Shown: positions 1-64,000 of the stretch, piece after piece | Position numbering within the stretch: position 1 is the stretch's first letter | Layout of the letters: each line of letters begins with the position of its first letter | NCBI GenBank assembly: GCA_003211205.1 | Contig: QCTJ01000007.1 | Coordinates: 1 to 64,000, forward strand | DNA from: Synechococcus sp. AG-673-F03 | GTDB taxonomy: Bacteria; Cyanobacteriota; Cyanobacteriia; PCC-6307; Cyanobiaceae | Direction of reading: 5' to 3' | Length of the DNA stretch: 64,000 nucleotides | Program-made: the position numbers and the translations under genes | Notes under the pieces: model-generated | Seen by the model: only the letters and a program-made list of their open reading frames with translations | Told to the model about the DNA's origin: nothing | Databases searched by the model: none

Positions 1-292
1 CGACCCCACAAAGGTAAAGCTTCTTTTCGCAATATGAACCGTTCGTATCGCCAAAACTGGGACAGGAGTCTTGATCGCAATGATCAGCCCAGCTGATCAT
101 TCAGACGGAAGGCCATTTCTTAGGGATTGTCATCGAGCAGCCGCCAACAGCACCAAGGCAACAAACGCCAACGCGGTCAGGCGACAGGAAGGAAAGAGGG
201 ATGAACACGCGATCAGCAAGCTGAAGACTTAGACGTCTGGCGATTTGATCTCAATCAACAGCAAGCAACTGCGTAGATCAATCAACAACAGA

Positions 293-607
293 TCAATTAT
301 TTACTTTTTGATTCCACGTTTCAATATGAAGGGTCTTGCAATCGCGCTTAATAGCAGCATTGAATGCTTTCATTTTTTCAGGGTAGGAGACAAAGACAAC
401 TCTCCAACTTTGACCTGAAGACTCGGTGGCATACGCGTATGCTTCATCCCAATTCATGCCCTGCTTGTAAGCATCACAACGATGCTCAGCATGCTCTTCT
501 GCCCACACAGAGTAAGCATGTTTGGAATAATCAGCACCACCTCCACCTCCTCCATGGCCAAACAGAAGAGGCAGCAAGGCAAACGGGAGCAACAAAGGCA
601 TTTGCAA
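293..607 (-). CDS. small secreted protein of unknown function
   Basis: 104 residues. The N-terminus is a typical Sec signal (hydrophobic Leu-rich run, residues 3-16) followed by a Gly-rich stretch HGGGGGGAD where cleavage probably falls. The mature part is rich in Tyr, His and aromatic residues and has two Cys (about 44 and 90) that could form a disulfide. I do not recognise the family. The protein is probably periplasmic. The gene is isolated and read away from the next operon. Confidence 0.6.
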   Translation of the reverse strand: MQMPLLLPFALLPLLFGHGGGGGGADYSKHAYSVWAEEHAEHRCDAYKQGMNWDEAYAYATESSGQSWRVVFVSYPEKMKAFNAAIKRDCKTLHIETWNQKVNN

Positions 608-957
608 AAAATTTTTTGAGAACTTAAATCGCCAACCAATCTGAGCCTAAAGGCCGATCAATCGTTATTTTTGATACACCGAGAGATCTGAATCATGGGC
701 TCCTGATGGTGAGCTACTTGCGTCGAACGATCCGCCGCACTCCATCTGAGTCAACCAGCTTGCCGCACAACCATGCAGATCACCACTGGGGCTGGATCAG
801 CGGCAATCTCAGCAAGCAATGAATCCCACCTCCCAGCACGTGCCAAGCAACAAACGGACAGGGCACGGCGACTGAAACGACCATGTCACTGCCTGGAAAC
901 GAGGCACGAGCCATCTCTACGCTTGATTCACTGACAAGTGTCATTTGCTCAGGCATA
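608..957. other. gene-poor stretch before the first Zur-type box
   Basis: A minus-strand frame starting with ATG at 956 (58 codons, hydrophobic C-terminal half) is the only open stretch of note. Its start codon abuts the Zur-type box, leaving no room for a promoter, so I do not call it a gene. Nothing else is visible. Confidence 0.4.
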
Positions 958-958
958 G

Positions 959-973
959 TGAGAATGATTCCCA
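959..973 (+). promoter_or_regulatory. Zur/Fur-type operator before the COG0523-like operon
   Basis: TGAGAATGATTCCCA is a near-palindrome (GAATG/CATTC half-sites) matching the TGAtAATgATTaTCA pattern of cyanobacterial Zur boxes. It ends about 41 bp before the first start codon at 1015, the expected place to block RNA polymerase. The same pattern recurs before znuA, znuC, ZIP and metallothionein genes in this window, so Zur is favoured over Fur. Confidence 0.7.
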
Positions 974-1014
974 TTCCCAGGCCCGCGGATACCCGGGTCT
1001 GACGCTTTCTGGCC

Positions 1015-1797
1015 ATGCAGAACACCTGGCTGATCACGGGTCCTCCCGGCTGCGGGAAAACCACTTGGATCCGCGACTCCTTTCTGAAGCACCAAGGCAC
1101 CTGTGCCTATCTCCGCTTGAGCGGGTCCGAACAAGACGGCCTCCAACAGGGCCATAACGCAGGCATCGACAGCACCTGGCTCCAGGACCAGATCCCTGAG
1201 CTTCTGGATCTTCGAACAACAGCGGGTGCTCCGCGGCCAACAGCGCCCCGACTGCTACTGATCGAGGTTCAGCAGTTTCAGCCACCAACCAGCAGTGGCC
1301 CGGACGGCATCGATCCGCAGGTGCTGCGGCAGCTGGAGGTCTTCAATCTGCGGCCGGATCGCTCACTGCATTTCGGCCTGGATCCAGAACTCCCGCACGA
1401 AGACGTCCTGGACTTCAAGCGTCTTGAATCCTGGCATCGCAATCTTCAAGGTTGTGTCTGGGATCCCAACAGCCTCAGCAGCTTCTGGTTTGAGCTGGTG
1501 AATGGCGCCTATGGCGATGTGTATCGGGCCAAAGCACTAATGAACATGCCGGATGGTCGTTCATTCCTGTGCAACTGGATGGTGAGCCAGCAGAGCTCTC
1601 AGTTTCTTCCCTTGGAAGCGGTAGAGCCGCCGGCAGGCAGGCCGAATCGCACATCACACCTGGTGGTGCAGGGCCGAGCCCTTGACCCCGCCGGCATTGA
1701 GTCAACGATCGACGACTGCCTGCTCACAGACGACGTGCTGGAACTGCATCAGGCCCCACTCAGAGACAGACAACACGCCCTTCAATCCAACGGATGA
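1015..1797 (+). CDS. COG0523/CobW-like P-loop NTPase lacking the CxCC motif
   Basis: 260 residues. A Walker A motif GPPGCGKTT lies at residues 9-17 and an LLLIEV strand like a Walker B near 95. The C-terminal part (about 160-250) resembles a CobW C-terminal domain: WFELVNGAYGDVYRAKAL, then VVQGRALDP and DDCLLTDDVLE. The family (CobW, ZNG1, YjiA, YciC) consists of GTPase metallochaperones, several induced by zinc starvation. The conserved CxCC metal site after Walker A is absent, so either metal binding uses other residues or the role has changed. The gene is first in a three-gene operon and overlaps the next by ATGA. A Zur-type box precedes it, which supports a zinc-limitation role; the exact function is inference. 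Confidence 0.65.
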   Translation: MQNTWLITGPPGCGKTTWIRDSFLKHQGTCAYLRLSGSEQDGLQQGHNAGIDSTWLQDQIPELLDLRTTAGAPRPTAPRLLLIEVQQFQPPTSSGPDGIDPQVLRQLEVFNLRPDRSLHFGLDPELPHEDVLDFKRLESWHRNLQGCVWDPNSLSSFWFELVNGAYGDVYRAKALMNMPDGRSFLCNWMVSQQSSQFLPLEAVEPPAGRPNRTSHLVVQGRALDPAGIESTIDDCLLTDDVLELHQAPLRDRQHALQSNG

Positions 1798-2614
1798 CCA
1801 TGAGCCACGCAGTGATCTCCTGCCTGCACGCCAACCTCGCAGCCTGCGAAGCCGTACTGGCCGATATCGACCAACAAGGCATCGACACGATTACCTGTTT
1901 GGGCGATCTGGTGGGCTACGGCCCCCAACCCAATGAAGTGATTGAACTCGTCCGTGAACGCTCCATTCCCACCTGCCAGGGCTGCTGGGATGAGGACATC
2001 ATCGACGGACTCAACGCCTGCGAATGCAGCTATCCCTCCCAGCTGGCCGAGCGTCGCGGTCATCGCGCACACCACTGGGCTGCTGAGCGCATCACCGAAG
2101 ACAACAAGGTTTTTCTGGCAAGCCTGCCCATGACGCTGCGCAGAGACCGCTTGCTGTTTGTGCATGGCAGTCCCAACAGTCAGCACGAATACCTTCTGCC
2201 AGACATGAGTGCCTTCGCAGCACTGGAACGGGTGGAAACCGCTGGAGCGGAGACCTTGTTTTGCGGTCACACCCATCAGCCCTATGTGAGAGAGCTCAGT
2301 GAAGGATCCATTCGGGTGTCGGTACAGACGAACGGCAATCACAACGACAGCGAACAGGCGATGACTCTGCCGATGCGCCGCATTATCAATGCCGGCTCAG
2401 TCGGAGAGCCCAGGCATGGTTCGACCAAAGCAACCTATGTGGTCCATGACGACGACAGCGGTGCGGTGAGTGTCGTGAAGTGGAGTACGACGTCTCCAAA
2501 ACCTGTCAAGCCATCATTGAGGCGGGATTACCCGAGGTGTTCGCCTGGCGTCTGAGCCACGGGTTCGAATATGCCGAGCGTGCGGAAGACGCCAGCCACG
2601 TGTGTGAGCGCTGA
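1794..2614 (+). CDS. metallophosphoesterase-like protein with altered active site and an apparent frameshift
   Basis: The fold motifs of the YfcE/MJ0936-like calcineurin phosphoesterases are in order: ISCLHAN at about residue 8 (usual DxHGN), GDLVGYGP near 40, QGCWDE near 63 (usual GNHD), FVHGSP near 120, CGHTHQPY near 162 and NAGSVGEPR near 202. The first Asp is replaced by Cys and the Asn-His pair by Cys-Trp, so the dimetal site must differ. The uninterrupted frame runs out at 2555 with an unlikely tail. From 2483 a second frame gives a family-like C-terminus (EAGLPEVFAWRLSHGFEYAE) ending in TGA at 2612-2614, which overlaps the next ATG. One missing G near 2480 would restore the frame. The start overlaps the upstream stop (ATGA). 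Confidence 0.6.
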
Positions 2615-3333
2615 TGGAACGTTGGGCACTGGTGAGTGGTCTGCGTGGAGACCTTGATCTGTATGAGCAGATCCAATCCGATCTGCAGAAGCGGCGCGGA
2701 ACGGCACATCTCTTTATTCTGGGCGACATGATCGGCCCCCACCCCAAGTGTGATGCGCTGTTGAAGCGCTTATGCCAACCAAAACGCGGTGATCTCCATC
2801 CCCACTGCATCTACGGCTGGCTGGAAGAGCAATTGCTGTCTCTTTACGGCTATCGCGGGGAAGCCAAAGCCGATGAATTGCAGCTTCAATCCGACGACTC
2901 CGGAGTTCAGCAGTTACGGCAGGCGGTGGACACAGAGCACCTCAACTGGCTGGCTTCGCTGCAATTTGGCTTGATTGAGCTGGACTGCGGCCTGATCCAC
3001 GGCAGCTCAGCGGATGTGGGCGACGAACTGCAGGAAACGACTTCACCGTTGATCCTGCTCGACCGCCTCACTCGACTGGATGTCAATCGACTGTTCACGG
3101 CGCGCAGTGGACGTCAGTTCAGATTGCAGCTCACAGGGGGACAGATTCGATCCAGAGTGAAAGATCACGCCAGCGAGCAGCTGCATGAACAGCCTGTGCC
3201 CAAACGCAGCGTGATTGGTGTGGGTTCGGGCGCCAACTACACCCTCTACGACCCGGCCAGTGATCACATCGAATTTCTGAGTGTTGCCAGCAGATCAGGG
3301 CCTTCAAACCGGATCAAAGGCTTCCAGCGCTGA
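2614..3333 (+). CDS. degenerate metallophosphoesterase-like protein
   Basis: 239 residues. The layout follows the preceding gene: VSGLRGDLDL at residue 7, LFILGDMIGPHP near 33, YGWLEEQLL near 67, LIHGSS near 125, TARSGRQF near 155 and VGSGANYTLYDP near 200. Most metal ligands of the family (DxH, GNHD, GHxH) are gone, which suggests a non-catalytic partner or scaffold for the upstream enzyme. It starts one base inside the upstream stop (TGATG), so the two are probably translationally coupled. It is third in the Zur-box-led operon. Function unknown. Confidence 0.55.
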   Translation: MERWALVSGLRGDLDLYEQIQSDLQKRRGTAHLFILGDMIGPHPKCDALLKRLCQPKRGDLHPHCIYGWLEEQLLSLYGYRGEAKADELQLQSDDSGVQQLRQAVDTEHLNWLASLQFGLIELDCGLIHGSSADVGDELQETTSPLILLDRLTRLDVNRLFTARSGRQFRLQLTGGQIRSRVKDHASEQLHEQPVPKRSVIGVGSGANYTLYDPASDHIEFLSVASRSGPSNRIKGFQR

Positions 3334-3464
3334 GACTTGGCGCAAACTTGCTTTTACTGCTTGTGCCTACCAATGCTTGAAATGGTTCTTGAAGGGTGGT
3401 GAACGATGGTCATCGTCACACTTCATAAGAGTGCTCCTTGGCCATGCAAGCAAAGCAGAACCAT

Positions 3465-4562
3465 TTAGTTAGTAATCTGAAGATCAAGAAGTGCCAGCTC
3501 AGCACTCAGACCAGGGCCGAAAGCCAACGCAAGGCAGGGGCCTGCCACCGATCGCCGACGCAGCCGTTCGAGGATGAACAGGATCGTCGCCGACGACATG
3601 TTGCCGTGATCCTGGAGAACGACTCTGGATTCCTCCAGAAGCTTGGTGTCCAGTGCCAACGCTTCAGCACAGGTCGAAAGAATCTTCGGACCGCCTGGGT
3701 GCACTGCCCAGCTGCGTATCTCCGAGAGATCAACTGCCCGAGTCTGCAGCCAATCTTGCAACCAGGGCAACAGTGCTGCCCCCACCGTTGCCGGCACAAG
3801 CGGCGACAATCCCATCGAAAAGCCGTGATCACCAATCTCCCAGTGCATGAGATCAGCACTGTCGGGGATCACCATCGAGCCGCTGCTCTGCAGCACAAGG
3901 TCCCGATAAGAGGATGGCGGGCCAGCTGAACCAACAACGGCTGCCGCTCCATCAGCGAACAACGCATTGGCGACCACTTGTTCGGGATGCCAGCCGTACG
4001 ACATATGCAGGCTGCAAAGCTCCACGGCGCAAAGCAGAACCACCGCATTGGGATCCATCTCGGCAAAGGCATGCGCGACACGTAGGCCGTTAAGTGCTCC
4101 GTGGCATCCCATGAAGCCAACATGTGTTCGTTGCACCGCAGCGGAAAGTCCAAGCTTGTCGATCAGGAATAAATCGACCCCAGGCGATTGAAAGCCAGTG
4201 CAGCTCACGGTCACTAAATGGGTAATCGCTGATGGCCTGAAGCTGGAATCGTTCAGTGCTTCGCGAGCGGCCTGCAACGCAAGTTGACCTGCATGCTCGC
4301 CAAAGGCCTGCATCCGCTCTGCCGTGCCGGGACTCTCCGTGCCGTAAAAACTCAGACGCTTCCGATTCATTCCTCCATCGGCTTCCTTTCCGAGCAGCAC
4401 ACTGCCGCGGTTGAGCACCTTGGTCTTCTGGTAGATCCGGTCCATCAGCCTGGCCTGTTCAGGACTTTCGGCATTGATGCGATGCGCCACCTCCAGCGCT
4501 TCCGCTTGACTCAAACTCTGAGTGGGCACTGCCGTACCGATGCCATGGAGTGTCAGTGGCAT
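3465..4562 (-). CDS. type III polyketide synthase (chalcone/stilbene synthase fold)
   Basis: 365 residues, normal for the family. The catalytic triad is visible: Cys about 154 in VGFMGCHGA, His about 289 in WAVHPGGPKIL and Asn about 322 in DHGNMSSATILFIL. These enzymes extend an acyl-CoA or acyl-ACP starter with malonyl units to give alkylresorcinols, pyrones or phloroglucinols. It is last in a methyltransferase - FAD oxygenase - PKS operon and its start overlaps the upstream gene by 10 bp. From memory this combination matches the picocyanobacterial hierridin (hidA-type) alkylresorcinol clusters and the Streptomyces srsABC phenolic-lipid genes. Starter chain and product cannot be read from the sequence. 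Confidence 0.85.
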   Translation of the reverse strand: MPLTLHGIGTAVPTQSLSQAEALEVAHRINAESPEQARLMDRIYQKTKVLNRGSVLLGKEADGGMNRKRLSFYGTESPGTAERMQAFGEHAGQLALQAAREALNDSSFRPSAITHLVTVSCTGFQSPGVDLFLIDKLGLSAAVQRTHVGFMGCHGALNGLRVAHAFAEMDPNAVVLLCAVELCSLHMSYGWHPEQVVANALFADGAAAVVGSAGPPSSYRDLVLQSSGSMVIPDSADLMHWEIGDHGFSMGLSPLVPATVGAALLPWLQDWLQTRAVDLSEIRSWAVHPGGPKILSTCAEALALDTKLLEESRVVLQDHGNMSSATILFILERLRRRSVAGPCLALAFGPGLSAELALLDLQITN

Positions 4563-5710
4563 GGATCAGGGCAGGCCGTGGAGGGAACAACGCGATTGAG
4601 GCCACTGATGACACGCTCAGGGATGGCGGGCCAATGGCATCCCAATCTGAACACGGCGGCTGTTGCGAGCGGTTGGCGTAACAACGTCGACAACAGGCGG
4701 CAGACACGCTGACGACTCACCGTCAGATCCTCAAGCCTCTGTTGCCAGCGCAGCTCAAGATCAGCACTCCATGCTGCCTGTGCCTCCTCCACGAAAGGGG
4801 CCACCGCCGCTCCGGCAGCGAGAGCCCAGGCCATGCCTTCACCGGTGAAGGGTTCTACGTAACCGGTGGAATCACCCAGCAGCAGAAAGCGATCACCCGC
4901 GACGACACCGGCACGGCGCGTCAGCGCCGGGGTCAACTGCCAGCGTGATGTTTCCAGAGCTCGAGGAATCGCGAATCCGGCCTGGCGCAGAACCAGATCC
5001 GACGCATGAGCCACTCCACCGGCAGACCTCACCGCAGTGGGATCGAAAGCAGCGGCCAGATTGAGAGCGCCATCCTCACGGCGCACCAAGCCGACATAAC
5101 CACGCCGAGAAATGGCCATATGAATGGTTCCGCTGGCGTAAACGACCTCGTCGTCGTTGATCAGGCAGCCTGCCCCAATCCTTGAGTCCGGAGCGATCCA
5201 GGTTGTGCGCCGGTCGCTTGATGCCAAGACCTGATGCTGCAAACCAGCTGCGACCAGAACAACACGGGCCCTAACTCGCTCGGCTGGTGCACCACCGGAA
5301 GGACGCAGTCGCACCACTCGATCATCGGCGCAAGTCTCCTCAAGAACGGCACCGGTCTGGAACCTCACCGTGGCTCCTGCCGCCTCAGCCGCATGGACCA
5401 ACGCCTGATCGAAACGCTCCCGTGACAGTGCCCAGCCTCCGGGCAACCCCAGATTCAGCGTCCTGCCATTCCAGCCGAGACGCACCTGATCGAGAGGCAC
5501 TCCTCCCTGATCACGGATCAAGTCCGGCAAACCAACCGCAGCCAGGCCAGCCAAAGCATTGGCATTGAAGCAACAACCACAAACCTTCCAGCGAGGAAAG
5601 GAGCGCTTCTCAACGAGCAGAACAGTCAGACCTCGACGCGCACAGTCGAGGGCGGCCAGTCCACCGGCCACTCCCGCTCCGATCACCACGACATCCCAGC
5701 GGTTCTGCAT
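4553..5710 (-). CDS. FAD-dependent aromatic hydroxylase / geranylgeranyl-reductase-like flavoprotein
   Basis: 385 residues from MQNRWDVV, a better start than upstream candidates because it lies one base after the methyltransferase stop. An N-terminal Rossmann motif VVVIGAGVAGGLAAL is followed by the ADP-binding Glu in LLVEKRSFPR. A KVCGCCFN motif sits where GG-reductase-type flavoproteins carry PxKxCGGG. The second FAD motif, FLLLGDSTGYVEPFTGEG, is near residue 285. In a type III PKS cluster such an enzyme would hydroxylate or oxidise the resorcinol ring. It lies between and is tightly coupled to the methyltransferase and PKS genes. Confidence 0.75.
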   Translation of the reverse strand: MQNRWDVVVIGAGVAGGLAALDCARRGLTVLLVEKRSFPRWKVCGCCFNANALAGLAAVGLPDLIRDQGGVPLDQVRLGWNGRTLNLGLPGGWALSRERFDQALVHAAEAAGATVRFQTGAVLEETCADDRVVRLRPSGGAPAERVRARVVLVAAGLQHQVLASSDRRTTWIAPDSRIGAGCLINDDEVVYASGTIHMAISRRGYVGLVRREDGALNLAAAFDPTAVRSAGGVAHASDLVLRQAGFAIPRALETSRWQLTPALTRRAGVVAGDRFLLLGDSTGYVEPFTGEGMAWALAAGAAVAPFVEEAQAAWSADLELRWQQRLEDLTVSRQRVCRLLSTLLRQPLATAAVFRLGCHWPAIPERVISGLNRVVPSTACPDPCH

Positions 5711-5711
5711 C

Positions 5712-6428
5712 TCAGTGGGGTCTCCAGCAAAGCCGGTATCGCTCTGGCCAGTTGCGCTCCAGCACCGGATGATGCAATCCGGCCTGAGCGGCAAGGTCGA
5801 GGACCTCAGAGGGAGTGAATGCCGCCTGGACTGACAGTGGGCCGTCGTAATGCACCACCCAGGAACGGCTCAACAAGCGAGTACCAGCCCAGGCCAGTGC
5901 ATAGCCCAGACGGCTGCGGATCAGATCATCCACCAGCACAAGTCTGCGCGCCTTGGCCGACATCACGGACAGCAGTCGCACCACCTCCGGAGGGTCGAGG
6001 TGATGAACGAACAGAGTGCAGTACACCACATCAAACGTTCTGTCGTCAGACGGTTCGAGCGCATCGGCAACAAACAATTCGACACTGCTGTTCTGCCTGG
6101 CGACATTGCGACGGGCGATCCGAATGGCCTCAGGATTGAGGTCGCAAGCGTGGATCCTCATCTTCAGCTGACGTCGTTTGGCCAGCGCTGCCAGCTCGAT
6201 GGCTGTGTCACCTCCTCCACAGGCCAGCTCGAGCACGCTCAATGGAGCCGTTGGAGTCTCAAGTGCGAGCGATTCAAGATGGCGAAACAAGCCTGGAACG
6301 CAACGGCTGATGGCATTGATGCGCCGCAGACCCCGAAGCGCCCGGTCGTGCTCAACAGGGTCCAGACCAGGCTGATCCATCACTTCGGGCTTCCGATCGC
6401 GCGGCATCGGAACCAAGCCCGGAGTCAT
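5712..6428 (-). CDS. SAM-dependent class I methyltransferase of the PKS cluster
   Basis: 238 residues from MTPGLVPM (an earlier TTG is possible). SAM-binding motif I is LSVLELACGGGDTAIELA near residue 65, motif II is IHACDLNPEAI, and FDVVYCTLFVHHLD follows. It probably O- or C-methylates the aromatic product of the downstream type III PKS. It opens the three-gene operon, with its stop one base before the flavoprotein ATG. The region upstream (6429-6689) holds no gene and presumably the operon promoter, which I could not place. Confidence 0.75.
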   Translation of the reverse strand: MTPGLVPMPRDRKPEVMDQPGLDPVEHDRALRGLRRINAISRCVPGLFRHLESLALETPTAPLSVLELACGGGDTAIELAALAKRRQLKMRIHACDLNPEAIRIARRNVARQNSSVELFVADALEPSDDRTFDVVYCTLFVHHLDPPEVVRLLSVMSAKARRLVLVDDLIRSRLGYALAWAGTRLLSRSWVVHYDGPLSVQAAFTPSEVLDLAAQAGLHHPVLERNWPERYRLCWRPH

Positions 6429-6689
6429 CTGGTGATGTTGCAGATTACGCAAAGCTAGAGAGCTGACTGCACCAACCGCTTCCCTGGTTCGAGGCAGGCG
6501 GGGTTGCTCCGATCAGAGCCGGGGGCGACCTGAAAATCATCAAAGGCGGCTCACACCTCTGTTCACCTCAGTACTGCCTCCGCTTCCGCCCAGCTGCCCG
6601 CTCTCCTCAGGAAGCCAGCGAAAGCACCAGTCACCTCGGCTTCCGCTGCATCTCACGGCACAGGCCGAAGTGATCAGGCTCCTACCAGT

Positions 6690-7874
6690 TCAGATCTCCC
6701 AGACCAATGCGTTTTCTCGGGCCACCTCCAGGATGTTGTTGCGTGCCTTTGCCTGCAGCTCGGCCGGATACCAGACACCTGCGGGAATGGTCTGCTCTGC
6801 AGACGGATGACCTGAACGCCCTCTCAGCAGCTCCATCGCGAATGCTGCTGTGGCCTGACCCACGCAATCCTCGAGATCCGCATGCACGCAGCGCAGCGTG
6901 ACCTTTTCAGGGAAACCTGAACTGACATCAGCTTTGCTGAAGCCATCAACACGCATGGCATTGGTGGCGCCGACAAGCTTGTCGACCAATCTGATCACAG
7001 GCATCGAGACCACTGCCAAGCCCTGCATCGCAGCGCGATTAAGCAGCCAATCGCTCGGCAACAGTTTCATGGCGGCAAACAGACTGTTCCAGACAGCGGG
7101 TGCGGTGCCGAAGCGAGAAGCACAGTTGGCAACAGCCAACGATTCAACGGTCGTGGGCACATCGGGGTTGTCGAGCAGGAAGCAGGCGTGCCTGCCCACA
7201 CCAACACCGAAGTCAACGAGCCGACGCTCAGTCCATGGCTCTTTGGGCGTGAGCATTCCATTCCGATAGGTCAGCACTTTGGTGGCCAGCAGCAGAAAGG
7301 TGGCACTCACGATGGTGGGACCGGCACCGCCGGTTCCAGCTGTGAAAAAGCTCAGCTCAATGCGTTCACAGCTCGCCGGCCCCCCAAGCTGTTGCACCGC
7401 CTCCGCCGCCATGAGTGCACTGACGCCAGGCCAGATTCCACACGACACCACCGCAGGGATCCCAGCCGCCGCGGCCTTTCCCGAGAGGTCCTTGGCAAGA
7501 CGACTGAGGCTGTACTCATCACAGACATCGCAATACGGCACTCCTGCTTCGATGCAGGCACGGAGGAGATCAGGTTGCGTGCGCCCCTGGAATGGTCCTG
7601 CCGTATGCACCACCAGCTTTGCGCCACGTACCACCGCGACGAGCGAGTTCATCTCAGCCTCGAGATCCACCGGCCTGAAGATGAGCTCTGGGACATCGAG
7701 ACGATTGCGCACAGCCTCAAAATGGGCCCTGCTGCGACCGCCGATCGCAAGTCTGAGTGGCGCACTCGCGCTGCAACGGGAGGAGAGGCGATGGAGCCAA
7801 CGCACGGTTGAGGCGCCAACGCGCCCATTGCCACCGACGACGAGCACATCAACAGTCGATGACGACTCCATCAC
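6690..7874 (-). CDS. saccharopine-dehydrogenase-like NAD(P)-binding protein
   Basis: 394 residues. The N-terminal Rossmann motif VLVVGGNGRVGASTVRWL is followed by GGRSRAHFE, VVHTAGPFQG and CIEAGVPYCDVCDE, the signature of saccharopine dehydrogenase-like and trans-acting enoyl reductase-like proteins. Cyanobacterial members are usually of unknown substrate; the lysine pathway enzyme itself is unlikely. It lies 20 bp beyond the stop-proximal MFS gene on the same strand and may be cotranscribed with it. Confidence 0.7.
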   Translation of the reverse strand: MMESSSTVDVLVVGGNGRVGASTVRWLHRLSSRCSASAPLRLAIGGRSRAHFEAVRNRLDVPELIFRPVDLEAEMNSLVAVVRGAKLVVHTAGPFQGRTQPDLLRACIEAGVPYCDVCDEYSLSRLAKDLSGKAAAAGIPAVVSCGIWPGVSALMAAEAVQQLGGPASCERIELSFFTAGTGGAGPTIVSATFLLLATKVLTYRNGMLTPKEPWTERRLVDFGVGVGRHACFLLDNPDVPTTVESLAVANCASRFGTAPAVWNSLFAAMKLLPSDWLLNRAAMQGLAVVSMPVIRLVDKLVGATNAMRVDGFSKADVSSGFPEKVTLRCVHADLEDCVGQATAAFAMELLRGRSGHPSAEQTIPAGVWYPAELQAKARNNILEVARENALVWEI

Positions 7875-7893
7875 AGCTGCAACCTTCCTGTTT

Positions 7894-9252
7894 TCAATGG
7901 CTCAGCAGAACGCCTTCCTCATCTCGCGGACTGGTTTCCTGCACGAGAAGACTCAGACCTGCCGCGGCCAACATTCCCACCACCACAACCGCATATCCCT
8001 GCAGCTCCTGCATCGATGAGGGTCGTAGTCCCGACGGCAGCCCCCATTGAGAGAACAGGCCCACGGTGGGTTGCACAATCACCGGAAAAAACATCACGAT
8101 GAAATTGACGAAGGCAAGCGTGATCGCGCGTGTATGCCGCTTGGCGGTGTCGGCGACCATCACAAAGGCCAAAACCTGACTTCCCGAGGTGAATCCCAGT
8201 GCGGCCACCAGCGCAGCCACGAGGCTGACCGGTAGACGACTGGTGAAGCAGAGCAGCAGGGCGAAGCAGGCTGCACTGATAGCTCCTGAGGTGAACAAGA
8301 CCTTGCGGTGACCAATGCGATCGGACCAGTGGCCAGCGACCACACCACCGATGGCGAAGCCGATGAACACCAGGGTGGTGATCAAGCTGGCCTGATCATC
8401 GGGAAGACCGGCCTCGATGCTGAAGAAGGACACACCCCAGAGATCACCGATCACAGAAACCGGCAAATAAACCCCCGCGGCAGCCAGCGCAAGAATCCAG
8501 AGGCTGCGTTTGTGCAGAATTCTGTTGAGCTGAAATCCCATCGGCTCGGGGCTGTCGGGATCAAAGCCGTCCTCTCGCATCAGCTCCATAAACCATGTCG
8601 GTCGTCTCGGCAGAAAGCTCCAGATCAGCCAGGCGATGACGACGCCCGCCACCGTGCAGATCAACAGCGGCATCCTCCATCCGAAGTGATCTGAAATCAG
8701 CAGCAGCGGAAACTGCGCTGTTGCCGCCCCCAGCGTGCCGATGCCAGTAACCATGCCCGGGACCATGCCGTGACGTTGAGGCGGCAGCCAGATCAGTGAA
8801 AGATAGATCACACCCAGATAGGCCACAGAACTGCCAAGCCCCTGAAGGAAACGCCCCAAACCCATCAGCACAATGTTGTTTGATGTGGCGAAGAGCAGGC
8901 ATCCAAGTGCAACCAGCAGCGATGCCGGAGCCGCAACAGCTCGCACACCATGGCGATCCAGCAGACGGCCAACGAGCAGCTGCGCAGGCGCATAGGCCAG
9001 GAAATACAGACTCATCGAGAAGCCGAATGCACCCTCGCTGGCGCCGGACACCTTGGTCAGTTCTGAATGCAGCACCCCAGGAGCGACCCGTGCAAAGAAT
9101 TCGTAGAAGTAGAAGAGCGATGCAATACCGAACAACATCCAGGGCCGCCAACCCTGGCGGGCTCGCTTGGCTCGCAGGTGGCAGGCCTTGAGATGGCGCT
9201 GGGCCGCATCATGCGCTGGCCTGCCTCCTGGTGGGTGTTGTTGCATCTCCAT
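7894..9252 (-). CDS. major facilitator superfamily transporter
   Basis: 452 residues with about 12 predicted membrane helices. The loop 2-3 motif appears as GRLLDRHGVR near residue 95 and its repeat as GHWSDRIGHRKV near 315, and the first helix has FYFYEFFARVAPGVL. The helix-1 sequence and length fit anion/carboxylate-type MFS carriers of the inner membrane; the substrate is unknown. A 40-residue hydrophilic N-terminal tail (His/Arg/Pro-rich) precedes the first helix and may be partly untranslated. It is followed by the saccharopine-dehydrogenase-like gene. Confidence 0.8.
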   Translation of the reverse strand: MEMQQHPPGGRPAHDAAQRHLKACHLRAKRARQGWRPWMLFGIASLFYFYEFFARVAPGVLHSELTKVSGASEGAFGFSMSLYFLAYAPAQLLVGRLLDRHGVRAVAAPASLLVALGCLLFATSNNIVLMGLGRFLQGLGSSVAYLGVIYLSLIWLPPQRHGMVPGMVTGIGTLGAATAQFPLLLISDHFGWRMPLLICTVAGVVIAWLIWSFLPRRPTWFMELMREDGFDPDSPEPMGFQLNRILHKRSLWILALAAAGVYLPVSVIGDLWGVSFFSIEAGLPDDQASLITTLVFIGFAIGGVVAGHWSDRIGHRKVLFTSGAISAACFALLLCFTSRLPVSLVAALVAALGFTSGSQVLAFVMVADTAKRHTRAITLAFVNFIVMFFPVIVQPTVGLFSQWGLPSGLRPSSMQELQGYAVVVVGMLAAAGLSLLVQETSPRDEEGVLLSH

Positions 9253-9342
9253 CGACGCGAAACATTGTCAGCGATGGGACGTCGCTGATGAATGAGCTGC
9301 ATCCTTTGCTAGCCACGGTTGAGCAGGATGACTCCTGAACAT

Positions 9343-12300
9343 TCAGGGCGTGACATCAGCGAGCAACCGGGATCCGAACCGGGCATACAGGGCTGGAATG
9401 ACCACCAGCGTGAGCAGAGTCGAGGTGATCAGGCCACCCAGCACCACGATCGCCAACGGCTGCAGAATCTCGTTACCGGCCCCGAAGGCCAGAGCCAGTG
9501 GCAGCATCCCCAGCGATGAGGTGAGGGCAGTCATCAGGATTGCGTTAAGGCGGTCCAAGGTGCCGGCTCGGATCAACTCCTTGAGGCTCTCGCCCCTCTG
9601 GTGGCGTCGGTTGTAGTTGTCAACGAGCAGCAGGCCATTTCGCACTGCCACACCAAACAGAGTGATGAACCCGATCAGCGATGCCACGGAGAGCACGCTG
9701 CCACTGAGCAAAACGGCAACAAGGCCTCCAACCAGCGCGAGCGGGAGATTGAGCAGGATGGCAACCGTCGCGGGCAGAGAACGGACAGCCACCACCATCA
9801 CTGCCGCGATCACCACAGCAGCGAGCAGGCTGTAGAGCACCAGAGAACGGGTGGCACGCTGTTCAGACTCAAACTGTCCGCCATAGCGCAGCGAGTAGCC
9901 AGAGGGCAGTTTCACCGACCGATCCACTCGGCGACGGATGTCATTCACCACGGGCCCAAGAGGGCGACCGGCGACATTGGCAGAGACGACGATCCGCCTG
10001 GAGACATCCTCACGATTGACCTCGTTGGGGCCCGTCGTCTGTTCAAAGGTCATGAAATCACCCAGTGGCTTCAAGGCCCCTGATGCCGTTCGGATCGGGA
10101 GCTCTTGCAACGACTGCAGGTCGCCCTGCTGCTCAGTGGGAAGCGTCACGACCAGTGGGGCCGCAACGCCGGAGGATTCCGCTTGGCCAATGGTCGTGCC
10201 ATGCAGAGCCACCTCAGCGGCTCGCGCCAGTGCGGCGACGCTCACGCCTTCCCGCAGCGCCGCCTCGCGATCAATCCGCAGTTGGATCTGAGGCACAGGC
10301 AACTGCGGCTCCAGCTGTAGATCAACCACACCGGAAACCTCGCCCACCACATCGCGGATCTGCTCTCCGAGATCACGCAGTTCCACCAGGTCAGGACCGG
10401 CGATCTTGATGGCGATGGCACTGCGTACACCCGACAGCACCTCATCCATGCGGTGGGAGATGAATCCACCCACGTTGGGTGCCACGCCCGGCAGGCCAAC
10501 AAACACTTCACGGATGCGCGCGATCGCAGCAGGACGGTCTCGCATCGCCTGATCACTCAACTCCAGATCCACATGGCCGATGTTCACTCCTGCGCCATCA
10601 GCATCACCCGGCGCCCGGCCGGCTCTCACCTGCACCCACTCCACATCGTCGCTGGACTGGAGCTGTTGGGAGAGCAGTCGACCCGCTCGGCTGGTCATCT
10701 CGAGCGAGACACCGGGATAGAGCACCATCGAGTTCACCAGTGACTGCTCCCGGAACTCAGGCAAGAAAACCCGGCCGAGACTGGGAAGAATCAACAGGGT
10801 GGCGATCACCACAGACACGGCCAGCACAAGCACCCGGCGAGGAGATCTCAGAACACCCTCGAGCAGAGGTTTATAGAGACGCTGAACACGGGATTCCACC
10901 CATGACGCGGCAGCCGGAAGGGGGGCACGACTCAGCAGCAAGGCGCAGAGTGCCGGTGACAAGGTGAGCGCGACGGCTGTCGAGGCAACGATCGACAGCA
11001 CATAGGCGATCCCCATCGGCATGAAAATGCGCCCCTCCACACCACTGAGCGTGAAGATCGGTGCGAACACCACAACGATGATCAAGGTGGAAAACAGCAC
11101 CGGCTGTCGCACTTCAACCGAGGTGTTGAACACCACCTCAAGGGGATTCAACGGCTTGTCCTGAAGCCGGTTGTTGCGCAGACCCCGGTAGCAATTTTCC
11201 ATATCGACGATGGCATCGTCGACAACGGAACCGATCGCCACCACCAGTCCCCCGAGGGTCATGGTGTTGAGTTGCAGGCCGAGCCCACGCATCAACAACA
11301 GTCCAACAAGCAGCGACAGAGGAATGGCACTGAGGGCAATCAAGGCCGTGCGCCAGTTCATCAAAAACAGCAGCAGCACAACAGCAACGATCACCACGCC
11401 AAGCAGGAGAGATTCACTGACGTTGCGGATGGCGATTTCAATGAACTTCGCCTGGCGGAACGTCTGAGTCACCGAGACATCCGCGGGAAGTGACGACTGA
11501 AGCCGTTGCATGCTGTCTTCAACAGTGCGCGTCAGCTGAGGGGTATCCACATCAGGCTGCTTGTTGATCATCAACACCACAGCCGGTTGTCCATTCAGGC
11601 TGGCCTCTCCGCGCCGCAGCGCAGCTCCGGATCTCACCTCCGCAAGCGAGCCCAGCGGAATGGCACGACCATCACCCGCACGCACCACGGAACGTGCGAT
11701 GTCGTCGTCGTTGCTGATGGCGTGGTCGCTGAGGATCAGACGCTCCTGACCACCGGAAATCTGCACCCCGCCCCGGCCATTGAACTGAGCGTTGCCAGCT
11801 GCTTCAACCAGCTCATTCAAGGCGACATCTTGATCCCGCAGAGCCTTGAGATCAAGCTGCAACTGGGTCTGCGGATGGTCACCCCCATAGATCGTGACCT
11901 GCGCCACACCGGGAATGGCCAGCAGCGGATGTTCGTAGCTGCGCTGCACAACGGCGCGCAACTGCAAAGCCTGCTCGGGGGAGGCGCTCTCCGGAAGCGT
12001 GAAAGCGTATTGAAGAATCGTTCCCAGAGGAGAGAGCAACGGCGAAATTTCCGGAGCCTCCGCCGATGCGGGAAGTTGCATCCGCACTTGCTGCAAGCGT
12101 TCCGACACGGCCAGCCGGGCACGATCCAAGCGGGCCGAATCACGAAACACCACCTGCACCATCGACAGACCAGGCTTGGACGCGGACCGAACCAGATCCA
12201 CCCCTCCAAGGCCGTTCACAGCCGCCTCGATTGGCTCACTGATCTGATGCTCAACCTGCTCTGGAGCCAAACCGGGCGCAACGGTCTGAATTTCAACCTG

Positions 12301-12447
12301 TGGTGGGGCAAATGGCGGGAACACATCCAACGGCATCTGCAGCACGTTGATCACACCGAGCAGGCTGATCAGCACGGAGCTGATCAGCACAAGCCATCTG
12401 CGGGCAATCGACCAGCGCAGAATGTCGTTCAGCAGATTGTTGAACAT
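9343..12447 (-). CDS. heavy-metal efflux RND pump (CzcA/CusA-like)
   Basis: 1034 residues, the full RND length, with two large periplasmic loops and 12 expected membrane helices. The N-terminus VLQMPLDVFPPFAPPQVEIQT and EQVEHQISEPIEAAVNGLGG match the HME-RND class. The proton-relay helix near residue 405 carries VVDDAIVDMEN, with the two Asp and one Glu typical of heavy-metal RND proteins. It should export a divalent or monovalent metal from the periplasm or cytoplasm through a tripartite channel. The only adaptor nearby is a 135-residue protein 45 bp upstream, and no TolC-like gene is present, so the outer channel must come from elsewhere. A Zur/Fur-type box precedes the adaptor. Confidence 0.85.
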   Translation of the reverse strand: MFNNLLNDILRWSIARRWLVLISSVLISLLGVINVLQMPLDVFPPFAPPQVEIQTVAPGLAPEQVEHQISEPIEAAVNGLGGVDLVRSASKPGLSMVQVVFRDSARLDRARLAVSERLQQVRMQLPASAEAPEISPLLSPLGTILQYAFTLPESASPEQALQLRAVVQRSYEHPLLAIPGVAQVTIYGGDHPQTQLQLDLKALRDQDVALNELVEAAGNAQFNGRGGVQISGGQERLILSDHAISNDDDIARSVVRAGDGRAIPLGSLAEVRSGAALRRGEASLNGQPAVVLMINKQPDVDTPQLTRTVEDSMQRLQSSLPADVSVTQTFRQAKFIEIAIRNVSESLLLGVVIVAVVLLLFLMNWRTALIALSAIPLSLLVGLLLMRGLGLQLNTMTLGGLVVAIGSVVDDAIVDMENCYRGLRNNRLQDKPLNPLEVVFNTSVEVRQPVLFSTLIIVVVFAPIFTLSGVEGRIFMPMGIAYVLSIVASTAVALTLSPALCALLLSRAPLPAAASWVESRVQRLYKPLLEGVLRSPRRVLVLAVSVVIATLLILPSLGRVFLPEFREQSLVNSMVLYPGVSLEMTSRAGRLLSQQLQSSDDVEWVQVRAGRAPGDADGAGVNIGHVDLELSDQAMRDRPAAIARIREVFVGLPGVAPNVGGFISHRMDEVLSGVRSAIAIKIAGPDLVELRDLGEQIRDVVGEVSGVVDLQLEPQLPVPQIQLRIDREAALREGVSVAALARAAEVALHGTTIGQAESSGVAAPLVVTLPTEQQGDLQSLQELPIRTASGALKPLGDFMTFEQTTGPNEVNREDVSRRIVVSANVAGRPLGPVVNDIRRRVDRSVKLPSGYSLRYGGQFESEQRATRSLVLYSLLAAVVIAAVMVVAVRSLPATVAILLNLPLALVGGLVAVLLSGSVLSVASLIGFITLFGVAVRNGLLLVDNYNRRHQRGESLKELIRAGTLDRLNAILMTALTSSLGMLPLALAFGAGNEILQPLAIVVLGGLITSTLLTLVVIPALYARFGSRLLADVTP

Positions 12448-12492
12448 CGTTGAACTGTTAATCGCCGCAAGACAAAGAGAGAAGGACGAGAT

Positions 12493-12900
12493 TCAGCGCT
12501 TGTTCTTCTGCGATTCAGCGAAGATCGACAAAGCACCGGAGACGACAATCTGCTCGTCTGCCGTCACACCGTCGAGAACCACCGTGCGATTCACAGAAAC
12601 AGAGCCCGGCTTGATGACAACAGGGTCGTAGGTGGTTCCGCTGAAGACGAAGACATAGTGCTCTCCATAGGCCTTGACGATGGCAACATTCGGCACGCTC
12701 AACTGACCATTGGCCTCCTTTTTGGGCTTTTCAGAGACGATCCCGAGCATCTGATCGCGGGTGGGATTGGCCTTCACCTGGCCCACGGAACCGGTCTGGA
12801 CAAACTCATCGCCATGACCGGCATGAGCCAACACTGGAGCTTGATAGAAACCACCGATACCGGCCATGGCGGCGATACACGTGAAGGCGAGAGGGCGCAT
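12493..12900 (-). CDS. miniature RND periplasmic adaptor (membrane-fusion protein remnant)
   Basis: 135 residues from MRPLAFTC; earlier starts run back into the upstream operator. A signal peptide (to about 25) is followed by AHAGHGDEF, a possible metal-binding N-terminus. The rest matches only the C-terminal membrane-proximal part of CusB-like adaptors: LSVPNVAIVKAYGEHYVFVF, then VNRTVVLDGVTADEQIVVSGAL. The helical hairpin, lipoyl and most of the beta-barrel domains are missing, against 350-450 residues in normal adaptors. There is no neighbouring reading frame that could supply them, so the short form looks like the functional unit. It probably docks to the RND protein encoded 45 bp downstream. 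Confidence 0.7.
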   Translation of the reverse strand: MRPLAFTCIAAMAGIGGFYQAPVLAHAGHGDEFVQTGSVGQVKANPTRDQMLGIVSEKPKKEANGQLSVPNVAIVKAYGEHYVFVFSGTTYDPVVIKPGSVSVNRTVVLDGVTADEQIVVSGALSIFAESQKNKR

Positions 12901-12928
12901 GCACAATCTGTCGTTGCATCCATTGTGA

Positions 12929-12943
12929 TGAGAATGGTTATCA
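12929..12943 (-). promoter_or_regulatory. Zur/Fur-type operator before the mini-adaptor/RND operon
   Basis: TGAGAATGGTTATCA, a near-palindrome of the same pattern as the znu boxes, 28 bp upstream of the adaptor start at 12900. It overlaps the last codon of the Cys-rich small frame at 12941-13090 and could also affect the divergent DUF3721 gene. Confidence 0.6.
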
Positions 12944-13090
12944 GTGGCCACAGTTGTGACACCACTCAGCTGCAACAAAAGAGCTCAAAGCGGCTTCAGC
13001 AACAACCAGCGCACACTCAGCGCAGGCAAACTTGATGCAGCTCAAGCTGATTGCACACTGCGAGAGGTTCTGAACCTGCATCTGAATCAT
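12941..13090 (-). CDS. Cys-rich 49-residue peptide, candidate metal binder
   Basis: The frame reads from ATG 13090 (or an internal ATG at 13081) to TGA at 12941. Six Cys (about 12, 18, 23, 26, 42 and 45) and a terminal EWCHNCGH give a spacing Cx5Cx4CxxC...CHxC in an otherwise helical Ala-rich sequence, a composition suited to metal binding. It lies just upstream of the RND adaptor. Its start overlaps head-to-head with the DUF3721 start, so promoters would lie inside the opposite gene; this is the main argument against it. I do not recognise a family. Confidence 0.4.
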   Translation of the reverse strand: MIQMQVQNLSQCAISLSCIKFACAECALVVAEAALSSFVAAEWCHNCGH

Positions 13091-13328
13091 GGTTTTTTCT
13101 GCCTTGGCGATTGCATGCACAACCGTTGCCTGGATCTCTGCTGTTGTGATGTCTGGCCTGGTGATGCCTGACCCTGCACTGGCCCACAGCAAAGGCCTCT
13201 ACGCAACAGAAGCCGAAGCACGTCGACGCGCTGAACAGATTGGCTGCAAGGCTGTTCATGAAAACAACGGTCGCTGGATGCCCTGCGCAGATGAGCGTGA
13301 ATTGCATCAACAACTGCGTCAGCAATGA
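13089..13328 (+). CDS. DUF3721 small secreted protein
   Basis: 79 residues. A hydrophobic segment (residues 5-30) ending in ALAHS looks like a signal peptide, then YATEAEARRRAEQIGCKAVHENNGRWMPC, the DUF3721 signature with two conserved Cys. Function is unknown; the family is common in marine Synechococcus. Internal ATG at 13149 is an alternative start. It overlaps the downstream membrane gene by 4 bp. A second DUF3721 protein is encoded at 32.3 kb, also among metal genes. Confidence 0.7.
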   Translation: MVFSALAIACTTVAWISAVVMSGLVMPDPALAHSKGLYATEAEARRRAEQIGCKAVHENNGRWMPCADERELHQQLRQQ

Positions 13329-13597
13329 AGCGCGGCCTCCATTCACAGCATCAGGCACGACGTGTTCACCGCTGGCTTGTTCCCATTGCAGCGGTACCAC
13401 TCCTGCTCACCGCAATCAGCGGATCGCTCTACAGCGTTCTGCTGGAGCAAGGAATTGATGCATTCTGGTTACTGAAGATTCACACCGGCAGATTCGGCTG
13501 GCTGAACCTGCAGTCGTTCTATCCAGCGCTGCTGGGAGTGCTCACCGTTGTGATCACAGCATCAGGACTCACACTGCTGATGAAGCCCCGAAGCTGA
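13325..13597 (+). CDS. small PepSY-type membrane protein
   Basis: 90 residues with two or three membrane helices. HRWLVPIAAVPLLLTAISGSLYS near residue 15 matches the first helix of PepSY-associated membrane proteins, and LKIHTGRFGWLNLQSFYP follows. Full PepSY reductase-type proteins are far longer, so this is the compact form found in cyanobacteria. ATGA overlap couples it to the DUF3721 gene. Role unknown; the His residues facing the membrane could bind heme or metal, which is speculation. Confidence 0.6.
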   Translation: MKRGLHSQHQARRVHRWLVPIAAVPLLLTAISGSLYSVLLEQGIDAFWLLKIHTGRFGWLNLQSFYPALLGVLTVVITASGLTLLMKPRS

Positions 13598-13705
13598 AGA
13601 GCCATTGCGAACCAGCTGATCCATGGAGTGCAAATCTGACGCCATGACTGTTGGGACTGAATCTCCCGAGTTGCTAAGCCGTGAACGAACGAACAACAAC
13701 CAACG

Positions 13706-14554
13706 ATGAGTCGATTCGCTTACAGCTGCGCTGCGATCGGGTTGATTGCGGGCATCAGCGTTGCAGGCCTGCCAGCAGGAGCGCAGACACCGACTTATTG
13801 CGAACCTGATGTTGGATCACCGACGAATCTCAAGACCATCAAGCATGGGCTGCTCGAGGGCTATCTGGCGCCCGATGCCGTGCCCGATTCGCTGAAGCTT
13901 CTGCCAGCGCATCCAATGAAGGGGTCCATGGCCTACGACCTTGATGTGGCCAATGCCGAATCGACCTTCCCTCTGCAGGGAGGACCACGCTGGGAGGTGG
14001 CAGCGATTGATGCCAATCTGCATTTCCCTGAGGCCGCAGCGATCTACTCCTGCACTCTTGGCGTGCCGATCAGCAAGGAAGGAACACCAAGGCTTTACAC
14101 CCTGCTGCAACGCACGCTGACTGACGCCGGTCTGGCGACCTACAAGGCCAAAAACAACTATCAACGCCCCAGACCCTTCATGGTCAACGGCAAGCCAATC
14201 TGCACGCCCGACGAGGCAACCCTGTTGAGAGGCGATGGCTCCTACCCATCCGGCCACACCGCTGCCGGATGGGCATGGGCACTGGTTCTCAGTGAGCTCG
14301 CACCGGAACGTCGCGATGCAATCCTGGCCAGAGGAATTGAGTACGGAAAGAGCCGCTACATCTGCAATGTGCACTGGCTGAGTGATGTACAGGCCAGCCA
14401 GATCATCGCCTCAGGCACTGTGGCTCAATTGCAGAACGATCCGGTCTTCCGCGCTGATCTGCGAGCCGCAAGAGCTGAAGTTCAGGCCATGCGCCGCCAG
14501 GGTCTGTCGCCTAACGGAGACTGTGACCTCGAACGAAGAGCCTTTCAACCCTGA
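13706..14554 (+). CDS. class A nonspecific acid phosphatase (PhoN/PAP2 type)
   Basis: 282 residues with a signal peptide (cleavage after PAGAQT-like sequence near 27). The acid phosphatase signature is complete: KAKNNYQRP near 153, PSGH near 183, and SRYICNVHWLSD near 217. The catalytic His and Arg residues are all present. The periplasmic enzyme would release phosphate from organic esters without needing zinc or calcium, unlike PhoA/PhoX. A hairpin terminator follows at 14593. No Pho box was recognised upstream. Confidence 0.88.
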   Translation: MSRFAYSCAAIGLIAGISVAGLPAGAQTPTYCEPDVGSPTNLKTIKHGLLEGYLAPDAVPDSLKLLPAHPMKGSMAYDLDVANAESTFPLQGGPRWEVAAIDANLHFPEAAAIYSCTLGVPISKEGTPRLYTLLQRTLTDAGLATYKAKNNYQRPRPFMVNGKPICTPDEATLLRGDGSYPSGHTAAGWAWALVLSELAPERRDAILARGIEYGKSRYICNVHWLSDVQASQIIASGTVAQLQNDPVFRADLRAARAEVQAMRRQGLSPNGDCDLERRAFQP

Positions 14555-14592
14555 GGTTGGGCTCCATAGGGCCACGAATCCAGCCACTGATT

Positions 14593-14624
14593 AGGCCACA
14601 CGCCCATTGCGGGTGGCCTTTCAG
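14593..14624 (+). terminator. rho-independent-like terminator after the acid phosphatase gene
   Basis: AGGCCAC...GTGGCCT hairpin with an inner C/G-rich stem and a short T run (TTTC). Confidence 0.55.
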
Positions 14625-14737
14625 CCCAGCACTGCTGATGAAGTGAGGCACGGCAAATCTTTGCAACATCCATTGGGAGATCACTGCTTCAGAGCGAAGC
14701 TGGAACCATGCACTGAGTCCACAGACTCGACGTCACC

Positions 14738-15628
14738 ATGAACCTTTATTCCCGGATCGGTGGTGTACCCGAAAATCTCCACGTCAACCTGAATGGCCGC
14801 GACGTTCGCGTCACGCTGGAACGTCGCGGTCCAGAGAATGGAGACCTCTGGCTGCTGCTACCAGCCTTGAGCACCGTGTCGAGCCGAGGCGAGTGGCATG
14901 ACTTTGCTGATGCCATGGATGAACGCTGTCAGCTGGTGAGCTTCGATTGGCCGGGATTTGGAGATAGTGAACGTCCAGCAATGGCATACAACGCCAATGC
15001 TCTGCGTGAGGCTTTAAACGGCATTCTTCAACACCTTCAACGTGCTGGTCTGAACAAGATCAATGTTGTGGCGGCGGGCCACAGTGCTCCGATCGCTCTC
15101 GGCCTCGCCGAGCAATGCTCTCGGCAATGGGCACAGATCGTGGTGGTTGCACCCACCTTCCGAGGTCCGCTTCCAACCATGACCGGACGAGCAGGGCAGA
15201 GCTTCAACTGGGTCAGACGGCTGGTGGAACTGCCACTGATCGGACCGCTTCTCTATCGACTCAACACCAGTCGACCGATCCTGAAACTGATGCTGCGTCG
15301 CCATGTCTGGGTCAATCGCAACCTTTTGACTCCTCAACGCCTGCGTGAGCAGCAACAGATCATTCGGCAGCCGGGAGCTCGTTTTGCGAGCGTGGCGTTT
15401 GTCAGTGGGGGTTTGGATGCGGCCTCCGACTCCCGCTGGTGGCTGGCACAGATTCAGAACTTGCACTGCCCTCTGCATGTGGTGCTAGCCAACGAAGCAC
15501 CACCTCGATCGAAACAGGAGATGTTGACGCTGGCAGACAAAGCCGATCGTGTCTCTGAAATCGATGGACGCCTGGGGCTGCATGAGGAATTCGGCCAAGA
15601 ACTGGCGCAGGGCGTCAGCGCCAACTGA
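14738..15628 (+). CDS. alpha/beta hydrolase
   Basis: 296 residues. The fold is seen from LWLLLPALSTVSSRGEW (oxyanion region), SFDWPGFGDSERP near residue 70, the nucleophile elbow AAGHSAP near 113 (Ser in G-H-S-A), and a C-terminal His in LGLHEEFGQE. Substrate unknown; related cyanobacterial proteins are small esterase/haloalkane-dehalogenase-like hydrolases. It is cytoplasmic, with no signal peptide, and stands alone. Confidence 0.75.
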   Translation: MNLYSRIGGVPENLHVNLNGRDVRVTLERRGPENGDLWLLLPALSTVSSRGEWHDFADAMDERCQLVSFDWPGFGDSERPAMAYNANALREALNGILQHLQRAGLNKINVVAAGHSAPIALGLAEQCSRQWAQIVVVAPTFRGPLPTMTGRAGQSFNWVRRLVELPLIGPLLYRLNTSRPILKLMLRRHVWVNRNLLTPQRLREQQQIIRQPGARFASVAFVSGGLDAASDSRWWLAQIQNLHCPLHVVLANEAPPRSKQEMLTLADKADRVSEIDGRLGLHEEFGQELAQGVSAN

Positions 15629-15801
15629 ACCAGTGGCAGGGCCCAACAGACCCTTGCCATCAGCACTGCTCAGACAAAAGCTTTAAAGTCATGTCAAATC
15701 TGCACTGACGCAGCACTGGTTCACCCTCTTCCGAAATCGCCATAGCCTCCTTCACCTGGAATGAATCCACCCTCTCCGCAGATTGTGGAACTCTTGAAGA
15801 T

Positions 15802-15948
15802 ATGGCTGAACGATTCGAAGACACAGCTGCTCTGATGAGGCGTCTTGCTCAAACTGGATTCGCTGTCAAGCAGCAAGAAGGCGCCCGAAAGATCATCCAT
15901 GCCAACAACGAGATTTTTGAAAGTTTTGGATTTGTGATCGAGGAATAG
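15802..15948 (+). CDS. 48-residue conserved-type hypothetical protein
   Basis: The frame starts MAERFEDTAALMRRLAQ and ends IFESFGFVIEE. Charged, helical, no Cys, no membrane segment. A GAAG-like ribosome site lies just upstream (cttgaagat ATG). Function unknown. Confidence 0.5.
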   Translation: MAERFEDTAALMRRLAQTGFAVKQQEGARKIIHANNEIFESFGFVIEE

Positions 15949-15981
15949 GACGGGTCAGGTTGGGCAAGCCAAACAATCCAT

Positions 15982-16515
15982 TCATTCCTGCCCTCCCAGC
16001 AGATCCTTTTTTAATGCGGCGATTCGCGCGAACACTTCTGCTCGTCGATGCTGCAGCAACAAATTCGATGTAATCAATCGCACGACAGCAACCAGGCCAA
16101 TCAGCTCGGCCACGCCCTGGAACAAGCTACCGACAACCGGCAGATGATTCATTGAACTCAAAAACGTGCTGATAAACGACAACAACAAGCCGAGAATCAC
16201 AGAGCCGAAGACAATCAGAAAGACCGGGTAAATCTGCTTAAAGCCCTCAAGATTCAATTGTTTCAGCGAATCCATGCCAAGCGATAGTTGTTGGAGGAGG
16301 TGAGACACCGAGAGTTCATCACCATGATCTTCTGACGCCAAGGATGACGTTGCTTCAACAGCATCCGGTAGAGACTTTGTAATCTCAACATTTTGAACCT
16401 CTTCAGCCTCAACGGGGTGAAGACCGAGTTTCAGTTCGGCAGCGTCAACAGGCTCCTTGAATGGCAAGTCGCGACTCTGAACAGGACTTTCACCCACCTT
16501 TAGCTGAGCAATCAA
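15982..16515 (-). CDS. CAAD-domain (CURT1-like) thylakoid membrane protein
   Basis: 177 residues. The first 90 are acidic and disordered; then come two close membrane helices (IYPVFLIVFGSVILGLLLSF and a second at ELIGLVAVVRLITSNLL) and a C-terminal amphipathic helix RAEVFARIAALKKDLLG. This is the CAAD domain, appended to some cyanobacterial aminoacyl-tRNA synthetases and homologous to plant CURT1, which bends thylakoid margins. It is therefore probably a thylakoid-shaping protein. The start at 16515 is followed by a normal N-terminus; no other start fits better. Confidence 0.8.
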   Translation of the reverse strand: MIAQLKVGESPVQSRDLPFKEPVDAAELKLGLHPVEAEEVQNVEITKSLPDAVEATSSLASEDHGDELSVSHLLQQLSLGMDSLKQLNLEGFKQIYPVFLIVFGSVILGLLLSFISTFLSSMNHLPVVGSLFQGVAELIGLVAVVRLITSNLLLQHRRAEVFARIAALKKDLLGGQE

Positions 16516-16700
16516 ACTGCCAATATGCGGGAAATGGACAAGACCTGAACAATAAATTCAGCAAACAAAAACTCTCATAACAAATCTCATCAAAACCTAG
16601 CGGCTAAAACACAATGCTCAACAATGAGTGCAACAAAGATCCATTCTATTGGTGCGAACTGCCATTCCCAGTTCCATCAGAGAGCCGTGAATGGCGACGA

Positions 16701-17456
16701 TCAAGTCCAGATCGCCACAACAGCCATCACAGCAAAGCCGCCAACTGCGGCGACGAATTCACGCTGATTGCAGCAGCGATTGATCATCGGCGTAGAGGCG
16801 AGTCCATGCAAAGTGCCGAAAAACAGAAACGTTCCTGCTGCGGCTGCACTGATCGATGCCTCAACCAAAGGATGGGCATCCGACGCCGTGCTCAAGGCCT
16901 GGCCAACAAGCACACCCAGAGGGAACATCACAACGAACACTTGGAACAGTCGCCAGGCGGAACGCTTCGAAAACTCTGAACGACCAAGCTCCAGGCCAAG
17001 CGCAAAACTGGCAGAGCCTTTATGAGCCAGTACGGCAATGAAGATCACCACCGTCAACGCCACGGAAGACGACACCCCAAAGGCTGCACCCATCAGCAGG
17101 GAGTGAATCGACAACATCGCAACAGCCGTGAGCGGCAAAAGCTTGCTGTTGCCGGATGGAGCCTCCATCCCACGATTTGCCAGATGCTCAATCCACAACA
17201 GCAGAAGCATCACCGATCCACAGATCACCATGGCGAACGGATAGTCGACGTGTGCCGTGTCAAAAGCCGACTGTGAATCACCAAGCATGTGAATCAAGCC
17301 GGCACCCAAAAAAATGCCAGCAGCAAAAGCTTCGCCAAAGCCGAGCGCAGGCAATGCTCGATCTGAACGCATTGCCATCAGAGCCGGGCGACCAGTGGCG
17401 AAGGAGATGATCACCACGACGGCAACCATCACCAGCTTGAGAACTTGAACCGACAT
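16701..17456 (-). CDS. ZIP family metal (zinc) transporter
   Basis: 251 residues from MSVQVLKL; the longer frame begins with TTG inside the likely promoter. About eight membrane helices. GEAFAAGIFLGAGLIHMLGDS near residue 38 and the conserved His in helix 4 (AMLSIHSLLMGAAFGV) and helix 5 region (AVLAHKGSASFALGLEL) are the ZIP metal-path residues. ZIP proteins import zinc or iron into the cytoplasm. The histidine-rich loop between helices 3 and 4 is short and poor in His. A Zur-type box lies 37 bp upstream, so zinc import induced on zinc starvation is the likely role. Confidence 0.82.
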   Translation of the reverse strand: MSVQVLKLVMVAVVVIISFATGRPALMAMRSDRALPALGFGEAFAAGIFLGAGLIHMLGDSQSAFDTAHVDYPFAMVICGSVMLLLLWIEHLANRGMEAPSGNSKLLPLTAVAMLSIHSLLMGAAFGVSSSVALTVVIFIAVLAHKGSASFALGLELGRSEFSKRSAWRLFQVFVVMFPLGVLVGQALSTASDAHPLVEASISAAAAGTFLFFGTLHGLASTPMINRCCNQREFVAAVGGFAVMAVVAIWT

Positions 17457-17492
17457 CTCTACAGAACAAAAGAGACTGGCCGACCTCAAGTC

Positions 17493-17507
17493 TAAGAATG
17501 GTTCTCA
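17493..17507 (-). promoter_or_regulatory. Zur-type operator before the ZIP gene
   Basis: Read on the minus strand TGAGAACCATTCTTA, the same near-palindrome as the znu boxes, centred about 44 bp before the ZIP start. Confidence 0.7.
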
Positions 17508-17563
17508 TTTTCGGCCAGCAGCTTGGCCGAAACAAGGCTCAGGCGTCGATCACCAGCTCGTCA

Positions 17564-17794
17564 TCACTCCCTCAGCGGCGCCGCGTGAAAGTTCCAGCTG
17601 TCACCGTCCTCCAGCCACAGCTCCCAGGTCATCGCCGTTCCATCACGAAGACGCAACCGCCCTCCAAAACCAGCAGGAGAAGGTTGATAGAGATCGGATA
17701 GCTCGATGACTGCGTCGCCATCCCGCGTCAGCAGCGTTTCGACCGGTCGACCGATCCGTTGGGACAGGTCCTGACGCAGCTCATCAACGGTCAT
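17564..17794 (-). CDS. 76-residue hypothetical protein, second of a pair
   Basis: Starts MTVDELRQDLSQRIGRPVE; ends SWNFHAAPLRE. Acidic, soluble, Trp-rich at the C-terminus (MTWELWLEDGDSWNF). Start and upstream stop overlap by one base (TGATG), so it is coupled to the upstream gene. Family not recognised. Confidence 0.6.
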   Translation of the reverse strand: MTVDELRQDLSQRIGRPVETLLTRDGDAVIELSDLYQPSPAGFGGRLRLRDGTAMTWELWLEDGDSWNFHAAPLRE

Positions 17795-18123
17795 CAATCA
17801 GGAACGCTGAAATCAAGCACCAGGTCGCCGAGATCTTCACGGCTGATCGTGAAAGCAAAGCCATCAACCTTGCCACGCCAGACCCCTGTAGCAGCATCCG
17901 CAGCCGTGCCCTCCAGCCGCTCAACCTTGTGATCAAAAAGAACGGAGAAACAGTGAGCCGCCACACGAGCAGCCTGATCCTCATCCATCTCATCGAGCTC
18001 ATGCCCCTGAACCGTGCATCCTTCAAGCAGTTCGGCATCAATCACATTGCCGCCGCCAACGTCGGCGACGAGAGCCTGCAATCCGGCAAGTTCGCTGTTG
18101 TCTGTCATGTCGTCATTGTCCAC
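17794..18123 (-). CDS. 109-residue acidic hypothetical protein, first of a pair
   Basis: Asp/Glu-rich soluble protein beginning MDNDDMTDNSELAG. The middle ELDEMDEDQAARVAAHCFSVLF is helical and the end (WRGKVDGFAFTISREDLGDLVLDFSVP) is beta-like. No recognised domain. It starts a two-gene unit with the 76-residue protein. Confidence 0.6.
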   Translation of the reverse strand: MDNDDMTDNSELAGLQALVADVGGGNVIDAELLEGCTVQGHELDEMDEDQAARVAAHCFSVLFDHKVERLEGTAADAATGVWRGKVDGFAFTISREDLGDLVLDFSVPD

Positions 18124-18546
18124 GAAGGACAGGCCTTAACAATGAAGTGCAACAGAGTTATAGCCATCAGATGAGGCAAGAATCAGCCGGAGAAGAGCCG
18201 ATACTGAGCCCAGCAGCAAAAATCCTTAATTCAGACCGTTGAACGAATCGATCCATTTCTGCAGCTCAACGCACGAACCCAAGCACACCAGCAAGACCAC
18301 AAACACCTCAATAGTAACCACCATCCAATCACAATTTGATCATCAGATTAGCGCTTACTAAATACTTATAGCGTCCATAGACGCATCAGCAGACATTCAT
18401 CAACCAGGAATGAATCACTGACACGGGATTTAAAACAACAACAGTTCCACAAGCGACAAAACATGAACTCATCATGAGCACACCACAAAGAATCGAGCAG
18501 TCACGGATTGTGCTGTCAACTTGAATAAACCATTTGAAGGGACGTC
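18124..18546. other. intergenic region
   Basis: AT-richer spacer between divergent units; it should carry both promoters. No convincing open frame, hairpin or box was seen. Confidence 0.4.
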
Positions 18547-18948
18547 ATGCCCACTGTTTCCTGTCGGTATAGCGGTGAACTGCGCTGTGAAGCCACACAC
18601 CATGGCTCTGGTGCCGTGTTGATCACCGATGCTCCGATCGACAACGCCGGCAAAGGCGAAGAGTTCTCTCCCACCGACCTTCTGGCCACATCCGTCGCAA
18701 CCTGCATGCTCACCATCATGGGAATCACCGCCAAGAGCAGGAACTGGTCGTTTGAAGGGAGCACTGCCGAAGTGGACAAACTGATGACCCAATCAGGTCC
18801 CCGCAAGGTGGAGAAGCTGAGAGTGCATCTGAAACTGCCCCAACAGCTCAGCAACGAACAGCGCGCACTGCTGCAACGCGTGGCCGAGCAATGTCCTGTG
18901 AAACGCAGCCTTGATCCATCGATTCAGCTGGAGCTGATCTGGAGTTAA
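18547..18948 (+). CDS. OsmC family peroxiredoxin-like protein
   Basis: 133 residues. The two OsmC thiols are present: SVATCMLTIMG near residue 57 and AEQCPVKRSL near 118. SPTDLLATSVATC is the family core. OsmC/Ohr proteins reduce organic hydroperoxides, typically as dimers. The E-x-F-S-P-T-D-L motif places it with the YhfA/OsmC branch rather than Ohr. It stands alone, convergent with rsmE. Confidence 0.82.
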   Translation: MPTVSCRYSGELRCEATHHGSGAVLITDAPIDNAGKGEEFSPTDLLATSVATCMLTIMGITAKSRNWSFEGSTAEVDKLMTQSGPRKVEKLRVHLKLPQQLSNEQRALLQRVAEQCPVKRSLDPSIQLELIWS

Positions 18949-19665
18949 TTAGAGCGCCAGACCCTGGGCCAAGACCGCCGGCAGGGCCGTGTCAACGCTG
19001 AGAGTGCGTTCACCGAGATGGACCCGCTCTGCCACGACCGACGTTGCAAGCTCGATCTCGAAAGGCACAAAACCTCCCTCTGGACCAATCATCACCAACG
19101 CAGGTCTTGCAGGTGCCTGCGAAAGGGCAGTCGCAGCTCCCTTGTCGGTGATCCAGCAAGGCCGACCGTTGCAAAGCTGAAGGAGCTGGTCCTCAACAAA
19201 AGGACGGAAGCGTTGATGACAGTGCACCACTGGAGCGATCGTGTCCTGTGCGCGTTCCATCCCTGCAATCAACGCTTCATTGAGCTTGACCTGCGACAGC
19301 AGAGGTGACTGCCAGTAACTCTTGTCGACCCTGGCACTGTTGATCAGATGGAGGTTTGAAACACCAAATTCCGCGACGGTACGCAAAATCCGCCGCAGCA
19401 TTTTTGGACGAGGAAGTGACAGAACGATGTCGAAGCGATGCCTTGGCGGCGGTGATTGCGTCAACTGCGCAGACAACGTCACACCCGCGTCATCAATGAC
19501 ATCAACACGAGCACTCCCCTGAGCACCGCCATACAACCCAACCCGAAGCGTGTCGCCGACCACCGCTTGCAAAACCGTACGGATGTGTTGGGTGCGGCGA
19601 CCATTCGCCAAAAAACAGCTGGATCCAGACCAGACGTCGTCGGCATAAAGCAGGATCAGATTCAT
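18949..19665 (-). CDS. rsmE: 16S rRNA m3U1498 methyltransferase RsmE
   Basis: 238 residues from MNLILLYADDVW; the open frame extends further upstream but the family starts here. N-terminal PUA-like part with HIRTVLQAVVGDTLRVGL, then the SPOUT domain with the trefoil-knot motif VMIGPEGGFVPFEIELA and VHLGERTLSVDTALPAVL. It methylates U1498 of 16S rRNA. Its stop directly follows that of osmC on the opposite strand. Confidence 0.9.
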   Translation of the reverse strand: MNLILLYADDVWSGSSCFLANGRRTQHIRTVLQAVVGDTLRVGLYGGAQGSARVDVIDDAGVTLSAQLTQSPPPRHRFDIVLSLPRPKMLRRILRTVAEFGVSNLHLINSARVDKSYWQSPLLSQVKLNEALIAGMERAQDTIAPVVHCHQRFRPFVEDQLLQLCNGRPCWITDKGAATALSQAPARPALVMIGPEGGFVPFEIELATSVVAERVHLGERTLSVDTALPAVLAQGLAL

Positions 19666-19834
19666 GCTGCTGATCGATGCTGAACGACTTTGACATTCGC
19701 ATGCCTGGTCATGAATTGCATGCAGTGCTGCAGGTTTAGGCCAAACCATCAAAGCGGTGAACCGAACATCTCAGCACGGCAATCACCCCCCTCGCTGAGT
19801 TGATGTTCTGGTTTCAATCGTAGACAGTATCAAT

Positions 19835-20065
19835 ATGCAAAATACGCAAAACAACAACCGAACCAACACGATCAACGACTCTCAGTCACTGCTGCAACTG
19901 CTCAGTGAACGCCTTCTCCTCTGGGATCAGCAGGACGCGGCTCAGGCCGCCGGTGAATGGCATCAGGCACTCGCACTCGAACAATCCATTCGGTCCATCT
20001 CGCCTCGCATCCGACAGAGCATGGGTCTGCTCGTGGCCTCAAGAGAAGGGGGCTCTGAAGCTTGA
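19835..20065 (+). CDS. 76-residue hypothetical protein
   Basis: An Asn/Thr/Gln-rich N-terminus (about 20 residues) is followed by a helical part SLLQLLSERLLLWDQQDAAQAAGEWHQ. No Cys, no membrane segment. Overlaps the next frame by four bases. Confidence 0.55.
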   Translation: MQNTQNNNRTNTINDSQSLLQLLSERLLLWDQQDAAQAAGEWHQALALEQSIRSISPRIRQSMGLLVASREGGSEA

Positions 20066-20343
20066 GGCTGAGTGATGTTGTCGCCAACCATGGCTTTGCT
20101 CCCTGCAACCTGGCCACGATTGAGAATGCACGTCTGTACCAACGCGAGCACGACGACGGGGTTCTTGAACTGCTCTGTGTTCAGAAAATCGGCGCCGAGA
20201 TGCGGGTAGATCGCCAGCCGCTGATTCCCCTGGTGATCGATGGACAACTCACCATGCCCATCTTTCTGCCAGTAGGAAACGCCGTCTCCGATCAGCGCAT
20301 TCCAAGGGATCGGCTTGAGGACTACTTGAACACCACTCTCTGA
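20062..20343 (+). CDS. 93-residue hypothetical protein with a TTG start
   Basis: There is no ATG or GTG near the N-terminus; TTG at 20062 overlaps the upstream TGA (TTGA), suggesting coupled translation. Sequence: SDVVANHGFAPCNLATIENARLY, then LIPLVIDGQLTMPIFLPVG. Soluble, function unknown. The pair is divergent from nothing recognisable and convergent with the amidase-like gene. Confidence 0.55.
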   Translation: MRLSDVVANHGFAPCNLATIENARLYQREHDDGVLELLCVQKIGAEMRVDRQPLIPLVIDGQLTMPIFLPVGNAVSDQRIPRDRLEDYLNTTL

Positions 20344-20346
20344 GCG

Positions 20347-21186
20347 CTAACGGCAATACGCCGCGATTCCTGTCGTGGGACGACAGATCGCCCTCAGGGA
20401 GGTTCCTTGTTCCAATCCCTCACGCAGTGCGAAAACAACGCGTTTAGCAATCCTGTCCAAGGTTTGCTTGCGTTGTCGTGGGTCGCGAAGTCCCCGCTCC
20501 AGAGCGCCCTCAAGCATGCCAATTTCCAACATCGACACCCCCCTGCGGGGTGCTCCCAACATGCCCCGGTAGTCATAGGGATAAGCCCCGAATTCTTTCG
20601 CCAGGGCTTCATCCATCACGGAAAAACCAAAGGCGACAGCTGGGATGATTCCTGCACCGATCCCATGGGGCGAGTAAGCGTCGTAATGGATTTCCACCAC
20701 GTATCCCCCCTCCGAAGCATGCTGTTGCCCCACGGACCAGTTGGTGCGGGGATCCTGCACATTGCGGATGGTGCGCACACCAGGGTCATAGAAGCTGATG
20801 TTCAGACCCTGCTTTTTGCCGTCGGCCACCACTGCCCTGGCGGTGCGCAGGTTCCAATAGAGCTCGTCCGTCATTCCCGATTGCATCGGAGCGGCTCCGG
20901 CAACACCAACTGCCCAGCCTGGCGTTCCAGAGCCGTACATCCGCTGGGAATCAGCATGACCTGCCAGAACCAGAATTGAGGTTCCCTGCTTGGGCATGCG
21001 GTCACCAACCCAGTTCTTGCCGCGACCAGGCGTCAACGGAAGCGGCGGAAGCTGCAGCCTTGACCGCTCAGGTCGAGCAGGCTTCATGCTGTCGAGCAGC
21101 TCCATCAAACCGGCCCCTGACACGGGAGGGGCAATAAGAAGAGCGCCCCCGAGGAGCCAGGCGATGCGACGCATGGGATTCAACAT
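20347..21186 (-). CDS. secreted N-acetylmuramoyl-L-alanine amidase-like protein
   Basis: 279 residues with a signal peptide (hydrophobic residues 8-25, SGAG cleavage region). The Amidase_3-like pattern is present: ILVLAGHADSQ near residue 72, GYVVEIHYDAYSPHG near 165 and MLEIGMLEGALE near 225, giving His, His and Glu expected for the zinc site and catalysis. The usual first Glu is unclear. It probably cuts peptide stems from periplasmic peptidoglycan. The C-terminus holds two Cys (AICRPTTGIAAYCR), likely a disulfide. Confidence 0.6.
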   Translation of the reverse strand: MLNPMRRIAWLLGGALLIAPPVSGAGLMELLDSMKPARPERSRLQLPPLPLTPGRGKNWVGDRMPKQGTSILVLAGHADSQRMYGSGTPGWAVGVAGAAPMQSGMTDELYWNLRTARAVVADGKKQGLNISFYDPGVRTIRNVQDPRTNWSVGQQHASEGGYVVEIHYDAYSPHGIGAGIIPAVAFGFSVMDEALAKEFGAYPYDYRGMLGAPRRGVSMLEIGMLEGALERGLRDPRQRKQTLDRIAKRVVFALREGLEQGTSLRAICRPTTGIAAYCR

Positions 21187-21327
21187 GGTTGACCATGCTG
21201 CCTGGCTTGACTCAATCCGTCACCCCCCAATCCCTCTGCACGGCAGAACGAGGCGGTGGAGCCATCCAACCAAGCATTGATCAAGACGACCATTGCTATC
21301 TCAAGGGCAGGATGCAACCGCACAACA

Positions 21328-21522
21328 ATGGCTGATCTGACCACGCTGTTCATGGCCTTGACCTGGCCAGCCGCCCTTGTCATCTCAGTACTGGCCATCA
21401 GCCGGACCTTGATTGTTGTGGCACGGAGCGGGATCCGCGTCGAGATCTTCACCCGTCAGCCGATTCTGATCGGCACAGGACATGCACCGATACGCGCAGA
21501 AGTGGGCAAGGTCAGGATTTGA
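21328..21522 (+). CDS. 64-residue membrane-anchored hypothetical protein
   Basis: Starts MADLTTLFMALTWP at the ATG after a weak AACA spacer; the longer frame has no support. One membrane helix (residues 5-27), then a basic tail with VEIFTRQPILIG. Function unknown. Confidence 0.5.
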   Translation: MADLTTLFMALTWPAALVISVLAISRTLIVVARSGIRVEIFTRQPILIGTGHAPIRAEVGKVRI

Positions 21523-21673
21523 TTCAGTGGATTCGCATGGGTCACAGCCCAGCTGGAGCTGCACCGAAATCCCCAAAAGGGCGTATCAAACAACACGCAT
21601 CGCAGCCACGCTTTCACTGTTATAACGACAGCAATTGAAGGTGCATTTCTGTAATCGTGCACCAGCAGCTGAC

Positions 21674-22315
21674 ATGACGCAGGCTGAAAAAAATTTGACA
21701 ACACTGGTCACATCAGTCATCACACTGAAGAAATCAAGTCAACACAGAATTATCACAAATGACAATGAAAATAAAAGTTTTCAGCTGAAGATAATCGATG
21801 GCTTTATTCGCCTTTACTGCATCAACGACATTGGAAATAATGCAACGGAATCTACACTAGCCTTAATTTATGCTGGCACCGGCAGCTCAATTTCTTGGAA
21901 TAACCATCGAAGGCTGATGATTGAAGCCCTTGAAGCATCCAAAGTTGAATTCAACCCAAAAGATCAACAAGTTAGTACCAACGATTTTCTGGAAAACTGG
22001 ATTCTCGACCTCTACGAAATCAAGCAGCCCGCAGACAGCCTTGAACGATTGATCAAACTGTTCTTACTGCTTGCCAAATCAAAAGGCCATCAAGATGCCA
22101 ATTGTGAACAGACCCTGATTTCGGGACTATCCCACCGACGCATCGGGGAAATCATCAGCAGCACCAGACCAACGATCAGCAGACACCTTGGCTGGATGCA
22201 ACGCCAGAACCTGATCGACGTGGATGCGGTGACGAAAACAATGCAACTCAATCCGGTTCAACTACAAGCCAAACAGGACGAGCTCTTCGCTCAACCTCGC
22301 CCGCACTTGCACTGA
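21674..22315 (+). CDS. CRP/FNR-family transcription regulator
   Basis: 213 residues from MTQAEKNL; an earlier TTG at 21635 is less likely. The N-terminal cupin-like half (FQLKIIDGFIRLYCIND) is followed by a long dimer helix and a C-terminal HTH, LSHRRIGEIISSTRPTISRHLGWM, typical of CRP/FNR proteins. The nucleotide-binding residues of CRP are not evident and there is no FNR Cys cluster, so the effector is unknown. Codon use and AT content are higher than in flanking genes. It is convergent with the Lys/Cys-rich peptide and near ferritin. Confidence 0.75.
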   Translation: MTQAEKNLTTLVTSVITLKKSSQHRIITNDNENKSFQLKIIDGFIRLYCINDIGNNATESTLALIYAGTGSSISWNNHRRLMIEALEASKVEFNPKDQQVSTNDFLENWILDLYEIKQPADSLERLIKLFLLLAKSKGHQDANCEQTLISGLSHRRIGEIISSTRPTISRHLGWMQRQNLIDVDAVTKTMQLNPVQLQAKQDELFAQPRPHLH

Positions 22316-22383
22316 CCGCCCTTCCACTTCGAGCACTTGGATTTCTTGCAACCTTTCTTTTTCTGAGGCTGATGAACCGGCAC
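22291..22383 (-). CDS. Lys/Cys-rich 30-residue peptide
   Basis: From GTG 22383 the frame reads (M)PVHQPQKKKGCKKSKCSKW and then KGGQCKCGRG before TGA. Four Cys (Cx4C and CxC) with ten Lys make a strongly basic, metal- or nucleic-acid-binding-like peptide. Two in-frame stops lie just upstream, so it cannot be longer by much. A consensus-like promoter lies at the right distance (TATAAT at 22410-22415). The last 25 bp overlap the CRP-like gene convergently. No family recognised. Confidence 0.5.
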   Translation of the reverse strand: MPVHQPQKKKGCKKSKCSKWKGGQCKCGRG

Positions 22384-22409
22384 GATCCAAGCTGCTGAGA
22401 ATGCATCTC

Positions 22410-22440
22410 ATTATACAGCGCTGATCATTCACGACGTCAA
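22410..22440 (-). promoter_or_regulatory. sigma70-type promoter for the Lys/Cys-rich peptide
   Basis: On the minus strand TTGACG, 19 bp, TATAAT, about 27 bp before the GTG start. The -10 is a perfect consensus, rare in this window. Confidence 0.55.
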
Positions 22441-22491
22441 CAGCAATCGAAAGACTCGACAACCCATGTACATTTGATACATAGGCGACTC

Positions 22492-23085
22492 ATGGTGATG
22501 CTTTCAGACCCCTCCAAGCGCGTTCAACTCCCGGTTGGCCCTTCTGGTCGGGCCATGGCGGAACCGATGGATCCAGCATTGCTGGAGGGTCTTCAGGCTC
22601 ACTTCAATATGGAGCGCCAGGCCCATGCGATCTATTTTGGTGCTGCCATCTGGATGGGAGAACGGGAACTACGCGGTTTCTCCAAACACTTCAACGACGA
22701 GGCAAAAGCAGAACAGGAGCACGCAGCCAAGGTTGCTGACTACCTGATTGCCAGGGCACAGACGCCCGAACTGCATGCCCTCGAAGCTCCGGATCAATCA
22801 GGGGAGTCAGTGCTCGACGTGATGAGCACTGCATTCCTGACGGAACGGGACGTGACGACGTCTCTCCAGCAATTGCTGATGGCAGCAGAACGTGTTGGCG
22901 ACACACGCACCAGTGTGTTCCTTGAACCGATGGTGGAGGGACAGATCAAAGCTGAACACGAAGCCGCTCATCTGCTTGGTCGGACCAAGTTCGCTGACGG
23001 TCAGGCGGCAGCCGTGCTGATCATCGACAACGAACTGAGAGAAGGTGTCGCGCAACCTGCCCAGCTTCAGCAGTCAGTTCGCTAA
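22492..23085 (+). CDS. bacterial ferritin (Ftn)
   Basis: About 197 residues from ATG 22492, preceded by AGGCG seven bases upstream. After a 25-residue leader typical of cyanobacterial ferritins (GPSGRAMAEPMDPALLEGL), the four-helix ferroxidase residues are visible: FNMERQAHAIYF, then HFNDEAKAEQEHAAKVADYL with the E-x-x-H pair. A distinct EHEAAHLLG near the end gives the last ligands. It stores iron as ferric mineral. Flanking CRP-family regulators may control it. Confidence 0.88.
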   Translation: MVMLSDPSKRVQLPVGPSGRAMAEPMDPALLEGLQAHFNMERQAHAIYFGAAIWMGERELRGFSKHFNDEAKAEQEHAAKVADYLIARAQTPELHALEAPDQSGESVLDVMSTAFLTERDVTTSLQQLLMAAERVGDTRTSVFLEPMVEGQIKAEHEAAHLLGRTKFADGQAAAVLIIDNELREGVAQPAQLQQSVR

Positions 23086-23364
23086 GGAGCGAATTTTCAG
23101 GAGCGCCCGCCGAGCGACTTCACTGGCGAAATCCAATGCCATCGGATCTACGACAGACTCGCGATCCATCCCTGCAATCAGCTTTTGAAGTTGCTCGAGT
23201 CGTGCTGCAATCGAACATTGCTCAGAGCGCAATCGCTTGAGCAATGTTCGATTCAGGCAGAAATCGCACTGTTGATTGATCTGGAGACTCCTCCTTGAAC
23301 AGCGTTCCGCTTCAAGACAGAGAGCTGCCATGAGATTGCTGCCCTGGCGGTGAATCACAGCCAT
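23074..23364 (-). CDS. 96-residue Cys-containing hypothetical protein
   Basis: Helical and basic, with Cys at about 16, 22, 33, 36 and 51, including CDFC. It starts immediately after the stop of the CRP-like gene, so the two form an operon. The end overlaps the ferritin gene by 12 bp. It could be a small metal- or redox-binding partner of the regulator; not recognised. Confidence 0.55.
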   Translation of the reverse strand: MAVIHRQGSNLMAALCLEAERCSRRSLQINQQCDFCLNRTLLKRLRSEQCSIAARLEQLQKLIAGMDRESVVDPMALDFASEVARRALLKIRSLAN

Positions 23365-23970
23365 TCAGAGATGGGTCAGAGGTGCAGTGCTGATCATGTC
23401 GATCGAGAAGTTCATGGTGAATTCACCACCTGAACAGTTCATCTGATCCACATTTCTCCACTTGGAGACCTGACGGGTCGTGGTAACCCGCGTGGCTCCA
23501 ATCAGCTCACCGAGACGGTCATGAGTCAAACGGAAAGGTAACTGGAAGCAATCACTGCAGCGCTTGCCAAGACGATTGACCAACAGAGCGAAGAGAGCAT
23601 GAAGCCTCTGCTCAGCCTGTCCGAGGTGACGGATGCGCAGAAGCTGCAACGTCCACTCGTTCACTGCATCCATGCCGACTTCATCGTCGGAGGAAACACT
23701 GCGGGCGAGGCGAAGATCAGTGAGAGCTTCGACGCAGATGCCTTCGCTGCAGAGGCGATCAGTCCTCAGGCGATCACCTGCTTGAAGGAAAGCCAGAGTC
23801 ATACCCTCTGTTTCTTCACAGGGGCAGTACACACGGCAGAAGCCTTCGTGAACCTCAAGAATGCTGCCTTGGCCAGCAGAAGCCGGGTCGATCAACACGG
23901 TCTGGTGGCGAGGCATCGTCATTAATGCCACGGGAGCATCAGGGAGAAACCGGTAAGCCGAGAGAGTCAT
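23365..23970 (-). CDS. CRP/FNR-family transcription regulator, Cys-rich variant
   Basis: 201 residues. The N-terminal sensor contains GSILEVHEGFCRVYCPCEETEGMTL, and the C-terminal HTH LTHDRLGELIGATRVTTTRQVSKW is clear. Cys residues in VYCPC, LCSEGIC and RCSDC could bind a metal or an Fe-S cluster. The architecture resembles picocyanobacterial PtrA/NtcA-relatives without their effector residues. A Zur/Fur-like element lies 22 bp upstream, consistent with metal-responsive expression. It is cotranscribed with the 96-residue protein and adjoins ferritin, suggesting an iron or zinc role. Confidence 0.7.
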   Translation of the reverse strand: MTLSAYRFLPDAPVALMTMPRHQTVLIDPASAGQGSILEVHEGFCRVYCPCEETEGMTLAFLQAGDRLRTDRLCSEGICVEALTDLRLARSVSSDDEVGMDAVNEWTLQLLRIRHLGQAEQRLHALFALLVNRLGKRCSDCFQLPFRLTHDRLGELIGATRVTTTRQVSKWRNVDQMNCSGGEFTMNFSIDMISTAPLTHL

Positions 23971-23991
23971 GGACGGAAAACGTCCTGCTAT

Positions 23992-24046
23992 TGAGAATCG
24001 ATCTCGACTCTAGAAGCAAAACTTGCCTTCATGCAAGCGATTCTCA
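23992..24046 (-). promoter_or_regulatory. Zur/Fur-like element with distal inverted half-site
   Basis: TGAGAATCGATCTCG at 23992-24006 resembles the znu boxes less closely. TGAGAATCG (23992) and CGATTCTCA (24038-24046) are exact reverse complements 37 bp apart, which could let two dimers bind. Confidence 0.4.
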
Positions 24047-25038
24047 GAAGCAGTAGGGGGTTCCTTTGAGCCATTTGCTACCTGAGAGCCCAACAAGACG
24101 TGGCATGCGAGGTACAGATGGCACCAGTACAACCGACCAGATCCCACTGGACAGCTGCAAAGACCAAGATCAGAACGACCGCTGGAAGGCGATGAGCAAC
24201 GCGAATGAGATCCGAACCAGAAGCCGTCGATCAGCCGTTGCAACTCGTTACATACGACTTTCGCTTGTCTGCAAATCACCATCAGCAGCTCCCTCAGCGA
24301 CAACGTGAGCGCACTCGTGCTCACAGTCGTGAGCGCAGCGTCCTGGAGAGCTCTCCAGAGCAGGCATCGAGCCCAACATTTGCCAGCAATGAAGCTGCCA
24401 AAGAAGCCTTCACGCGCAGCCCGTCCAGCAGCCGCCTAACTGCCATCAGGATGACGGTCAACGACTCACAACATCAACTCGAAAGAACGCTCAATCAACG
24501 AAAGCAAATTCACACATTTGATACCAGAACAGTGCAGAGTGCATTTCGCTACGTGCGGATGTTGGGCTTGAATCCACACATATTCATACGCACAAGTAAA
24601 CAACCTGGACTGAATCCAGCTCAATGGATCTGCCTGAACATTGTCATCTCAGATGCCGCAGAGCACAGGCAGCTGCATTACAGAACTGGTGCATGGGTCA
24701 ACTCTCCAAACTCACACTCCAGGGTCGAGAAAATGATGCCCGAGCTTTAACGCAAGAACACCTTGAAACCTTGATCAAGATCGATATCAGCACAACCATG
24801 TGGATGCAAATCAAGAAAGTCAGCTGAAACTACAGGCTAAAAGTTAGAAAGCAAATAAAAATTCAAACTCTTGGACTGCTTGATTGATCTTGATCAATGA
24901 CTAGGCAAGCCGTGAATCAGAATATCGCCCCAGACAGTGATCAGCCCCGTTCAGACAATATCTGAACAGGGCTTTGATGCAGCGCCACAAACCGGAAAAG
25001 GTTGTCTACACCAGGATGGATCGACAACCTTGCATCGA
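24047..25038. other. long gene-poor stretch
   Basis: Open frames here (notably plus 24205-24750 and 24624-24827) have biased composition and no recognisable motif; the last, ending MWMQIKKVS, is the only protein-like one. A hairpin GCCCCGTTCAGA...TCTGAACAGGGC at 24941-24973 with a short T tract may end transcription. Nothing else was seen. Confidence 0.4.
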
Positions 25039-26028
25039 TCAGAACGAGAAGGTCACACCGGTGCCGATATGGTGGTTCCAGCCCATGCCACCCTCTGAGC
25101 CCCAATCTTCAGAACTATAGATAGGTTCCCAGTGTGCAAACAGAGCAATATTGTCTGTAATCGGGTATTCCATCTCAAGCTCTCCGCCCCAGTCGGTGCG
25201 CGATGAAAGGCCTGAATAGCTGCCGGGTGAATAGAAACGTGGACCACCCGAAAGTGTGATGTTCAGCAGGTCAACATTGAAACCGAAACCAGGCCAGAGG
25301 TCGGTGTAATTACCAATGTAGGTACCATTGGCTTCCCAACCCGTGCGATTTTCAACTGAAACAAAAACTCCGTCGATGACATCTTCCAGGCCATCACCCA
25401 GTGCAAAGTTCACATCGCCATCACCGAATGCATAAGTGACATTGACACCAACCTCATTCTTGAGACCTTCACCCATTTCCTCGCCTTTACCTGTCACGTA
25501 ATAAGGCATCCAAGCAACCTGCAATGCCAGCCTGTCATTGGGTTGATAGCGAGCAGCTAAGTAGCCACGAACATCTGTTCGCTTGAACGGTGCACCCGAT
25601 GCAAGAGCGTGCCCTTCTTCATGGGCATGATCGTCGTCGTGATCATCATGGTCTTCATCTCCATGATCATCGTGGCCGTCTCCATGAGCATGAACGATTC
25701 CGTAAAAGTGTTCAGCCTCTCCATAAACAGCCGAAGGTCCGATGGATCCTTCAATGGCAAAAACACCATTGTTGGGCAGTCCCCATTCGAAAACGTAACC
25801 AAACTGGCCATCAATAGCGTAGTGCTCAGGATTGCCATCGAGATTGGTCTCAAAACCTCCATGACCCTCAATGGTGATCACAGGAGTGACCTTGAATTCA
25901 CCCTCGGGAACTTGTTCACCACCACCATGTCCGCCATGGGCATGAACCCCGCGGATTGCAGCATCACCAGCCAGCAATAAGGCAAGACTAGCTGCGGCAT
26001 TCAGAAACGAAAGACGAGGAAAAATCAT
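25039..26028 (-). CDS. His-rich outer-membrane beta-barrel, candidate zinc porin/receptor
   Basis: 329 residues with a signal peptide ending near VHAHGGHGGG. The body alternates Gly/aromatic beta strands and ends in VTFSF with a C-terminal Phe, as expected for an outer-membrane barrel. Around residues 115-145 a loop contains HAHGDGHDDHGDEDHDDHDD, with more His after it, an obvious zinc-binding segment. The gene starts 33 bp after znuA on the same strand and should share its Zur-box promoter. From memory, marine Synechococcus have a Zur-controlled putative zinc porin, and this protein fits that idea. The substrate is inference from the His loop and context. Confidence 0.7.
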   Translation of the reverse strand: MIFPRLSFLNAAASLALLLAGDAAIRGVHAHGGHGGGEQVPEGEFKVTPVITIEGHGGFETNLDGNPEHYAIDGQFGYVFEWGLPNNGVFAIEGSIGPSAVYGEAEHFYGIVHAHGDGHDDHGDEDHDDHDDDHAHEEGHALASGAPFKRTDVRGYLAARYQPNDRLALQVAWMPYYVTGKGEEMGEGLKNEVGVNVTYAFGDGDVNFALGDGLEDVIDGVFVSVENRTGWEANGTYIGNYTDLWPGFGFNVDLLNITLSGGPRFYSPGSYSGLSSRTDWGGELEMEYPITDNIALFAHWEPIYSSEDWGSEGGMGWNHHIGTGVTFSF

Positions 26029-26061
26029 TAGATCAAAAAACCAGAAAAGTGTGCAAATAAA

Positions 26062-26955
26062 TCAGCGAATTGAGGCCCAACGCTCCTGAAGCTGAGCTGC
26101 ACCGTTTTCATTACAACGTCCGCCCTGGGCAACAACGAACGTGCAGATGTTGCCTGTTGCTGTTTGGACAAGACTTTTGCCTGGAGCCTGGCCATCTGCA
26201 AACAAAGGCTTACTGGCGAGGGGAACGCCACTGGCCTTGCTGATCCGGCGCATCGTCTTGGACGGGGGCAAAGCCTCGGGGAAGATCACCTTGGTTCCTG
26301 ACTTCTTGATCGCCTTGCTGATGGCACTCAGGCTGGAGGGGCGCATGCGGCCGCCGGTGGCGTATTCATCAACAACAGGGAGTTCACGAATGCCGAACCG
26401 ACGCGCCAGGAAGGAATAGGCGCGGTGTCCTGTAATCAGAACGCGCTGTTCAGCAGGCACGGTCCGAATTTGCTGGCCCGTCCAGGTTCCGAGCGAACCC
26501 AGCACTGAATCCATGGCAGCCCTGCGTTGATCAATCGCTGCGTCCTGAGTTCCGTTGAACACAGGCTTGAGCTTGACCGCAACCGCATTGGTCATGGACG
26601 CCGCGATTGCAGGGTCATGCCACAGATGCGGGTCATTCATTGGATTGCTGGGAACAGCAATTTCGCCAACGGATACAACCGGACCGCCGGCTTTGACGCC
26701 CTTGAGGGCAGGCGTGAGGTTGTAGCCGTTCAGCAGCACAAGCTTGGCTTTGCTGAGATTGCTGCGATCAGCAGGCCTGAGGGCCATGGTGTGCGGGTCT
26801 GCACCCGGCGGGATCAAGCAAATGACGCGAGCTTGATCAGCCACCAACTTCTTGGTGATGTCGCAGAGAACGCCGTCAACTGCAACAACCGTTGGGGCTG
26901 AAGAGGCAGCGGCTAGCAGGGTTCCTGCTGCTGCCGTGACGAGAGGGAAAGGCAA
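26062..26955 (-). CDS. znuA: zinc ABC transporter substrate-binding protein ZnuA
   Basis: About 297 residues with a signal peptide. Cluster A-I ligands are visible: PPGADPHTMAL near 50, NDPHLWHDP near 110, ITGHRAYSFLARRFG near 175 and an acidic residue in IFPEALPPS near 229. The usual His-rich loop of ZnuA is missing; the downstream barrel carries it instead. Two C-terminal Cys (ICTFVV, GRCNE) form the family disulfide. The only in-frame start is TTG at 26955 since a stop lies upstream, which probably lowers translation. A Zur-type box lies 25 bp upstream. It binds Zn2+ in the periplasm for ZnuBC. Confidence 0.85.
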   Translation of the reverse strand: MPFPLVTAAAGTLLAAASSAPTVVAVDGVLCDITKKLVADQARVICLIPPGADPHTMALRPADRSNLSKAKLVLLNGYNLTPALKGVKAGGPVVSVGEIAVPSNPMNDPHLWHDPAIAASMTNAVAVKLKPVFNGTQDAAIDQRRAAMDSVLGSLGTWTGQQIRTVPAEQRVLITGHRAYSFLARRFGIRELPVVDEYATGGRMRPSSLSAISKAIKKSGTKVIFPEALPPSKTMRRISKASGVPLASKPLFADGQAPGKSLVQTATGNICTFVVAQGGRCNENGAAQLQERWASIR

Positions 26956-26979
26956 AACGCGACAAAATATCTGCGGAAA

Positions 26980-26994
26980 TGATAATCATTCTCA
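26980..26994 (-). promoter_or_regulatory. Zur operator before znuA
   Basis: On the minus strand TGAGAATGATTATCA, close to the Zur consensus, between the znuB stop and znuA start (only 52 bp apart). It gives znuA and the His-rich barrel a promoter separate from znuCB. Confidence 0.75.
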
Positions 26995-27007
26995 TCGACT
27001 GTGCAAG

Positions 27008-27799
27008 TCAGGCTGAATTTGCAGGTCGGAGGTTGGGCAGGCAGAGCAAAACCATGCAGACAACGCCGATCAGGGGACCCGGAGGAAGATTGAGCGGAAC
27101 AGCCAACAGGAAGCCCACGGCACTGAGAGAAAGACCCACAAGCGCCGACTGAAGCATTGCCGCACGCAGACTTTTCACTCGCCAGAGCCCAGGGAGCACC
27201 GGTGCGCACAACAGGCCAATCACAAGAATTACCCCCACCGCAGCCATGGCACTGACGATCACCATGGAGGTGACCAACGCCTGAACCAACTGCAGGCTCC
27301 GCACCGACATGCCAGAAGCCTGGGCACCCTCAGGATCAACACCCAAAAAAACAAGCTGTCGGTAGCGGGTCAAAAGCAACAGCAGCATCGCGGCAGCAGC
27401 CACAAGAACCCTGTAGAGGTCTGACCAGTCGACGATCAACAAATCGCCGAACAAGAGAGCCTCCAGATCAAGGCGAATGTTGAGCACTGGAATCAAGAGC
27501 ACACCGAGGCCGAGAAAACCAGCGAGCACCGTGTTGATCACAGCTTCCTGGCCCGCGGGTTGCCCCCGCTGCATGCGCTCAGCCGCCAGTGAGCCCAGCA
27601 ACCCGCTTATCACACCCCCGATTGCTGGGTCCACTCCGAATGCCACCGCGATGGCGACGCCCGGCAAAACAGCATGGGAAATCAGATTCGCCTGCAACAC
27701 GCGTCGTTGTGTCACCAGCAAGGTGCCGGTGACCGGGCAAAGCACCCCAACGAGCAACGACATCAGTAGCGGCACCAACCAGAGATCGAGCTCACTCAT
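27008..27799 (-). CDS. znuB: zinc ABC transporter permease ZnuB
   Basis: 263 residues from MSELDLW; the longer frame lies inside znuC. About eight membrane helices. The family motif SHAVLPGVAIAVAFG near residue 45 and ASGMSVRSLQLVQALVTSM near 185 match ABC-3 permeases. ATGAGTGA overlaps the znuC stop by eight bases. It forms the inner-membrane channel for zinc uptake with ZnuC and ZnuA. Confidence 0.85.
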   Translation of the reverse strand: MSELDLWLVPLLMSLLVGVLCPVTGTLLVTQRRVLQANLISHAVLPGVAIAVAFGVDPAIGGVISGLLGSLAAERMQRGQPAGQEAVINTVLAGFLGLGVLLIPVLNIRLDLEALLFGDLLIVDWSDLYRVLVAAAAMLLLLLTRYRQLVFLGVDPEGAQASGMSVRSLQLVQALVTSMVIVSAMAAVGVILVIGLLCAPVLPGLWRVKSLRAAMLQSALVGLSLSAVGFLLAVPLNLPPGPLIGVVCMVLLCLPNLRPANSA

Positions 27800-28493
27800 G
27801 TCTGTATTCCCGACGCTCAGGCTGGCTGCTGAGCTTGCGACGCACCTGCTCGGGGCGACCATCCGCCACGACGCTGACATCGAGGACAATCACGCGATCA
27901 AAGAGATCGAGGGAGGTCCCCCAGTCGTGGTTGCTCACCAACAGGGTGTGACCTGAATCAGCGAGTTGACGCATGAGCGCAAGCAGCTGCTCCCGCGACG
28001 GCGGATCAATCGCGGCACAGGGTTCATCCAGCAACAGAACCCGAGAGGGCTGCACCAGCGTTCTGGCCAGCAAGGCCCGTTGCTGCTGACCTCCCGACAA
28101 TGCATCCAAACGACGAGTCGCCAGTGTTTCCAGACCGACACGCTGCAATGCCGCTTCCCGGTCGCAACAACCAAAGGAACGGTGACCGATCTCCCCGAGT
28201 GCCACAAACTCACGCACGGTGATGGGGAAAGACCAGTCGATCCTGCCCCGCTGCGGCATCAGCACCACCCGATCACGGCAGCTCTGAATCGGCATCCCAT
28301 CGCAAGCGACCTTGCCGGCGGAAGGCGTCAATCGGCCTTGCAACATGTGCAGCAAGGTGGATTTGCCGGCACCGTTGGCACCGACCAGCGCCGTCAGCGT
28401 TCCGGCTTCCAGCGTCAACGACACATCATCAACAACGACTCGATCGCCATAGGCGACAGACAGACCTTGCGCGACGAGGGGAGCCACCCTCAT
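27792..28493 (-). CDS. znuC: zinc ABC transporter ATPase ZnuC
   Basis: 233 residues. Walker A GANGAGKST near 36, Q-loop VLMPQRGRIDWSFP near 72, signature LSGGQQQRALLARTL near 125 and Walker B VLLLDEPCAAIDPP near 145, then the switch His in LLVSNHDW. Closest to Mn/Zn-type ABC ATPases; the adjoining znuA and Zur boxes favour zinc. The start lies only six bases from the Zur box, so the operator probably overlaps the transcription start and ribosome site. Confidence 0.85.
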   Translation of the reverse strand: MRVAPLVAQGLSVAYGDRVVVDDVSLTLEAGTLTALVGANGAGKSTLLHMLQGRLTPSAGKVACDGMPIQSCRDRVVLMPQRGRIDWSFPITVREFVALGEIGHRSFGCCDREAALQRVGLETLATRRLDALSGGQQQRALLARTLVQPSRVLLLDEPCAAIDPPSREQLLALMRQLADSGHTLLVSNHDWGTSLDLFDRVIVLDVSVVADGRPEQVRRKLSSQPERREYRHE

Positions 28494-28499
28494 GGGCAG

Positions 28500-28514
28500 T
28501 GAGAACGATTCTCA
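28500..28514 (-). promoter_or_regulatory. Zur operator before znuCB
   Basis: TGAGAA-CGA-TTCTCA type sequence with perfect six-base arms. It lies between the stop of the propeller-like gene (28521) and znuC (28493), so it may also act on readthrough from upstream. Confidence 0.75.
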
Positions 28515-28520
28515 GCCAAC

Positions 28521-29906
28521 TTATCGAGATGGCATTGAAAAGTCAGTCAATGCTCCTCCTGCAGGCAGCCAACTCGCCAGCACCGCCGTCTGCTCCAGCA
28601 CCTCGAGATTGAGTGTGCTGCCGGAAATCAGAGCGATCCGTCCGTGGTCGGCGGCAGGCTTCTGAACCACCGTGAGCAGTTGATCACTCACGGGGTCGTA
28701 GTCGAGTTCCGACCCCGAGCTCAATCGCCATGGCCCCAGGGAGCGTCGACGGATCTCTTGCCCTTCGCTGTCGAGCTGCAGGAGCACGTCCTCGGTGCGC
28801 AGGCCGGCCTCCCGCAACACCAGCCAGAGGCGCTCGCCACCGTTATCGCAAGCCGCCGCCATCACCCCGGCTTCACCCAGCCAAACCTGCTGTGGAGGCC
28901 GGGCTGGAATCACCAGCTCGAGGGAACGGCGGTAGTCAGGCCAGTGACGCACCAACAGAGCGCGCCCGGATCCGGAGCAGAAGGCCTTCACCTCCCGACT
29001 TCCAGGCAGAGACTGCCTTGATCCTCCTTCCAGGGAAGGATTGAGGGGCAGCAACTCCAAACCGTCGTAGGACGGCAATACCAGTCCGTTGCCATCCGGA
29101 AGCAGACGCAGAGGACCGCTGGCCTTCAAATCCAGAAACCGTCGTGCGTTGCCTCGAGACTGAATCCAGACGCGATCACTGTCTGGCTCAAACCCCCCGA
29201 GCTGAACCAGCAATTCACCCAGTTGATTGCTACTCAGATGAGCAAACAGCAGCGATCCCGAGTCTCCGGACTCCAGCTCCTCAAGACTGCCCAGCACTGG
29301 ATCCCCAAGACCTTGCTCACGGATGCTGAGAGCCTGTTGATCCAGTTGACGCAGCAGCACCCGCTGCCGAGCCTCACTGTCGTCGCTGACCAGTGCAACT
29401 CCGGAGCCATTGCCCAGTGGTTCAATTTGCAGAATGCGTTGCTGCACCGGTGCAAGCGACTGCCATCGTCCGTCTCGCAGGCGCAACTTCAAGCGTTCTC
29501 CATCCCCGCTGGGCACCACCGCAAGCAGGTGGGGCCTGGGGTGCCACCACACCACTTGCTTCTTGAGGGGCAACTGCCGCAGATCCTGACCATGCAGTTC
29601 CAGACGCAGAGGCCCCGTAATCGGTTGGCCGGAGTCCACTAGAAGCCGCAGACGATCCTGTCGCCCGAACCAGCTGTGCGGAAGATCTGGAGCCAGTGAA
29701 CTGGCTGCGACGGTGTCGCGATCCATCGGCCTGCTGAAGATCACATCCAGCGCAGCAGCTCCGGAACGCAGGGGCTGAATGGCCACGGATTGAAGCCAAG
29801 GTGGTCGTCGCAACAGGATCTGTTGCTGCACAACAGCCAGTCCGGCCAGAGCCGCAAGACTTCCAAGCAACAGCCGCGGCCTTGCCGATGAGGCCTGGGT
29901 GGTCAT
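28521..29906 (-). CDS. beta-propeller-like protein of unknown function
   Basis: 461 residues. One N-terminal membrane anchor or signal (LLLGSLAALAGLAVVQQQILL), then an Ig-like start (LDVIFSRPMDRDTVAASSLAPDL) and repeated strands such as SGVALVSDDSEARQRVL and LWLVLREAGLRTEDVLLQLD, suggesting a propeller. No enzyme motif. It overlaps the UPF0703-like gene by ATGA and is followed by znuC. It may be the periplasmic partner of the YcgR/YcgQ-like pair. Family not recognised. Confidence 0.6.
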   Translation of the reverse strand: MTTQASSARPRLLLGSLAALAGLAVVQQQILLRRPPWLQSVAIQPLRSGAAALDVIFSRPMDRDTVAASSLAPDLPHSWFGRQDRLRLLVDSGQPITGPLRLELHGQDLRQLPLKKQVVWWHPRPHLLAVVPSGDGERLKLRLRDGRWQSLAPVQQRILQIEPLGNGSGVALVSDDSEARQRVLLRQLDQQALSIREQGLGDPVLGSLEELESGDSGSLLFAHLSSNQLGELLVQLGGFEPDSDRVWIQSRGNARRFLDLKASGPLRLLPDGNGLVLPSYDGLELLPLNPSLEGGSRQSLPGSREVKAFCSGSGRALLVRHWPDYRRSLELVIPARPPQQVWLGEAGVMAAACDNGGERLWLVLREAGLRTEDVLLQLDSEGQEIRRRSLGPWRLSSGSELDYDPVSDQLLTVVQKPAADHGRIALISGSTLNLEVLEQTAVLASWLPAGGALTDFSMPSR

Positions 29907-30607
29907 GGTTCGAGAGGGCGCTCAGGCCTTGGAATCAGTGTCATCTGAGTCGGCTTCACCACACTGACCGGCACCCCATTCCGCTCCTGCACAATCATCG
30001 TCCCCTCGATCGAAAACCATTGGTCCGCCTGAGGGTTCGCCTCAGCTGGCCAGTCCACGGGCAGGCCGGCTGGCGTTGCATCCGCGAGGCAGCAACGCAC
30101 CGTCAAGCGAGCCAGTTGCAAGGGTTCACCAGGTCGATCCAGAACAAAACCACTGATCCGCACAGGATCTCCTGCGTGCAACTCCGGGTCGGGTTGACTG
30201 CGAAGCAGCCGCACCCACTCCGTCAGCGTGCGCTGCTCCGGAGGCAGGAAAAAACTCAGACTCGGTGCCGCCGGAAGACTGTCCGGACGGCTCGCGGCAA
30301 GGTCACTGAACGATGGTCGGGGAGGCAGAAGCAAAATCAACAACGCCACTGCTGCGGATAGCAACCAGCCGAGAGGAGCAACAGGCAGGCGACGTCGACC
30401 AGCCAGCCGCAGCTGGATCAGTCCAACCAGCATCAGCACCACACCGGCAACGGCGACCACCGGGTGAAAGGCCGCATTCAGCAGCAGATCCAACCGGGAA
30501 GACAGGCTGCTCCACACCAGCACCCAGCCCCAGAGCGTGAGCACCAGAGGGGGGAGAACAGCTGCCCGACGCAGGTGACGCAAGGATCTCATCGCTGCAG
30601 ACACCAC
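29903..30607 (-). CDS. UPF0703 (YcgQ/TIGR03943-like) membrane protein
   Basis: About 234 residues; GTG at 30607 or ATG at 30592. Two or three N-terminal membrane helices, a proline-rich linker, then the conserved periplasmic domain PVRISGFVLDRPG, ARLTVRCCLADATPAGLPV and WFSIEGTM, with the conserved double Cys. These proteins partner the UPF0718 permease encoded immediately upstream. In other bacteria the pair has been linked to Zur-controlled loci (from memory). Substrate unknown; a metal or metal complex is likely by context. Confidence 0.75.
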   Translation of the reverse strand: MVSAAMRSLRHLRRAAVLPPLVLTLWGWVLVWSSLSSRLDLLLNAAFHPVVAVAGVVLMLVGLIQLRLAGRRRLPVAPLGWLLSAAVALLILLLPPRPSFSDLAASRPDSLPAAPSLSFFLPPEQRTLTEWVRLLRSQPDPELHAGDPVRISGFVLDRPGEPLQLARLTVRCCLADATPAGLPVDWPAEANPQADQWFSIEGTMIVQERNGVPVSVVKPTQMTLIPRPERPLEP

Positions 30608-30608
30608 A

Positions 30609-31568
30609 TCAGAGCTGAATCAGGTTCACCCACTGGCCGATCAGCAGAACCATCAGTGATGCAGACAGCGCTGTGATTGCAATGGCTCGCGGAGTGAGCA
30701 GAACGGTAAACAATCCGGCCAGTTTGAGATCAACGACCGGTCCAAGCAACAGGAAAGCCAGTAACGCTCCTGGGGTGACCTGGGCGGCAAAACCGAGTGC
30801 CAGAAAAGCGTCCACACTCGAACACACCGAGACCACCAACGCCAGCAGCATCAACGCAAGGACCGACAGTGTTGGCGCACTGCCAAGAGCCAGCAGCCAA
30901 CTGCGCGGCAGCCAGGTTTGCACCACGGCGGCCAGAGCACTGCCGAGCACCAACAACGTGAGCAGGCTGAGGAATTCCCGGGTGCTGTGGGAGAGAAGCT
31001 CACGCGGCAAAAGGGCCGTTGACTGGGCTGGCATTGCAGGCTTGGCCGGACCTGCGCCGACCAGTCCTGTGCGGCGCTCGAGCAACCCGATGCTCGAAAG
31101 GGGCTGACTGAGCCTGCGCTCTTCCAGCAGTGCACCCTGAAGCAGGCGGGATTCAGGAATCATCCCCAGCAAAGCGCTCAAAGCCAGTGCAATTACAAAT
31201 GCCCCAGCAGGCCTGGCCCAAAGCAACCAGGTTTTATCCGGAAATGCCGCCCAGGTGCTGGCCAGAACAATGGGGTTGAGAACCGGGGCAGCGAAAAGAA
31301 AGCCGAATCCCGTACCTAAAGGAGCACCGCTGGCCAGGAGGCGACGAGCCACCGGCACATTGCCGCATTCACAGGCCGGGAGCGCAAACCCGAGCAAGGC
31401 TCCAACGATTGGTGCGAGCAGGGGATTTCGTGGCAGACGTCGAACCCAGGCCGACTGGGGAACCAGCCAGCGAGCGAGGCCGGCGATGGTGACCCCCAGC
31501 ATCAAAAAGGGAAGTGCCTCGATCAGCAGGCCTTGGAAGATGGCCCAGGCTGTGGCAAGACGCGTCAT
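30609..31568 (-). CDS. UPF0718 (YcgR/YraQ-like) permease
   Basis: 319 residues, about eight membrane helices. The family motifs are clear: FALPACECGNVPVARRL near 66 with two Cys, GFLFAAPVLNPIVLAST, and the second repeat VSVCSSVDAFLALGFA near 240 and LLGPVVDLKL near 275. The protein starts a run of co-directional genes: permease, UPF0703, propeller-like, znuC, znuB, znuA, His-rich barrel. No Zur box was seen in front of it. Confidence 0.8.
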   Translation of the reverse strand: MTRLATAWAIFQGLLIEALPFLMLGVTIAGLARWLVPQSAWVRRLPRNPLLAPIVGALLGFALPACECGNVPVARRLLASGAPLGTGFGFLFAAPVLNPIVLASTWAAFPDKTWLLWARPAGAFVIALALSALLGMIPESRLLQGALLEERRLSQPLSSIGLLERRTGLVGAGPAKPAMPAQSTALLPRELLSHSTREFLSLLTLLVLGSALAAVVQTWLPRSWLLALGSAPTLSVLALMLLALVVSVCSSVDAFLALGFAAQVTPGALLAFLLLGPVVDLKLAGLFTVLLTPRAIAITALSASLMVLLIGQWVNLIQL

Positions 31569-31724
31569 TCAGCCCTGAGCACTTCAGCTCCAACCGATCG
31601 TTGTTTGCTGTTCAACGTAGGAAGCAACGTCAGCAATGTCGACATCACTCTGTTGGCGAATGAACAGCGGCAGAGAACAGACAGCCGCATGCATCACCAC
31701 TAACGTCCGAGGAGAGACGTAGTC

Positions 31725-32222
31725 TTGAAATTCATGCTGCGACTCTCGCTGCGATGGGTGATGAGTTTGCTGATTGCCGGCGCTCTGCTGTGGTCTCCAG
31801 GTGAGGCCATGGCCTGCATATCAGGTTTGCAGTGGGGCATGGACAGCTCCACAGTTGAACAGCGTCTTGAGGTGTCTCTGGAAACAGCGCGTTCCCTGGA
31901 CGCAGATTCGTCAGCTGTTTATCGCGTCAGCAACCAGCACATCGGTGACATCCCGGTTGAACAGCTGGATCTTCGCTTTGGCAACCAAGGGCTGGAACAA
32001 CTGGTGTACAGCTTGCCCAGTAATTCAATGACAGAGGTGCTCGCAGGGCTCAGAACCCGTTATGGCTCGCCCGTCAGCACAACGATCAAACAAACAGATC
32101 AGGTCCCTCAGCAGGTCTGGATCTGGAACACAGAAGACGACTGCATCACTGCTGTCAGAGCCGAGGATCAAAAATTTCTGCTGAGCTATCGACCAAGCCG
32201 GCTCAGGCCATCACTGCTTTGA
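31725..32222 (+). CDS. secreted hypothetical protein
   Basis: 165 residues. TTG at 31725 has GGAGAG eight bases upstream; ATG at 31734 is the alternative. Signal peptide (LLIAGALLWSPGEAMA) then a mature part starting CISGLQWGMD, with a second Cys in EDDCITAV, so a disulfide is likely; an A-C junction could also be read as a lipobox. Function unknown. Confidence 0.6.
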   Translation: MKFMLRLSLRWVMSLLIAGALLWSPGEAMACISGLQWGMDSSTVEQRLEVSLETARSLDADSSAVYRVSNQHIGDIPVEQLDLRFGNQGLEQLVYSLPSNSMTEVLAGLRTRYGSPVSTTIKQTDQVPQQVWIWNTEDDCITAVRAEDQKFLLSYRPSRLRPSLL

Positions 32223-32278
32223 TGGCCTGAATCGGCAAAGGTGATCAATTAGCACCGCCGATCAGTGAGCAAGACCGA

Positions 32279-32554
32279 TCAGTGAGCGCCATGGGCTGAA
32301 CAAGACATCCACTGATTGCCCATCTTGTGAGCGCCCGTGCAATTGAAGCCTGGGGCAGCGGCTTCAGCCTCAGATTGAGAGCTGAACACGGCTTTCATGC
32401 CCCGGTCCGTACTGGTGGATTGACCAGACAGCAGGGCGCCGGTGTGGTCATCGCCAGGGACATGGTGGGCCCGGGCTGATTGTGCTCCCACGAGTGTGAG
32501 TGCGGCCAGTGCGACCAGGGAACCCCGAACGACGGATCGGTTGGTGAGGAGCAT
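32279..32554 (-). CDS. DUF3721 His-rich small secreted protein
   Basis: 91 residues from MLLTNRSVV. Signal peptide ends in SARAHHVPGDDH. The C-terminus AAPGFNCTGAHKMGNQWMSC then SAHGAH is the DUF3721 domain with two Cys and several His. The mature protein has nine or so His, suggesting metal binding. Second family member in the window (other at 13.1 kb). Located between zinc and manganese importer loci. Confidence 0.7.
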   Translation of the reverse strand: MLLTNRSVVRGSLVALAALTLVGAQSARAHHVPGDDHTGALLSGQSTSTDRGMKAVFSSQSEAEAAAPGFNCTGAHKMGNQWMSCSAHGAH

Positions 32555-32626
32555 CAGGCTGGACAACGCAGATGTGTTTCTAACATTCTCCAACATCACC
32601 CAAGCCTTTGTGCAGCCCTTTACGAA

Positions 32627-33220
32627 CTAGCGAGCATCAAATGGTGCGGACGAGTGATGCAGCACGATGCGAACCGAGCCATCCATTTCACGGATGAACG
32701 TCCAGGTCTTCTCAGGCTCTGCGGTCTGACCCTGCGAATCGGTGAGAATTACCCTCCCCATAGTGTTCGCTGTGTTGCCCAACAACTGCACCACATAGTC
32801 CTTGATCTCACATTTGACCCAGTGGCGATAGGTGGCGAATCCCAGCTTCTTGCCCCTGAACTCGGGGATTGTGGGATCGGGACCCACGAAGTAATCGAGT
32901 GCACCCTGGCGGGTGGTGCGGAAGGTACTGTCACCGATTGCATAAGTGGGCTTAAAAGCGACCGGCCCGGATTCATAGGCGTAGGCCGTGTCGATCACGG
33001 CCGCAGCCTTGGCTTTGCCGGCCTCATAGCCTCCGCTCTGATATGCATCACTGATGGCAATCACAGCAGCACACCAGCCACGTTCAGTTTGAGTTACCTC
33101 AGCTTCAGTAATTGCGGTACTGAACACCTCAACGACAGGCTTGGCCTGGACCTGTGCACAGACAAAGGATGAGACAGCAAAAGCCGAAGTAGCAACTGAT
33201 AAACGGAGCATGAATAACAT
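32627..33220 (-). CDS. secreted SnoaL/CaMKII-association-like protein
   Basis: 197 residues, signal peptide to about 26 (QVQAKP). WCAAVIAISDAYQSGGYEAGKAK, VAFKPTYAIGDSTFRTTRQGALDYFVG, and TWTFIREMDGSVRIVLHHSS match a periplasmic family often mislabelled phosphoribosyl-AMP cyclohydrolase. The fold is probably NTF2-like. Two Cys (about 49 and 137) may pair. The role is unknown. Confidence 0.65.
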   Translation of the reverse strand: MLFMLRLSVATSAFAVSSFVCAQVQAKPVVEVFSTAITEAEVTQTERGWCAAVIAISDAYQSGGYEAGKAKAAAVIDTAYAYESGPVAFKPTYAIGDSTFRTTRQGALDYFVGPDPTIPEFRGKKLGFATYRHWVKCEIKDYVVQLLGNTANTMGRVILTDSQGQTAEPEKTWTFIREMDGSVRIVLHHSSAPFDAR

Positions 33221-33353
33221 TGGAGAAATCTCTTTAAGCGATTACTAGCTCAGTCGCGGGGATAGAGCACAATCTTCAGCTCAACAACGAGATTTTCAGA
33301 GCGAACATCCCGCTCGGGCGCTTAGAAATCGGATCGGATTCCAGGCTGGCAGA

Positions 33354-34187
33354 TCAGGACGACGTGCGACAAAAGATTCCGTGACGCGGCGCCAGCAGGA
33401 ATGCCAGCAGGAAAAGACCGGTCTGAACCAGAACGATGCAGCCAGCCGTGGAGCTGTCGGTCCAGTAACTGAGATAGACGCCCAGAAGACTGGACAGCAC
33501 ACTGCTGCCGATCGCCAGCCAGGTCATGCGATCAAAGCGATCAGTGAGCAGGTAAGCCGTCGCGCCCGGTGTCACCAACATGGCCACCACAAGAATGATG
33601 CCAACGGTTTGCAGGCCGGCGACCGCCGCGAGCGACAACACCGACAGCAGGAGGTAATGGAGAAAACCGGTATTGATCCCGATCGAGCGGGCGTGGGTGG
33701 GATCGAAACAGAACAGCAGCAGATCACGTCGGAACAGCAGCAATAGCGCCACAACGACAAAGCAGATCATCCAGGTCTGCTGGATGTCAGCCGCGGAAAT
33801 CCCCAGCACGTTGCCGAACAGAATCTGAGTGAGATCGATATTGCTGCGCGTCTTGGAGACCAGCACCAAACCAAGAGCGAAGAAGCCTGTGAACACAAGG
33901 CCGATCACCGTGTCTTCCTTGATGCGCGACTTCTGCTTCACGAAACCGATGGTGGCCACCGATCCCACACCGAACACAAAGGCTCCCAAGGAAAAAGGCA
34001 ATCCCAGGGCATAGGCCAGCACCACACCGGGAAGGACGGCATGGGATACGGCATCACCCATCAGGGCCCATCCCTTCAGCGTCATGTAGCAGGAGAGCAG
34101 ACCGCAGACTCCGCCAACAAGTGCACTGATCATCAGCGCGCGCACCATGAAGTCATGACGCAGAGGCTCTAGCAGGACGTCAGACAA
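33354..34187 (-). CDS. mntB: manganese-type ABC transporter permease (MntB-like)
   Basis: 277 residues. The start is TTG at 34187 after AAGG, because LEPLRHDFMVRALMIS belongs to the conserved N-terminus. About nine helices; GDAVSHAVLPGVVLAYALG near 42 and ARSIGINTGFLHYLLLSVLS near 190 are ABC-3 permease motifs. Third gene of mntC-ATPase-permease, 63 bp after the ATPase gene. Confidence 0.8.
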   Translation of the reverse strand: MSDVLLEPLRHDFMVRALMISALVGGVCGLLSCYMTLKGWALMGDAVSHAVLPGVVLAYALGLPFSLGAFVFGVGSVATIGFVKQKSRIKEDTVIGLVFTGFFALGLVLVSKTRSNIDLTQILFGNVLGISAADIQQTWMICFVVVALLLLFRRDLLLFCFDPTHARSIGINTGFLHYLLLSVLSLAAVAGLQTVGIILVVAMLVTPGATAYLLTDRFDRMTWLAIGSSVLSSLLGVYLSYWTDSSTAGCIVLVQTGLFLLAFLLAPRHGIFCRTSS

Positions 34188-34250
34188 CCTTGAGTCCCCT
34201 CTGACTCCTGCCCTGTTTCAGCAAACAGGCAATCCGGCAGACGCTGAAAA

Positions 34251-34997
34251 TCACGGGGTCTGCCCCCGCAGCACATCAGGTGGAAGACCACCAAACGCCT
34301 GCGAGAGATTTTCCGGAGTGAAGACCTCCGATGTTTCTCCGTAGGCCAGCACGGTCTTGTTGATCAGCACAACCAGATCACAGAAATCACGAACATTACT
34401 GAGGTCATGGGTCGAGATCAGGATCGAACAGGACTGGTTGCGCAACTGCAGAAACAATTCCGCCATCAGCTTTTCAGTGCGGACATCAACACCGTTGAAG
34501 GGCTCATCAAGCAGCAAAACAGAAGCTCTTTGAGCGATCGCCCTGGCCAGAAAAGCTCGCTTGCGCTGACCGCCGGACAACGCAGAAAGAGGGCGATCTC
34601 TCAAATCCAGCAGTTCCACCCGCTCGAGAGCATTACGAACCGCCAGGCGATCGGACTGGCGAGGAATGCGCAACAAATTCATGGAGCCATAGCGGCCCAT
34701 CATCACTACATCCCAGACAGAAACAGGGAAATCGCAATCGATGCCCTCGCTCTGGGGCACATAAGCCACAGCCTGCTCTCGCTGAGCTTCAGCCACCTTG
34801 AGTCCGTTGATGCGGATCTGTCCCCGGGACGGGCGAACAAAGCCGGTGAGCGCCTTGAACAGTGTGGTTTTGCCAGCTCCGTTCATCCCCACCATTCCGC
34901 AGATGCAACCGGCAGGTAGCGTCAGCGAGGCGTCGTAAAGCGCAACGGAGCCGTTGTAATCAACGCAGAGCTGATCAGCTGCGATCCGAATTGTCAT
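34251..34997 (-). CDS. mntA: manganese-type ABC transporter ATPase (MntA-like)
   Basis: 248 residues. Walker A GMNGAGKTT near 39, Q-loop YVPQSEGIDCDFP, signature LSGGQRKRAFLARAI near 142, Walker B VLLLDEPFNGVD and ISTHD. The start overlaps the substrate-binding protein stop (ATGA). Drives Mn2+ (possibly Zn2+) import. Confidence 0.82.
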   Translation of the reverse strand: MTIRIAADQLCVDYNGSVALYDASLTLPAGCICGMVGMNGAGKTTLFKALTGFVRPSRGQIRINGLKVAEAQREQAVAYVPQSEGIDCDFPVSVWDVVMMGRYGSMNLLRIPRQSDRLAVRNALERVELLDLRDRPLSALSGGQRKRAFLARAIAQRASVLLLDEPFNGVDVRTEKLMAELFLQLRNQSCSILISTHDLSNVRDFCDLVVLINKTVLAYGETSEVFTPENLSQAFGGLPPDVLRGQTP

Positions 34998-35962
34998 GGC
35001 TTTGGATCGGCGGAGGAACCCAGCCCTGCTCGAATGAGTTTCACATTGTGGCGCTGCAGATCAAGCAGGGTGGCGGCAGGACCGTTGCGATCCGACAAGG
35101 AATCAACATAAAAGCTACCGCCGAAACGACTGCCAGACGCCCTGGCAACCTCACGCTGGGCCTTGTCACTGACAGTGGTTTCACAGAACACAGCTGGAAC
35201 CTGATCTCGCTTCACCCGTTCAATCAGACGGCCCATGCGACGTGGTGAGATCTGGCTTTCGGCGTTGACGGGCCAGAGATAGGCCTCCTCAAGGTCGTAA
35301 TCGCGCGCCAAATAACTGAAAGCGCCTTCACAAGTCACCAGCAGGCGCTGACCAGCAGGCAGAAGATTCAAGGTGTTGCGCAGCTCCGCATCGAGTTCCT
35401 GAAGACGACCTTTGTAAGCCTCTGCATTGGCCTCATACTGCTGCGCACCCTCAGGATCAAGCGTCGAAAAAGCATCAACCAAGCGGTCGACGTAAAGCTG
35501 GGCTGCCTTGGGAGACATCCAGGCATGCGGATTGGGTCGACCGGCATAGGCGTCTTCACTGATCATCAGCGGTTCAATGCCATCGGTGAGCGTCACCGTG
35601 GGCACATCACCGGCCGCTTCTGTGAAACGCCTGGCCCAGAGCTCAAGACCTAGTCCGTTTTCAAGAATCAGATCGGCACCGGCAGCACGCTCGATATCGC
35701 TGGGCGTGAATTCATAACCATGAATCTCTGCCCCGGGCTTCGTGATGGACTCCACCTGCAGCCTGTCGCCAGCAACATTGCGAGCCATATCAGCGAGGAT
35801 CGTGAAGGTCGTCAGCACCTTGGGGCGACTCTCCTGAGAGGGATCGCCCGCACTGGAAGCTCCCAGTCGAGCTGGGCTTCTGCAGGCAGCCGTGATGAAA
35901 AAGAGACTGATCCAGGCAGCTAAAAGAGGCAGGCCCCGCTTCAACAAATTGGAGATCACCAT
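34994..35962 (-). CDS. mntC: manganese ABC transporter substrate-binding lipoprotein (MntC-like)
   Basis: 322 residues from MVISNLLKRG; upstream ATG at 35986 is possible. Lipoprotein signal with lipobox ITAAC. Metal ligands are His in GAEIHGYEFTPSD, His in RPNPHAWMSP, Glu in LVTCEGAFSYLARDYDL and Asp in FYVDSLSD. The Glu at the third position (His in ZnuA) and AYLWPVNAESQISPRR favour manganese. First gene of the three-gene importer; feeds photosystem II manganese demand. No Zur-type box upstream. Confidence 0.82.
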   Translation of the reverse strand: MVISNLLKRGLPLLAAWISLFFITAACRSPARLGASSAGDPSQESRPKVLTTFTILADMARNVAGDRLQVESITKPGAEIHGYEFTPSDIERAAGADLILENGLGLELWARRFTEAAGDVPTVTLTDGIEPLMISEDAYAGRPNPHAWMSPKAAQLYVDRLVDAFSTLDPEGAQQYEANAEAYKGRLQELDAELRNTLNLLPAGQRLLVTCEGAFSYLARDYDLEEAYLWPVNAESQISPRRMGRLIERVKRDQVPAVFCETTVSDKAQREVARASGSRFGGSFYVDSLSDRNGPAATLLDLQRHNVKLIRAGLGSSADPKP

Positions 35963-36084
35963 TACGCGACGCCAATAATTCCACATTAAGGCAAAACATC
36001 CAAACTCGCTTCTGCTTTTGCCTGAGCTGTTCTGATCAAACAAAGAGATACATTCCAGACAAGGATGCCACAACCAGCATCTAA

Positions 36085-36246
36085 TCAGTCATCAAAATCG
36101 CGATCATGCTTGTTCATAGCTTCGACGATCAAATCATGCATCAACAGCTTCACTTCCATGGCACTGTGATGCACAACAAGACGCTGAATCGCGTAATACA
36201 CGATCAACATCACTGGCAAAATCAGAACACAGATGATCTTAAACAT
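36085..36246 (-). CDS. 53-residue membrane micro-protein
   Basis: MFKIICVLILPVMLIVYYAIQ forms one membrane helix, followed by a charged tail LVVHHSAMEVKLLMHDL ending in DRDFDD. An AAAGAG site lies six bases upstream. Lies upstream of mntC on the same strand. Function unknown; His and Met in the tail are notable. Confidence 0.55.
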   Translation of the reverse strand: MFKIICVLILPVMLIVYYAIQRLVVHHSAMEVKLLMHDLIVEAMNKHDRDFDD

Positions 36247-36472
36247 GGCTCTTTGAATGCATATCAGCTGAGATGAATCGTCTCAAGCGATGCTTCAACC
36301 AACATGATGACTCAGATCAATCGTTCAAGCCGCATTCGCTCCCCCCGCGCTGACCGACTCACAACGGATCGATGATCCACCCCACATCTAGCGGCCTACA
36401 GCCCCAAGCGATGACACACAGCGAGAGGAGAGGCAACATGCCAGCCCATCCGCTTGCCAGACAACACTAAAT

Positions 36473-36624
36473 CTGGGGCTTGCGTAAAGACGCACACCAG
36501 CCCTATTGGTAGAGGGGTAAATGGGAGGCGGCGTGAGCCGCTGCGACCCCATTTCAGGGCCGGGTGTTGGGGACTTTCAATCACAGGCTTCACACTCCCC
36601 GATCAATGATCGGGGATTTTTTTT
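36473..36624 (+). ncRNA. structured small RNA with terminator
   Basis: Successive pairings are visible: TGCGT/ACGCA (36481-36494), GCCCT/AGGGC (36500-36504 with 36556-36560) enclosing AATGGG/CCCCATT and GCGGC-GTGA-GCCGC, then a perfect terminator TCCCCGATC-AAT-GATCGGGGA followed by eight T (36596-36624). The T run is on the plus strand, whereas the only gene there, DUF2256, is on the minus strand and has its last codons inside the hairpin. No plus-strand gene follows within 400 bp, so an sRNA is likelier than a riboswitch. Start is approximate. No known family recognised. Confidence 0.55.
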
Positions 36625-36787
36625 GACGCCTGCAGCGCTCGGAGCAATAGCGCACCTCATCCCAGACGTCCTTCCATTTTTTGCGCCACTGAAAAGGCTT
36701 GCCACAGACTGGACAGGTTTTCGTGGGGCGATCGCGAGGGCGTACCCCAGAGACAACACTGAATCGCTCTGTCCGCTGTCTACCCAT
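36590..36787 (-). CDS. DUF2256 zinc-ribbon protein
   Basis: 65 residues. [20 protein letters not shown] and [12 protein letters not shown] give two CxxC-type knuckles and the DUF2256 signature. Basic and Trp-rich; nucleic-acid binding is plausible. Its 3' end overlaps the terminator of the opposite-strand RNA. Confidence 0.8.
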
Positions 36788-37055
36788 CAGCGCCAACGAG
36801 CACGAACAGATCCCTAATCCTTTCTAAAACTTAGAGCAACTGCCCAGCCATCCGAGAACCTGATCCAACCAGATCAGATCAAGTGCTGCGACGCAGACAG
36901 GATTGACGCCAACACCATCACGCAACATTGGCCGGCCCCAACCAATCGAGGATTAATTCTTTAGCAAAAATAAATACCTATTTGAGATTTAAGAAGCTGC
37001 TGAGCCGATTTCAGGCAATGGTCATAGTTTGAACACATTCAACCTCTGGCGTGGT

Positions 37056-37319
37056 ATGGCTCTGCATCATTCGGCACCGTCCTGCTTCATGCACTGGAAT
37101 GTTCAGCGCGTGACCAACAACCTGTTTTCGGTGTCAGCAACCAGCGATGGCCTCGATTACACCCATGTTGGCAATTACAGGTCCGTTGAGGATGCCAACC
37201 GGGCGGGTCGACGCTTTGTTTCAGCCAGAGCACATGAACATGGCCACATCAACACTGAGAGAGCGGGCGTCGGTCTCCATCAACAACGTCATCTAACCAG
37301 CAACGCGCTGCCTGGCTAA
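37056..37319 (+). CDS. 87-residue hypothetical protein
   Basis: From ATG 37056. WNVQRVTNNLFSVSATSDGL and NYRSVEDANRAGRRFVSARA read like a small ordered domain; the tail is His-rich (HEHGHINTE, LHQQRH). No family recognised. ATG at 37092 is an alternative start. Confidence 0.5.
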   Translation: MALHHSAPSCFMHWNVQRVTNNLFSVSATSDGLDYTHVGNYRSVEDANRAGRRFVSARAHEHGHINTERAGVGLHQQRHLTSNALPG

Positions 37320-37554
37320 TTGATAGATGGGATTACGGCGCTGAGCGAAACAAGCAGAACTCATGATGCCAGAGGAATTGATAATTTTGCCAAGAAAATT
37401 GGACAGGCCTGGGTAACATCGAAGACTTGGGTCAGAACATCTTGACCAAAACAATTGAAGTTGAAAAATTATTATCAATACTCATCGCAAGCTGATCGTT
37501 ATAGCTTCAGCAAATTGTTGAGTGATGCCAAAGCTGCACTACGAATGAGGGGCG

Positions 37555-37719
37555 TCAGCCCATCTCTGGGGGTCGTTCAGGGATTGCAAGGTCACGCTCC
37601 TGAATGACTCGTTGTTGAAGCTCGCTGAAGCGCTCATCCTTATCTGGTACAGAAAACCAGCGGCGCCTTCCACCTACAACAATGAAATCCTTGGAATTCG
37701 TGCTCTCTTCGTTTGCCAT
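37555..37719 (-). CDS. 54-residue 'GGRRRWF' micro-protein
   Basis: MANEESTNSKDFIVVGGRRR then WFSVPDKDERFSELQQ. The core D-F-I-V-V-G-G-R-R-R-W-F recurs as D-Y-I-V-I-G-G-K-R-R-W-F in the gene at 40751, so the two are paralogues. Soluble, basic core, acidic ends. Function unknown. Confidence 0.6.
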   Translation of the reverse strand: MANEESTNSKDFIVVGGRRRWFSVPDKDERFSELQQRVIQERDLAIPERPPEMG

Positions 37720-38201
37720 GGATTTGGCTCCTTTGCTGACTGACGCAGGCTTTGCGCTATCAATGAAACGAACCTAACGAAGTCATGATTTCGATGAAGA
37801 CCGAATCAGCTCTTTTTGAGCAGAGCTTAAGGTTTCAATAAGATTTGAGTCACGTCAACCTATGGTTCACCCGAAAGTGTGATCAAACAGACCAATCAAT
37901 GAAGGGCATCATGAGCCATTGAACTGGATCGACATCTGCTCAATAACCCTGAATCATGCCACCAATTGACGAACAAGGAATGGGCTAATGGATGTGATTA
38001 ATCAGCTCCAACTTCATTGTCCTTGATGACCGCAATCAACCCAATGGTTTTTCTGCAATGAGGGTTGTGATCAAACCAAAAACCCTGCTCAGCAAGCCCT
38101 TCCGGATCACATCGCAGCCATGCCAGAGGCCATCAGCCCTAGAGAGATGACTCTGTGCTTTTGATTGAAAGACTCTGGAGGACTCTCGCTGAAGCGGCCT
38201 G
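37720..38201. other. gene-poor stretch
   Basis: AT-rich spacer. Only very short frames (12 codons at 37988) occur. Nothing with coding or RNA signal was recognised. Confidence 0.4.
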
Positions 38202-38273
38202 GTGATCCTGCTGGTCTTGCTCGTCATCCTCGTGGTGGTGTGTTTGGGCTGGCAGAGCCTTGCCCCGCACTAG
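38202..38273 (+). CDS. possible 23-residue membrane peptide
   Basis: GTG-started frame (M)ILLVLLVILVVVCLGWQSLA, one membrane helix. AGGACTC upstream is a weak ribosome site. Similar tiny membrane peptides are frequent in picocyanobacteria; unproven. Confidence 0.3.
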   Translation: MILLVLLVILVVVCLGWQSLAPH

Positions 38274-38389
38274 CGGTGACCCAGGTTAGTAAGTGAGGAC
38301 TCACTGAAAACCCTGAGGAACCGTGTGATCTGCAACAAAACGTCTGAATGATCCCGATACCTTGCAGCCATCCCGAACTGGTGATCGAC

Positions 38390-38587
38390 ATGAACGGCAG
38401 TATTCAACTCACCACCGAGCAGAAATTCCAGATCGAGCAGTTCAATCGTGCTCTCGACACAACCCAGGACCCGGAACAGCTTCGCCACTTAGCTAGACAA
38501 CTGATGCAGGCCTGGCAGACACAGAAAGCGGCAACCTGCTGGGTGCTCAAGCAGGACATGCCTCCGTCCATCGCGCCGAATGGATGA
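38390..38587 (+). CDS. 65-residue helical protein, loosely NblA-like
   Basis: MNGSIQLTTEQKFQIEQFNR followed by LARQLMQAWQTQKAATCWVLK. The pattern L-x-x-E-Q-x-F near the start and a long helix are reminiscent of NblA phycobilisome-degradation adaptors, but conserved NblA residues are not clear. ATG 38348 is an alternative start. Confidence 0.5.
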   Translation: MNGSIQLTTEQKFQIEQFNRALDTTQDPEQLRHLARQLMQAWQTQKAATCWVLKQDMPPSIAPNG

Positions 38588-38705
38588 TGCCGCCAGTCTT
38601 GGCCTCGATTGACTAAAAATCACCTGTTTTCAGTGTCCAATGAACCTTCTGAACCCCACAACTGGCTGACCAGCGCGATTAAGGTTTTCTTAGATCAGTT
38701 CACCC

Positions 38706-38861
38706 ATGGTTGAGCTTTACCTGAACGCCAAGCTGCATAGCTGCATCACCGAGGCTGCTTACCGATCGGTGCTCACGCTGAGGGATCTTGACGATCAAGA
38801 CCTCAAGCTACGCAGCGACCTGCTCAAGCAGGTTGACAATGGATCGATCAGGCTGACCTGA
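38706..38861 (+). CDS. 51-residue hypothetical protein
   Basis: MVELYLNAKLHSCITEAAYR, then an acidic helix RDLDDQDLKLRSDLLKQV. Soluble. Function unknown. Confidence 0.5.
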   Translation: MVELYLNAKLHSCITEAAYRSVLTLRDLDDQDLKLRSDLLKQVDNGSIRLT

Positions 38862-38978
38862 CGACCCAGAAAATCCTTGTTTCAGCCAAACGAACCACTC
38901 TTCAAGAGGTCTCTCCTGGGAATTATCTCGCTAGTAGTGGAGTGTTTTTTGGCCTGGTTGATCCTCAATCTCTAATGA

Positions 38979-39332
38979 TCAGCTGAACAGCATCCAAAGC
39001 ATCGACACAACGGCGATGCTGACGCCGGCACCCAACAGAGCCAGCAACAACAAACTTCCCCCTGCGAACCAAAGCAGTCGACGGAATGTCTGGGGGAAGA
39101 GCAAATGAAGGCTGAGCCCTAGAGCGATAGGCCAAAGGGGCGGAATCACCACACACACAACGGTGAAGAGTCCAAGCTTCAGACGCCGTTGTGAGTTCTG
39201 CTCCTGCACCTGTCGGGTCAACCGCTGCTCATGCTCAAGCTGCTGGAGTTCGTCGTCACTGAGCCAGCGACCCATTTCACGAGCGTGGTTCAGTTCCCGC
39301 TCCAACTGCTGAGATGACATCGGATTGGCCAT
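38979..39332 (-). CDS. 117-residue two-helix membrane protein
   Basis: The N-terminal half is a charged coiled-coil-like segment (LERELNHAREMGRWLSDDEL); then two or three membrane helices from LGLFTVVCVVIPPLWPIALG to the end. Lies 13 bp after the 66-residue membrane protein, same strand, so an operon. Unknown function. Confidence 0.6.
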   Translation of the reverse strand: MANPMSSQQLERELNHAREMGRWLSDDELQQLEHEQRLTRQVQEQNSQRRLKLGLFTVVCVVIPPLWPIALGLSLHLLFPQTFRRLLWFAGGSLLLLALLGAGVSIAVVSMLWMLFS

Positions 39333-39345
39333 TCACTGATGCTAT

Positions 39346-39546
39346 TCAGCGATGGTTTCGCGTGTCGTTCTTGAGCCAGGAGCGTTCAAGTGAGGCGCGC
39401 ACTTGATCAGGGTTGAGCGAATCCAACCGCTGCTGAGCCTTCATTTTGGAACGAAACGGACCGGTAAGCCGCCAAAAGCGCAGTGCAGAAGCAACAGCAA
39501 CCACGGCCCAGGCCACCAGGATCCAGCGGGGATCATGCAAGTTCAT
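39346..39546 (-). CDS. 66-residue membrane protein
   Basis: One helix (WILVAWAVVAVASALRFW), then a basic tail SKMKAQQRLDSLNPDQVRAS. First of a two-gene unit with the 117-residue protein. Confidence 0.55.
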   Translation of the reverse strand: MNLHDPRWILVAWAVVAVASALRFWRLTGPFRSKMKAQQRLDSLNPDQVRASLERSWLKNDTRNHR

Positions 39547-39975
39547 CGATATCCATTGGCATGACTGAAAGCGGTTGCTTCAACTGGGGTGTGACCAACC
39601 TTTGGCCAAACTGTGAGCCGATGGCGGCAGATGCTCGAGAGACCTGAGCTTCCTGCATCAACATAGATGGATCAGGCTGGCTCACAGACAGGCTTCAAAG
39701 ACCCCACAAGAACAAAGCTTTCTAGGAAAGAACTCCTCAAGCCTGCGGAAACTGGACACAAGAGTCACTCACTGCAGCAATCCAACGCTATCCGAAAACT
39801 CGCGCCTTAAGAGGAACGACCGTTCACAGTTCAGACGAAACAGACAAGAAAAACAAGGGAATAGGACTTGCCAAGAGGCCAGAAGAAACGAATCACAGGC
39901 CAATGCCAACTCCCATTCAAGAATTTCAAAAGAACTAGGCTTTGTCAGCAGGAAGCACACACTCAGCTCAATGCA
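39547..39975. other. intergenic stretch
   Basis: Divergent promoter region; no convincing gene. A long frame that continues into the lipoprotein gene begins at 39868 but its first 36 codons are not signal-like. Confidence 0.4.
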
Positions 39976-40293
39976 ATGAAAACTCTTCCAATCTTTCTAG
40001 CGTTCGTAGTGAGCAGCTTGACGGCATGCGACAACAACTATCAGTCAGTGCTAGACGCAGAGAAAGCATGCGAAGACTGGGCTCGCCAAGGCATTGCATT
40101 CACCCTTGAACCTAGCGGATACCTCGAGAGTATCGAATACAAGGGTGCAACAACCAATCGATTCTGCGAGAAGAAAGAGATCCAATACATCGGCTACGTG
40201 TTTGATCTCCCAGACGATGACAAACCTGTTTTTGCCGATGAGTTAATGAAACTTCGAGGCGATGCAAAACCCATTCAAAAATTCAGATGGTAA
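39976..40293 (+). CDS. 105-residue lipoprotein
   Basis: MKTLPIFLAFVVSSLTACDN has a clear lipobox (LTAC). Mature part: Cys in KACEDWARQG and NRFCEKK, ends MKLRGDAKPIQKFRW. Probably membrane-anchored in the periplasm. AT-richer than region 1 genes. Function unknown. Confidence 0.65.
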   Translation: MKTLPIFLAFVVSSLTACDNNYQSVLDAEKACEDWARQGIAFTLEPSGYLESIEYKGATTNRFCEKKEIQYIGYVFDLPDDDKPVFADELMKLRGDAKPIQKFRW

Positions 40294-40359
40294 ATAAACC
40301 TACAGACCTGAAGCCGATGCCCATTCATTGAGCAGACTGAAGATAGCAACCCTCAAATC

Positions 40360-40554
40360 ATGACGTATGAGCAAGAGATCATCATCAAATGCGCGATCAA
40401 GGGAACTCTCGGAGGTCTAGACAAAAAGATGACAGCCGAGGAGCTCGATGAATTATTGAATAGCTCACAAGACTGGAGAAAGCACTTAGTGATTGAGGAC
40501 ATCACAGAAGTTGCGACCATCCATGCGGGTCGGAGACGCCCAGAAATCGAGTAG
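40360..40554 (+). CDS. 64-residue hypothetical protein
   Basis: MTYEQEIIIKCAIKGTLGGL, then helical ELDELLNSSQDW. Charged, soluble. Function unknown. Confidence 0.5.
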   Translation: MTYEQEIIIKCAIKGTLGGLDKKMTAEELDELLNSSQDWRKHLVIEDITEVATIHAGRRRPEIE

Positions 40555-40750
40555 CGCCGAGTCATTCCGCATTGAATCCATCAAGCAGTGCTGATATTGC
40601 TACCAAGCTCATCAGTTGGGAGCTTGGAGGCTTCGACAGATCTTGACTGAGAGATGGCATGGCAACTGGTGCAGCTGTATTTGAAAATTGGTTAAGGAGG
40701 CTGGCAATCAAACACAGTTTCGCAAAGATTAACCAATCAGATGTGTTTCT

Positions 40751-40906
40751 ATGCGAATCAAGCATCAAAACAGTGACGACGATTACATTGTGATCGGCGG
40801 CAAGCGGCGTTGGTTCGGCACGCCAATGTCTCCGGAAGATTCGCCAACCAAGCAAGACGCTTATTCTGAACAGACGTCATCAAGGAAAGAGAGCACTGTC
40901 GCCTGA
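40751..40906 (+). CDS. 51-residue 'GGKRRWF' micro-protein, paralogue of 37555
   Basis: MRIKHQNSDDDYIVIGGKRR then WFGTPMSPEDS and a hydrophilic Ser-rich tail. Shares the central motif with the gene at 37555-37719, here on the opposite strand. Unknown function. Confidence 0.55.
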   Translation: MRIKHQNSDDDYIVIGGKRRWFGTPMSPEDSPTKQDAYSEQTSSRKESTVA

Positions 40907-40926
40907 CAGGTCGCTGGACTGAGTTG

Positions 40927-41130
40927 ATGATGCCCGAGCCTTTTCAATGTCTGATCTGTGGGCAATCAGTTGGAGTCTCGATGAAAACTTATTGGATTCG
41001 GCATGGCCATATGTTCTGTTCGCCTTGCTGGAGCGGAGTTCCACCCCTGAACGAAGAACTGCCAGAACAAAGACTTGCAACCCAACGTCATTTACTGATA
41101 CTGATCAAACATCGACGTTGCCGCACCTGA
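40927..41130 (+). CDS. 67-residue zinc-ribbon-like protein
   Basis: CLICG at residue 7 and MFCSPCW near 34 give two CxxC pairs around YWIRHGH, a small treble-clef or ribbon. Related in style to the protein at 45304. Function unknown. Confidence 0.5.
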   Translation: MMPEPFQCLICGQSVGVSMKTYWIRHGHMFCSPCWSGVPPLNEELPEQRLATQRHLLILIKHRRCRT

Positions 41131-41305
41131 TTGGTTTTCTACCACTATCAAATGTCGTTGGGGTTGCGATGGGTCACACATTGATTCAGCAAGTGAATTG
41201 ATGCTCCGATGTCATTGAGGCTAAGGACCTGATCAGTTGGCTTATTTTGCGAATGCTGAAATCGTCTTAATCGAAATGGGTTATCCTGAGCACGATGGTC
41301 AACAC

Positions 41306-41770
41306 TTAGGCATTCCACGAATCTGACTCGTCGTCATCGGGTGGCCCAACCAAGAGCACATCACAATCACGCTGATTCACTTGAACGACCAGGATTCGTC
41401 TCGGGGATTCGTCATAGCCTTTCTTTGCGGTAGCAACTGCCTCAACAACATCGTCCATCGTCGTAATTGCTCCTCTCTGCAAGTCTGATTGAGCTTCTTT
41501 CCATAACTGAGCAAATTCCTCTCCCGAGTCCATCAGCATCTTGTGCATGGCGTTCTCTGCTCCCCGTTCTTTCGCGAGAGCAATGAACTGCTTTACCAGT
41601 GGATTCGACATCGCCGACGAAACTCTGAGATGAGTCGAAAGGCCCGACAGAGTCGTCTGCATGACTTCGTTCTGCTGATCGATCACCACGCACTCGGCAC
41701 TGAGATCAAACGCAGTCCTATTGCTCAGTCGCATCCAATGCGGCTCGATGTCACTCCAATTGCGCTTCAT
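41306..41770 (-). CDS. hypothetical protein with Met-rich helix
   Basis: 154 residues from MKRNWSDIEPHW; the conserved-looking part may begin at MSNPLVKQFIALAKERGAEN (ATG 41611). Helices such as MHKMLMDSGEEFAQLWKEA, then a strand RRILVVQVNQRDCDVLLVG and an acidic end. Soluble. Not recognised. Confidence 0.5.
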   Translation of the reverse strand: MKRNWSDIEPHWMRLSNRTAFDLSAECVVIDQQNEVMQTTLSGLSTHLRVSSAMSNPLVKQFIALAKERGAENAMHKMLMDSGEEFAQLWKEAQSDLQRGAITTMDDVVEAVATAKKGYDESPRRILVVQVNQRDCDVLLVGPPDDDESDSWNA

Positions 41771-41901
41771 CGGATGATTCTGGCTGATGTGACAAGGGCC
41801 ATCCATGGGGATCTTGCTCGAGTCGAGATTGAGAAATAGGCATTAATCCTTAATCGTCGAGAAGAGAAAAACGTCCATAGTTTGGATCCGCAAGAAGGCT
41901 C

Positions 41902-41994
41902 ATGAAAGGACTACACCTATCGCTCCCCCTGTTCGGATGCACGGTTGCACTTGCCGTCATGGTGATGACCTTTGTGGTGAAAGCAACTGCCTAA
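41902..41994 (+). CDS. 30-residue membrane peptide
   Basis: MKGLHLSLPLFGCTVALAVM and VMTFVVKATA form one membrane helix. AGAAGG lies three bases upstream. Unknown function. Confidence 0.45.
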   Translation: MKGLHLSLPLFGCTVALAVMVMTFVVKATA

Positions 41995-42171
41995 AGAGGC
42001 CTGACGTCGTCAGCTGCTGCTGCCAGTCGACTCGTCAGTGGGCCAGGATTGAGCAGCTGCAGGCCATCTCGAGAAGAGACAACGACAGGACGAATCGCCG
42101 TGAGCTGTGCCGTTCAAGGGACTGGTCGAACAGCAACTGGCACAGTGACACTGAAGTGGCTAGGTTGTCGG

Positions 42172-42258
42172 AGTGAGGAGAAAAGCTCACGGGGTGGAAA
42201 CAAGGACACACTCCCGCAGAGATTTCAGAACCCCTGCCTTTGGCGGGGGTTTCTTTTT
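42172..42258 (+). ncRNA. Yfr2-family small RNA, copy 1
   Basis: GTGAG-GAGAAAAG-CTCAC hairpin, single-stranded GGAAACAAGGACACACTC containing the GGAAACA motif of the Yfr2 family, and a terminator ACCCC-TGCC-TTT-GGCG-GGGGT with T run. It is almost identical to the minus-strand copy at 52917-53004. A TAGGTT-like -10 lies about 7 bp before the start. These abundant cyanobacterial RNAs are trans-acting regulators. Confidence 0.75.
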
Positions 42259-42476
42259 GCAAGATCGTTAAGACCGTTGCACCTGGATCGTCCAGTTACA
42301 GCCCTATCGATCTGAGCGAGACGAAACGCCCATTCATCCGACACTCATTCAGCCTCTCCTCTCTCAGCTCAGGGCGAAGGATGCTGAGCTCATGACGGCG
42401 GTGCAACAGACAGCAAACCCGACTCGCTTTGGACTCTGATCGAAACGATTAAGGTCCAGCCCTCGGGAGGGGGATC

Positions 42477-43616
42477 GTGACGCATCAGCTGAATAATCGG
42501 GTGGTCGTGATCTGCCATTCAGACGAAAGCACGTGGCGACCGAATGGCATCGAAGGAGCTCCCATCGAGTCGTATTCAATCGGCATTGATCCGATCACGA
42601 GGAAGATTCGCAGCGAGCGCAGACCGGAGAGCTGCCTGCAAAGCTTCAGCCACAGCGCCAACGGCACGCTGATCGAATTATCCAGCGAGGGGACAGGGGT
42701 GATTGCCATTGACACCCTTGAGCTGCCGCGCAGCACTTTGGCGGTGGTGCGTCTGATTTCCAATCGCCAGGGCCATGACATCCACCTGGTTGAAGGAGTG
42801 AAAGCCGAGGATCTATCGGCATACAACTGGTGCCTGGAGGGCAAAGAGAGATTTCAACTGTTCAGGGATCCAGCTCCACCCGCGAGCTGGGTGGGAAACA
42901 TCAATGACTGGCGCAGCAGCGATCTCTATCGATCCCATCAGCAGAATTTCGATCATCGGCTGGACCAGGAATTCGCATCAGCGGTGCACGCCCTCTCGAT
43001 TCACATCACTGCCGATAATCAGAACATTTTTGATGGCTTCATCACTCGTGCCTGCATGGAGAACACCGGCTTGTTCTGGGACATTCGCAAAGCTGCGGCC
43101 ACTTATGCACTGCAGGGAAGCTTCAGCCAGAACGACCTGAACCGAATGGTTTATCTGGCGCAGGAGGGGATCGCTGCTCAGGAGCTGTGCCTTGAGTGCA
43201 CACCTCAGCAGTTCCTCAAAGCCCTTTTCGATCACTGCAAGCAGAGCGCAGAAGCCCTGAGCGATGAGCAGATCTGGGATGCGCAAACCAGGTGCGACCT
43301 GCTGAAGCTCGATCAGCTGATGCCAATCGTGCAGACCAAGTCGAGATACAAACCGTTCCTGTATCAGTGGCTATGGCGACTCGACGGCAAGCCCGATCCA
43401 AGCCTGATCGAAAACCCCGACCTCTACGAGATCTACCGCGAGGAGTTAATCGCCGATCGCGACAAGATCATGGCCGCCTTTGGAGTTGATGGTGCTCTGG
43501 AGGTCGACTATCGCGACCAGGTGATCAACTCCATGCTTCGAGATGACGGCTGGACCCTGGTGGAGACCGACCGGTTCGAAGAGGAAGAACAACGGCGCAG
43601 AGCAGGAGGGTTGTAG
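42477..43616 (+). CDS. 379-residue hypothetical protein
   Basis: GTG start (TCGTGACG context) just after GGAGGGGG. N-terminal beta-rich part (VVVICHSDESTWRPNG, VIAIDTLELPRSTLAVVRL), middle helical domain (FDGFITRACMENTGLFWDI, LNRMVYLAQEGIAAQELCLE) and acidic C-terminus. No membrane segment or enzyme signature. It is the largest gene in the 36-64 kb region. Unrecognised. Confidence 0.65.
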   Translation: MTHQLNNRVVVICHSDESTWRPNGIEGAPIESYSIGIDPITRKIRSERRPESCLQSFSHSANGTLIELSSEGTGVIAIDTLELPRSTLAVVRLISNRQGHDIHLVEGVKAEDLSAYNWCLEGKERFQLFRDPAPPASWVGNINDWRSSDLYRSHQQNFDHRLDQEFASAVHALSIHITADNQNIFDGFITRACMENTGLFWDIRKAAATYALQGSFSQNDLNRMVYLAQEGIAAQELCLECTPQQFLKALFDHCKQSAEALSDEQIWDAQTRCDLLKLDQLMPIVQTKSRYKPFLYQWLWRLDGKPDPSLIENPDLYEIYREELIADRDKIMAAFGVDGALEVDYRDQVINSMLRDDGWTLVETDRFEEEEQRRRAGGL

Positions 43617-43679
43617 CCCAGCAACGGCATCACCCCTAGCTTGGGTCTCCATTGGTTCTGCTCAGCAGACAAGCTCACC

Positions 43680-43787
43680 TTGGAACGCATTGACGGACGA
43701 GTGCTGATTGGTGTGATCGGAGTGTTTCTCTTGGCGGCTGCTGCCTATGAGTACTCACTCGTGCAGGGGTTAGCGCCTGCGGCCTGA
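43680..43787 (+). CDS. possible 35-residue membrane peptide (TTG start)
   Basis: ERIDGRVLIGVIGVFLLAAA then YEYSLVQGLAPAA; one membrane helix. Weak start evidence. Confidence 0.35.
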   Translation: MERIDGRVLIGVIGVFLLAAAAYEYSLVQGLAPAA

Positions 43788-43797
43788 CCCAACGGGT

Positions 43798-44190
43798 TCA
43801 TTCTTCAGGGCTGCAGGCATAACTCACGATCCCCCCCTTGCGTTGGCGGAAGTCAGGCTGCTCAGGATCCTCGACTTGCCACCACCAGCGACCATCGGTG
43901 TAACTGGGAGCCCCAGCATTGTTGGTACGAGGTAATTGCAGGGTGACGCCCCGCCAACTGAGCAGGATCACATCCCCGGGAACGGTGCCGTCAGCACTGT
44001 TGGGGATCGGCTCAGCCATGGCACCGAAGGCGTCACGACCCAGCTGGATGGGTTCCGCGGTGAGGCGGTCACCATCACAAATCCAGGCCGCTGAAACCGG
44101 CAGCTCAGCCGTGATGATCACGGTCAACATCAGCAGGAGCTGGAACAGTCGACGCCACAGAGGCTTGTGCCATCGCAGAGGTTGATCCAC
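43798..44190 (-). CDS. 130-residue secreted hypothetical protein
   Basis: GTG at 44190 gives an Arg-rich start and a signal-like helix (LFQLLLMLTVIITAELPVSA) with mature AWICDGDRL. Trp-rich end DGRWWWQVEDPEQPDFRQR. Two Cys (WICDG, VSYACSPEE) could pair. Longer frames upstream lack support. Confidence 0.55.
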   Translation of the reverse strand: MDQPLRWHKPLWRRLFQLLLMLTVIITAELPVSAAWICDGDRLTAEPIQLGRDAFGAMAEPIPNSADGTVPGDVILLSWRGVTLQLPRTNNAGAPSYTDGRWWWQVEDPEQPDFRQRKGGIVSYACSPEE

Positions 44191-44365
44191 AGCAGCGCCT
44201 GGAAAACGACAAAGTGACACGGTCGCACCCTTGTGCAGGTCCACTTCAATGCTCCCTCCCTTCGTTCCGTTCTGTCCAATCAGTGCCGCGAAGATTACCG
44301 GTCTCAAGGCAACAGTGACTCTGTTGCTGATTCTGTTGATCAAATCCAAGCTGCTGAGAGTCAAG

Positions 44366-44488
44366 ATGTCATTGCTCGGCTCTGTGCTCGGCTTGATCAT
44401 GCTCACAGGATTTTTGTTGAGCACCGGTCTGCTCACCCTGGTGGCAGGTGGAGCCGTGGCCTATGCAGCGAATCAAAACAAGGAATGA
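44366..44488 (+). CDS. 40-residue membrane peptide
   Basis: MSLLGSVLGLIMLTGFLLST and LLTLVAGGAVAYAANQ; hydrophobic throughout. ATGA overlap with the next gene, so it is first in a short operon 44366-45495. Confidence 0.5.
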   Translation: MSLLGSVLGLIMLTGFLLSTGLLTLVAGGAVAYAANQNKE

Positions 44489-44808
44489 GTTCACAGTCAC
44501 CAGAAGACATGACCCTCCCCAACCGTGACCAGGTTCTCGCCGCATCAGCAGGCTGGGTGGCCGTGCTGCTGAATGTGTTGCCGGGACTCGGTGCTGGCTA
44601 TCTCTATCAGCGTCGCTGGAAGGCCTACTGGATCACATCCGCCCTTGCCACTAGCTGGTTTGTTGCCGGTGCGGCACTGGCACAGGGAGCCGCAGCTGAT
44701 GCGGAACAGCAGAATCAGCTGGTGGGTCTGCTGGGACTTCTGTTGCTGGCTGGCATCACTGCAGCGGAAGCAGGTCTGGCCGTCAAACGGGTCCGCAATG
44801 CCAGCTGA
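44485..44808 (+). CDS. 107-residue membrane protein
   Basis: Three helices; VLLNVLPGLGAGYLYQRRWK at the first looks like the TM2-type start of small bacterial membrane proteins, with the positively charged turn RRWKAYW. Overlaps genes on both sides (ATGA; 11 bp into the next). Unknown function. Confidence 0.65.
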   Translation: MSSQSPEDMTLPNRDQVLAASAGWVAVLLNVLPGLGAGYLYQRRWKAYWITSALATSWFVAGAALAQGAAADAEQQNQLVGLLGLLLLAGITAAEAGLAVKRVRNAS

Positions 44809-45307
44809 GGGACTCCCCCTCGCGGAAGACATCCTTCGCTTCTGGTTTGAAGAATGCAAGGCCTGGCAATGGTTTCGGAGTGATCGTGACTTTGATCGTT
44901 CGGTGAGTGAACGATTCAGGCAGCTGGCGGAAGCAGCTCAGGAGCAGGGGTTGATCGACTGGGAAGTCAGCCAGACGTCGTCATTAGCGCTCGTGTTGTT
45001 ACTCGATCAGTTCTCTCGACAGATCTGGCGTGACCAAGCTCGTGCCTTCCAGGGTGATCTCCGTGCACAGCGCTTGAGCCACCTGGCACTGGATCAACAT
45101 TGGCTTGAGCATGAACCTCAGAAGGCACGTCGACAGTTCTGGTTGATGCCCCTGTTGCACGCCGAACGCCTCGAGACGGTGAACAAGGCAATCCCTCTTC
45201 TGGAGAGATGGGTTGATATCTCAACAGCTGATGTGGCGCGGCGAAACCGCGACATGCTGATCAAGCATGGGCGTTATCCCTGGCGAGATGGAGCGCTGGG
45301 CCGATGA
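44798..45307 (+). CDS. DUF924 family protein
   Basis: 169 residues. DILRFWFEECKAWQWFRSD, LLLDQFSRQIWRDQARAF and FWLMPLLHAERLETVNKAI are the DUF924 hallmarks (conserved Asp-Gln-Phe and His). Helical TPR-like fold; biochemical role unknown. Third gene of the four-gene operon. Confidence 0.85.
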   Translation: MPAEGLPLAEDILRFWFEECKAWQWFRSDRDFDRSVSERFRQLAEAAQEQGLIDWEVSQTSSLALVLLLDQFSRQIWRDQARAFQGDLRAQRLSHLALDQHWLEHEPQKARRQFWLMPLLHAERLETVNKAIPLLERWVDISTADVARRNRDMLIKHGRYPWRDGALGR

Positions 45308-45495
45308 TCCATGGCGAACCAGGATTGTGTTGTGAGCTCTGTGAATGTCTCGAGTCTGTGCACTACCGGGTGCGCAGCGAAGCAACGAGAGAGTGGACTC
45401 TTGTGTGTGCAAACTGCTGGACAAGAATTGCTGCCCAACCGGGCTACAGATACGGAGGAACGCGCAAGGCGAATCGCCGAAGAACAAAGCGATGA
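45304..45495 (+). CDS. 63-residue zinc-ribbon protein
   Basis: CCELCEC near residue 9 and LVCANCW near 34 form two Cys pairs; the basic tail (GTRKANRRRTKR) suggests RNA or DNA binding. ATGA overlap with DUF924. A perfect terminator follows at 45590. Confidence 0.65.
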   Translation: MIHGEPGLCCELCECLESVHYRVRSEATREWTLVCANCWTRIAAQPGYRYGGTRKANRRRTKR

Positions 45496-45589
45496 GGCTT
45501 TGATTCAACACGATTCTTTCGATCTACACCAAGCTCGACTTGCATCGCCTCACGCAACTGGCATCATCAGCGCAGTTCAAGATGGATCT

Positions 45590-45618
45590 GAGGTTGGAGC
45601 AATCCAACCTCTTTTTTT
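45590..45618 (+). terminator. rho-independent terminator of the DUF924 operon
   Basis: GAGGTTGG-AGCAAT-CCAACCTC followed by seven T. Confidence 0.85.
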
Positions 45619-45661
45619 GTGTGATTGCACTACCTAGCTGATGCCAATAAGAGCCACTGCG

Positions 45662-45898
45662 TTAGCAGTGGTTGAAATTGGAATGTCGGATAATCCCCAT
45701 CACCCGGCCCAATACAACAAGGCTAGAGATCATCACCTCGGGACAGGTGTTCTTGTATACGTTGTCACGAACTTTAGATTCAAGTTCAATTTCGAGACAG
45801 GGAGGCACCCGCGATGAAGTCTTTTGATTGGACGTGATGGTGACGACGGAACTTGCCGTGCAAATGCAACCAGGTGTGTTTTCAATGCTCCGAAACAC
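45662..45898 (-). CDS. small hypothetical protein, start uncertain
   Basis: Conserved-looking C-terminal half CLEIELESKVRDNVYKNTC and VMISSLVVLGRVMGIIRHSN. The best start is GTG 45898; longer starts would enter the divergent Yfr1-type RNA. The stop lies in a CCACTGC/GCAGTGG hairpin that may terminate transcription. Confidence 0.45.
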   Translation of the reverse strand: MFRSIENTPGCICTASSVVTITSNQKTSSRVPPCLEIELESKVRDNVYKNTCPEVMISSLVVLGRVMGIIRHSNFNHC

Positions 45899-45920
45899 CC
45901 AGCTGTGGCTATAACTCTTG

Positions 45921-45989
45921 TAGTTGGCTCTCCTCACCGAGATTCCCAACTCCTCACACCCCCTGGAGACCCAATGGGTCTTTTTTTTT
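45921..45989 (+). ncRNA. Yfr1-type small RNA, copy 1
   Basis: A 5' hairpin GTTGG...CCcAAC, the unpaired ACTCCTCACACC core that defines Yfr1, and a terminator AGACC-CAAT-GGGTCT with nine T. A TATAAC box at 45910 fits a start near 45920. Yfr1 silences porin mRNAs in Prochlorococcus. A second copy is at 53093. Confidence 0.8.
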
Positions 45990-46205
45990 GCCTTGGGTCA
46001 GCTTTCTGATTGGCGACCCACAGAGGGATCACTGCAGTCGTCATAGTCATAGTCCGATCTGCGTCGAGCTTTCGGGCGTTTGCCAATCCAGTGGATAGGG
46101 ATACCCGCTGGATTGGACTGCGTTAATCAGCACACATCACTCAACCCTGCCGTCTCAATCACAGAGCCGCGCTGAGGTTGGCGTTGGGCCACCAGAGCAC
46201 TTCAT

Positions 46206-46394
46206 TCAGCCGCCATGACAGGTGCGAATGCGCTCGATCGACCAAGCAGCAGACTCTGAACTGGGCCTGCCGAAGCAACTGAGCTGAACCAGGGAAGCCA
46301 TACACACCGGAATCAGCGTGATCGCGATCACAATCAACGCCACTCCCGTTCCCGGCGAGTGAATGTTGGCTTGAAAGAACGGCTTGTTACCCAT
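46206..46394 (-). CDS. 62-residue membrane protein
   Basis: MGNKPFFQANIHSPGTGVAL then IVIAITLIPVCMASLVQL: one helix, followed by a polar tail. Unknown function. Confidence 0.45.
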   Translation of the reverse strand: MGNKPFFQANIHSPGTGVALIVIAITLIPVCMASLVQLSCFGRPSSESAAWSIERIRTCHGG

Positions 46395-46582
46395 AAGGGC
46401 CATTCAAGCAAGGTCAGCGCCCGAGTTGATTGGGTCAGGCCCTGCAGGCACCAATGGGCATTGATCCAATCAAAAACGCCCCTTACAGAGAGGGCCGTGA
46501 TGGATCTCATTCAAGGTTTTAAGGATCAAAACCACCTTTTCAGGCTCGAAAAGGTAACGGCTATGGACCCTGAAGAGTCAGC

Positions 46583-46654
46583 TCACTTCGCAGGAGCTTT
46601 TGTGTCACCAGGCTGATTCTTGTGATGTTCAGCGTTGGGGTTGTTGCAGCACAT
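46583..46654 (-). CDS. 23-residue CC/HH peptide under a Zur-type box
   Basis: MCCNNPNAEHHKNQPGDTK then APAK. A Cys-Cys pair and a His-His pair in 11 residues make a credible Zn2+ or Cu+ site. GTG at 46666 would add four residues (VIKP). A Zur-type box lies 90 bp upstream at 46744-46758, in the gap after the metallothionein gene, so it seems to have its own zinc-controlled promoter. Not recognised. Confidence 0.5.
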   Translation of the reverse strand: MCCNNPNAEHHKNQPGDTKAPAK

Positions 46655-46743
46655 CGGCTTAATCACGACTTCAATTGTCCTAACAGCTGAATGATCTTGA
46701 TCAGCTGAAAAACAACTGAGAGCTACATAACAGCGCCGAAAGG

Positions 46744-46758
46744 TAAGAATGGTTATCA
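46744..46758 (-). promoter_or_regulatory. Zur-type operator between the metallothionein and CC/HH peptide genes
   Basis: Minus strand TGATAACCATTCTTA, matching the pattern of the ZIP box. It lies downstream of the metallothionein gene, so it should serve the peptide gene. Confidence 0.65.
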
Positions 46759-46817
46759 CTCTCACCTCTGGCAATAGCACCCAGGCTCAGCCTTGCAATC
46801 AGGTGCAGACTGGAGGA

Positions 46818-46991
46818 CTATCCACCACAACTGCAACCACAAGCACCTGCGGCATCATGGCAAGGCTCGTCATTGGGGTGGCCATTGGCGCAAGCATCAG
46901 AACAGAAACTTTGGCCGTTTTTTTGAACAGCAGACGTACCGCCAGCTTCGCAGTTACAGCTTGGACATGCACATTTCAAAACTGTTGCCAT
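46818..46991 (-). CDS. bmtA: bacterial metallothionein (SmtA/BmtA)
   Basis: 57 residues: MATVLKCACPSCNCEAGG... then FCSDACANGHPND and GACGCSCGG. Ten Cys in CxCxxCxC, CxxxC and CxCxC groups plus two His match SmtA/BmtA proteins, which wrap a Zn4 cluster and have a zinc-finger-like core. It buffers cytoplasmic zinc. A near-perfect Zur box lies 92 bp upstream; in marine Synechococcus this family can be Zur-activated at high zinc (from memory), whereas SmtB controls it in freshwater strains. No smtB-like gene is nearby. Confidence 0.9.
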   Translation of the reverse strand: MATVLKCACPSCNCEAGGTSAVQKNGQSFCSDACANGHPNDEPCHDAAGACGCSCGG

Positions 46992-47082
46992 CAGCGAACA
47001 TTTGCGTCTAAGACAGGTCTAACAGCAGATAGGGGTTGGTCGACCTAAGAACAACTGAAGATCACACAATTGCAAAGAGAAA

Positions 47083-47097
47083 TGATAATGATTATCG
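47083..47097 (-). promoter_or_regulatory. Zur operator of the metallothionein gene
   Basis: TGATAATGATTATCG, the best match in the window to the cyanobacterial Zur consensus. It lies about 92 bp from the start codon, further than the repressing boxes of znu and ZIP, which would suit an activating site. Confidence 0.75.
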
Positions 47098-47375
47098 CTT
47101 GGTCCATCAATCCTGGAAACGATTATCACGCTGGTGCGAAGTGGATATGTTGTGACCCCTAAGACTGGCAGTGGATTCTCAATGCAAAGGTCAGAAGGGA
47201 TTTTGAGGGGTCAAGAAATTCAGAACGAACCTGGCAATGGCGCGGGACAGATTGGCTATGGGATGGGCCAAGAGATGCAGGTTTAGATGCAGCAAGTGCA
47301 GCGCAATATGCAGATAGTCGGACCGCCCAGGCGCTGCTCAAAGCCCTGACTGTTAATGATGTGTCTTGTCAGTGA
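47088..47375 (+). pseudogene. open frame interrupted by one in-frame TAA
   Basis: MIIAWSINPGNDYHAGAKWI then CCDP, TAA at 47160-47162, and in the same frame DWQWILNAKVRRDFEGSRNS through TAQALLKALTVNDVSCQ. The part after the stop is clearly protein-like but has no start codon. It may be a decayed gene or a sequencing error; the start would overlap the Zur box. Confidence 0.35.
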
Positions 47376-47402
47376 CTAACTTTTGTTGCTTCCAGGCCTC
47401 TC

Positions 47403-47759
47403 TCAAGCCAGAGCTATGGCTTTCTTGTTTTCGTCTTGCACGCTTGTTTCCACAACGGGTGGGAACAGCATGAACACCAGACAAGTGAGAATTTCATCGA
47501 GACCATCGTCATCAAGGGCTTGCCGCGAGGATTCTCCGGAGATCGAAAGCCAGGCCATGAGCGTTGCCCCATCGCTGTGATCCACTCTGGTCATTTCGCC
47601 CTGATCGTTGTCGACCGTTTTCATGCCATGTCGGTCCTCCAGGATCGCCACGACTCTCTCCAGTAGATGCTGGCGGTTGAGACCCTCCTCCGCCTCCATT
47701 TCTATGAAAAGGTCTGCCCCCTCGGTTTCAAAGCGGACGTTGTAGAGCTTCGCTGCCAT
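47403..47759 (-). CDS. 118-residue acidic hypothetical protein
   Basis: MAAKLYNVRFETEGADLFIE then helical LNRQHLLERVVAILEDRHG; ends ENKKAIALA. Soluble, one Cys. Unrecognised. Confidence 0.55.
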   Translation of the reverse strand: MAAKLYNVRFETEGADLFIEMEAEEGLNRQHLLERVVAILEDRHGMKTVDNDQGEMTRVDHSDGATLMAWLSISGESSRQALDDDGLDEILTCLVFMLFPPVVETSVQDENKKAIALA

Positions 47760-47841
47760 CCGTCGCTCCTTGAAAGATCCCTGTTCAGGGTGTGCATGCA
47801 GTATCGGCAGGACCGGTGTTCACGGCAACGGACGTCGCTGT

Positions 47842-48186
47842 TCAGCTCAATGTCAGTTGCAGAAGAGCGTCGTCCACCTCAACCATTTCGATTGCGTCCT
47901 CATGGCTGCTGCAGCGGTAGAGCAGGTTGATGATGCGCCCGATCTCCAGCTTTCGGTCACCCACCTCTTGCCAGAGCCGCCGTATCAATTCCTGATCAGC
48001 CAGAACAAATTGTGCGTCGACCAATTCACGGGCAATGCTGAAGTACGTCTGACGGTCATTGCGAGCACGGCATTCCCCACCTGCCAGCACGGTTTCATTC
48101 AGCAGTTCCTGCTCACTGAGCAGTTTCCAGGAGACCTGTTCTTTGCTGAGGACTGAGGGCAGGGAATCAATCTGTTGGTCTTTCAT
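47842..48186 (-). CDS. 114-residue hypothetical protein
   Basis: Helical and acidic: LPSVLSKEQVSWKLLSEQEL, FVLADQELIRRLWQEVGDRK. Cys at 39 and 93. GAAAG-type ribosome site (gaaaagc ATG). Unrecognised. Confidence 0.55.
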   Translation of the reverse strand: MKDQQIDSLPSVLSKEQVSWKLLSEQELLNETVLAGGECRARNDRQTYFSIARELVDAQFVLADQELIRRLWQEVGDRKLEIGRIINLLYRCSSHEDAIEMVEVDDALLQLTLS

Positions 48187-48268
48187 GCTTTTCTTTCTCT
48201 TCGCTCACTCTTCGGTCTGATTGGCTCGCTGAGCGCGAGAATCGTTGTTCCTACTCAGCTCAGCTGTA

Positions 48269-48463
48269 GTGAAAAGCGATCAAAACCAGTTGGCGAGGGT
48301 GATTCGCGACGATGGCGTTGAAGACGAACTCACGCGCAGGTGCTTCAGCACGTATGACGAAGCGTATGACGAGCTCGAACGTTTTTATGCCGATCTCTGC
48401 TGTTCCGATGATCGGGTGGAGTATTCAATAATCCCGGCAACAGCGGAGGGTAATCATCATTGA
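48269..48463 (+). CDS. 64-residue hypothetical protein (GTG start)
   Basis: (M)KSDQNQLARVIRDDGVEDEL, then YDEAYDELERFYADLCCSDD. Acidic, with a Cys-Cys pair near 46. Function unknown; a stress-response small acidic protein is possible. Confidence 0.55.
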   Translation: MKSDQNQLARVIRDDGVEDELTRRCFSTYDEAYDELERFYADLCCSDDRVEYSIIPATAEGNHH

Positions 48464-48531
48464 AAATATCCTTCGGCAATGAAATATGTAGTTCAAATAG
48501 CTTATAGCATTGTGTATTGTCTAATGATATT

Positions 48532-48816
48532 TTAGAGAAATTGTCGATTCTTGTTGCTGCTGATTGGTTGTTTTAGGTTGATACAAGAAGCTTTGGCTTG
48601 CTCAATATTTTTTCGGCTGTTGATCTGCTCAACCACACAATCGCAGGTTTTATTGAGTTGGCCTAGCAGCAATTGTTTGTTGGCCTGCTGATACTCCTTT
48701 CGCATCGCCGCGGCGCAGCGGCTGAAGATGATGTTGTTCTTGAAATTAGCCTGAGCAGGGCCTGGCGCAGCAAGTGCAATTACTGCAAACGTGATCAATC
48801 CCCACCGTGGTTTCAT
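48532..48816 (-). CDS. 94-residue secreted Cys-containing protein
   Basis: Signal peptide (LITFAVIALAAPGPAQA) and mature NFKNNIIFSRCAAAMRKEYQ with NKTCDCVVEQINSRKNI and CINL. Four Cys can make two disulfides in a helical hairpin. Unknown function. Confidence 0.65.
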   Translation of the reverse strand: MKPRWGLITFAVIALAAPGPAQANFKNNIIFSRCAAAMRKEYQQANKQLLLGQLNKTCDCVVEQINSRKNIEQAKASCINLKQPISSNKNRQFL

Positions 48817-48860
48817 GGCACCGTCATCTTTTGCTTCAGCGGCAGCTTAAACCTCAATGC

Positions 48861-49019
48861 ATGGCAATTGCTGATTCACATCCGGTCATCAGTTGTTTCA
48901 CCAAATGCTCAATGGTTGTCGTTGGCCTTGGCGTTGCACCTTTCATCACCAGCGTCATTCCCGACGTGATATTTGATCAGAAGTGCTACCAAGTCGACGC
49001 CTTTCGAAATGATCCTTGA
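48861..49019 (+). CDS. possible 52-residue membrane protein
   Basis: MAIADSHPVISCFTKCSMVV then VGLGVAPFITSVIPDVIF. One hydrophobic segment, three Cys. Its end overlaps a minus-strand small frame. Confidence 0.35.
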   Translation: MAIADSHPVISCFTKCSMVVVGLGVAPFITSVIPDVIFDQKCYQVDAFRNDP

Positions 49020-49110
49020 AGGCCCGTCGTGATTTCTCGGATGATGCGAGCCTGTTCACGAGAAGTGCTGTGTCGTGTGGCGACAACTCTCCATCAATCC
49101 CCCACTTCAT
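48955..49110 (-). CDS. 51-residue hypothetical protein
   Basis: MKWGIDGELSPHDTALLVNR then basic SSEKSRRAFKDHFERRRLG. Overlaps the opposing small frame by 65 bp, so one of the two is likely false. Confidence 0.4.
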   Translation of the reverse strand: MKWGIDGELSPHDTALLVNRLASSEKSRRAFKDHFERRRLGSTSDQISRRE

Positions 49111-49492
49111 GCAAGACAGTGGCGCTGGAGATTGGCCTCTCATCTGCACAACAAGCGGTAGGACTTTGCCACCCTAATGTCAGCGAACACAGACAAATAA
49201 GCAGAGAAGCTGAAGAAGTGAGGCCTTGCCTGAGCACAAATCACCAAGAGATTGGCCTATTTGGCAGAAGTGGTCAGCAAAAACAGCAAAAAGTGCGTCC
49301 AATTCTGGCCTGCGCTGCCTGAGGGTTCACGCCTGAACTCGCTTGGCTGATTTCAGTCGGATCGATTGATTCTGAACACGGTTGCTCATACTTGGCAGTG
49401 CGTCATGGGCTGCACTTTGGTGTTGTTTTGAAGAACTGGAATCAAGGCTCAGCCTTGGTTTTTGGCTAGGGGGTAGCTTATTAGTCGTTGCC
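49111..49492. other. stretch with no convincing gene
   Basis: Short frames on both strands (plus 49029-49322, minus 49327-49521) have biased composition. Nothing firm. Confidence 0.4.
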
Positions 49493-49576
49493 TTATCGTA
49501 TGACTGGCGACAACAAAACATGCATTAACAGATACAGACTGACTCCAATCAGGACGGTAGGGAGTGTAAAACTCAT
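49493..49576 (-). CDS. 27-residue membrane peptide with a strong ribosome site
   Basis: MSFTLPTVLIGVSLYLLMHV then LLSPVIR. GGAGG lies six bases before the ATG, a perfect Shine-Dalgarno. One membrane helix; such peptides often join photosynthetic or respiratory complexes. Identity unknown. Confidence 0.6.
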   Translation of the reverse strand: MSFTLPTVLIGVSLYLLMHVLLSPVIR

Positions 49577-50087
49577 GAAAATCCTCCGACTACCTCAGCT
49601 TTATAGGAGTCATTTGCGCGAGCAGTAGCCTTTGCCACACAAAACTTTGTTCAGGTAATAATACTTAGGGCTATATGCTTAGCGGTGTTCTTATTACTAG
49701 AAGCAAACACTTTCCGGCATTCATACAGATCTTCCGGTCAATGTTTGCTGCCAACTAAGTCTTGAATGACTTCATACAGATCACTTGTTGACCAATCCAA
49801 ACCTGATTGGCCCATGCCTCCTAAGGCGATCTATCAGACATATGCCTAATGGATCCGCACATCAGAACGAAGCGATTAATAATGCTATCTTGATCATACG
49901 ATGATTCGGCAATGCGCTTTTTAGCAAAGTGACCTGCAATTCTTATTCCTGAACAGTCATGTTTTTGCTTGGATTAGACCCATAGCCTCACTGTGATTGC
50001 TGTAATAAATGTGCCTTTTGGTGTGATGCTCTTGCTGGCGATTCTGTTCCGCTCGATTAGTTTTCAACTGGCCAACGTTTCAGATAA
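49577..50087. other. AT-rich stretch
   Basis: No gene seen. The string TTCATACAGATC occurs twice (near 49720 and 49769) about 50 bp apart. Confidence 0.4.
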
Positions 50088-50309
50088 ATGCCTGGGATTG
50101 TCAAGACTCTCGCCACTCGTCTCATCAACTCAGCTCTATTGCTTTGCCTCAGCCTGGGACTACTTGTCACGTCATGTTCCAACCCTGGTGTTGCTTTGAA
50201 CGGCAATCCTGTTGTGTTGGACCCCGTCTCAATGGATAGTGCAGAAGCAGACCAGGCACTTGTTGATTCCGGTTCGTTGGATGACGCCATACTCGGTTCT
50301 GGTCTCTGA
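50088..50309 (+). CDS. 73-residue lipoprotein
   Basis: Signal SALLLCLSLGLLVTSC with lipobox LVTSC; short acidic mature part (LDPVSMDSAEADQALVDSGS). Probably a small outer- or inner-membrane lipoprotein. Confidence 0.6.
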   Translation: MPGIVKTLATRLINSALLLCLSLGLLVTSCSNPGVALNGNPVVLDPVSMDSAEADQALVDSGSLDDAILGSGL

Positions 50310-50421
50310 AGCTGGATTTGCAACCGCTTGCGCATGAGATCCTGCCGGTTTGGCCTGCTGTGCTGAATTCATTTCAGCCGAATTTCTCCTGGCTTCAATC
50401 GGGCGTCTTCATTGGAGGGTG

Positions 50422-50580
50422 ATGTCACTCATGCCACCGCGCGACCACAAAATCCCTTTAGGATCAGTACAAATACCCAGCGCAAACGTTGCTCCGATGC
50501 TTTCCTTCCTCGTTTTGGGCACGGTGGTTGGTCTCACCATCGTTCTGCGGGCGACCAGTGACTTGGAATCTGAGGCTTGA
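50422..50580 (+). CDS. 52-residue membrane protein
   Basis: GGAGGGTG abuts the ATG. MSLMPPRDHKIPLGSVQIPS precedes one helix (MLSFLVLGTVVGLTIVL) and an acidic end. A 19-codon hydrophobic frame follows at 50587 without a ribosome site. Confidence 0.55.
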   Translation: MSLMPPRDHKIPLGSVQIPSANVAPMLSFLVLGTVVGLTIVLRATSDLESEA

Positions 50581-50760
50581 ACACCGATGTGGTTAATCAC
50601 GGCTTCACTACTGACCGGTTTCACGGTTGTTGCTCTTGCGCTCTGAAAACAAGCAGCGGATTGCGGTTCTGGCTTTTTGGTTGCTCCATGATCTGCGTTG
50701 GCTCAGCGCTGCTGAAATCCAAGGCCAGACTTAGCCTTTAAGACTTATCGCATTAGTCCC

Positions 50761-51174
50761 ATGGGCCTGATCGGCTGGTTGTTGCAATGGCCTGTTCGTG
50801 CTTTGGTTCTCCTGCTCGTGGCGGCAATGCCTCTGGGAGTTGAACTGGCTGGGTTCCAGGCAGCTCTTTCATCGGCCGTCACAATTGGCTTGCTTGGCAC
50901 TCTTCTGATCCTGCCTCTGAAGTTTGTTTTGGCGTTGCCCTGGTCTGTGACCAGTCTTGGTGGATTGATTGCCCCGATCAGCTGGCTGTTCGATTGGTTG
51001 ATCACCGTGATTCTCTTTGGCCTGGCTGCATCGTTGATTGATGGTTTTCGCTTGAAGGACGGACTGCGCAGTGCCGTGCTTGGGGCTGTGGCTTACAGCG
51101 TCATCAGTGCCGTATTCATCCGTGTTCTCGGTTTGGCTGATGTCGGGGTGATCCGCGCTGCGGCAGGAGGCTGA
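50761..51174 (+). CDS. four-helix membrane protein (phage holin superfamily IV-like)
   Basis: 137 residues. VRALVLLLVAAMPLGVEL, AVTIGLLGTLLILPLKFVL, LITVILFGLAASLIDGF and AVLGAVAYSVISAVFIRVLG fit the 'mycobacterial 4 TMS phage holin' family (DUF360-like). In cyanobacteria these are ordinary chromosomal membrane proteins; no other phage genes are near. Confidence 0.7.
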   Translation: MGLIGWLLQWPVRALVLLLVAAMPLGVELAGFQAALSSAVTIGLLGTLLILPLKFVLALPWSVTSLGGLIAPISWLFDWLITVILFGLAASLIDGFRLKDGLRSAVLGAVAYSVISAVFIRVLGLADVGVIRAAAGG

Positions 51175-51283
51175 CGCCTCGTTGCCTGGACCCAATCCAG
51201 ACTGGTCCGCGAGATAAGCAAATACACCTGGTTACACAGCTTTACAAAGCACCTATGCTTCTTCACAGAAGTACATGATCACG

Positions 51284-51406
51284 ATGTCTGATTATTCCGC
51301 TGCCATTTATGGCCTTACTGCATTCGCGTCTTTGATCACCGCAGGGGTCGTCTATGTGCTGGCCCAGCCTTCGGATCTTCCTTCTATCCAAAAAGCAAGG
51401 AGCTAA
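51284..51406 (+). CDS. 40-residue membrane peptide
   Basis: MSDYSAAIYGLTAFASLITA then GVVYVLAQPSD; one helix. ATG 51275 would add three residues. Directly followed by the DUF2973 gene, so an operon. Confidence 0.55.
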   Translation: MSDYSAAIYGLTAFASLITAGVVYVLAQPSDLPSIQKARS

Positions 51407-51408
51407 AC

Positions 51409-51642
51409 ATGATGACAGCAGTCCTACCCCTCGCATACACGGTTGCTTGCGCATTTGTCCTGTTGTCTGCGTTCCGCGGCGTGGCGTTGGCATTCAAGCG
51501 TCAATCCAGGACAGGCGACAGAACTGGTTTGAAAACAACTCACCCGGAGTTGCTTGATGAAAATGGTTTCATCACCCAAGAGGAATTATTGGTTGTTCAC
51601 TTCGGTGGGCTCGACGGTAATCCTTTGTCGATCAGTTCTTGA
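51409..51642 (+). CDS. DUF2973 membrane-anchored protein
   Basis: 77 residues; AAGGAG nine bases upstream. A membrane helix (residues 3-27), then THPELLDENGFITQEELLVV, the DUF2973 signature. Universal in cyanobacteria, role unknown. Lies in a cluster of tiny membrane proteins at 51.2-51.9 kb. Confidence 0.75.
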   Translation: MMTAVLPLAYTVACAFVLLSAFRGVALAFKRQSRTGDRTGLKTTHPELLDENGFITQEELLVVHFGGLDGNPLSISS

Positions 51643-51660
51643 AGAGTGGATGGTGATCTG

Positions 51661-51747
51661 ATGGAAGTTCTTACAGCGATTGCGATTCTTCCCTTTGTTG
51701 CCGCCCTTGCAATTGGCGCGCGTCAGGCAGAGCGTGAAGAAGATTAA
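51661..51747 (+). CDS. 28-residue membrane peptide
   Basis: MEVLTAIAILPFVAALAIGA then RQAEREED. One helix with an acidic cytoplasmic tail. Follows DUF2973 by 18 bp and is probably cotranscribed. Confidence 0.55.
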   Translation: MEVLTAIAILPFVAALAIGARQAEREED

Positions 51748-51813
51748 TTCTGGTTTAATCAATTTAAGGTTTGAGTCCAGCTGTGGATTCAGCGACATCG
51801 TGGAGGTTGATCA

Positions 51814-51903
51814 ATGTTGACTCTCGCGTTCTGTAGTGTGTTGGCATTGCTCAATGTAGGTTTCATTATGTTTGTACTTTTTGTTGATAAATTGTTTGTT
51901 TGA
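51814..51903 (+). CDS. 29-residue membrane peptide
   Basis: MLTLAFCSVLALLNVGFIMF then VLFVDKLFV. GGAGG lies seven bases upstream. One helix; role unknown. Confidence 0.5.
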   Translation: MLTLAFCSVLALLNVGFIMFVLFVDKLFV

Positions 51904-52383
51904 TCCTTTTCAGCAGTCAAAGATAAAACTGTACACTTGAATTATTCCCCTCTAAAATCCAGAATAGGAATTTTGAGTTTATTGTTTTCGATATCATGAA
52001 GCATCCAATATTTTTATTCAATAGATTAGCAACTAAGTATTTAATTTCATTGATTAACGACTTTGGCTACCTGACGCAGGCTCAGAGTCGTTCAGTTGAA
52101 ACATGAAAACATCAGTCCTGATTTGGATCCAGCTCAAATATTATTTTGGGTGTGATCGGCTTGATGCTTGCACGCCCAAGTAATTCATCGGCAGATCGTT
52201 GGGTGATCAAGCGCCTCCCAGATTTGACAAACGCTTCACCAAGATCAGAAGGTTGGATCGCCATGACAAGTCTGGCAACCACCTATGGCCTAACGCAGCT
52301 CGTGGCTGCTCAGAAGGGCGCATAACCGCACGTTTGAGCGAGAGTGGCTTGTCATGCTTCTCGAGCGTCAGGCTGAATGCAGA
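51904..52383. other. AT-rich spacer
   Basis: No gene or RNA signal recognised. Confidence 0.4.
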
Positions 52384-52554
52384 TCAATAAAGAGGGCAGG
52401 ACATCGTGGTGCCTCTTGCCACGGACATGCCGTTCAACTTGGACAAGCCAATAGCTTGAAAACTCTTGAACCATCGTTCAACTGCTTCCCGCTCTTCTTC
52501 GTTGCAACGCTCAAGGATTTCTCGCTGCAGGACCTGTCGAATCTGGGAGTCCAT
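52384..52554 (-). CDS. 56-residue helical hypothetical protein
   Basis: MDSQIRQVLQREILERCNEE then EREAVERWFKSFQAIGL. Charged helix then a polar tail. Plausible but without strong ribosome site. Confidence 0.5.
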   Translation of the reverse strand: MDSQIRQVLQREILERCNEEEREAVERWFKSFQAIGLSKLNGMSVARGTTMSCPLY

Positions 52555-52712
52555 TACAAAACTTCATGCCAGCGAATTCTGGCGAATTCTCCCCCGGCGC
52601 TTCGTTGGCTTGATTACGGAAGGATGTTCAAAATGCTTCCGACGCCATGGTTTTGAGCATTTTTACTCAGCCCTGAATCTCGGGCTGTTTCGCAAGTCGA
52701 AATGGCACTGAG

Positions 52713-52865
52713 TCAAAGCTTTGCTTTGAGCTGTTCTGTCGTGAGGCTTTTGAGATGGCTGAGATAGGCCTGTTGCATCATCTCGGCCGGTGTAATGCCG
52801 ATGTCTTTGCAATAGGAGCGATATTTTGCGAAAACCTGTTCGACCAATCTCTCCTTTTCGGTCAT
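52713..52865 (-). CDS. 50-residue hypothetical protein
   Basis: MTEKERLVEQVFAKYRSYCK then DIGITPAEMMQQAYLSHLKS. GGAAGG five bases upstream. Helical, soluble. It follows the Yfr2 RNA terminator by about 50 bp on the same strand. Confidence 0.6.
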   Translation of the reverse strand: MTEKERLVEQVFAKYRSYCKDIGITPAEMMQQAYLSHLKSLTTEQLKAKL

Positions 52866-52916
52866 CGAGCCTTCCATCGAGCGTTGAAGAACTTGCTAAA
52901 TCTGGTTTTGATGGTC

Positions 52917-53004
52917 AAAAAGAAACCCCCGCCGAAGGCAGGGGCTCTGAAAGATCAACGTGAGTGTGTCCTTGTTTCCACCACGTGAGCTTTTCTCCTC
53001 ACAA
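52917..53004 (-). ncRNA. Yfr2-family small RNA, copy 2
   Basis: Same architecture as copy 1: GTGAG/CTCAC hairpin, GGAAACAAGGACACACTC, and terminator GCCCC-TGCC-TTC-GGCG-GGGGT with T run. Differences cluster in the linker before the terminator and include paired changes. Divergent from the Yfr1-type RNA at 53093. Confidence 0.75.
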
Positions 53005-53022
53005 GATAAATTTAGCCATTTG

Positions 53023-53039
53023 AGTGGCACAGTGCCACT
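53023..53039. promoter_or_regulatory. 17-bp perfect palindrome between divergent sRNAs
   Basis: AGTGGCAC-A-GTGCCACT lies 18 bp upstream of the Yfr2 start and about 53 bp upstream of the Yfr1 start. It is placed like an operator for a dimeric regulator. Confidence 0.5.
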
Positions 53040-53092
53040 TGTTGGCATGCCGGTCTCTTGAATGGCACAGAGGAGCTGCTAGAAATCGTTCA

Positions 53093-53157
53093 GTTGGTTC
53101 TCCTCACAGAGATTCCAACTCCTCACACCCACTGAAGGCCCTTTGGGCCTTTTTTTG
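53093..53157 (+). ncRNA. Yfr1-type small RNA, copy 2
   Basis: 5' hairpin GTTGG...CCAAC, ACTCCTCACACCC core, terminator AGGCCC-TTT-GGGCCT with seven T. The core is identical to copy 1 and the terminator stem differs. Confidence 0.85.
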
Positions 53158-53233
53158 TGTGCATGAAAATGCTGTCCACTCCGGTTCAAGACGAATGATG
53201 CCTGGTCATACCCCACCGCTAGTGCTGCCCAAC

Positions 53234-53258
53234 AAAAAAGCCTGCCACTTGGGCAGGC
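53234..53258 (-). terminator. terminator on the minus strand
   Basis: GCCTGCC-CAAGT-GGCAGGC with six T when read on the minus strand. No gene directly upstream is recognised, so an unannotated transcript may end here. Confidence 0.55.
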
Positions 53259-53466
53259 CGGGTGATGGGGTTTCCAAAGTTAGGTCGTTGAGACGCTAGA
53301 TGCAGAGTTTTGCCCCAAAGTATTTCAAGACTGTTAATAGTTCACTCAAACCTGAAGAGCAGCCTTAGCGACTCCACATGTGCCGTTCTCGGACTGCCAT
53401 CTCCTTCAAGTATCACAAGATGTGGCACAAACGGCCGGGTGATGGGGATCGCTTGGCTTGAGGGGT

Positions 53467-53496
53467 GAACCGCTTCAGTCCTGGAGCGGTTCTTTT
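53467..53496 (+). terminator. terminator on the plus strand
   Basis: GAACCGCT...AGCGGTTC with TTTTG. No plus-strand gene precedes it, so it may end a small RNA starting near 53.39 kb. A 15-bp direct repeat GGCCGGGTGATGGGG (53256 and 53433) lies inside this stretch. Confidence 0.5.
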
Positions 53497-53575
53497 GTTC
53501 GCACCTGTCGCCTGACACCAAGTGGGTCTCCCGGGTCAATGAACCGAGGCATGAAGGAGACCAGATCAGCGTTGA

Positions 53576-53725
53576 TTAAGCAGCGCGCTTGTCGTCTTTA
53601 AGCCAAATGTTTCGCCTGCTGTCAGGAAGGCGTACAACTGATCTCTCATAACGACTGCGGCAGCTCTGCCTGAGGAGATGCTCCTCCGCTTCTTGCAGAA
53701 GGATTATCAGTCTTTGATCCGTCAT
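53576..53725 (-). CDS. 49-residue basic hypothetical protein
   Basis: MTDQRLIILLQEAEEHLLRQ then SCRSRYERSVVRLPDSRRNI and WLKDDKRAA. Soluble, Arg-rich. Unknown. Confidence 0.5.
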   Translation of the reverse strand: MTDQRLIILLQEAEEHLLRQSCRSRYERSVVRLPDSRRNIWLKDDKRAA

Positions 53726-53979
53726 CACTGAGTCACAAAGTGCCTCATCATTGAGAAGCAGTCTGCTTGATTGTCAAGACAGTTGATTGTGAGATTTTTG
53801 TTAATTCTCTCGCGTAAATACGGTGGATCTTGCGCTAAGCATTGACGCTTTACCGCAAACGTAACGCGGCCTTTACAAGGTAAAGCGAAAGTCACATGGT
53901 TGGGACTTGCAAATCTTTGCTTCTTAGTGTTGCTCTTTGATGTCATAGGTGGCCAGAATAATCCCATTCAGGAGTAGGT

Positions 53980-54162
53980 ATGGCCCCTCGTCGCGTCTTC
54001 CCAAGTCCTGAGACAAGGGCAGCACAGAAACTGTACGAGTCGCTGATTGTCACTGGGGTTGGCATTGCTTTTATGGGTATGGTCACAACCTGTTATCTGG
54101 CCATGTCTGAGGCTGCCACGGCACCCTTTGATTTGTGGATTGCTGGCAAGACGTTCTTTTAG
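53980..54162 (+). CDS. 60-residue membrane protein
   Basis: AGGAG lies six bases upstream. MAPRRVFPSPETRAAQKLYE is polar, followed by one helix (LIVTGVGIAFMGMVTTCYLA). Unknown. Confidence 0.6.
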   Translation: MAPRRVFPSPETRAAQKLYESLIVTGVGIAFMGMVTTCYLAMSEAATAPFDLWIAGKTFF

Positions 54163-54307
54163 AGCGCGAGTTGCGCGTCACACTGGATGGATCACCACTG
54201 ATCTCGGAGTCGGCGAGAGGGTTCAGGCCCTAATATTCATCAAAGGGAATAATTTAGATCATTAACATTTGATTGATTGGTGTAATTTCGCAGTTGTAGA
54301 CCAAGAG

Positions 54308-54493
54308 ATGCGAATCTGCATCTCAATGGCTCAATCAAATCGCATCTGCCTGACATCAAAAGGATCCACCATCGATGCTCTGGGAGGTGGTCAGTACAGG
54401 GTCTGCGATCAAAGCCATAGCTGCACAGTCACAGAAGGTCTCTGGGCTGCTTATGAATCCTTGCGTGAGCTGGAGCAGAAACGCATTCAGTGA
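54308..54493 (+). CDS. 61-residue hypothetical protein
   Basis: MRICISMAQSNRICLTSKGS then QYRVCDQSHSCTVTEGLWAA. Four Cys; starts could also be ATG 54326. Overlaps nothing. Unknown. Confidence 0.45.
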   Translation: MRICISMAQSNRICLTSKGSTIDALGGGQYRVCDQSHSCTVTEGLWAAYESLRELEQKRIQ

Positions 54494-54494
54494 T

Positions 54495-54635
54495 TCAGTT
54501 GACGGATTCGCGTCGCTTGAATTGCTCAGCAATCGGTGCGATCAAAGCCTTGGATTCCTCTTCGCTGAGATTGAGGTTTTCGGCGGCTCTCTCGATCAGA
54601 GCTTCAAGGGCTCGTCTTTTGTTGGTGTCAGTCAT
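54495..54635 (-). CDS. 46-residue helical protein
   Basis: MTDTNKRRALEALIERAAEN then LNLSEEESKALIAPIAEQFK. Charged; convergent with the 61-residue gene, stops one base apart. Confidence 0.5.
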   Translation of the reverse strand: MTDTNKRRALEALIERAAENLNLSEEESKALIAPIAEQFKRRESVN

Positions 54636-54726
54636 GCAACTTCTCTAGCGAGTTCTCCTGATCGATGCACAACTGGCGTTCATAAGACAACACCAAGATG
54701 TCATCATCGAATACTTGATCAGCTCT

Positions 54727-54924
54727 TCAGCCTTTAGCTTGAACCGGCTCGTAGCGGAGGTTGAGGTCATCACCCAAAACCATTAAAAAGGCTATCTCTG
54801 ATTGGAATGAGAGGAGATGACAGGTTTGTTCCTGCTCATTTTTTCCATAGCAAAAGGTGTCAAAATCAGAGGGATCTCTTTCAGACTCGAATACCTCACC
54901 ATTCCTCAGCACAAATCTTGTCAT
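54727..54924 (-). CDS. 65-residue hypothetical protein
   Basis: MTRFVLRNGEVFESERDPSD then beta-like FQSEIAFLMVLGDDLNLRYE. Two Cys. Small, soluble. Unknown. Confidence 0.55.
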   Translation of the reverse strand: MTRFVLRNGEVFESERDPSDFDTFCYGKNEQEQTCHLLSFQSEIAFLMVLGDDLNLRYEPVQAKG

Positions 54925-55030
54925 GGTCTTTTGAACCCTTGCTGGTTTGATAGCCAGAGGGCGTGCCTGAGTCAGGTCTTTGATCAGACCAGGTTCTGAT
55001 TTTCTGACAAGCTGTGCATCCTGGTTCTTC

Positions 55031-55543
55031 TCATTCCCCCCTTTCAGCTGAGTTTGGACTGTTTGCGATCAGTACCGAGTGAGCTGAAGGTGTTTGGCCT
55101 GAACAAGCCAGGCAACCTCCATTAATGCGATACGGGGCCAGATGACCTCGCAGGCAAGACGTTCCACGAAAAAACAGAACCTGACCCAGCTCGCGAGCAT
55201 GGGCGTCAGTCAGTGGGAGTCTTAGCCAACGATCCGGCACATGCCCCTGCAATGCATCACGTTGACGTTTTGCTTCTTCACGTCTCTGTCGTTCTTCACG
55301 ATCATTTTTAGCGCAGACACCCTCAACCTGCAGTTCTTTGGAACAGGACAGACAAGCCGTGATAACTGGTTTTTTGCGGGCTGTGTTGGTTGAAAGCTTG
55401 TCTCCTGGCACTTCTCTTTCTTTGCCACAGCTGCAACGACACCACCAATAGGCGTTACCACTTTTGGTGCGGCGTTCGGATGCGCGAACGACGGTCAACC
55501 GGCCATAGATTTTGCCAACACGATTACGGGGTTTGGATGGCAT
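55031..55543 (-). CDS. zinc-binding protein with AP2/HNH-type N-terminal motif
   Basis: 170 residues. N-terminal GKIYGRLTVVRASERRTKSG then WWCRCSCGKEREVPGDKL resembles the zinc-ribbon start of phage HNH/AP2 proteins. CLSCSK follows, then a charged helix, and a C-terminal SCLRGHLAPYRINGGCLAC like the 'C-rGH-aPR-C' repeat of HNH-linked domains. No HNH catalytic core is present. Probably DNA-binding, perhaps of phage or mobile origin. Confidence 0.6.
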   Translation of the reverse strand: MPSKPRNRVGKIYGRLTVVRASERRTKSGNAYWWCRCSCGKEREVPGDKLSTNTARKKPVITACLSCSKELQVEGVCAKNDREERQRREEAKRQRDALQGHVPDRWLRLPLTDAHARELGQVLFFRGTSCLRGHLAPYRINGGCLACSGQTPSAHSVLIANSPNSAERGE

Positions 55544-55578
55544 GCCAATCTCTAGATCTCATTGAATGAGCAGCCTGC

Positions 55579-55749
55579 TCAGCGTCGTTCTTGATTGACG
55601 TCATTGGTCAGGTCGACACCAATATCTTTCATGGCACTGACCGTGTCATTGACTGAGGGAACCACGGCAACTCGCCTTTTGAGTTTGTCCAGTGGTTGAA
55701 GCAACCAAGTCCAGACAGACGATTTTTGATTTTGTTTTGGAGTCTCCAA
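55579..55749 (-). CDS. possible 56-residue protein (TTG start)
   Basis: Open frame ...SSVWTWLLQPLDKLKRRVAV then VPSVNDTVSAMKDIGVDLTN. Protein-like, but only TTG starts exist. Confidence 0.35.
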   Translation of the reverse strand: METPKQNQKSSVWTWLLQPLDKLKRRVAVVPSVNDTVSAMKDIGVDLTNDVNQERR

Positions 55750-55901
55750 GCTCTCAGTTCATCACCACAATCAATTTAGCGCTTCTTTCAATCACTGCCT
55801 TCAATCCTGCCGGTATCGATCATGACTTAGCCATTGGGTTGAATCTCAATCTGATCGCTTTTGATCATCTTATTAAGCCGATCACCAATCACTCTGATGC
55901 A

Positions 55902-56120
55902 TCAACCTCTGATTTGATCAGTCACATTGGTTTTTGCATTCAGAAGACGTCCAACAATCCTGGTCGTTTCACCTTCTCCCACATTCAGGTCTGAAAGTTC
56001 CTGAAATTTATTTAAGAAAAGTTGATCAATTTCCTCGCAGAAATTGTCGTAAAAAATTGATAGAGCCTTTTTTTTGTCTTCGCCGTAGAGCCTTTCCACT
56101 GTCATCAATCTAGCGGTCAT
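55902..56120 (-). CDS. 72-residue acidic hypothetical protein
   Basis: MTARLMTVERLYGEDKKKAL then FYDNFCEEIDQLFLNKFQEL. Helical, soluble. Lies 19 bp after the 59-residue gene, same strand; likely an operon with it and the 37-residue gene. Confidence 0.55.
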   Translation of the reverse strand: MTARLMTVERLYGEDKKKALSIFYDNFCEEIDQLFLNKFQELSDLNVGEGETTRIVGRLLNAKTNVTDQIRG

Positions 56121-56139
56121 CTATTCAGTGTATCAAAAG

Positions 56140-56319
56140 TCAGTCTGGATGAGTGAAATTGCTTCGCTGCTCCAGTTGGAACTCATCAAAGAGAGCTGAT
56201 GCAGCCAGTGGTTGTTTCATGGCAATCAGCTGTTCGATGCGATTGGACCACCATTGCTCCAGCCGGTCAATATCTTCTCCTGACCAAACAAAGGTTGGCA
56301 GCATCTGTTTACGCTCCAT
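56140..56319 (-). CDS. 59-residue hypothetical protein
   Basis: MERKQMLPTFVWSGEDIDRL then EQWWSNRIEQLIAMKQPLAA. Trp-rich helix. Middle gene of a run of three minus-strand small genes. Confidence 0.55.
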   Translation of the reverse strand: MERKQMLPTFVWSGEDIDRLEQWWSNRIEQLIAMKQPLAASALFDEFQLEQRSNFTHPD

Positions 56320-56349
56320 GTCTTTGAGATTGCTTCAAGCTGCCAATGG

Positions 56350-56463
56350 CTATGGCTGTTGAAGTGTGCTGATGCGGTCTCCATGAATGATTTCCCATGT
56401 CCCGTCGCGATGGGTCATTAGGAAATATTCTTCGGATAGGCGCTGTAATTTGACTTGATTCAT
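56350..56463 (-). CDS. 37-residue hypothetical protein
   Basis: MNQVKLQRLSEEYFLMTHRD then GTWEIIHGDRISTLQQP, reading like two beta strands. First of the small run. Confidence 0.45.
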   Translation of the reverse strand: MNQVKLQRLSEEYFLMTHRDGTWEIIHGDRISTLQQP

Positions 56464-56863
56464 AAAAACAATTTATGTTCGCATAAGCTTGCTCCAGCGT
56501 GCCAGTTTATACTCTCTATAGATGTTTTTGGCCTTAAACACCTGAGTCTTTGATGGGTTCTTCTGTTTCAACGCATTGCTACACGGGTCCGGCCACTCGC
56601 GACACTTGATCTGGTCTCATTCATTTCAGTCCAATTAGTTTGTGTGTCCGATGGTTGCAGTGCCGATTGCTGATCCGCAATTGGATTGATTTGATTGATG
56701 GTGGTTTCTCCATTCAATTCGAATCAGGCAGGTTGGGCTGGTGAGCACTAGGGATGGTTTCACCAGCACACCTCTGCCGGACGTCTTGTCCCCTTGCGTG
56801 GATCGACAACGGACAGGCTTTGATCAAGAGTAAGATGGGAAAGTTTTTGTTTGCCTGAAAGTC
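56464..56863. other. intergenic stretch before doxX
   Basis: No gene seen; the doxX promoter should lie near 56830. Confidence 0.4.
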
Positions 56864-57340
56864 ATGAGTGAAGAAACGACGAATCAATTTTCCTCAGACT
56901 TATGCTTACTGATTCTGCGTGTTTCAGCAGGTGTTTTGATGATTCATCATGGTTTTGAGAAGTTGCAGGATCCTGTTGGATTTACTTCATTTATTGTTGA
57001 TCAGTATTTTTCTTTTTTGCCTTTTGACCATGTTCTTTGGACATATCTGGCTGCTTACACTCAAATCATCGGATCTGTTGTCCTCATTTTCGGCATCGCC
57101 ACTCGTCCTGCTGTGATTGGCTTGTTGTCGACCATGTTGTTCGCGATGACCTTCCATTTTCTCGACACCGGTCTGCAGGGTGCTCCATTTAGCGTTGTTG
57201 AAGCTCACAATTACGAATTTGAGACCTCAGCGCTCTATCTGTTCATGTTTCTGGTGATTGGCATCGCCGGTTCTGGCTCATTGAGTCTCTCCAGGCTTTA
57301 TCGCGATCGCTTCCCGGAACCTCTGAAAGCCTGGGTGTGA
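56864..57340 (+). CDS. DoxX family membrane protein
   Basis: 158 residues, four helices. LCLLILRVSAGVLMIHHGFEKL near residue 13, AAYTQIIGSVVLIFGIATRPA and the C-terminal helix match DoxX/SURF4-like oxidoreductase subunits. Found with thiosulfate or thiol oxidation and oxidative-stress complexes elsewhere; here it is alone. A CTAAGTAT/ATACTTAG hairpin lies 50 bp downstream. Confidence 0.82.
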   Translation: MSEETTNQFSSDLCLLILRVSAGVLMIHHGFEKLQDPVGFTSFIVDQYFSFLPFDHVLWTYLAAYTQIIGSVVLIFGIATRPAVIGLLSTMLFAMTFHFLDTGLQGAPFSVVEAHNYEFETSALYLFMFLVIGIAGSGSLSLSRLYRDRFPEPLKAWV

Positions 57341-57431
57341 TCCACCGATCGGGCTATTGCCCTGAATCAGGTGTGACAGCCACAGTCCAGCACTAAGTAT
57401 TTCTACCATACTTAGGCCCACCTGTAGAGAA

Positions 57432-57456
57432 AGCCCTCCATTTGAGAGGGCTTTTT
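57432..57456. terminator. terminator between convergent genes
   Basis: AGCCCTC-CATTTGA-GAGGGCT followed by five T on the plus strand and an A run ahead of it, so it may serve doxX and the minus-strand gene at 57455. Confidence 0.75.
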
Positions 57457-57664
57457 ACTGTGCTTCTGCAAGCATCTGGTCGATGGCTCGTCGTGCTGCA
57501 GCATCAGCAGCCTTCAGGGATGGATATTCTCTGCCCAGTTGCTTGAGGTGTCCCTTGGGTGAGCCAAGCACAAGATATCCAGGGCCACCGGTCATTTCTT
57601 TAATGACATAAGCCATGCCTTTGTGCTCGTATCGACCCTGGAGCATTGAACGTCCGGTGATCAT
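57455..57664 (-). CDS. 69-residue hypothetical protein
   Basis: MITGRSMLQGRYEHKGMAYV then PKGHLKQLGREYPSLKAADA. Beta then helix; perhaps MLQGRYEHKG is the true start (57646). Unknown. Confidence 0.6.
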   Translation of the reverse strand: MITGRSMLQGRYEHKGMAYVIKEMTGGPGYLVLGSPKGHLKQLGREYPSLKAADAAARRAIDQMLAEAQ

Positions 57665-57867
57665 TCATCTTCATTTAGCAGATTTATCGCTCTTTGGCCG
57701 TCTCATCTGGTGACTGATTGGAACAACTGCTCCTTACAGCCGCTGACTGATGGCTGAATTATCGCTTGAGACTGATTGGATTTGGCTGATTGAAAATTTT
57801 ACATATGTTCTCGGAAATTTAGCAAGAGACTTGTGCAAGACGAAGAGTCTTTGCGGATGTTTGATGC

Positions 57868-58254
57868 TTATTGACTGCTGATTCGGTCGAGAATGTTGAG
57901 TTCAATCCATTGCCTGGTCTTGGCTCTCTCCTTTTTCAAAGGTGTTGGATTTTCAAGTGCTCTGAGGTCGATATTGCTCTTGTAGACGGACGGTATATAC
58001 GAGTCTTCCATCAATCTCCGAATGAGTGTATTTTTTATGTATTGGTCCCTTGCAAATGTAATGACGACTGAGACAATAAAAGCCGGAGGAATTGCGGCAA
58101 TTAAGATGCTCGAAGGATCAGAGGCTTCTGTGAATTTTGGGAAAATGTATGCGACATTGAAAACCAGCAAAGTTACAGCATAAGCTTTATTGCTTAGCAA
58201 AGTTTCGTCGATTTTCTTTTTCAACTCCTGCAGCGAAGGGAGGCTAAGCTTCAT
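57868..58254 (-). CDS. 128-residue two-helix membrane protein
   Basis: A coiled N-terminus (LQELKKKIDETLL), two helices (AVTLLVFNVAYIFP; ILIAAIPPAFIVSVVITFA) and a charged C-terminal half with LKKERAKTRQWIELNILDRI. Unknown. Confidence 0.6.
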   Translation of the reverse strand: MKLSLPSLQELKKKIDETLLSNKAYAVTLLVFNVAYIFPKFTEASDPSSILIAAIPPAFIVSVVITFARDQYIKNTLIRRLMEDSYIPSVYKSNIDLRALENPTPLKKERAKTRQWIELNILDRISSQ

Positions 58255-58402
58255 TAAAATTGTGACTTTTAAATAATCTAATTAGATCCATTTGTTGTTG
58301 ATGCAAAAAACATCACATTCTGCGTGAACATTGGGCATCTTCAGTGCTGCTGTTTCCGATGGATGCGGCTACAGGCGATGATCAACCAGGTTGCTGATGT
58401 GC

Positions 58403-58618
58403 ATGGCTCTCGATCAGTTGAAGGCATTTCTGGTTCTGATGCAGAGCGATCTAGCCCTGAAAGATGCTGTTTTGGCCTCATCGACTGCTGATGATGTGGC
58501 CAAAATCGCTGCCGGTCTTGGCTATGAATTCGCCGGTGATGAGCTCCTGCGTTTCTCCGGTCAGAAGGTGGGACGTGTCACGGTGTCAAAACGCCAGCCT
58601 CCCGGCGAATACAGCTGA
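58403..58618 (+). CDS. Nif11-domain small protein
   Basis: 71 residues from MALDQLKAFLVLMQSDLALK, then TADDVAKIAAGLGYEFAGDE: the Nif11-like leader domain used by picocyanobacterial prochlorosins and other RiPP precursors. There is no GG cleavage motif or Cys/Ser/Thr-rich core after it, and no LanM gene nearby, so it is a stand-alone Nif11 protein of unknown role. Confidence 0.75.
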   Translation: MALDQLKAFLVLMQSDLALKDAVLASSTADDVAKIAAGLGYEFAGDELLRFSGQKVGRVTVSKRQPPGEYS

Positions 58619-58690
58619 ATCCTCAGCAGTCTTGTCTTGTGACCTGATCCTGTGTTCTCCTTGACAGTTGATCACTCCGCTCCGGAGCGC

Positions 58691-58960
58691 ATGAAGCAAC
58701 TGCCTGGGCGCAGTCGCCCCCCTTGGATTCAACAGTTGATCAGCTTTGCTGCTCTGGTCATCGTCACGATCTGGATGGTGACGCTTCTGCCGGTGCTGCT
58801 CGTTGTGGGACTGATTGCAGCGGTTCTGATGATTCCTGTGCTCAGGCAGCTCCGTCAGGAAATCGATCAGATTGACCGAACGCAACGGGTGGACAACGTT
58901 GCACCCAAAGATGTGACGCCTTGGCATCGACGTGTTTGGAATCGCTGGCACAGTCGTTGA
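58691..58960 (+). CDS. 89-residue membrane protein
   Basis: GGAG six bases upstream of ATG 58691. One long or two short helices (LISFAALVIVTIWMVTLLPV; LLVVGLIAAVLMIPVL) and a basic Trp-rich tail (TPWHRRVWNRWHSR). Unknown. Confidence 0.55.
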   Translation: MKQLPGRSRPPWIQQLISFAALVIVTIWMVTLLPVLLVVGLIAAVLMIPVLRQLRQEIDQIDRTQRVDNVAPKDVTPWHRRVWNRWHSR

Positions 58961-59030
58961 TTCACGAGAGCAGTGTTTTTTTGTTGCCAGCTGTTGGCAT
59001 CATCAGTGCAGATCCGCATTCCTTTGTTTC

Positions 59031-59276
59031 GTGGGCTCCAGTGACCGCCTGAGCCAGGCCAGCTCCATTGCTGAAGCCATCGAGCAGTTGGCCGACCAGC
59101 TCACCCCTTCAGTGATTCGCACTGCTCGGGCTGATCAACAGGGTCGTGCAGATCTTGATCGGATTGAATACGCCCTTGGCACGATTGGGAAGGCATTGAT
59201 CCTCACTGATTATTCGATCGATCAGGAAAAGGACATCGACAAACTTCAGGCCTTTAGAGAGTCTCAGCAGCGTTGA
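59031..59276 (+). CDS. 81-residue helical protein (GTG start)
   Basis: (M)GSSDRLSQASSIAEAIEQLA then RADLDRIEYALGTIGKALIL. Soluble, charged helices. Longer frame upstream is unsupported. Unknown. Confidence 0.55.
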   Translation: MGSSDRLSQASSIAEAIEQLADQLTPSVIRTARADQQGRADLDRIEYALGTIGKALILTDYSIDQEKDIDKLQAFRESQQR

Positions 59277-59395
59277 GCTGTGGCTGCGATTGGCTGGGGT
59301 TGAAACGGAAAGACTTTCGGCTGACGTATTTTCTGTCTTTCTCACTGGCCGCAGCGGCCAGTTGTCCATAGCCTGGATAGCCATACATCCTTTTC

Positions 59396-59920
59396 ATGGC
59401 CGTTCTCGGGCGTCAGGCGATCTTGCGGGCGATCGACAGTGGCGTCATCACCATCACTCCGTTCATTCCGGAGCATGTCGGTCCTGCCTCAGTCGATCTC
59501 ACGCTGGCTTGCAGTTTTCGGGTCTTTCGCAAAGTTCACGAAATTGTCGATGTGAATGAACACACCGACTATCGCTCGTTCACCGACAAGGTCGACATCG
59601 CACAAGGAGAGCACATCCTGATCATGCCGGGTGAAACGATCCTCGGGATCACTGAAGAGCGTTTGAGGCTTGGGCCTGGACTGTGTGGATGGCTTGAGGG
59701 TCGCAGCCGATTTGCTCGTCTGGGTCTGATGGTGCATATCAGTGCACCTTTCATGGGGCCTGGAATCGACAGCCAACAGGTGCTGGAAATGAGCAATTTC
59801 GGACCTGCTCCTCTTGCCGTTCATCCAGGTACGGCCATCTGTCAGTTCATCTTCCAGACACTGGATGGCGAAGAGAACTATCAAGGGCGTTTCGCCGGTC
59901 AGAACCAGAGCAGTTTCTGA
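59396..59920 (+). CDS. dcd: dCTP deaminase / dUTPase family protein
   Basis: 174 residues. SGVITITPFIPEHVGPASVDLTL, LEGRSRFARLGLMVHISAPF and VLEMSNFGPAPLAVHPGTAICQ are the Dcd signature, with the catalytic Arg/Ser and the Glu in LEMSN. Makes dUTP from dCTP (or dUMP directly in bifunctional forms). ATG at 59396 has no strong ribosome site. Confidence 0.8.
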   Translation: MAVLGRQAILRAIDSGVITITPFIPEHVGPASVDLTLACSFRVFRKVHEIVDVNEHTDYRSFTDKVDIAQGEHILIMPGETILGITEERLRLGPGLCGWLEGRSRFARLGLMVHISAPFMGPGIDSQQVLEMSNFGPAPLAVHPGTAICQFIFQTLDGEENYQGRFAGQNQSSF

Positions 59921-59935
59921 AGGGACGTCTACCGC

Positions 59936-60472
59936 TCATCCTGCAATACCGCAGGCGATGCGAGCTCCTCCACCGCCGAGTGGGGGAACGTCGCTGTAAG
60001 TGTCTCCTCCTGCATGCACGATCAGAGCCCTCCCTCTCAGATCAGCAGTGTTCAGCCGCGGAGCCACAACTTCGGTGGTGGTGCTTCCATCGGAATTGAC
60101 CACCAGGCGACTGAGATCACCACGATGTCCGTCGCCGAAAGGACCGCTGTGCGTCTTGGTGTCGTCGGGATCCCAATGTCCTTTGGCTGCAAGCCCAGCG
60201 ATGCTCACGTTTTCATCATTGAAAGCCGCCTGGCAGGACGTGCCGGCATGCAGATGAAAACCATGTTCGCCTTCGCTCAGGCTGGTGAGGGATGGCGTGA
60301 TCACAAGTCCGTTCTGACTGTCGCTGGCCAGAACGGTGCCAATCGACTCGCCGATTCCGTCCTTTGAGATGCTGTGGATGTCAATCTCCAGAGAACTGGC
60401 TTGAACCTTGTCCGGCAGCAGCAGGGCGATGCAGAGAGCCAGCAGCGAGGCGACCAGGCGCATGGAGAACAT
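59936..60472 (-). CDS. sodC: periplasmic Cu/Zn superoxide dismutase
   Basis: 178 residues with signal peptide (LVASLLALCIALLLPDKVQA). Metal ligands are visible: HGFHLH near 70, GHWDPDDTKTHSGPFGDGHRGD with the bridging and zinc His/Asp, and IVHAGGDTYSD with the last Cu His; GGGGARIACG closes the disulfide with SCQAAF. Needs both copper and zinc, linking it to the metal theme. Convergent with dcd. Confidence 0.9.
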   Translation of the reverse strand: MFSMRLVASLLALCIALLLPDKVQASSLEIDIHSISKDGIGESIGTVLASDSQNGLVITPSLTSLSEGEHGFHLHAGTSCQAAFNDENVSIAGLAAKGHWDPDDTKTHSGPFGDGHRGDLSRLVVNSDGSTTTEVVAPRLNTADLRGRALIVHAGGDTYSDVPPLGGGGARIACGIAG

Positions 60473-60637
60473 TCATCAGGTCTCATTCTGCTGTTGTGAC
60501 TTGGTTGCCGTGATCGACCGCCATTGCTCACCGCGATTAAAAGTGCAGTGGATTTGCTGTTGTCTCAGCTCCATGCAAGGTCGACCCGAGTGGCGGGTCG
60601 ATAAGTTGTCGACTTGTCGATGGTCTGGGTGAAGCGT

Positions 60638-60922
60638 ATGAAAGCGGTTCTGAATGGAACAGTGCTTGCTGAAAGCGACGACATCGTGATGGTGGATGGC
60701 AATCCCTATTTCCCCCGCTCGGCAATGCGTGAGGAGTTCTTCCGTGACTCCAGCCACACCACGGTTTGCGGTTGGAAGGGGACGGCCCGCTACTGGGATG
60801 TGGTTCTGGATGGCAGAGCCATCACCAACGCCGTTTGGAGTTACGAAACGCCTAAGCCTGAGGCTGATCAGATCCGTGAGCGATTCGCCTTTTACCGCGG
60901 CAAAGGCGTAGAGGTGAGCTAG
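60638..60922 (+). CDS. DUF427 domain protein
   Basis: 94 residues from MKAVLNGTVLAESDD. NPYFPRSAMREEFF, TTVCGWKGTARYWDVVLDG and AVWSYETPKPEADQIRERFAFY give the DUF427 fold. Function unknown; common in cyanobacteria. Confidence 0.85.
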   Translation: MKAVLNGTVLAESDDIVMVDGNPYFPRSAMREEFFRDSSHTTVCGWKGTARYWDVVLDGRAITNAVWSYETPKPEADQIRERFAFYRGKGVEVS

Positions 60923-61108
60923 GCCTTCATGAAAGCCCGATGCTGCAGTCAATATGAGCGAAATCTTGCCCTCAAATTCCTGCTTGTGATTTGCGATTAG
61001 TGCAAGAACTAGTGCAAAAAGCAGCGATCGTTCAGCTGCCTGATCGCTGGCGGCCCCCCTGCTTGGTTCGCCAATGTGGCTTCATGTCCAACAAGGCCCC
61101 ACCGCTAG

Positions 61109-61315
61109 ATGAAAACGACCCTTTACGAGATCGGTCAGTTTTTGAAGCACGTCGCTGCAGTCACCTGCGGCGTCTTCATCGCTAATCAGTTCATCGAGAT
61201 GGAGCGGGTGAAAACCTTTGACAACTCCACGCGGGAACTCTGCGCAAAGGTTTTAACGATCGAGGATCCGAATTTCGACCAAGTTGAAGCCAACTGCAAG
61301 CGTGCAGGCTTTTGA
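61109..61315 (+). CDS. 68-residue hypothetical protein
   Basis: MKTTLYEIGQFLKHVAAVTC then VFIANQFIEMERVKTFDNST. Possible short N-terminal membrane helix; Cys at 20, 45 and 63. Unknown. Confidence 0.5.
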   Translation: MKTTLYEIGQFLKHVAAVTCGVFIANQFIEMERVKTFDNSTRELCAKVLTIEDPNFDQVEANCKRAGF

Positions 61316-61575
61316 CGATGAGCACCGCCATCGCCACTTACTCCGGCTGCTATCGGGATGGGGGCACGCCAGTGCTGGTCACAAAAAAGCCCCTTTTCAG
61401 GAGCAGTTTTGGTGTATTCGGGAGGCGGGCGTTCCCGAATATGCATTCAGCTCCAGTGAGCTTGTTCGTGATGTGCGATCAACTACCGACTGTTTTTCTA
61501 GCCATGAGCCAATTTCCATTCCCCGCTGGCTGGTTGCTCAACGATCAGGAAGGCAAAGCCTGCAGTTTCACCAAG
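61316..61575. other. stretch with no convincing gene
   Basis: Overlapping frames in all phases with poor composition; probably non-coding. Confidence 0.35.
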
Positions 61576-61785
61576 TCACACAGTCCAACGGACCCACTGT
61601 TCGGGTACATAGCTGAACTTGGGTCTCATTCGATGGCGTCTCCTCGGAAGACCAGTGCGATAAACCAATTCCTGAGCTTCGATGGTCTGCTGAGGTGCTT
61701 GCTCAATCAACAGGGTTTTTGATTGCGTGACAGCAGCTATGCCCAGCGTGAGGGAGAGGGCATAAACGAAAGCGGACATCATCAA
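61576..61785 (-). CDS. possible 69-residue membrane-anchored protein
   Basis: MLMMSAFVYALSLTLGIAAV then EQAPQQTIEAQELVYRTGLP and a basic end RRRHRMRPKF. One helix. Followed upstream by a G/C homopolymer run (61809). Confidence 0.4.
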   Translation of the reverse strand: MMMSAFVYALSLTLGIAAVTQSKTLLIEQAPQQTIEAQELVYRTGLPRRRHRMRPKFSYVPEQWVRWTV

Positions 61786-62279
61786 CATGGCTTGTAGAGG
61801 GAATGGTGGGGGGGGGCTCCCCCTCGACTCCTTCAAGGTCTCAGCGCTTCTGGTGAACCCCACTACACAGCTCTGGTGAAGACACCGAGACGTTCTGGTG
61901 ATCTTCTGGTGAATGGCTCAGAACACAGTGCCTGAAACGGTTCAGCTCACGAGGGAGCCGGTGAAATCATCCTCCAGAGGTGTTTTGTCGAGAGATCAAA
62001 GCGATGACGCAATGCCCCCTGCTTTGCCCTTCGGGTCTTGTGGAGCTCTCAGCCTCACTTTCATGGCATCAGGCTTTCCGACAAGGGATTAGTGGAAAAC
62101 GCTTTCTAATGCTATAGCTCCAATTATTTGAGACATTGCATTACTGCAGCTTGACGATTGAATCTCTCTATAACGCCATGCATCGCAATCGCCTAAGTCG
62201 GTGATATTTCAAAGCAAGTTGCACGATAAAGATCCTTCCAAGACCCTATACAATTAATCTTCGTTCTGCACATAGCGCA
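61786..62279. other. intergenic stretch
   Basis: Contains a run of nine G (61808) and repeated TCTGGTGAA units; no gene seen. Confidence 0.4.
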
Positions 62280-62672
62280 ATGCAGGTCACCAGTAATTAC
62301 GTTGACAATGCAATTCGTTTGCTTGAAATTGGCGCTATTGAACAGTTTCTAACCAACTTCATAGCAGAGAATGTGCGATGGATTATCACAGGCTCAAGTG
62401 TCCTCTCTGGTATCTATACATCTAGGAATGACTTTATCAATAAAGCAATTTCAAGGCTAAAGTCCTCTTTAGACGGTGGCATTCAGTGGAGCGTTAACAA
62501 TGTCATCATTGATGGCTCCTTCGCTGTGCTGGAGATGACTTCCAAGGCTGTTGCTAAAAACGGGCAGCCTTACAACAACCAGTATGTTTGGATATTAAAG
62601 TTTGAGGGCAAAATGTTAGACAAAATGCGGGTGTACTTTGATGATGTTTTGGTCGACAAAATCATTCAATAA
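62280..62672 (+). CDS. SnoaL/NTF2-like protein
   Basis: 130 residues. AIEQFLTNFIAENVRWIITG, LSGIYTSRNDFINKAISRL and NNQYVWILKFEGKMLDKMRV are typical of SnoaL-like ketosteroid-isomerase-fold proteins. AT-rich codon use unlike region 1, possibly acquired. Substrate unknown. Confidence 0.7.
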   Translation: MQVTSNYVDNAIRLLEIGAIEQFLTNFIAENVRWIITGSSVLSGIYTSRNDFINKAISRLKSSLDGGIQWSVNNVIIDGSFAVLEMTSKAVAKNGQPYNNQYVWILKFEGKMLDKMRVYFDDVLVDKIIQ

Positions 62673-62864
62673 ATTGTGCTTCAAACGACAATGTCTTGCC
62701 AGCATCATGACTGCGATAGCAACAAAAGTTGCAATCTTACATAATCTTGACTTGCATAGGGAAAGCCATCCCTCTTAGACCTCTTCAGCATCGCCGAAAT
62801 CAATCAAACCCACATCTCACGTTCCGCCAAAAGCAGAATTGCCAATCCCCCGAAACTCAACAAA

Positions 62865-63098
62865 TCAAAGACTAATCGCTTTATATTCAATGGCAATTGA
62901 GCGTAGTGGAACCAACATTCTATCCAGCGAGTATGCGAGCATCATGATTGCAGTGATTCCAAAAATACTTTCTAAGATGCAAACACTCTGGTACCAAGGA
63001 AGGAATGCCTGAACTCCGCTTAGCCTATCAACTATTTGATCAAACCCAAGGTCAACTAGTTCCAAAAAAGCAGCAGTCATACTAAATAGAGCCATCAT
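62865..63098 (-). CDS. 77-residue membrane protein
   Basis: Helices around MMALFSMTAAFLELVDLGF and ILESIFGITAIMMLAYSLDR. Overlaps the preceding membrane gene by four bases; likely a pair. Confidence 0.5.
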   Translation of the reverse strand: MMALFSMTAAFLELVDLGFDQIVDRLSGVQAFLPWYQSVCILESIFGITAIMMLAYSLDRMLVPLRSIAIEYKAISL

Positions 63099-63343
63099 GA
63101 AAAAACGCCTAGCCCTTCCTGGCTTTTCATGACAACTTTATGGCGACTAATAGCGATCTGAAGGCTGCAAACAAGAAAAGATATTGAGAACAGAGCAAGA
63201 TGCAAAATATCCTTAAACAAATACGCCTCGCGGATCTCAATCACTACCATCGTCACAGCAACCATGAAAATAAAAATTCTAAGTACAAACAATAAATTAT
63301 ATAGAATCTTTTTACTGTAACAGTTGGGAATTGCAGAGTTCAT
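63095..63343 (-). CDS. 82-residue membrane protein
   Basis: Helices LLFVLRIFIFMVAVTMVVI and LALFSISFLVCSLQIAI separated by a charged loop. First of the pair. Unknown. Confidence 0.5.
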   Translation of the reverse strand: MNSAIPNCYSKKILYNLLFVLRIFIFMVAVTMVVIEIREAYLFKDILHLALFSISFLVCSLQIAISRHKVVMKSQEGLGVFS

Positions 63344-63627
63344 GACAGAAGAATGACTATTGATGTTCGCTCGCTTAATCCATGCTTAGCAAGAATGCGT
63401 TCAAGGGGCGTCGATCGTGTTAAAAATGCGGCAAAGATTCCTCTACAGGGCTGGTTGCCAATCAGCGATCAAACAACGCCGCGCTAGGCGTGGCGTGATT
63501 GGTGCGAGCTGTTTTGTCGGAAGATCGAAGCGACGATCGAACAACTGAATGTTGATTCCAGTAGGAATCGTTACGCCACTGCCTGATTCGTCAATGCCAT
63601 GACAAAAAGGCAACCCGCTCCAACTCT

Positions 63628-63825
63628 ATGGATGCCCAAACACTTCTTGCCAGAACTGCCAGGGGAACTGCCTTGCACAAACATCACGAGGGTTTTGTTG
63701 TTTGCGATCCAGATGGGCAATGCCAATTTTGTGGTGATTTATACAAAGCCGAAGAATTGGTGAGGGAATTAGACGAAGGCTTTGACTATCCCTATCCCTC
63801 CAGCTTCCAAGAAATTATGCATTAA
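63628..63825 (+). CDS. 65-residue CxxC hypothetical protein
   Basis: MDAQTLLARTARGTALHKHH then CDPDGQCQFCGDLYKAEELV. Three Cys (CxxxxxCxxC) and three His could bind zinc. Unknown. Confidence 0.5.
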   Translation: MDAQTLLARTARGTALHKHHEGFVVCDPDGQCQFCGDLYKAEELVRELDEGFDYPYPSSFQEIMH

Positions 63826-64000
63826 TCACGACCCAATGAGCCGCAGCATGCCCTTGCATCAGCGATGTGGCTTATCAGGATTCGACTTCCTGACGGCTCA
63901 TGACCGTTTGAATGAACTGGTCTCATGGCATGGTGCGTAAATTTCAGCCATGCCGAGAATGCCTGCAGGCATTAAGTAAAGTGTGAGTCAGAAATCCAGG

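Follow-up and report, generated by a model that had tools for sequence, protein, structure and literature searches.

A Zur-Box-Led Cyanobacterial Gene Trio with a Cysteine-Bearing Metallophosphoesterase Is a Candidate Zinc-Starvation Operon

RESULTS AND DISCUSSION

A three-gene unit of Synechococcus sp. AG-673-F03, encoding an NTPase (NTP), a metallophosphoesterase with two metal ligands changed to cysteine (MPE), and a pseudo-metallophosphoesterase (TRD), is best explained as a zinc-starvation operon working by the mechanism proposed below, a reading from sequence and gene context for which we put the probability at roughly 0.5. Widespread in cyanobacteria, the trio goes together with a Zur-type box and is often found among classic zinc-starvation genes. 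It also bears on zinc sharing in marine picocyanobacteria, which grow at very low zinc. The features are collected in Table 1; the window is the whole 64,000-nucleotide stretch of DNA that was analyzed.

Table 1. Features of the Window Discussed in the Text
Feature	Coordinates	Strand	Basis and remarks
Zur-type box TGAGAATGATTCCCA	959..973	.	11/12 fixed positions of TGANAATNATTNTCA; box at unit head in related loci
CxCC-less COG0523-like NTPase (NTP)	1015..1797	+	260 aa; short P-loop domain and CobW_C domain
Metallophosphoesterase, two metal ligands changed to Cys (MPE)	1800..2614	+	Pfam Metallophos_2, ligand table, frame comparison
Pseudo-metallophosphoesterase (TRD)	2614..3333	+	239 aa; hhalign to MPE, ligand table
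ZnuA-like zinc-binding protein	26062..26955	-	Pfam ZnuA 4.6e-42
Zur-type box TGATAATCATTCTCA	26980..26994	.	12/12; 24 nt before called znuA start
ZnuB permease	27008..27889	-	Pfam ABC-3 2e-45
ZnuC ATPase	27792..28493	-	Pfam ABC_tran 2e-29
Zur-type box TGAGAACGATTCTCA	28500..28514	.	11/12; 6 nt before called znuC start

A Phosphoesterase Fold with Two Ligands Replaced by Cysteine

MPE matches PF12850 (Metallophos_2) at 1.7e-22, with 80.5 bits against a cut-off of 27, and its fold matches 3rqz and SapH; the top structures by Z are PH1004 and 1nnw, tied with 3rqz. Its DxH motif reads SCLHAN, with Cys in place of Asp, and its GN[H/Y]D motif reads GCWD, with Cys for Asn and Trp for His or Tyr. The first-pass annotation had described a phosphoesterase layout in which the Asp of DxH became Cys and GNHD became GCWD, and this description holds across the family: Cys occupies position 8 in 149/150 rows of the ligand table and position 62 in 150/150, and five of the seven ligands of the full set (DxH, GD, GN[HY]D, H, GHTH) are retained. 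The table excludes two loci (L181 and L183) with unknown letters, and some named proteins have N termini that are too long, which leaves the ligand columns unaffected. A ligand changed to cysteine at both metals would be an unusual design for a metallophosphoesterase. Because Asp and Asn have given way to Cys while the other five ligands are kept, a zinc-loving thiolate site is favored and a zinc-free replacement is disfavored.

It is conceivable, if rather unlikely, that MPE has no catalytic role and serves as a scaffold that carries or buffers zinc, with NTP and TRD helping to pass zinc to clients such as FolE and ThrS. Such a role would suit the gain of Cys at both metal sites, the conservation of C74 and C76 (150/150 rows) and of C269 (148/148 rows with a letter there, in a C terminus that is poorly modeled), and the Trp at the GN[H/Y]D position in 150/150 rows. 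It would also suit the lack of a DxH motif in the alignments of PH1004 and 1nnw, and the position of the trio beside folE, hemB, thrS, and COG0523 genes in several genomes. However, 6/6 canonical relatives share the Cys at positions 74 and 76, and the five other ligands of the catalytic site persist wherever letters exist. Among the three proteins conservation is, moreover, highest in MPE (mean column identity 80%, compared with 67 and 69% for the other two, with about 30 rows each), higher than a passive carrier would need.

The first-pass annotation had also raised a zinc-sparing sense for the unit, in which MPE would use Fe, Mn, or Co and stand in, under zinc shortage, for a paralogue that depends on zinc or manganese. 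This reading fared poorly, and we consider it improbable. In the parts of the reports that we draw on, metal-independent paralogues are frequent in Zur regulons, and the sparing paralogues HemB, DksA, and one PyrC are without their zinc ligands (PMC2770081; PMC6103462). MPE differs from these paralogues in that its new ligands are cysteines, its five other ligands are retained, and no ligand position is empty, contrary to the ligand loss that is the hallmark of a zinc-sparing paralogue; TRD does lose five ligands but is a separate protein.

NTP and TRD

NTP had been annotated as an NTPase with a clear Walker A motif and a CobW-like C terminus but no CxCC, and this description holds. The CobW_C domain scores 26.6 bits in Pfam against a cut-off of 22, and hhalign against COG0523 aligned the C-terminal domain alone and not the whole length, with a probability of 88 (E 3.1e-6) for a wider alignment and 48 (E 1.8e-4) for a narrow one. 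YjiA is the top Foldseek match of the NTP AF2 model, and the predicted C-terminal domain superimposes on it with a VIA Z of 9.1 over 94 residues (rmsd 2.4–2.5). As to a SIMIBI-type nucleotide domain, the N-terminal domain reaches Z values of 5–7.6 to FtsY, Ffh, HypB, and MMAA, which may mean a mere common arrangement, and a PDB profile search with NTP gave weak P-loop matches alone, mostly to AAA ATPases. Walker A is present in 80/80 picocyanobacterial and 32/35 other-cyanobacterial rows, CxCC in 0/80 and 0/35, and NKxD in 0/80 and 1/35. As CxCC is missing from 115/115 rows and NKxD from 114/115, NTP may no longer transfer metal or may no longer use GTP.

TRD is homologous to MPE (hhalign probability 98.8, E 9.6e-17) and has lost 5/7 metal ligands, in line with the earlier remark that the third protein lacks most of them. 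Pfam gave no match to TRD, and a PDB profile search with it gave nothing useful.

We regard as very unlikely the proposal that NTP and MPE are a nucleotide or RNA repair pair, a kinase and a phosphatase as in polynucleotide kinase-phosphatase, merely co-regulated with zinc genes. NTP has weak, sub-cut-off Pfam matches to P-loop families, one of them the kinase-type AAA_33, and the structural matches of MPE include, along with many other phosphatases, the phosphatase domain of PnkP (Z 15.7, rmsd 3.2, 185 residues), but the C-terminal half of NTP is CobW_C, its best whole-model match is YjiA, and the neighbors examined are zinc genes.

A Zur-Type Box Heads the Unit

The box upstream of NTP, 41 nt from its ATG, is the sole site in this genome that matches TGAGAATNATTCYCA with 0 mismatches in a pattern scan. 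Allowing one mismatch adds five further sites, including one each at znuA and znuC, and the reversed control pattern gave 0 sites in the same scan. The znuABC genes, with two such boxes, lie approximately 23–25 kb from the trio in the same window.

Among picocyanobacterial loci, the first gene of the transcription unit is preceded by a box scoring at least 9/12 in 78/80 cases and at least 10/12 in 65/80, compared with 408/1916 and 75/1916 control stretches, respectively; the two loci below 9 are L083 and L084. A box of at least 10 is present at 27/33 named picocyanobacterial loci (63/987 controls) and at 31/37 scored loci of other cyanobacteria (80/1073 controls), the remaining 6/37 falling below 10; in this last group the scored stretches were set from the start codon nearest the alignment start, and one locus (L158) was too short to score. 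Where a CxCC COG0523 gene runs 4 nt into NTP (14 loci), the box precedes COG0523 in 14/14 cases and is at chance level at NTP. A chance box was rejected on the control stretches and on this shift of the box to COG0523 where COG0523 leads the unit. The Zur-type box proposed for the head of the unit is thus real, and it is conserved jointly with the gene order in relatives, the check that had been suggested for it.

Conservation, gene context, and one published mutant, the last through a presumed gene identity, make it very probable that the unit is Zur-repressed. The MAG, which is 81% complete, yielded a single protein of the Fur family, and this protein resembles Fur more than SynZur; a complete relative that has the module (G075) encodes a close match to SynZur. 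That the box is instead a Fur (iron) site is highly improbable: TGATAATNATTATCA resembles the E. coli Fur box, but znuA and znuC in the window bear the same motif, the neighbors are zinc genes, and PCC 7002 G0131 responds in a zur mutant.

Gene Order, Distribution, and Neighbors

NTP is followed by MPE in 79/80 picocyanobacterial loci and TRD is present in 78/80, the MPE/TRD overlap being 4 or 1 nt in 77/78. The trio also recurs in many other cyanobacteria, and a local oddity or pseudogene was rejected on its conservation in both groups. Phage origin was likewise rejected, a phage collection giving one distant match only (Vibrio phage Va2, 25.6% identity). In this MAG a frame slip follows position 2473, with one base fewer than in two related loci (L184 and L112). 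The called MPE ORF therefore ends at 2555, and the TGATG overlap with TRD at 2612–2616 is valid solely in the post-slip frame. In that frame the proposed TGATG junction stands, but the ATGA junction proposed between NTP and MPE is less secure, as relatives align to the ATG at 1800, 2 nt past the stop codon of NTP, leaving the ATGA start at 1794 as a second candidate.

The module is dispensable, since 155/251 family genomes, including 102/167 of the best quality, have no NTP match. Outside picocyanobacteria, folE, hemB, thrS, hisI, COG0523, and znu genes are often its neighbors; zinc-regulon-type neighbors occur at 26/38 other-cyanobacterial loci, and also on Trichormus, Dolichospermum, and Picosynechococcus plasmids. 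Outside cyanobacteria, Cys-type MPEs have a COG0523 gene nearby in 3/5 loci and lack one in 2/5, one of these being a 4-kb contig. Canonical MPEs show such proximity too, in 2/23 loci, so it does not by itself set the Cys type apart. The tree left out two loci (L269 and L190) that were not recovered by the motif rule.

A Probable Broken Copy in PCC 7002

In Picosynechococcus PCC 7002, according to the portion of the published study that we draw on, both mutation of zur and TPEN derepress G0131, and the genes adjoining it do not respond (PMC4628125). G0131 appears to be a remnant of NTP, and the silence of its neighbors is attributed to an inserted gene. PCC 7002 would then carry a broken copy, so that RNA-seq of the zur mutant could show only a fragment, which offers an explanation for the published result. 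Together with the conserved box and gene order and the Zur-regulon neighbors, the response of this presumed remnant upholds the earlier suggestion that the module serves in zinc starvation and is headed by a Zur-type box; a putative zinc-allocation role for it is plausible.

The three-gene unit is apparently undescribed as a module in the literature searched. A search for a metallophosphoesterase with Zur in Anabaena gave no match, and among the matches listed for zinc uptake regulator and COG0523 no metallophosphoesterase was present. For alr1197, a literature search gave one review only.

Proposed Mechanism

When zinc is scarce, Zur would leave the box, and NTP, MPE, and TRD would be made together. 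MPE would keep a dinuclear phosphoesterase site in which C8 stands for Asp and C62 for Asn, one thiolate per metal; the metal assigned to each ligand is presumably as in known metallophosphoesterases. The site (C8, C62, H10, D36, H122, H157, H159) would be expected to bind zinc tightly when little is available. NTP, having kept the CobW_C half and lost CxCC, may be an energy-coupled partner that loads or checks this site; it might obtain the zinc from a canonical COG0523 chaperone with CxCC, often a neighbor. TRD is probably a non-catalytic paralogue of MPE and may pair with it. The output would most likely be a phosphoesterase activity, of nucleotide type as in its structural relative SapH, that works in zinc-starved cells. 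These steps are proposed from sequence and fold.

A bolder and decidedly doubtful extension is that the unit represents a third arrangement for zinc delivery, beside ABC uptake and CxCC COG0523 proteins. The CxCC-less NTPase would relay zinc from a COG0523 chaperone into a thiolate-ligated dinuclear heterodimer of phosphoesterase and pseudo-enzyme, the phosphoesterase being both zinc client and zinc-gated hydrolase of a nucleotide signal (e.g. of Ap4A type). If this were true, zinc status would set a nucleotide signal in cyanobacteria.

Comparison with Known Systems

ZagA, ZigA, and ZNG1 are COG0523/CobW-family zinc chaperone NTPases. With this family, for which YjiA provides a structure, NTP shares the two-domain layout, Walker A, and the CobW_C domain, and its unit shares the Zur-type box and zinc-regulon neighbors; in contrast to the family, NTP lacks CxCC and, in nearly all rows, NKxD, and its nucleotide domain is short.

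The SynZur regulon of WH8102, as given in the part of the study that we draw on, comprises eight genes, three of them uncharacterized; it resembles the present case in having znuABC with Zur boxes, and none of the eight is described there as an NTP-MPE-TRD operon (PMC9337993). The cyanobacterial Zur-regulated clusters of zinc paralogues (hemB2, folE2, thrS2; Anabaena PCC 7120 and Synechococcus PCC 7002) share with the trio the type of box and physical neighbors, although the trio is not a set of enzyme paralogues. PCC 7002 G0129 and G0131, taken here as trio fragments, are mentioned in the portion of the PCC 7002 study that we draw on, but not as a module (PMC4628125).

Compared with the PF12850 metallophosphoesterases, represented by 3rqz and the asymmetric Ap4A hydrolase SapH (3qfm), MPE shares the fold and 5/7 metal ligands, but has the ligand Asp and Asn changed to Cys, GCWD in place of GN[H/Y]D, and an extra conserved C-terminal Cys.

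Conservation of the Three-Gene Unit

The unit comprises genes for a COG0523-like NTPase without CxCC (NTP), a metallophosphoesterase with Cys at two ligand positions (MPE), and a pseudo-metallophosphoesterase (TRD), the last without a match in Pfam. In the picocyanobacterial MAG from which the window comes (2.0 Mb, 81% complete), MPE has one base fewer after 2473 than in the related loci L184 and L112, so that the called ORF ends at 2555; this reflects either an assembly error or a real frameshift. By eye, the minus strand at 3465-6452 seems to encode an enzyme like type III polyketide synthases, together with an FAD oxidoreductase and a methyltransferase.

Features of the unit and of the zinc-uptake cluster in the window
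Feature	Position	Remarks
Zur-type box TGAGAATGATTCCCA	959-973	
NTP	1015-1797	Walker A, no CxCC; CobW_C domain above Pfam's cut-off; frame open
MPE	1800-2614	Metallophos_2 at 1.7e-22 (Pfam)
TRD	2614-3333	frame open
His-rich ORF flanking znu cluster	25039-26028	beta-barrel match, sub-threshold
Zur-type box at znuA	26980	12/12
Zur-type box at znuC	28500	11/12
461-aa ORF flanking znu cluster	28521-29906	no Pfam match

A scan of 251 family genomes, taken from a larger group, identified NTP in 96, the window's own MAG included and some matches being fragmentary or with stops; within this search NTP was present in 9 of the 15 other genomes of the genus. Comparison of loci from 80 of the 95 other NTP-bearing genomes (fragments and near repeats mainly left out) supports the operon proposed in the first-pass annotation: in these picocyanobacterial loci MPE follows NTP in 79/80 and TRD is present in 78/80, with MPE and TRD overlapping by 4 nt or 1 nt in 77/78. 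The exceptions, L035 (NTP alone, containing an in-frame stop) and L056 (NTP and MPE, TRD not found), point to a unit that either has decayed or has been lost in part.

From a named-genome scan with an MPE alignment, the 80 best of 584 relatives were retained and assigned by reading to 33 picocyanobacterial, 38 other-cyanobacterial (Nodosilinea, Leptolyngbya, Anabaena, Calothrix, Microcystis, Prochloron, and others) and 9 non-cyanobacterial loci. Each of the 38 other-cyanobacterial loci has NTP immediately upstream of MPE, and 34 have TRD, which is about 3 kb off in L157 and L177; three of the four loci without a TRD match have little or no sequence past MPE. Neither NTP nor a separate TRD was detected at E 1e-3 in the 9 non-cyanobacterial loci. 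The copy in L113 is picocyanobacterial (87% identity), with a TRD match 5.8 kb past MPE; the contig, titled Blastopirellula MAG, is probably mis-binned.

Zur-Type Boxes and Regulation

The box before NTP is the sole exact match to TGAGAATNATTCYCA in the source MAG, where the reversed control pattern has no match even with one mismatch allowed. Three further one-mismatch boxes occur in this MAG (C2:41662, C6:14829, and C16:7967). Boxes were scored as matches to the 12 fixed positions of TGANAATNATTNTCA from −300 to +30 of NTP, and the controls were 1916 equally long stretches of these loci, some possibly with real boxes of their own. Scores of at least 10 occur near NTP in 57/80 loci versus 75/1916 control stretches. 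Fourteen loci are box-less at NTP (scores 6-7); in these the end of a CxCC COG0523 gene overlaps the start of NTP by 4 nt, with a box preceding that gene in 14/14 (scores 9-11). At the first gene of the unit, scores thus reach at least 9 in 78/80 loci and at least 10 in 65/80 (controls 408/1916 and 75/1916; COG0523 windows 400 nt versus 330 nt for controls), and the suggested box is therefore conserved together with the operon. Among the named loci within the best 80 of 584 relatives, whose genomes overlap partly with the first set, scores of at least 10 were obtained in 27/33 picocyanobacterial loci (63/987 control stretches) and in 31 of the 37 other-cyanobacterial loci scored (80/1073).

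The window also contains a zinc-uptake cluster (25039-31568) with znuA, znuB, znuC, and two Zur-type boxes, flanked additionally by a DUF1980 protein and an ArsP_1 permease. Targets of the znuA/znuC type have been shown for the Zur of strain WH8102 (SynZur), whose regulon comprises eight genes, three of them uncharacterised, according to the available portion of that study (PMC9337993). The source assembly yielded one Fur-family protein, nearer Fur than SynZur, and a SynZur-like query found nothing beyond it in this 81% complete MAG. A complete relative bearing the module has a protein that closely matches 7ne9 (3.6e-51); 7ne9 appears to be SynZur, judging from the single occurrence of that code in PMC9337993.

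As far as the accessible part of the report on Picosynechococcus PCC 7002 goes, hemB-II, folE-II, G0131 (GTPase-like), and G0132 are up in the zur mutant and with TPEN, and G0129 (phosphoesterase) and G0130 do not rise in the mutant (PMC4628125). On plasmid pAQ7 of this strain (L245, 23717-25488) an unrelated 235-residue ORF interrupts the module and occupies the place of the intervening PCC 7117 stretch, the whole MPE included. What survives is the N-terminal 147 residues of NTP, at 99% identity to PCC 7117, and the C-terminal 130 of TRD; a 12/12 box precedes the NTP remnant. By order and description, the record bearing newer locus tags, G0131 would be the NTP remnant, G0130 the inserted ORF, and G0129 the TRD remnant. 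If so, the partly available data provide in vivo evidence, from a broken copy, of a Zur-responsive NTP promoter. The break may also be the reason for the non-response of G0129 and G0130, and may explain why the study could detect a fragment only.

Gene Neighbors

On Trichormus variabilis plasmid A the order is znuC, znuA, hemB, thrS, DUF1636, a CxCC GTP-binding protein, a methyltransferase, hisI, a hypothetical, and then the trio; on Dolichospermum pDol it is thrS, a GTP-binding protein, folE, the trio, and a second GTP-binding protein, with znu genes further on. In Picosynechococcus PCC 7117 and NIES-970, folE and hemB adjoin the trio. At least one zinc-type neighbor is present in 26 of the 38 other-cyanobacterial loci from the best 80 of 584 relatives (COG0523 20, FolE 9, HemB 9, ZnuC 5, ZnuA 4, ThrS 3, HisI 3), although 24/38 is the safer figure because L160 and L172 rest solely on a 35% ABC ATPase match. 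None occurs at six loci with canonical (DxH/GNHD) MPEs, a weak control because these belong to other phyla.

Among non-cyanobacterial loci, of unequal length and with a canonical sample largely from one order, COG0523 is within reach of 3/5 Cys-type MPEs (L181, L183, and L268) versus 2/23 canonical ones. The Cys type is rare among the 146 genomes of that order, being recognized in G580, G707, and G611 (partial copy). A COG0523 gene lies a short distance upstream of the canonical metallophosphoesterases L254 and L259, so the pairing extends beyond the Cys type. L183, on a contig titled Thaumarchaeota MAG that we suspect to be bacterial, reads COG0523, two WD40 proteins, a ZIP transporter, COG0523, and Cys-type MPE.

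Metal Ligands and Phylogeny of MPE and TRD

An AF2 model of the MPE from L184 (pLDDT 87.4; residues 262-271 under 50) resembles PH1004 (Z 29.5, rmsd 2.1, 227 residues), 1nnw (Z 29.2, rmsd 2.1, 227 residues), 3rqz (Z 28.9, rmsd 2.6, 217 residues), and the Ap4A hydrolase SapH (Z 27.0, rmsd 2.7, 228 residues). In 150 MPE rows, from 79 unnamed loci and 71 named ones with some genomes in common, Cys8 occurs in 149, and H10, D36, C62, and W63 are invariant, as are H122 (149/149) and H157 and H159 (148/148) in rows with letters there. The sole Asp8 row is L177, with TRD about 3 kb away. C74 and C76 are present in 150/150, C269 in 148/148, and C59 in 142. In six canonical relatives, D8 and N62 stand in place of Cys, and C74 and C76 are likewise present. 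Of 144 TRD rows, 143 carry Gly at position 8, 143 Trp at 62, and 132 Arg at 157 (9 have His), with D36 kept in 142 and H122 in 141.

In a tree of 61 rows, TRD (100/100), MPE (93/63), four non-cyanobacterial Cys-type rows (100/99), and 13 canonical rows (95/88) each group together. A well-supported branch splits picocyanobacterial from other cyanobacterial rows in MPE and TRD alike and, because the split recurs in both, the pair is probably old, as judged from sequence.

Proposed Role and Relation to COG0523

There is good support for regulation of the trio by the Zur-type box and for its role in zinc starvation. The first-pass annotation offered a zinc-sparing or zinc-allocation module; for the zinc-sparing sense the metal argument points the opposite way, since coordination chemistry implies that Cys at each metal site should raise the zinc preference and affinity of MPE. 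The best reading is that a COG0523-like partner would load MPE, as a zinc-tight phosphoesterase, for use; the main rival is that MPE would be a non-catalytic zinc carrier.

The AF2 model of that partner, NTP (pLDDT 84.4), has YjiA entries as its top three Foldseek matches (E 1.3e-7 to 2.3e-6; TM-scores about 0.3). Its C-terminal domain matches YjiA with Z 9.1 over 94 residues (rmsd 2.4-2.5), and the N-terminal domain gives middling matches to FtsY, Ffh, HypB, and MMAA (Z 5-7.6). NTP thus shares CobW_C and the likeness to YjiA with COG0523, whereas the CxCC motif is missing (0/115 rows) and NKxD nearly so (1/115), for which reason we call it COG0523-like and do not file it as COG0523.
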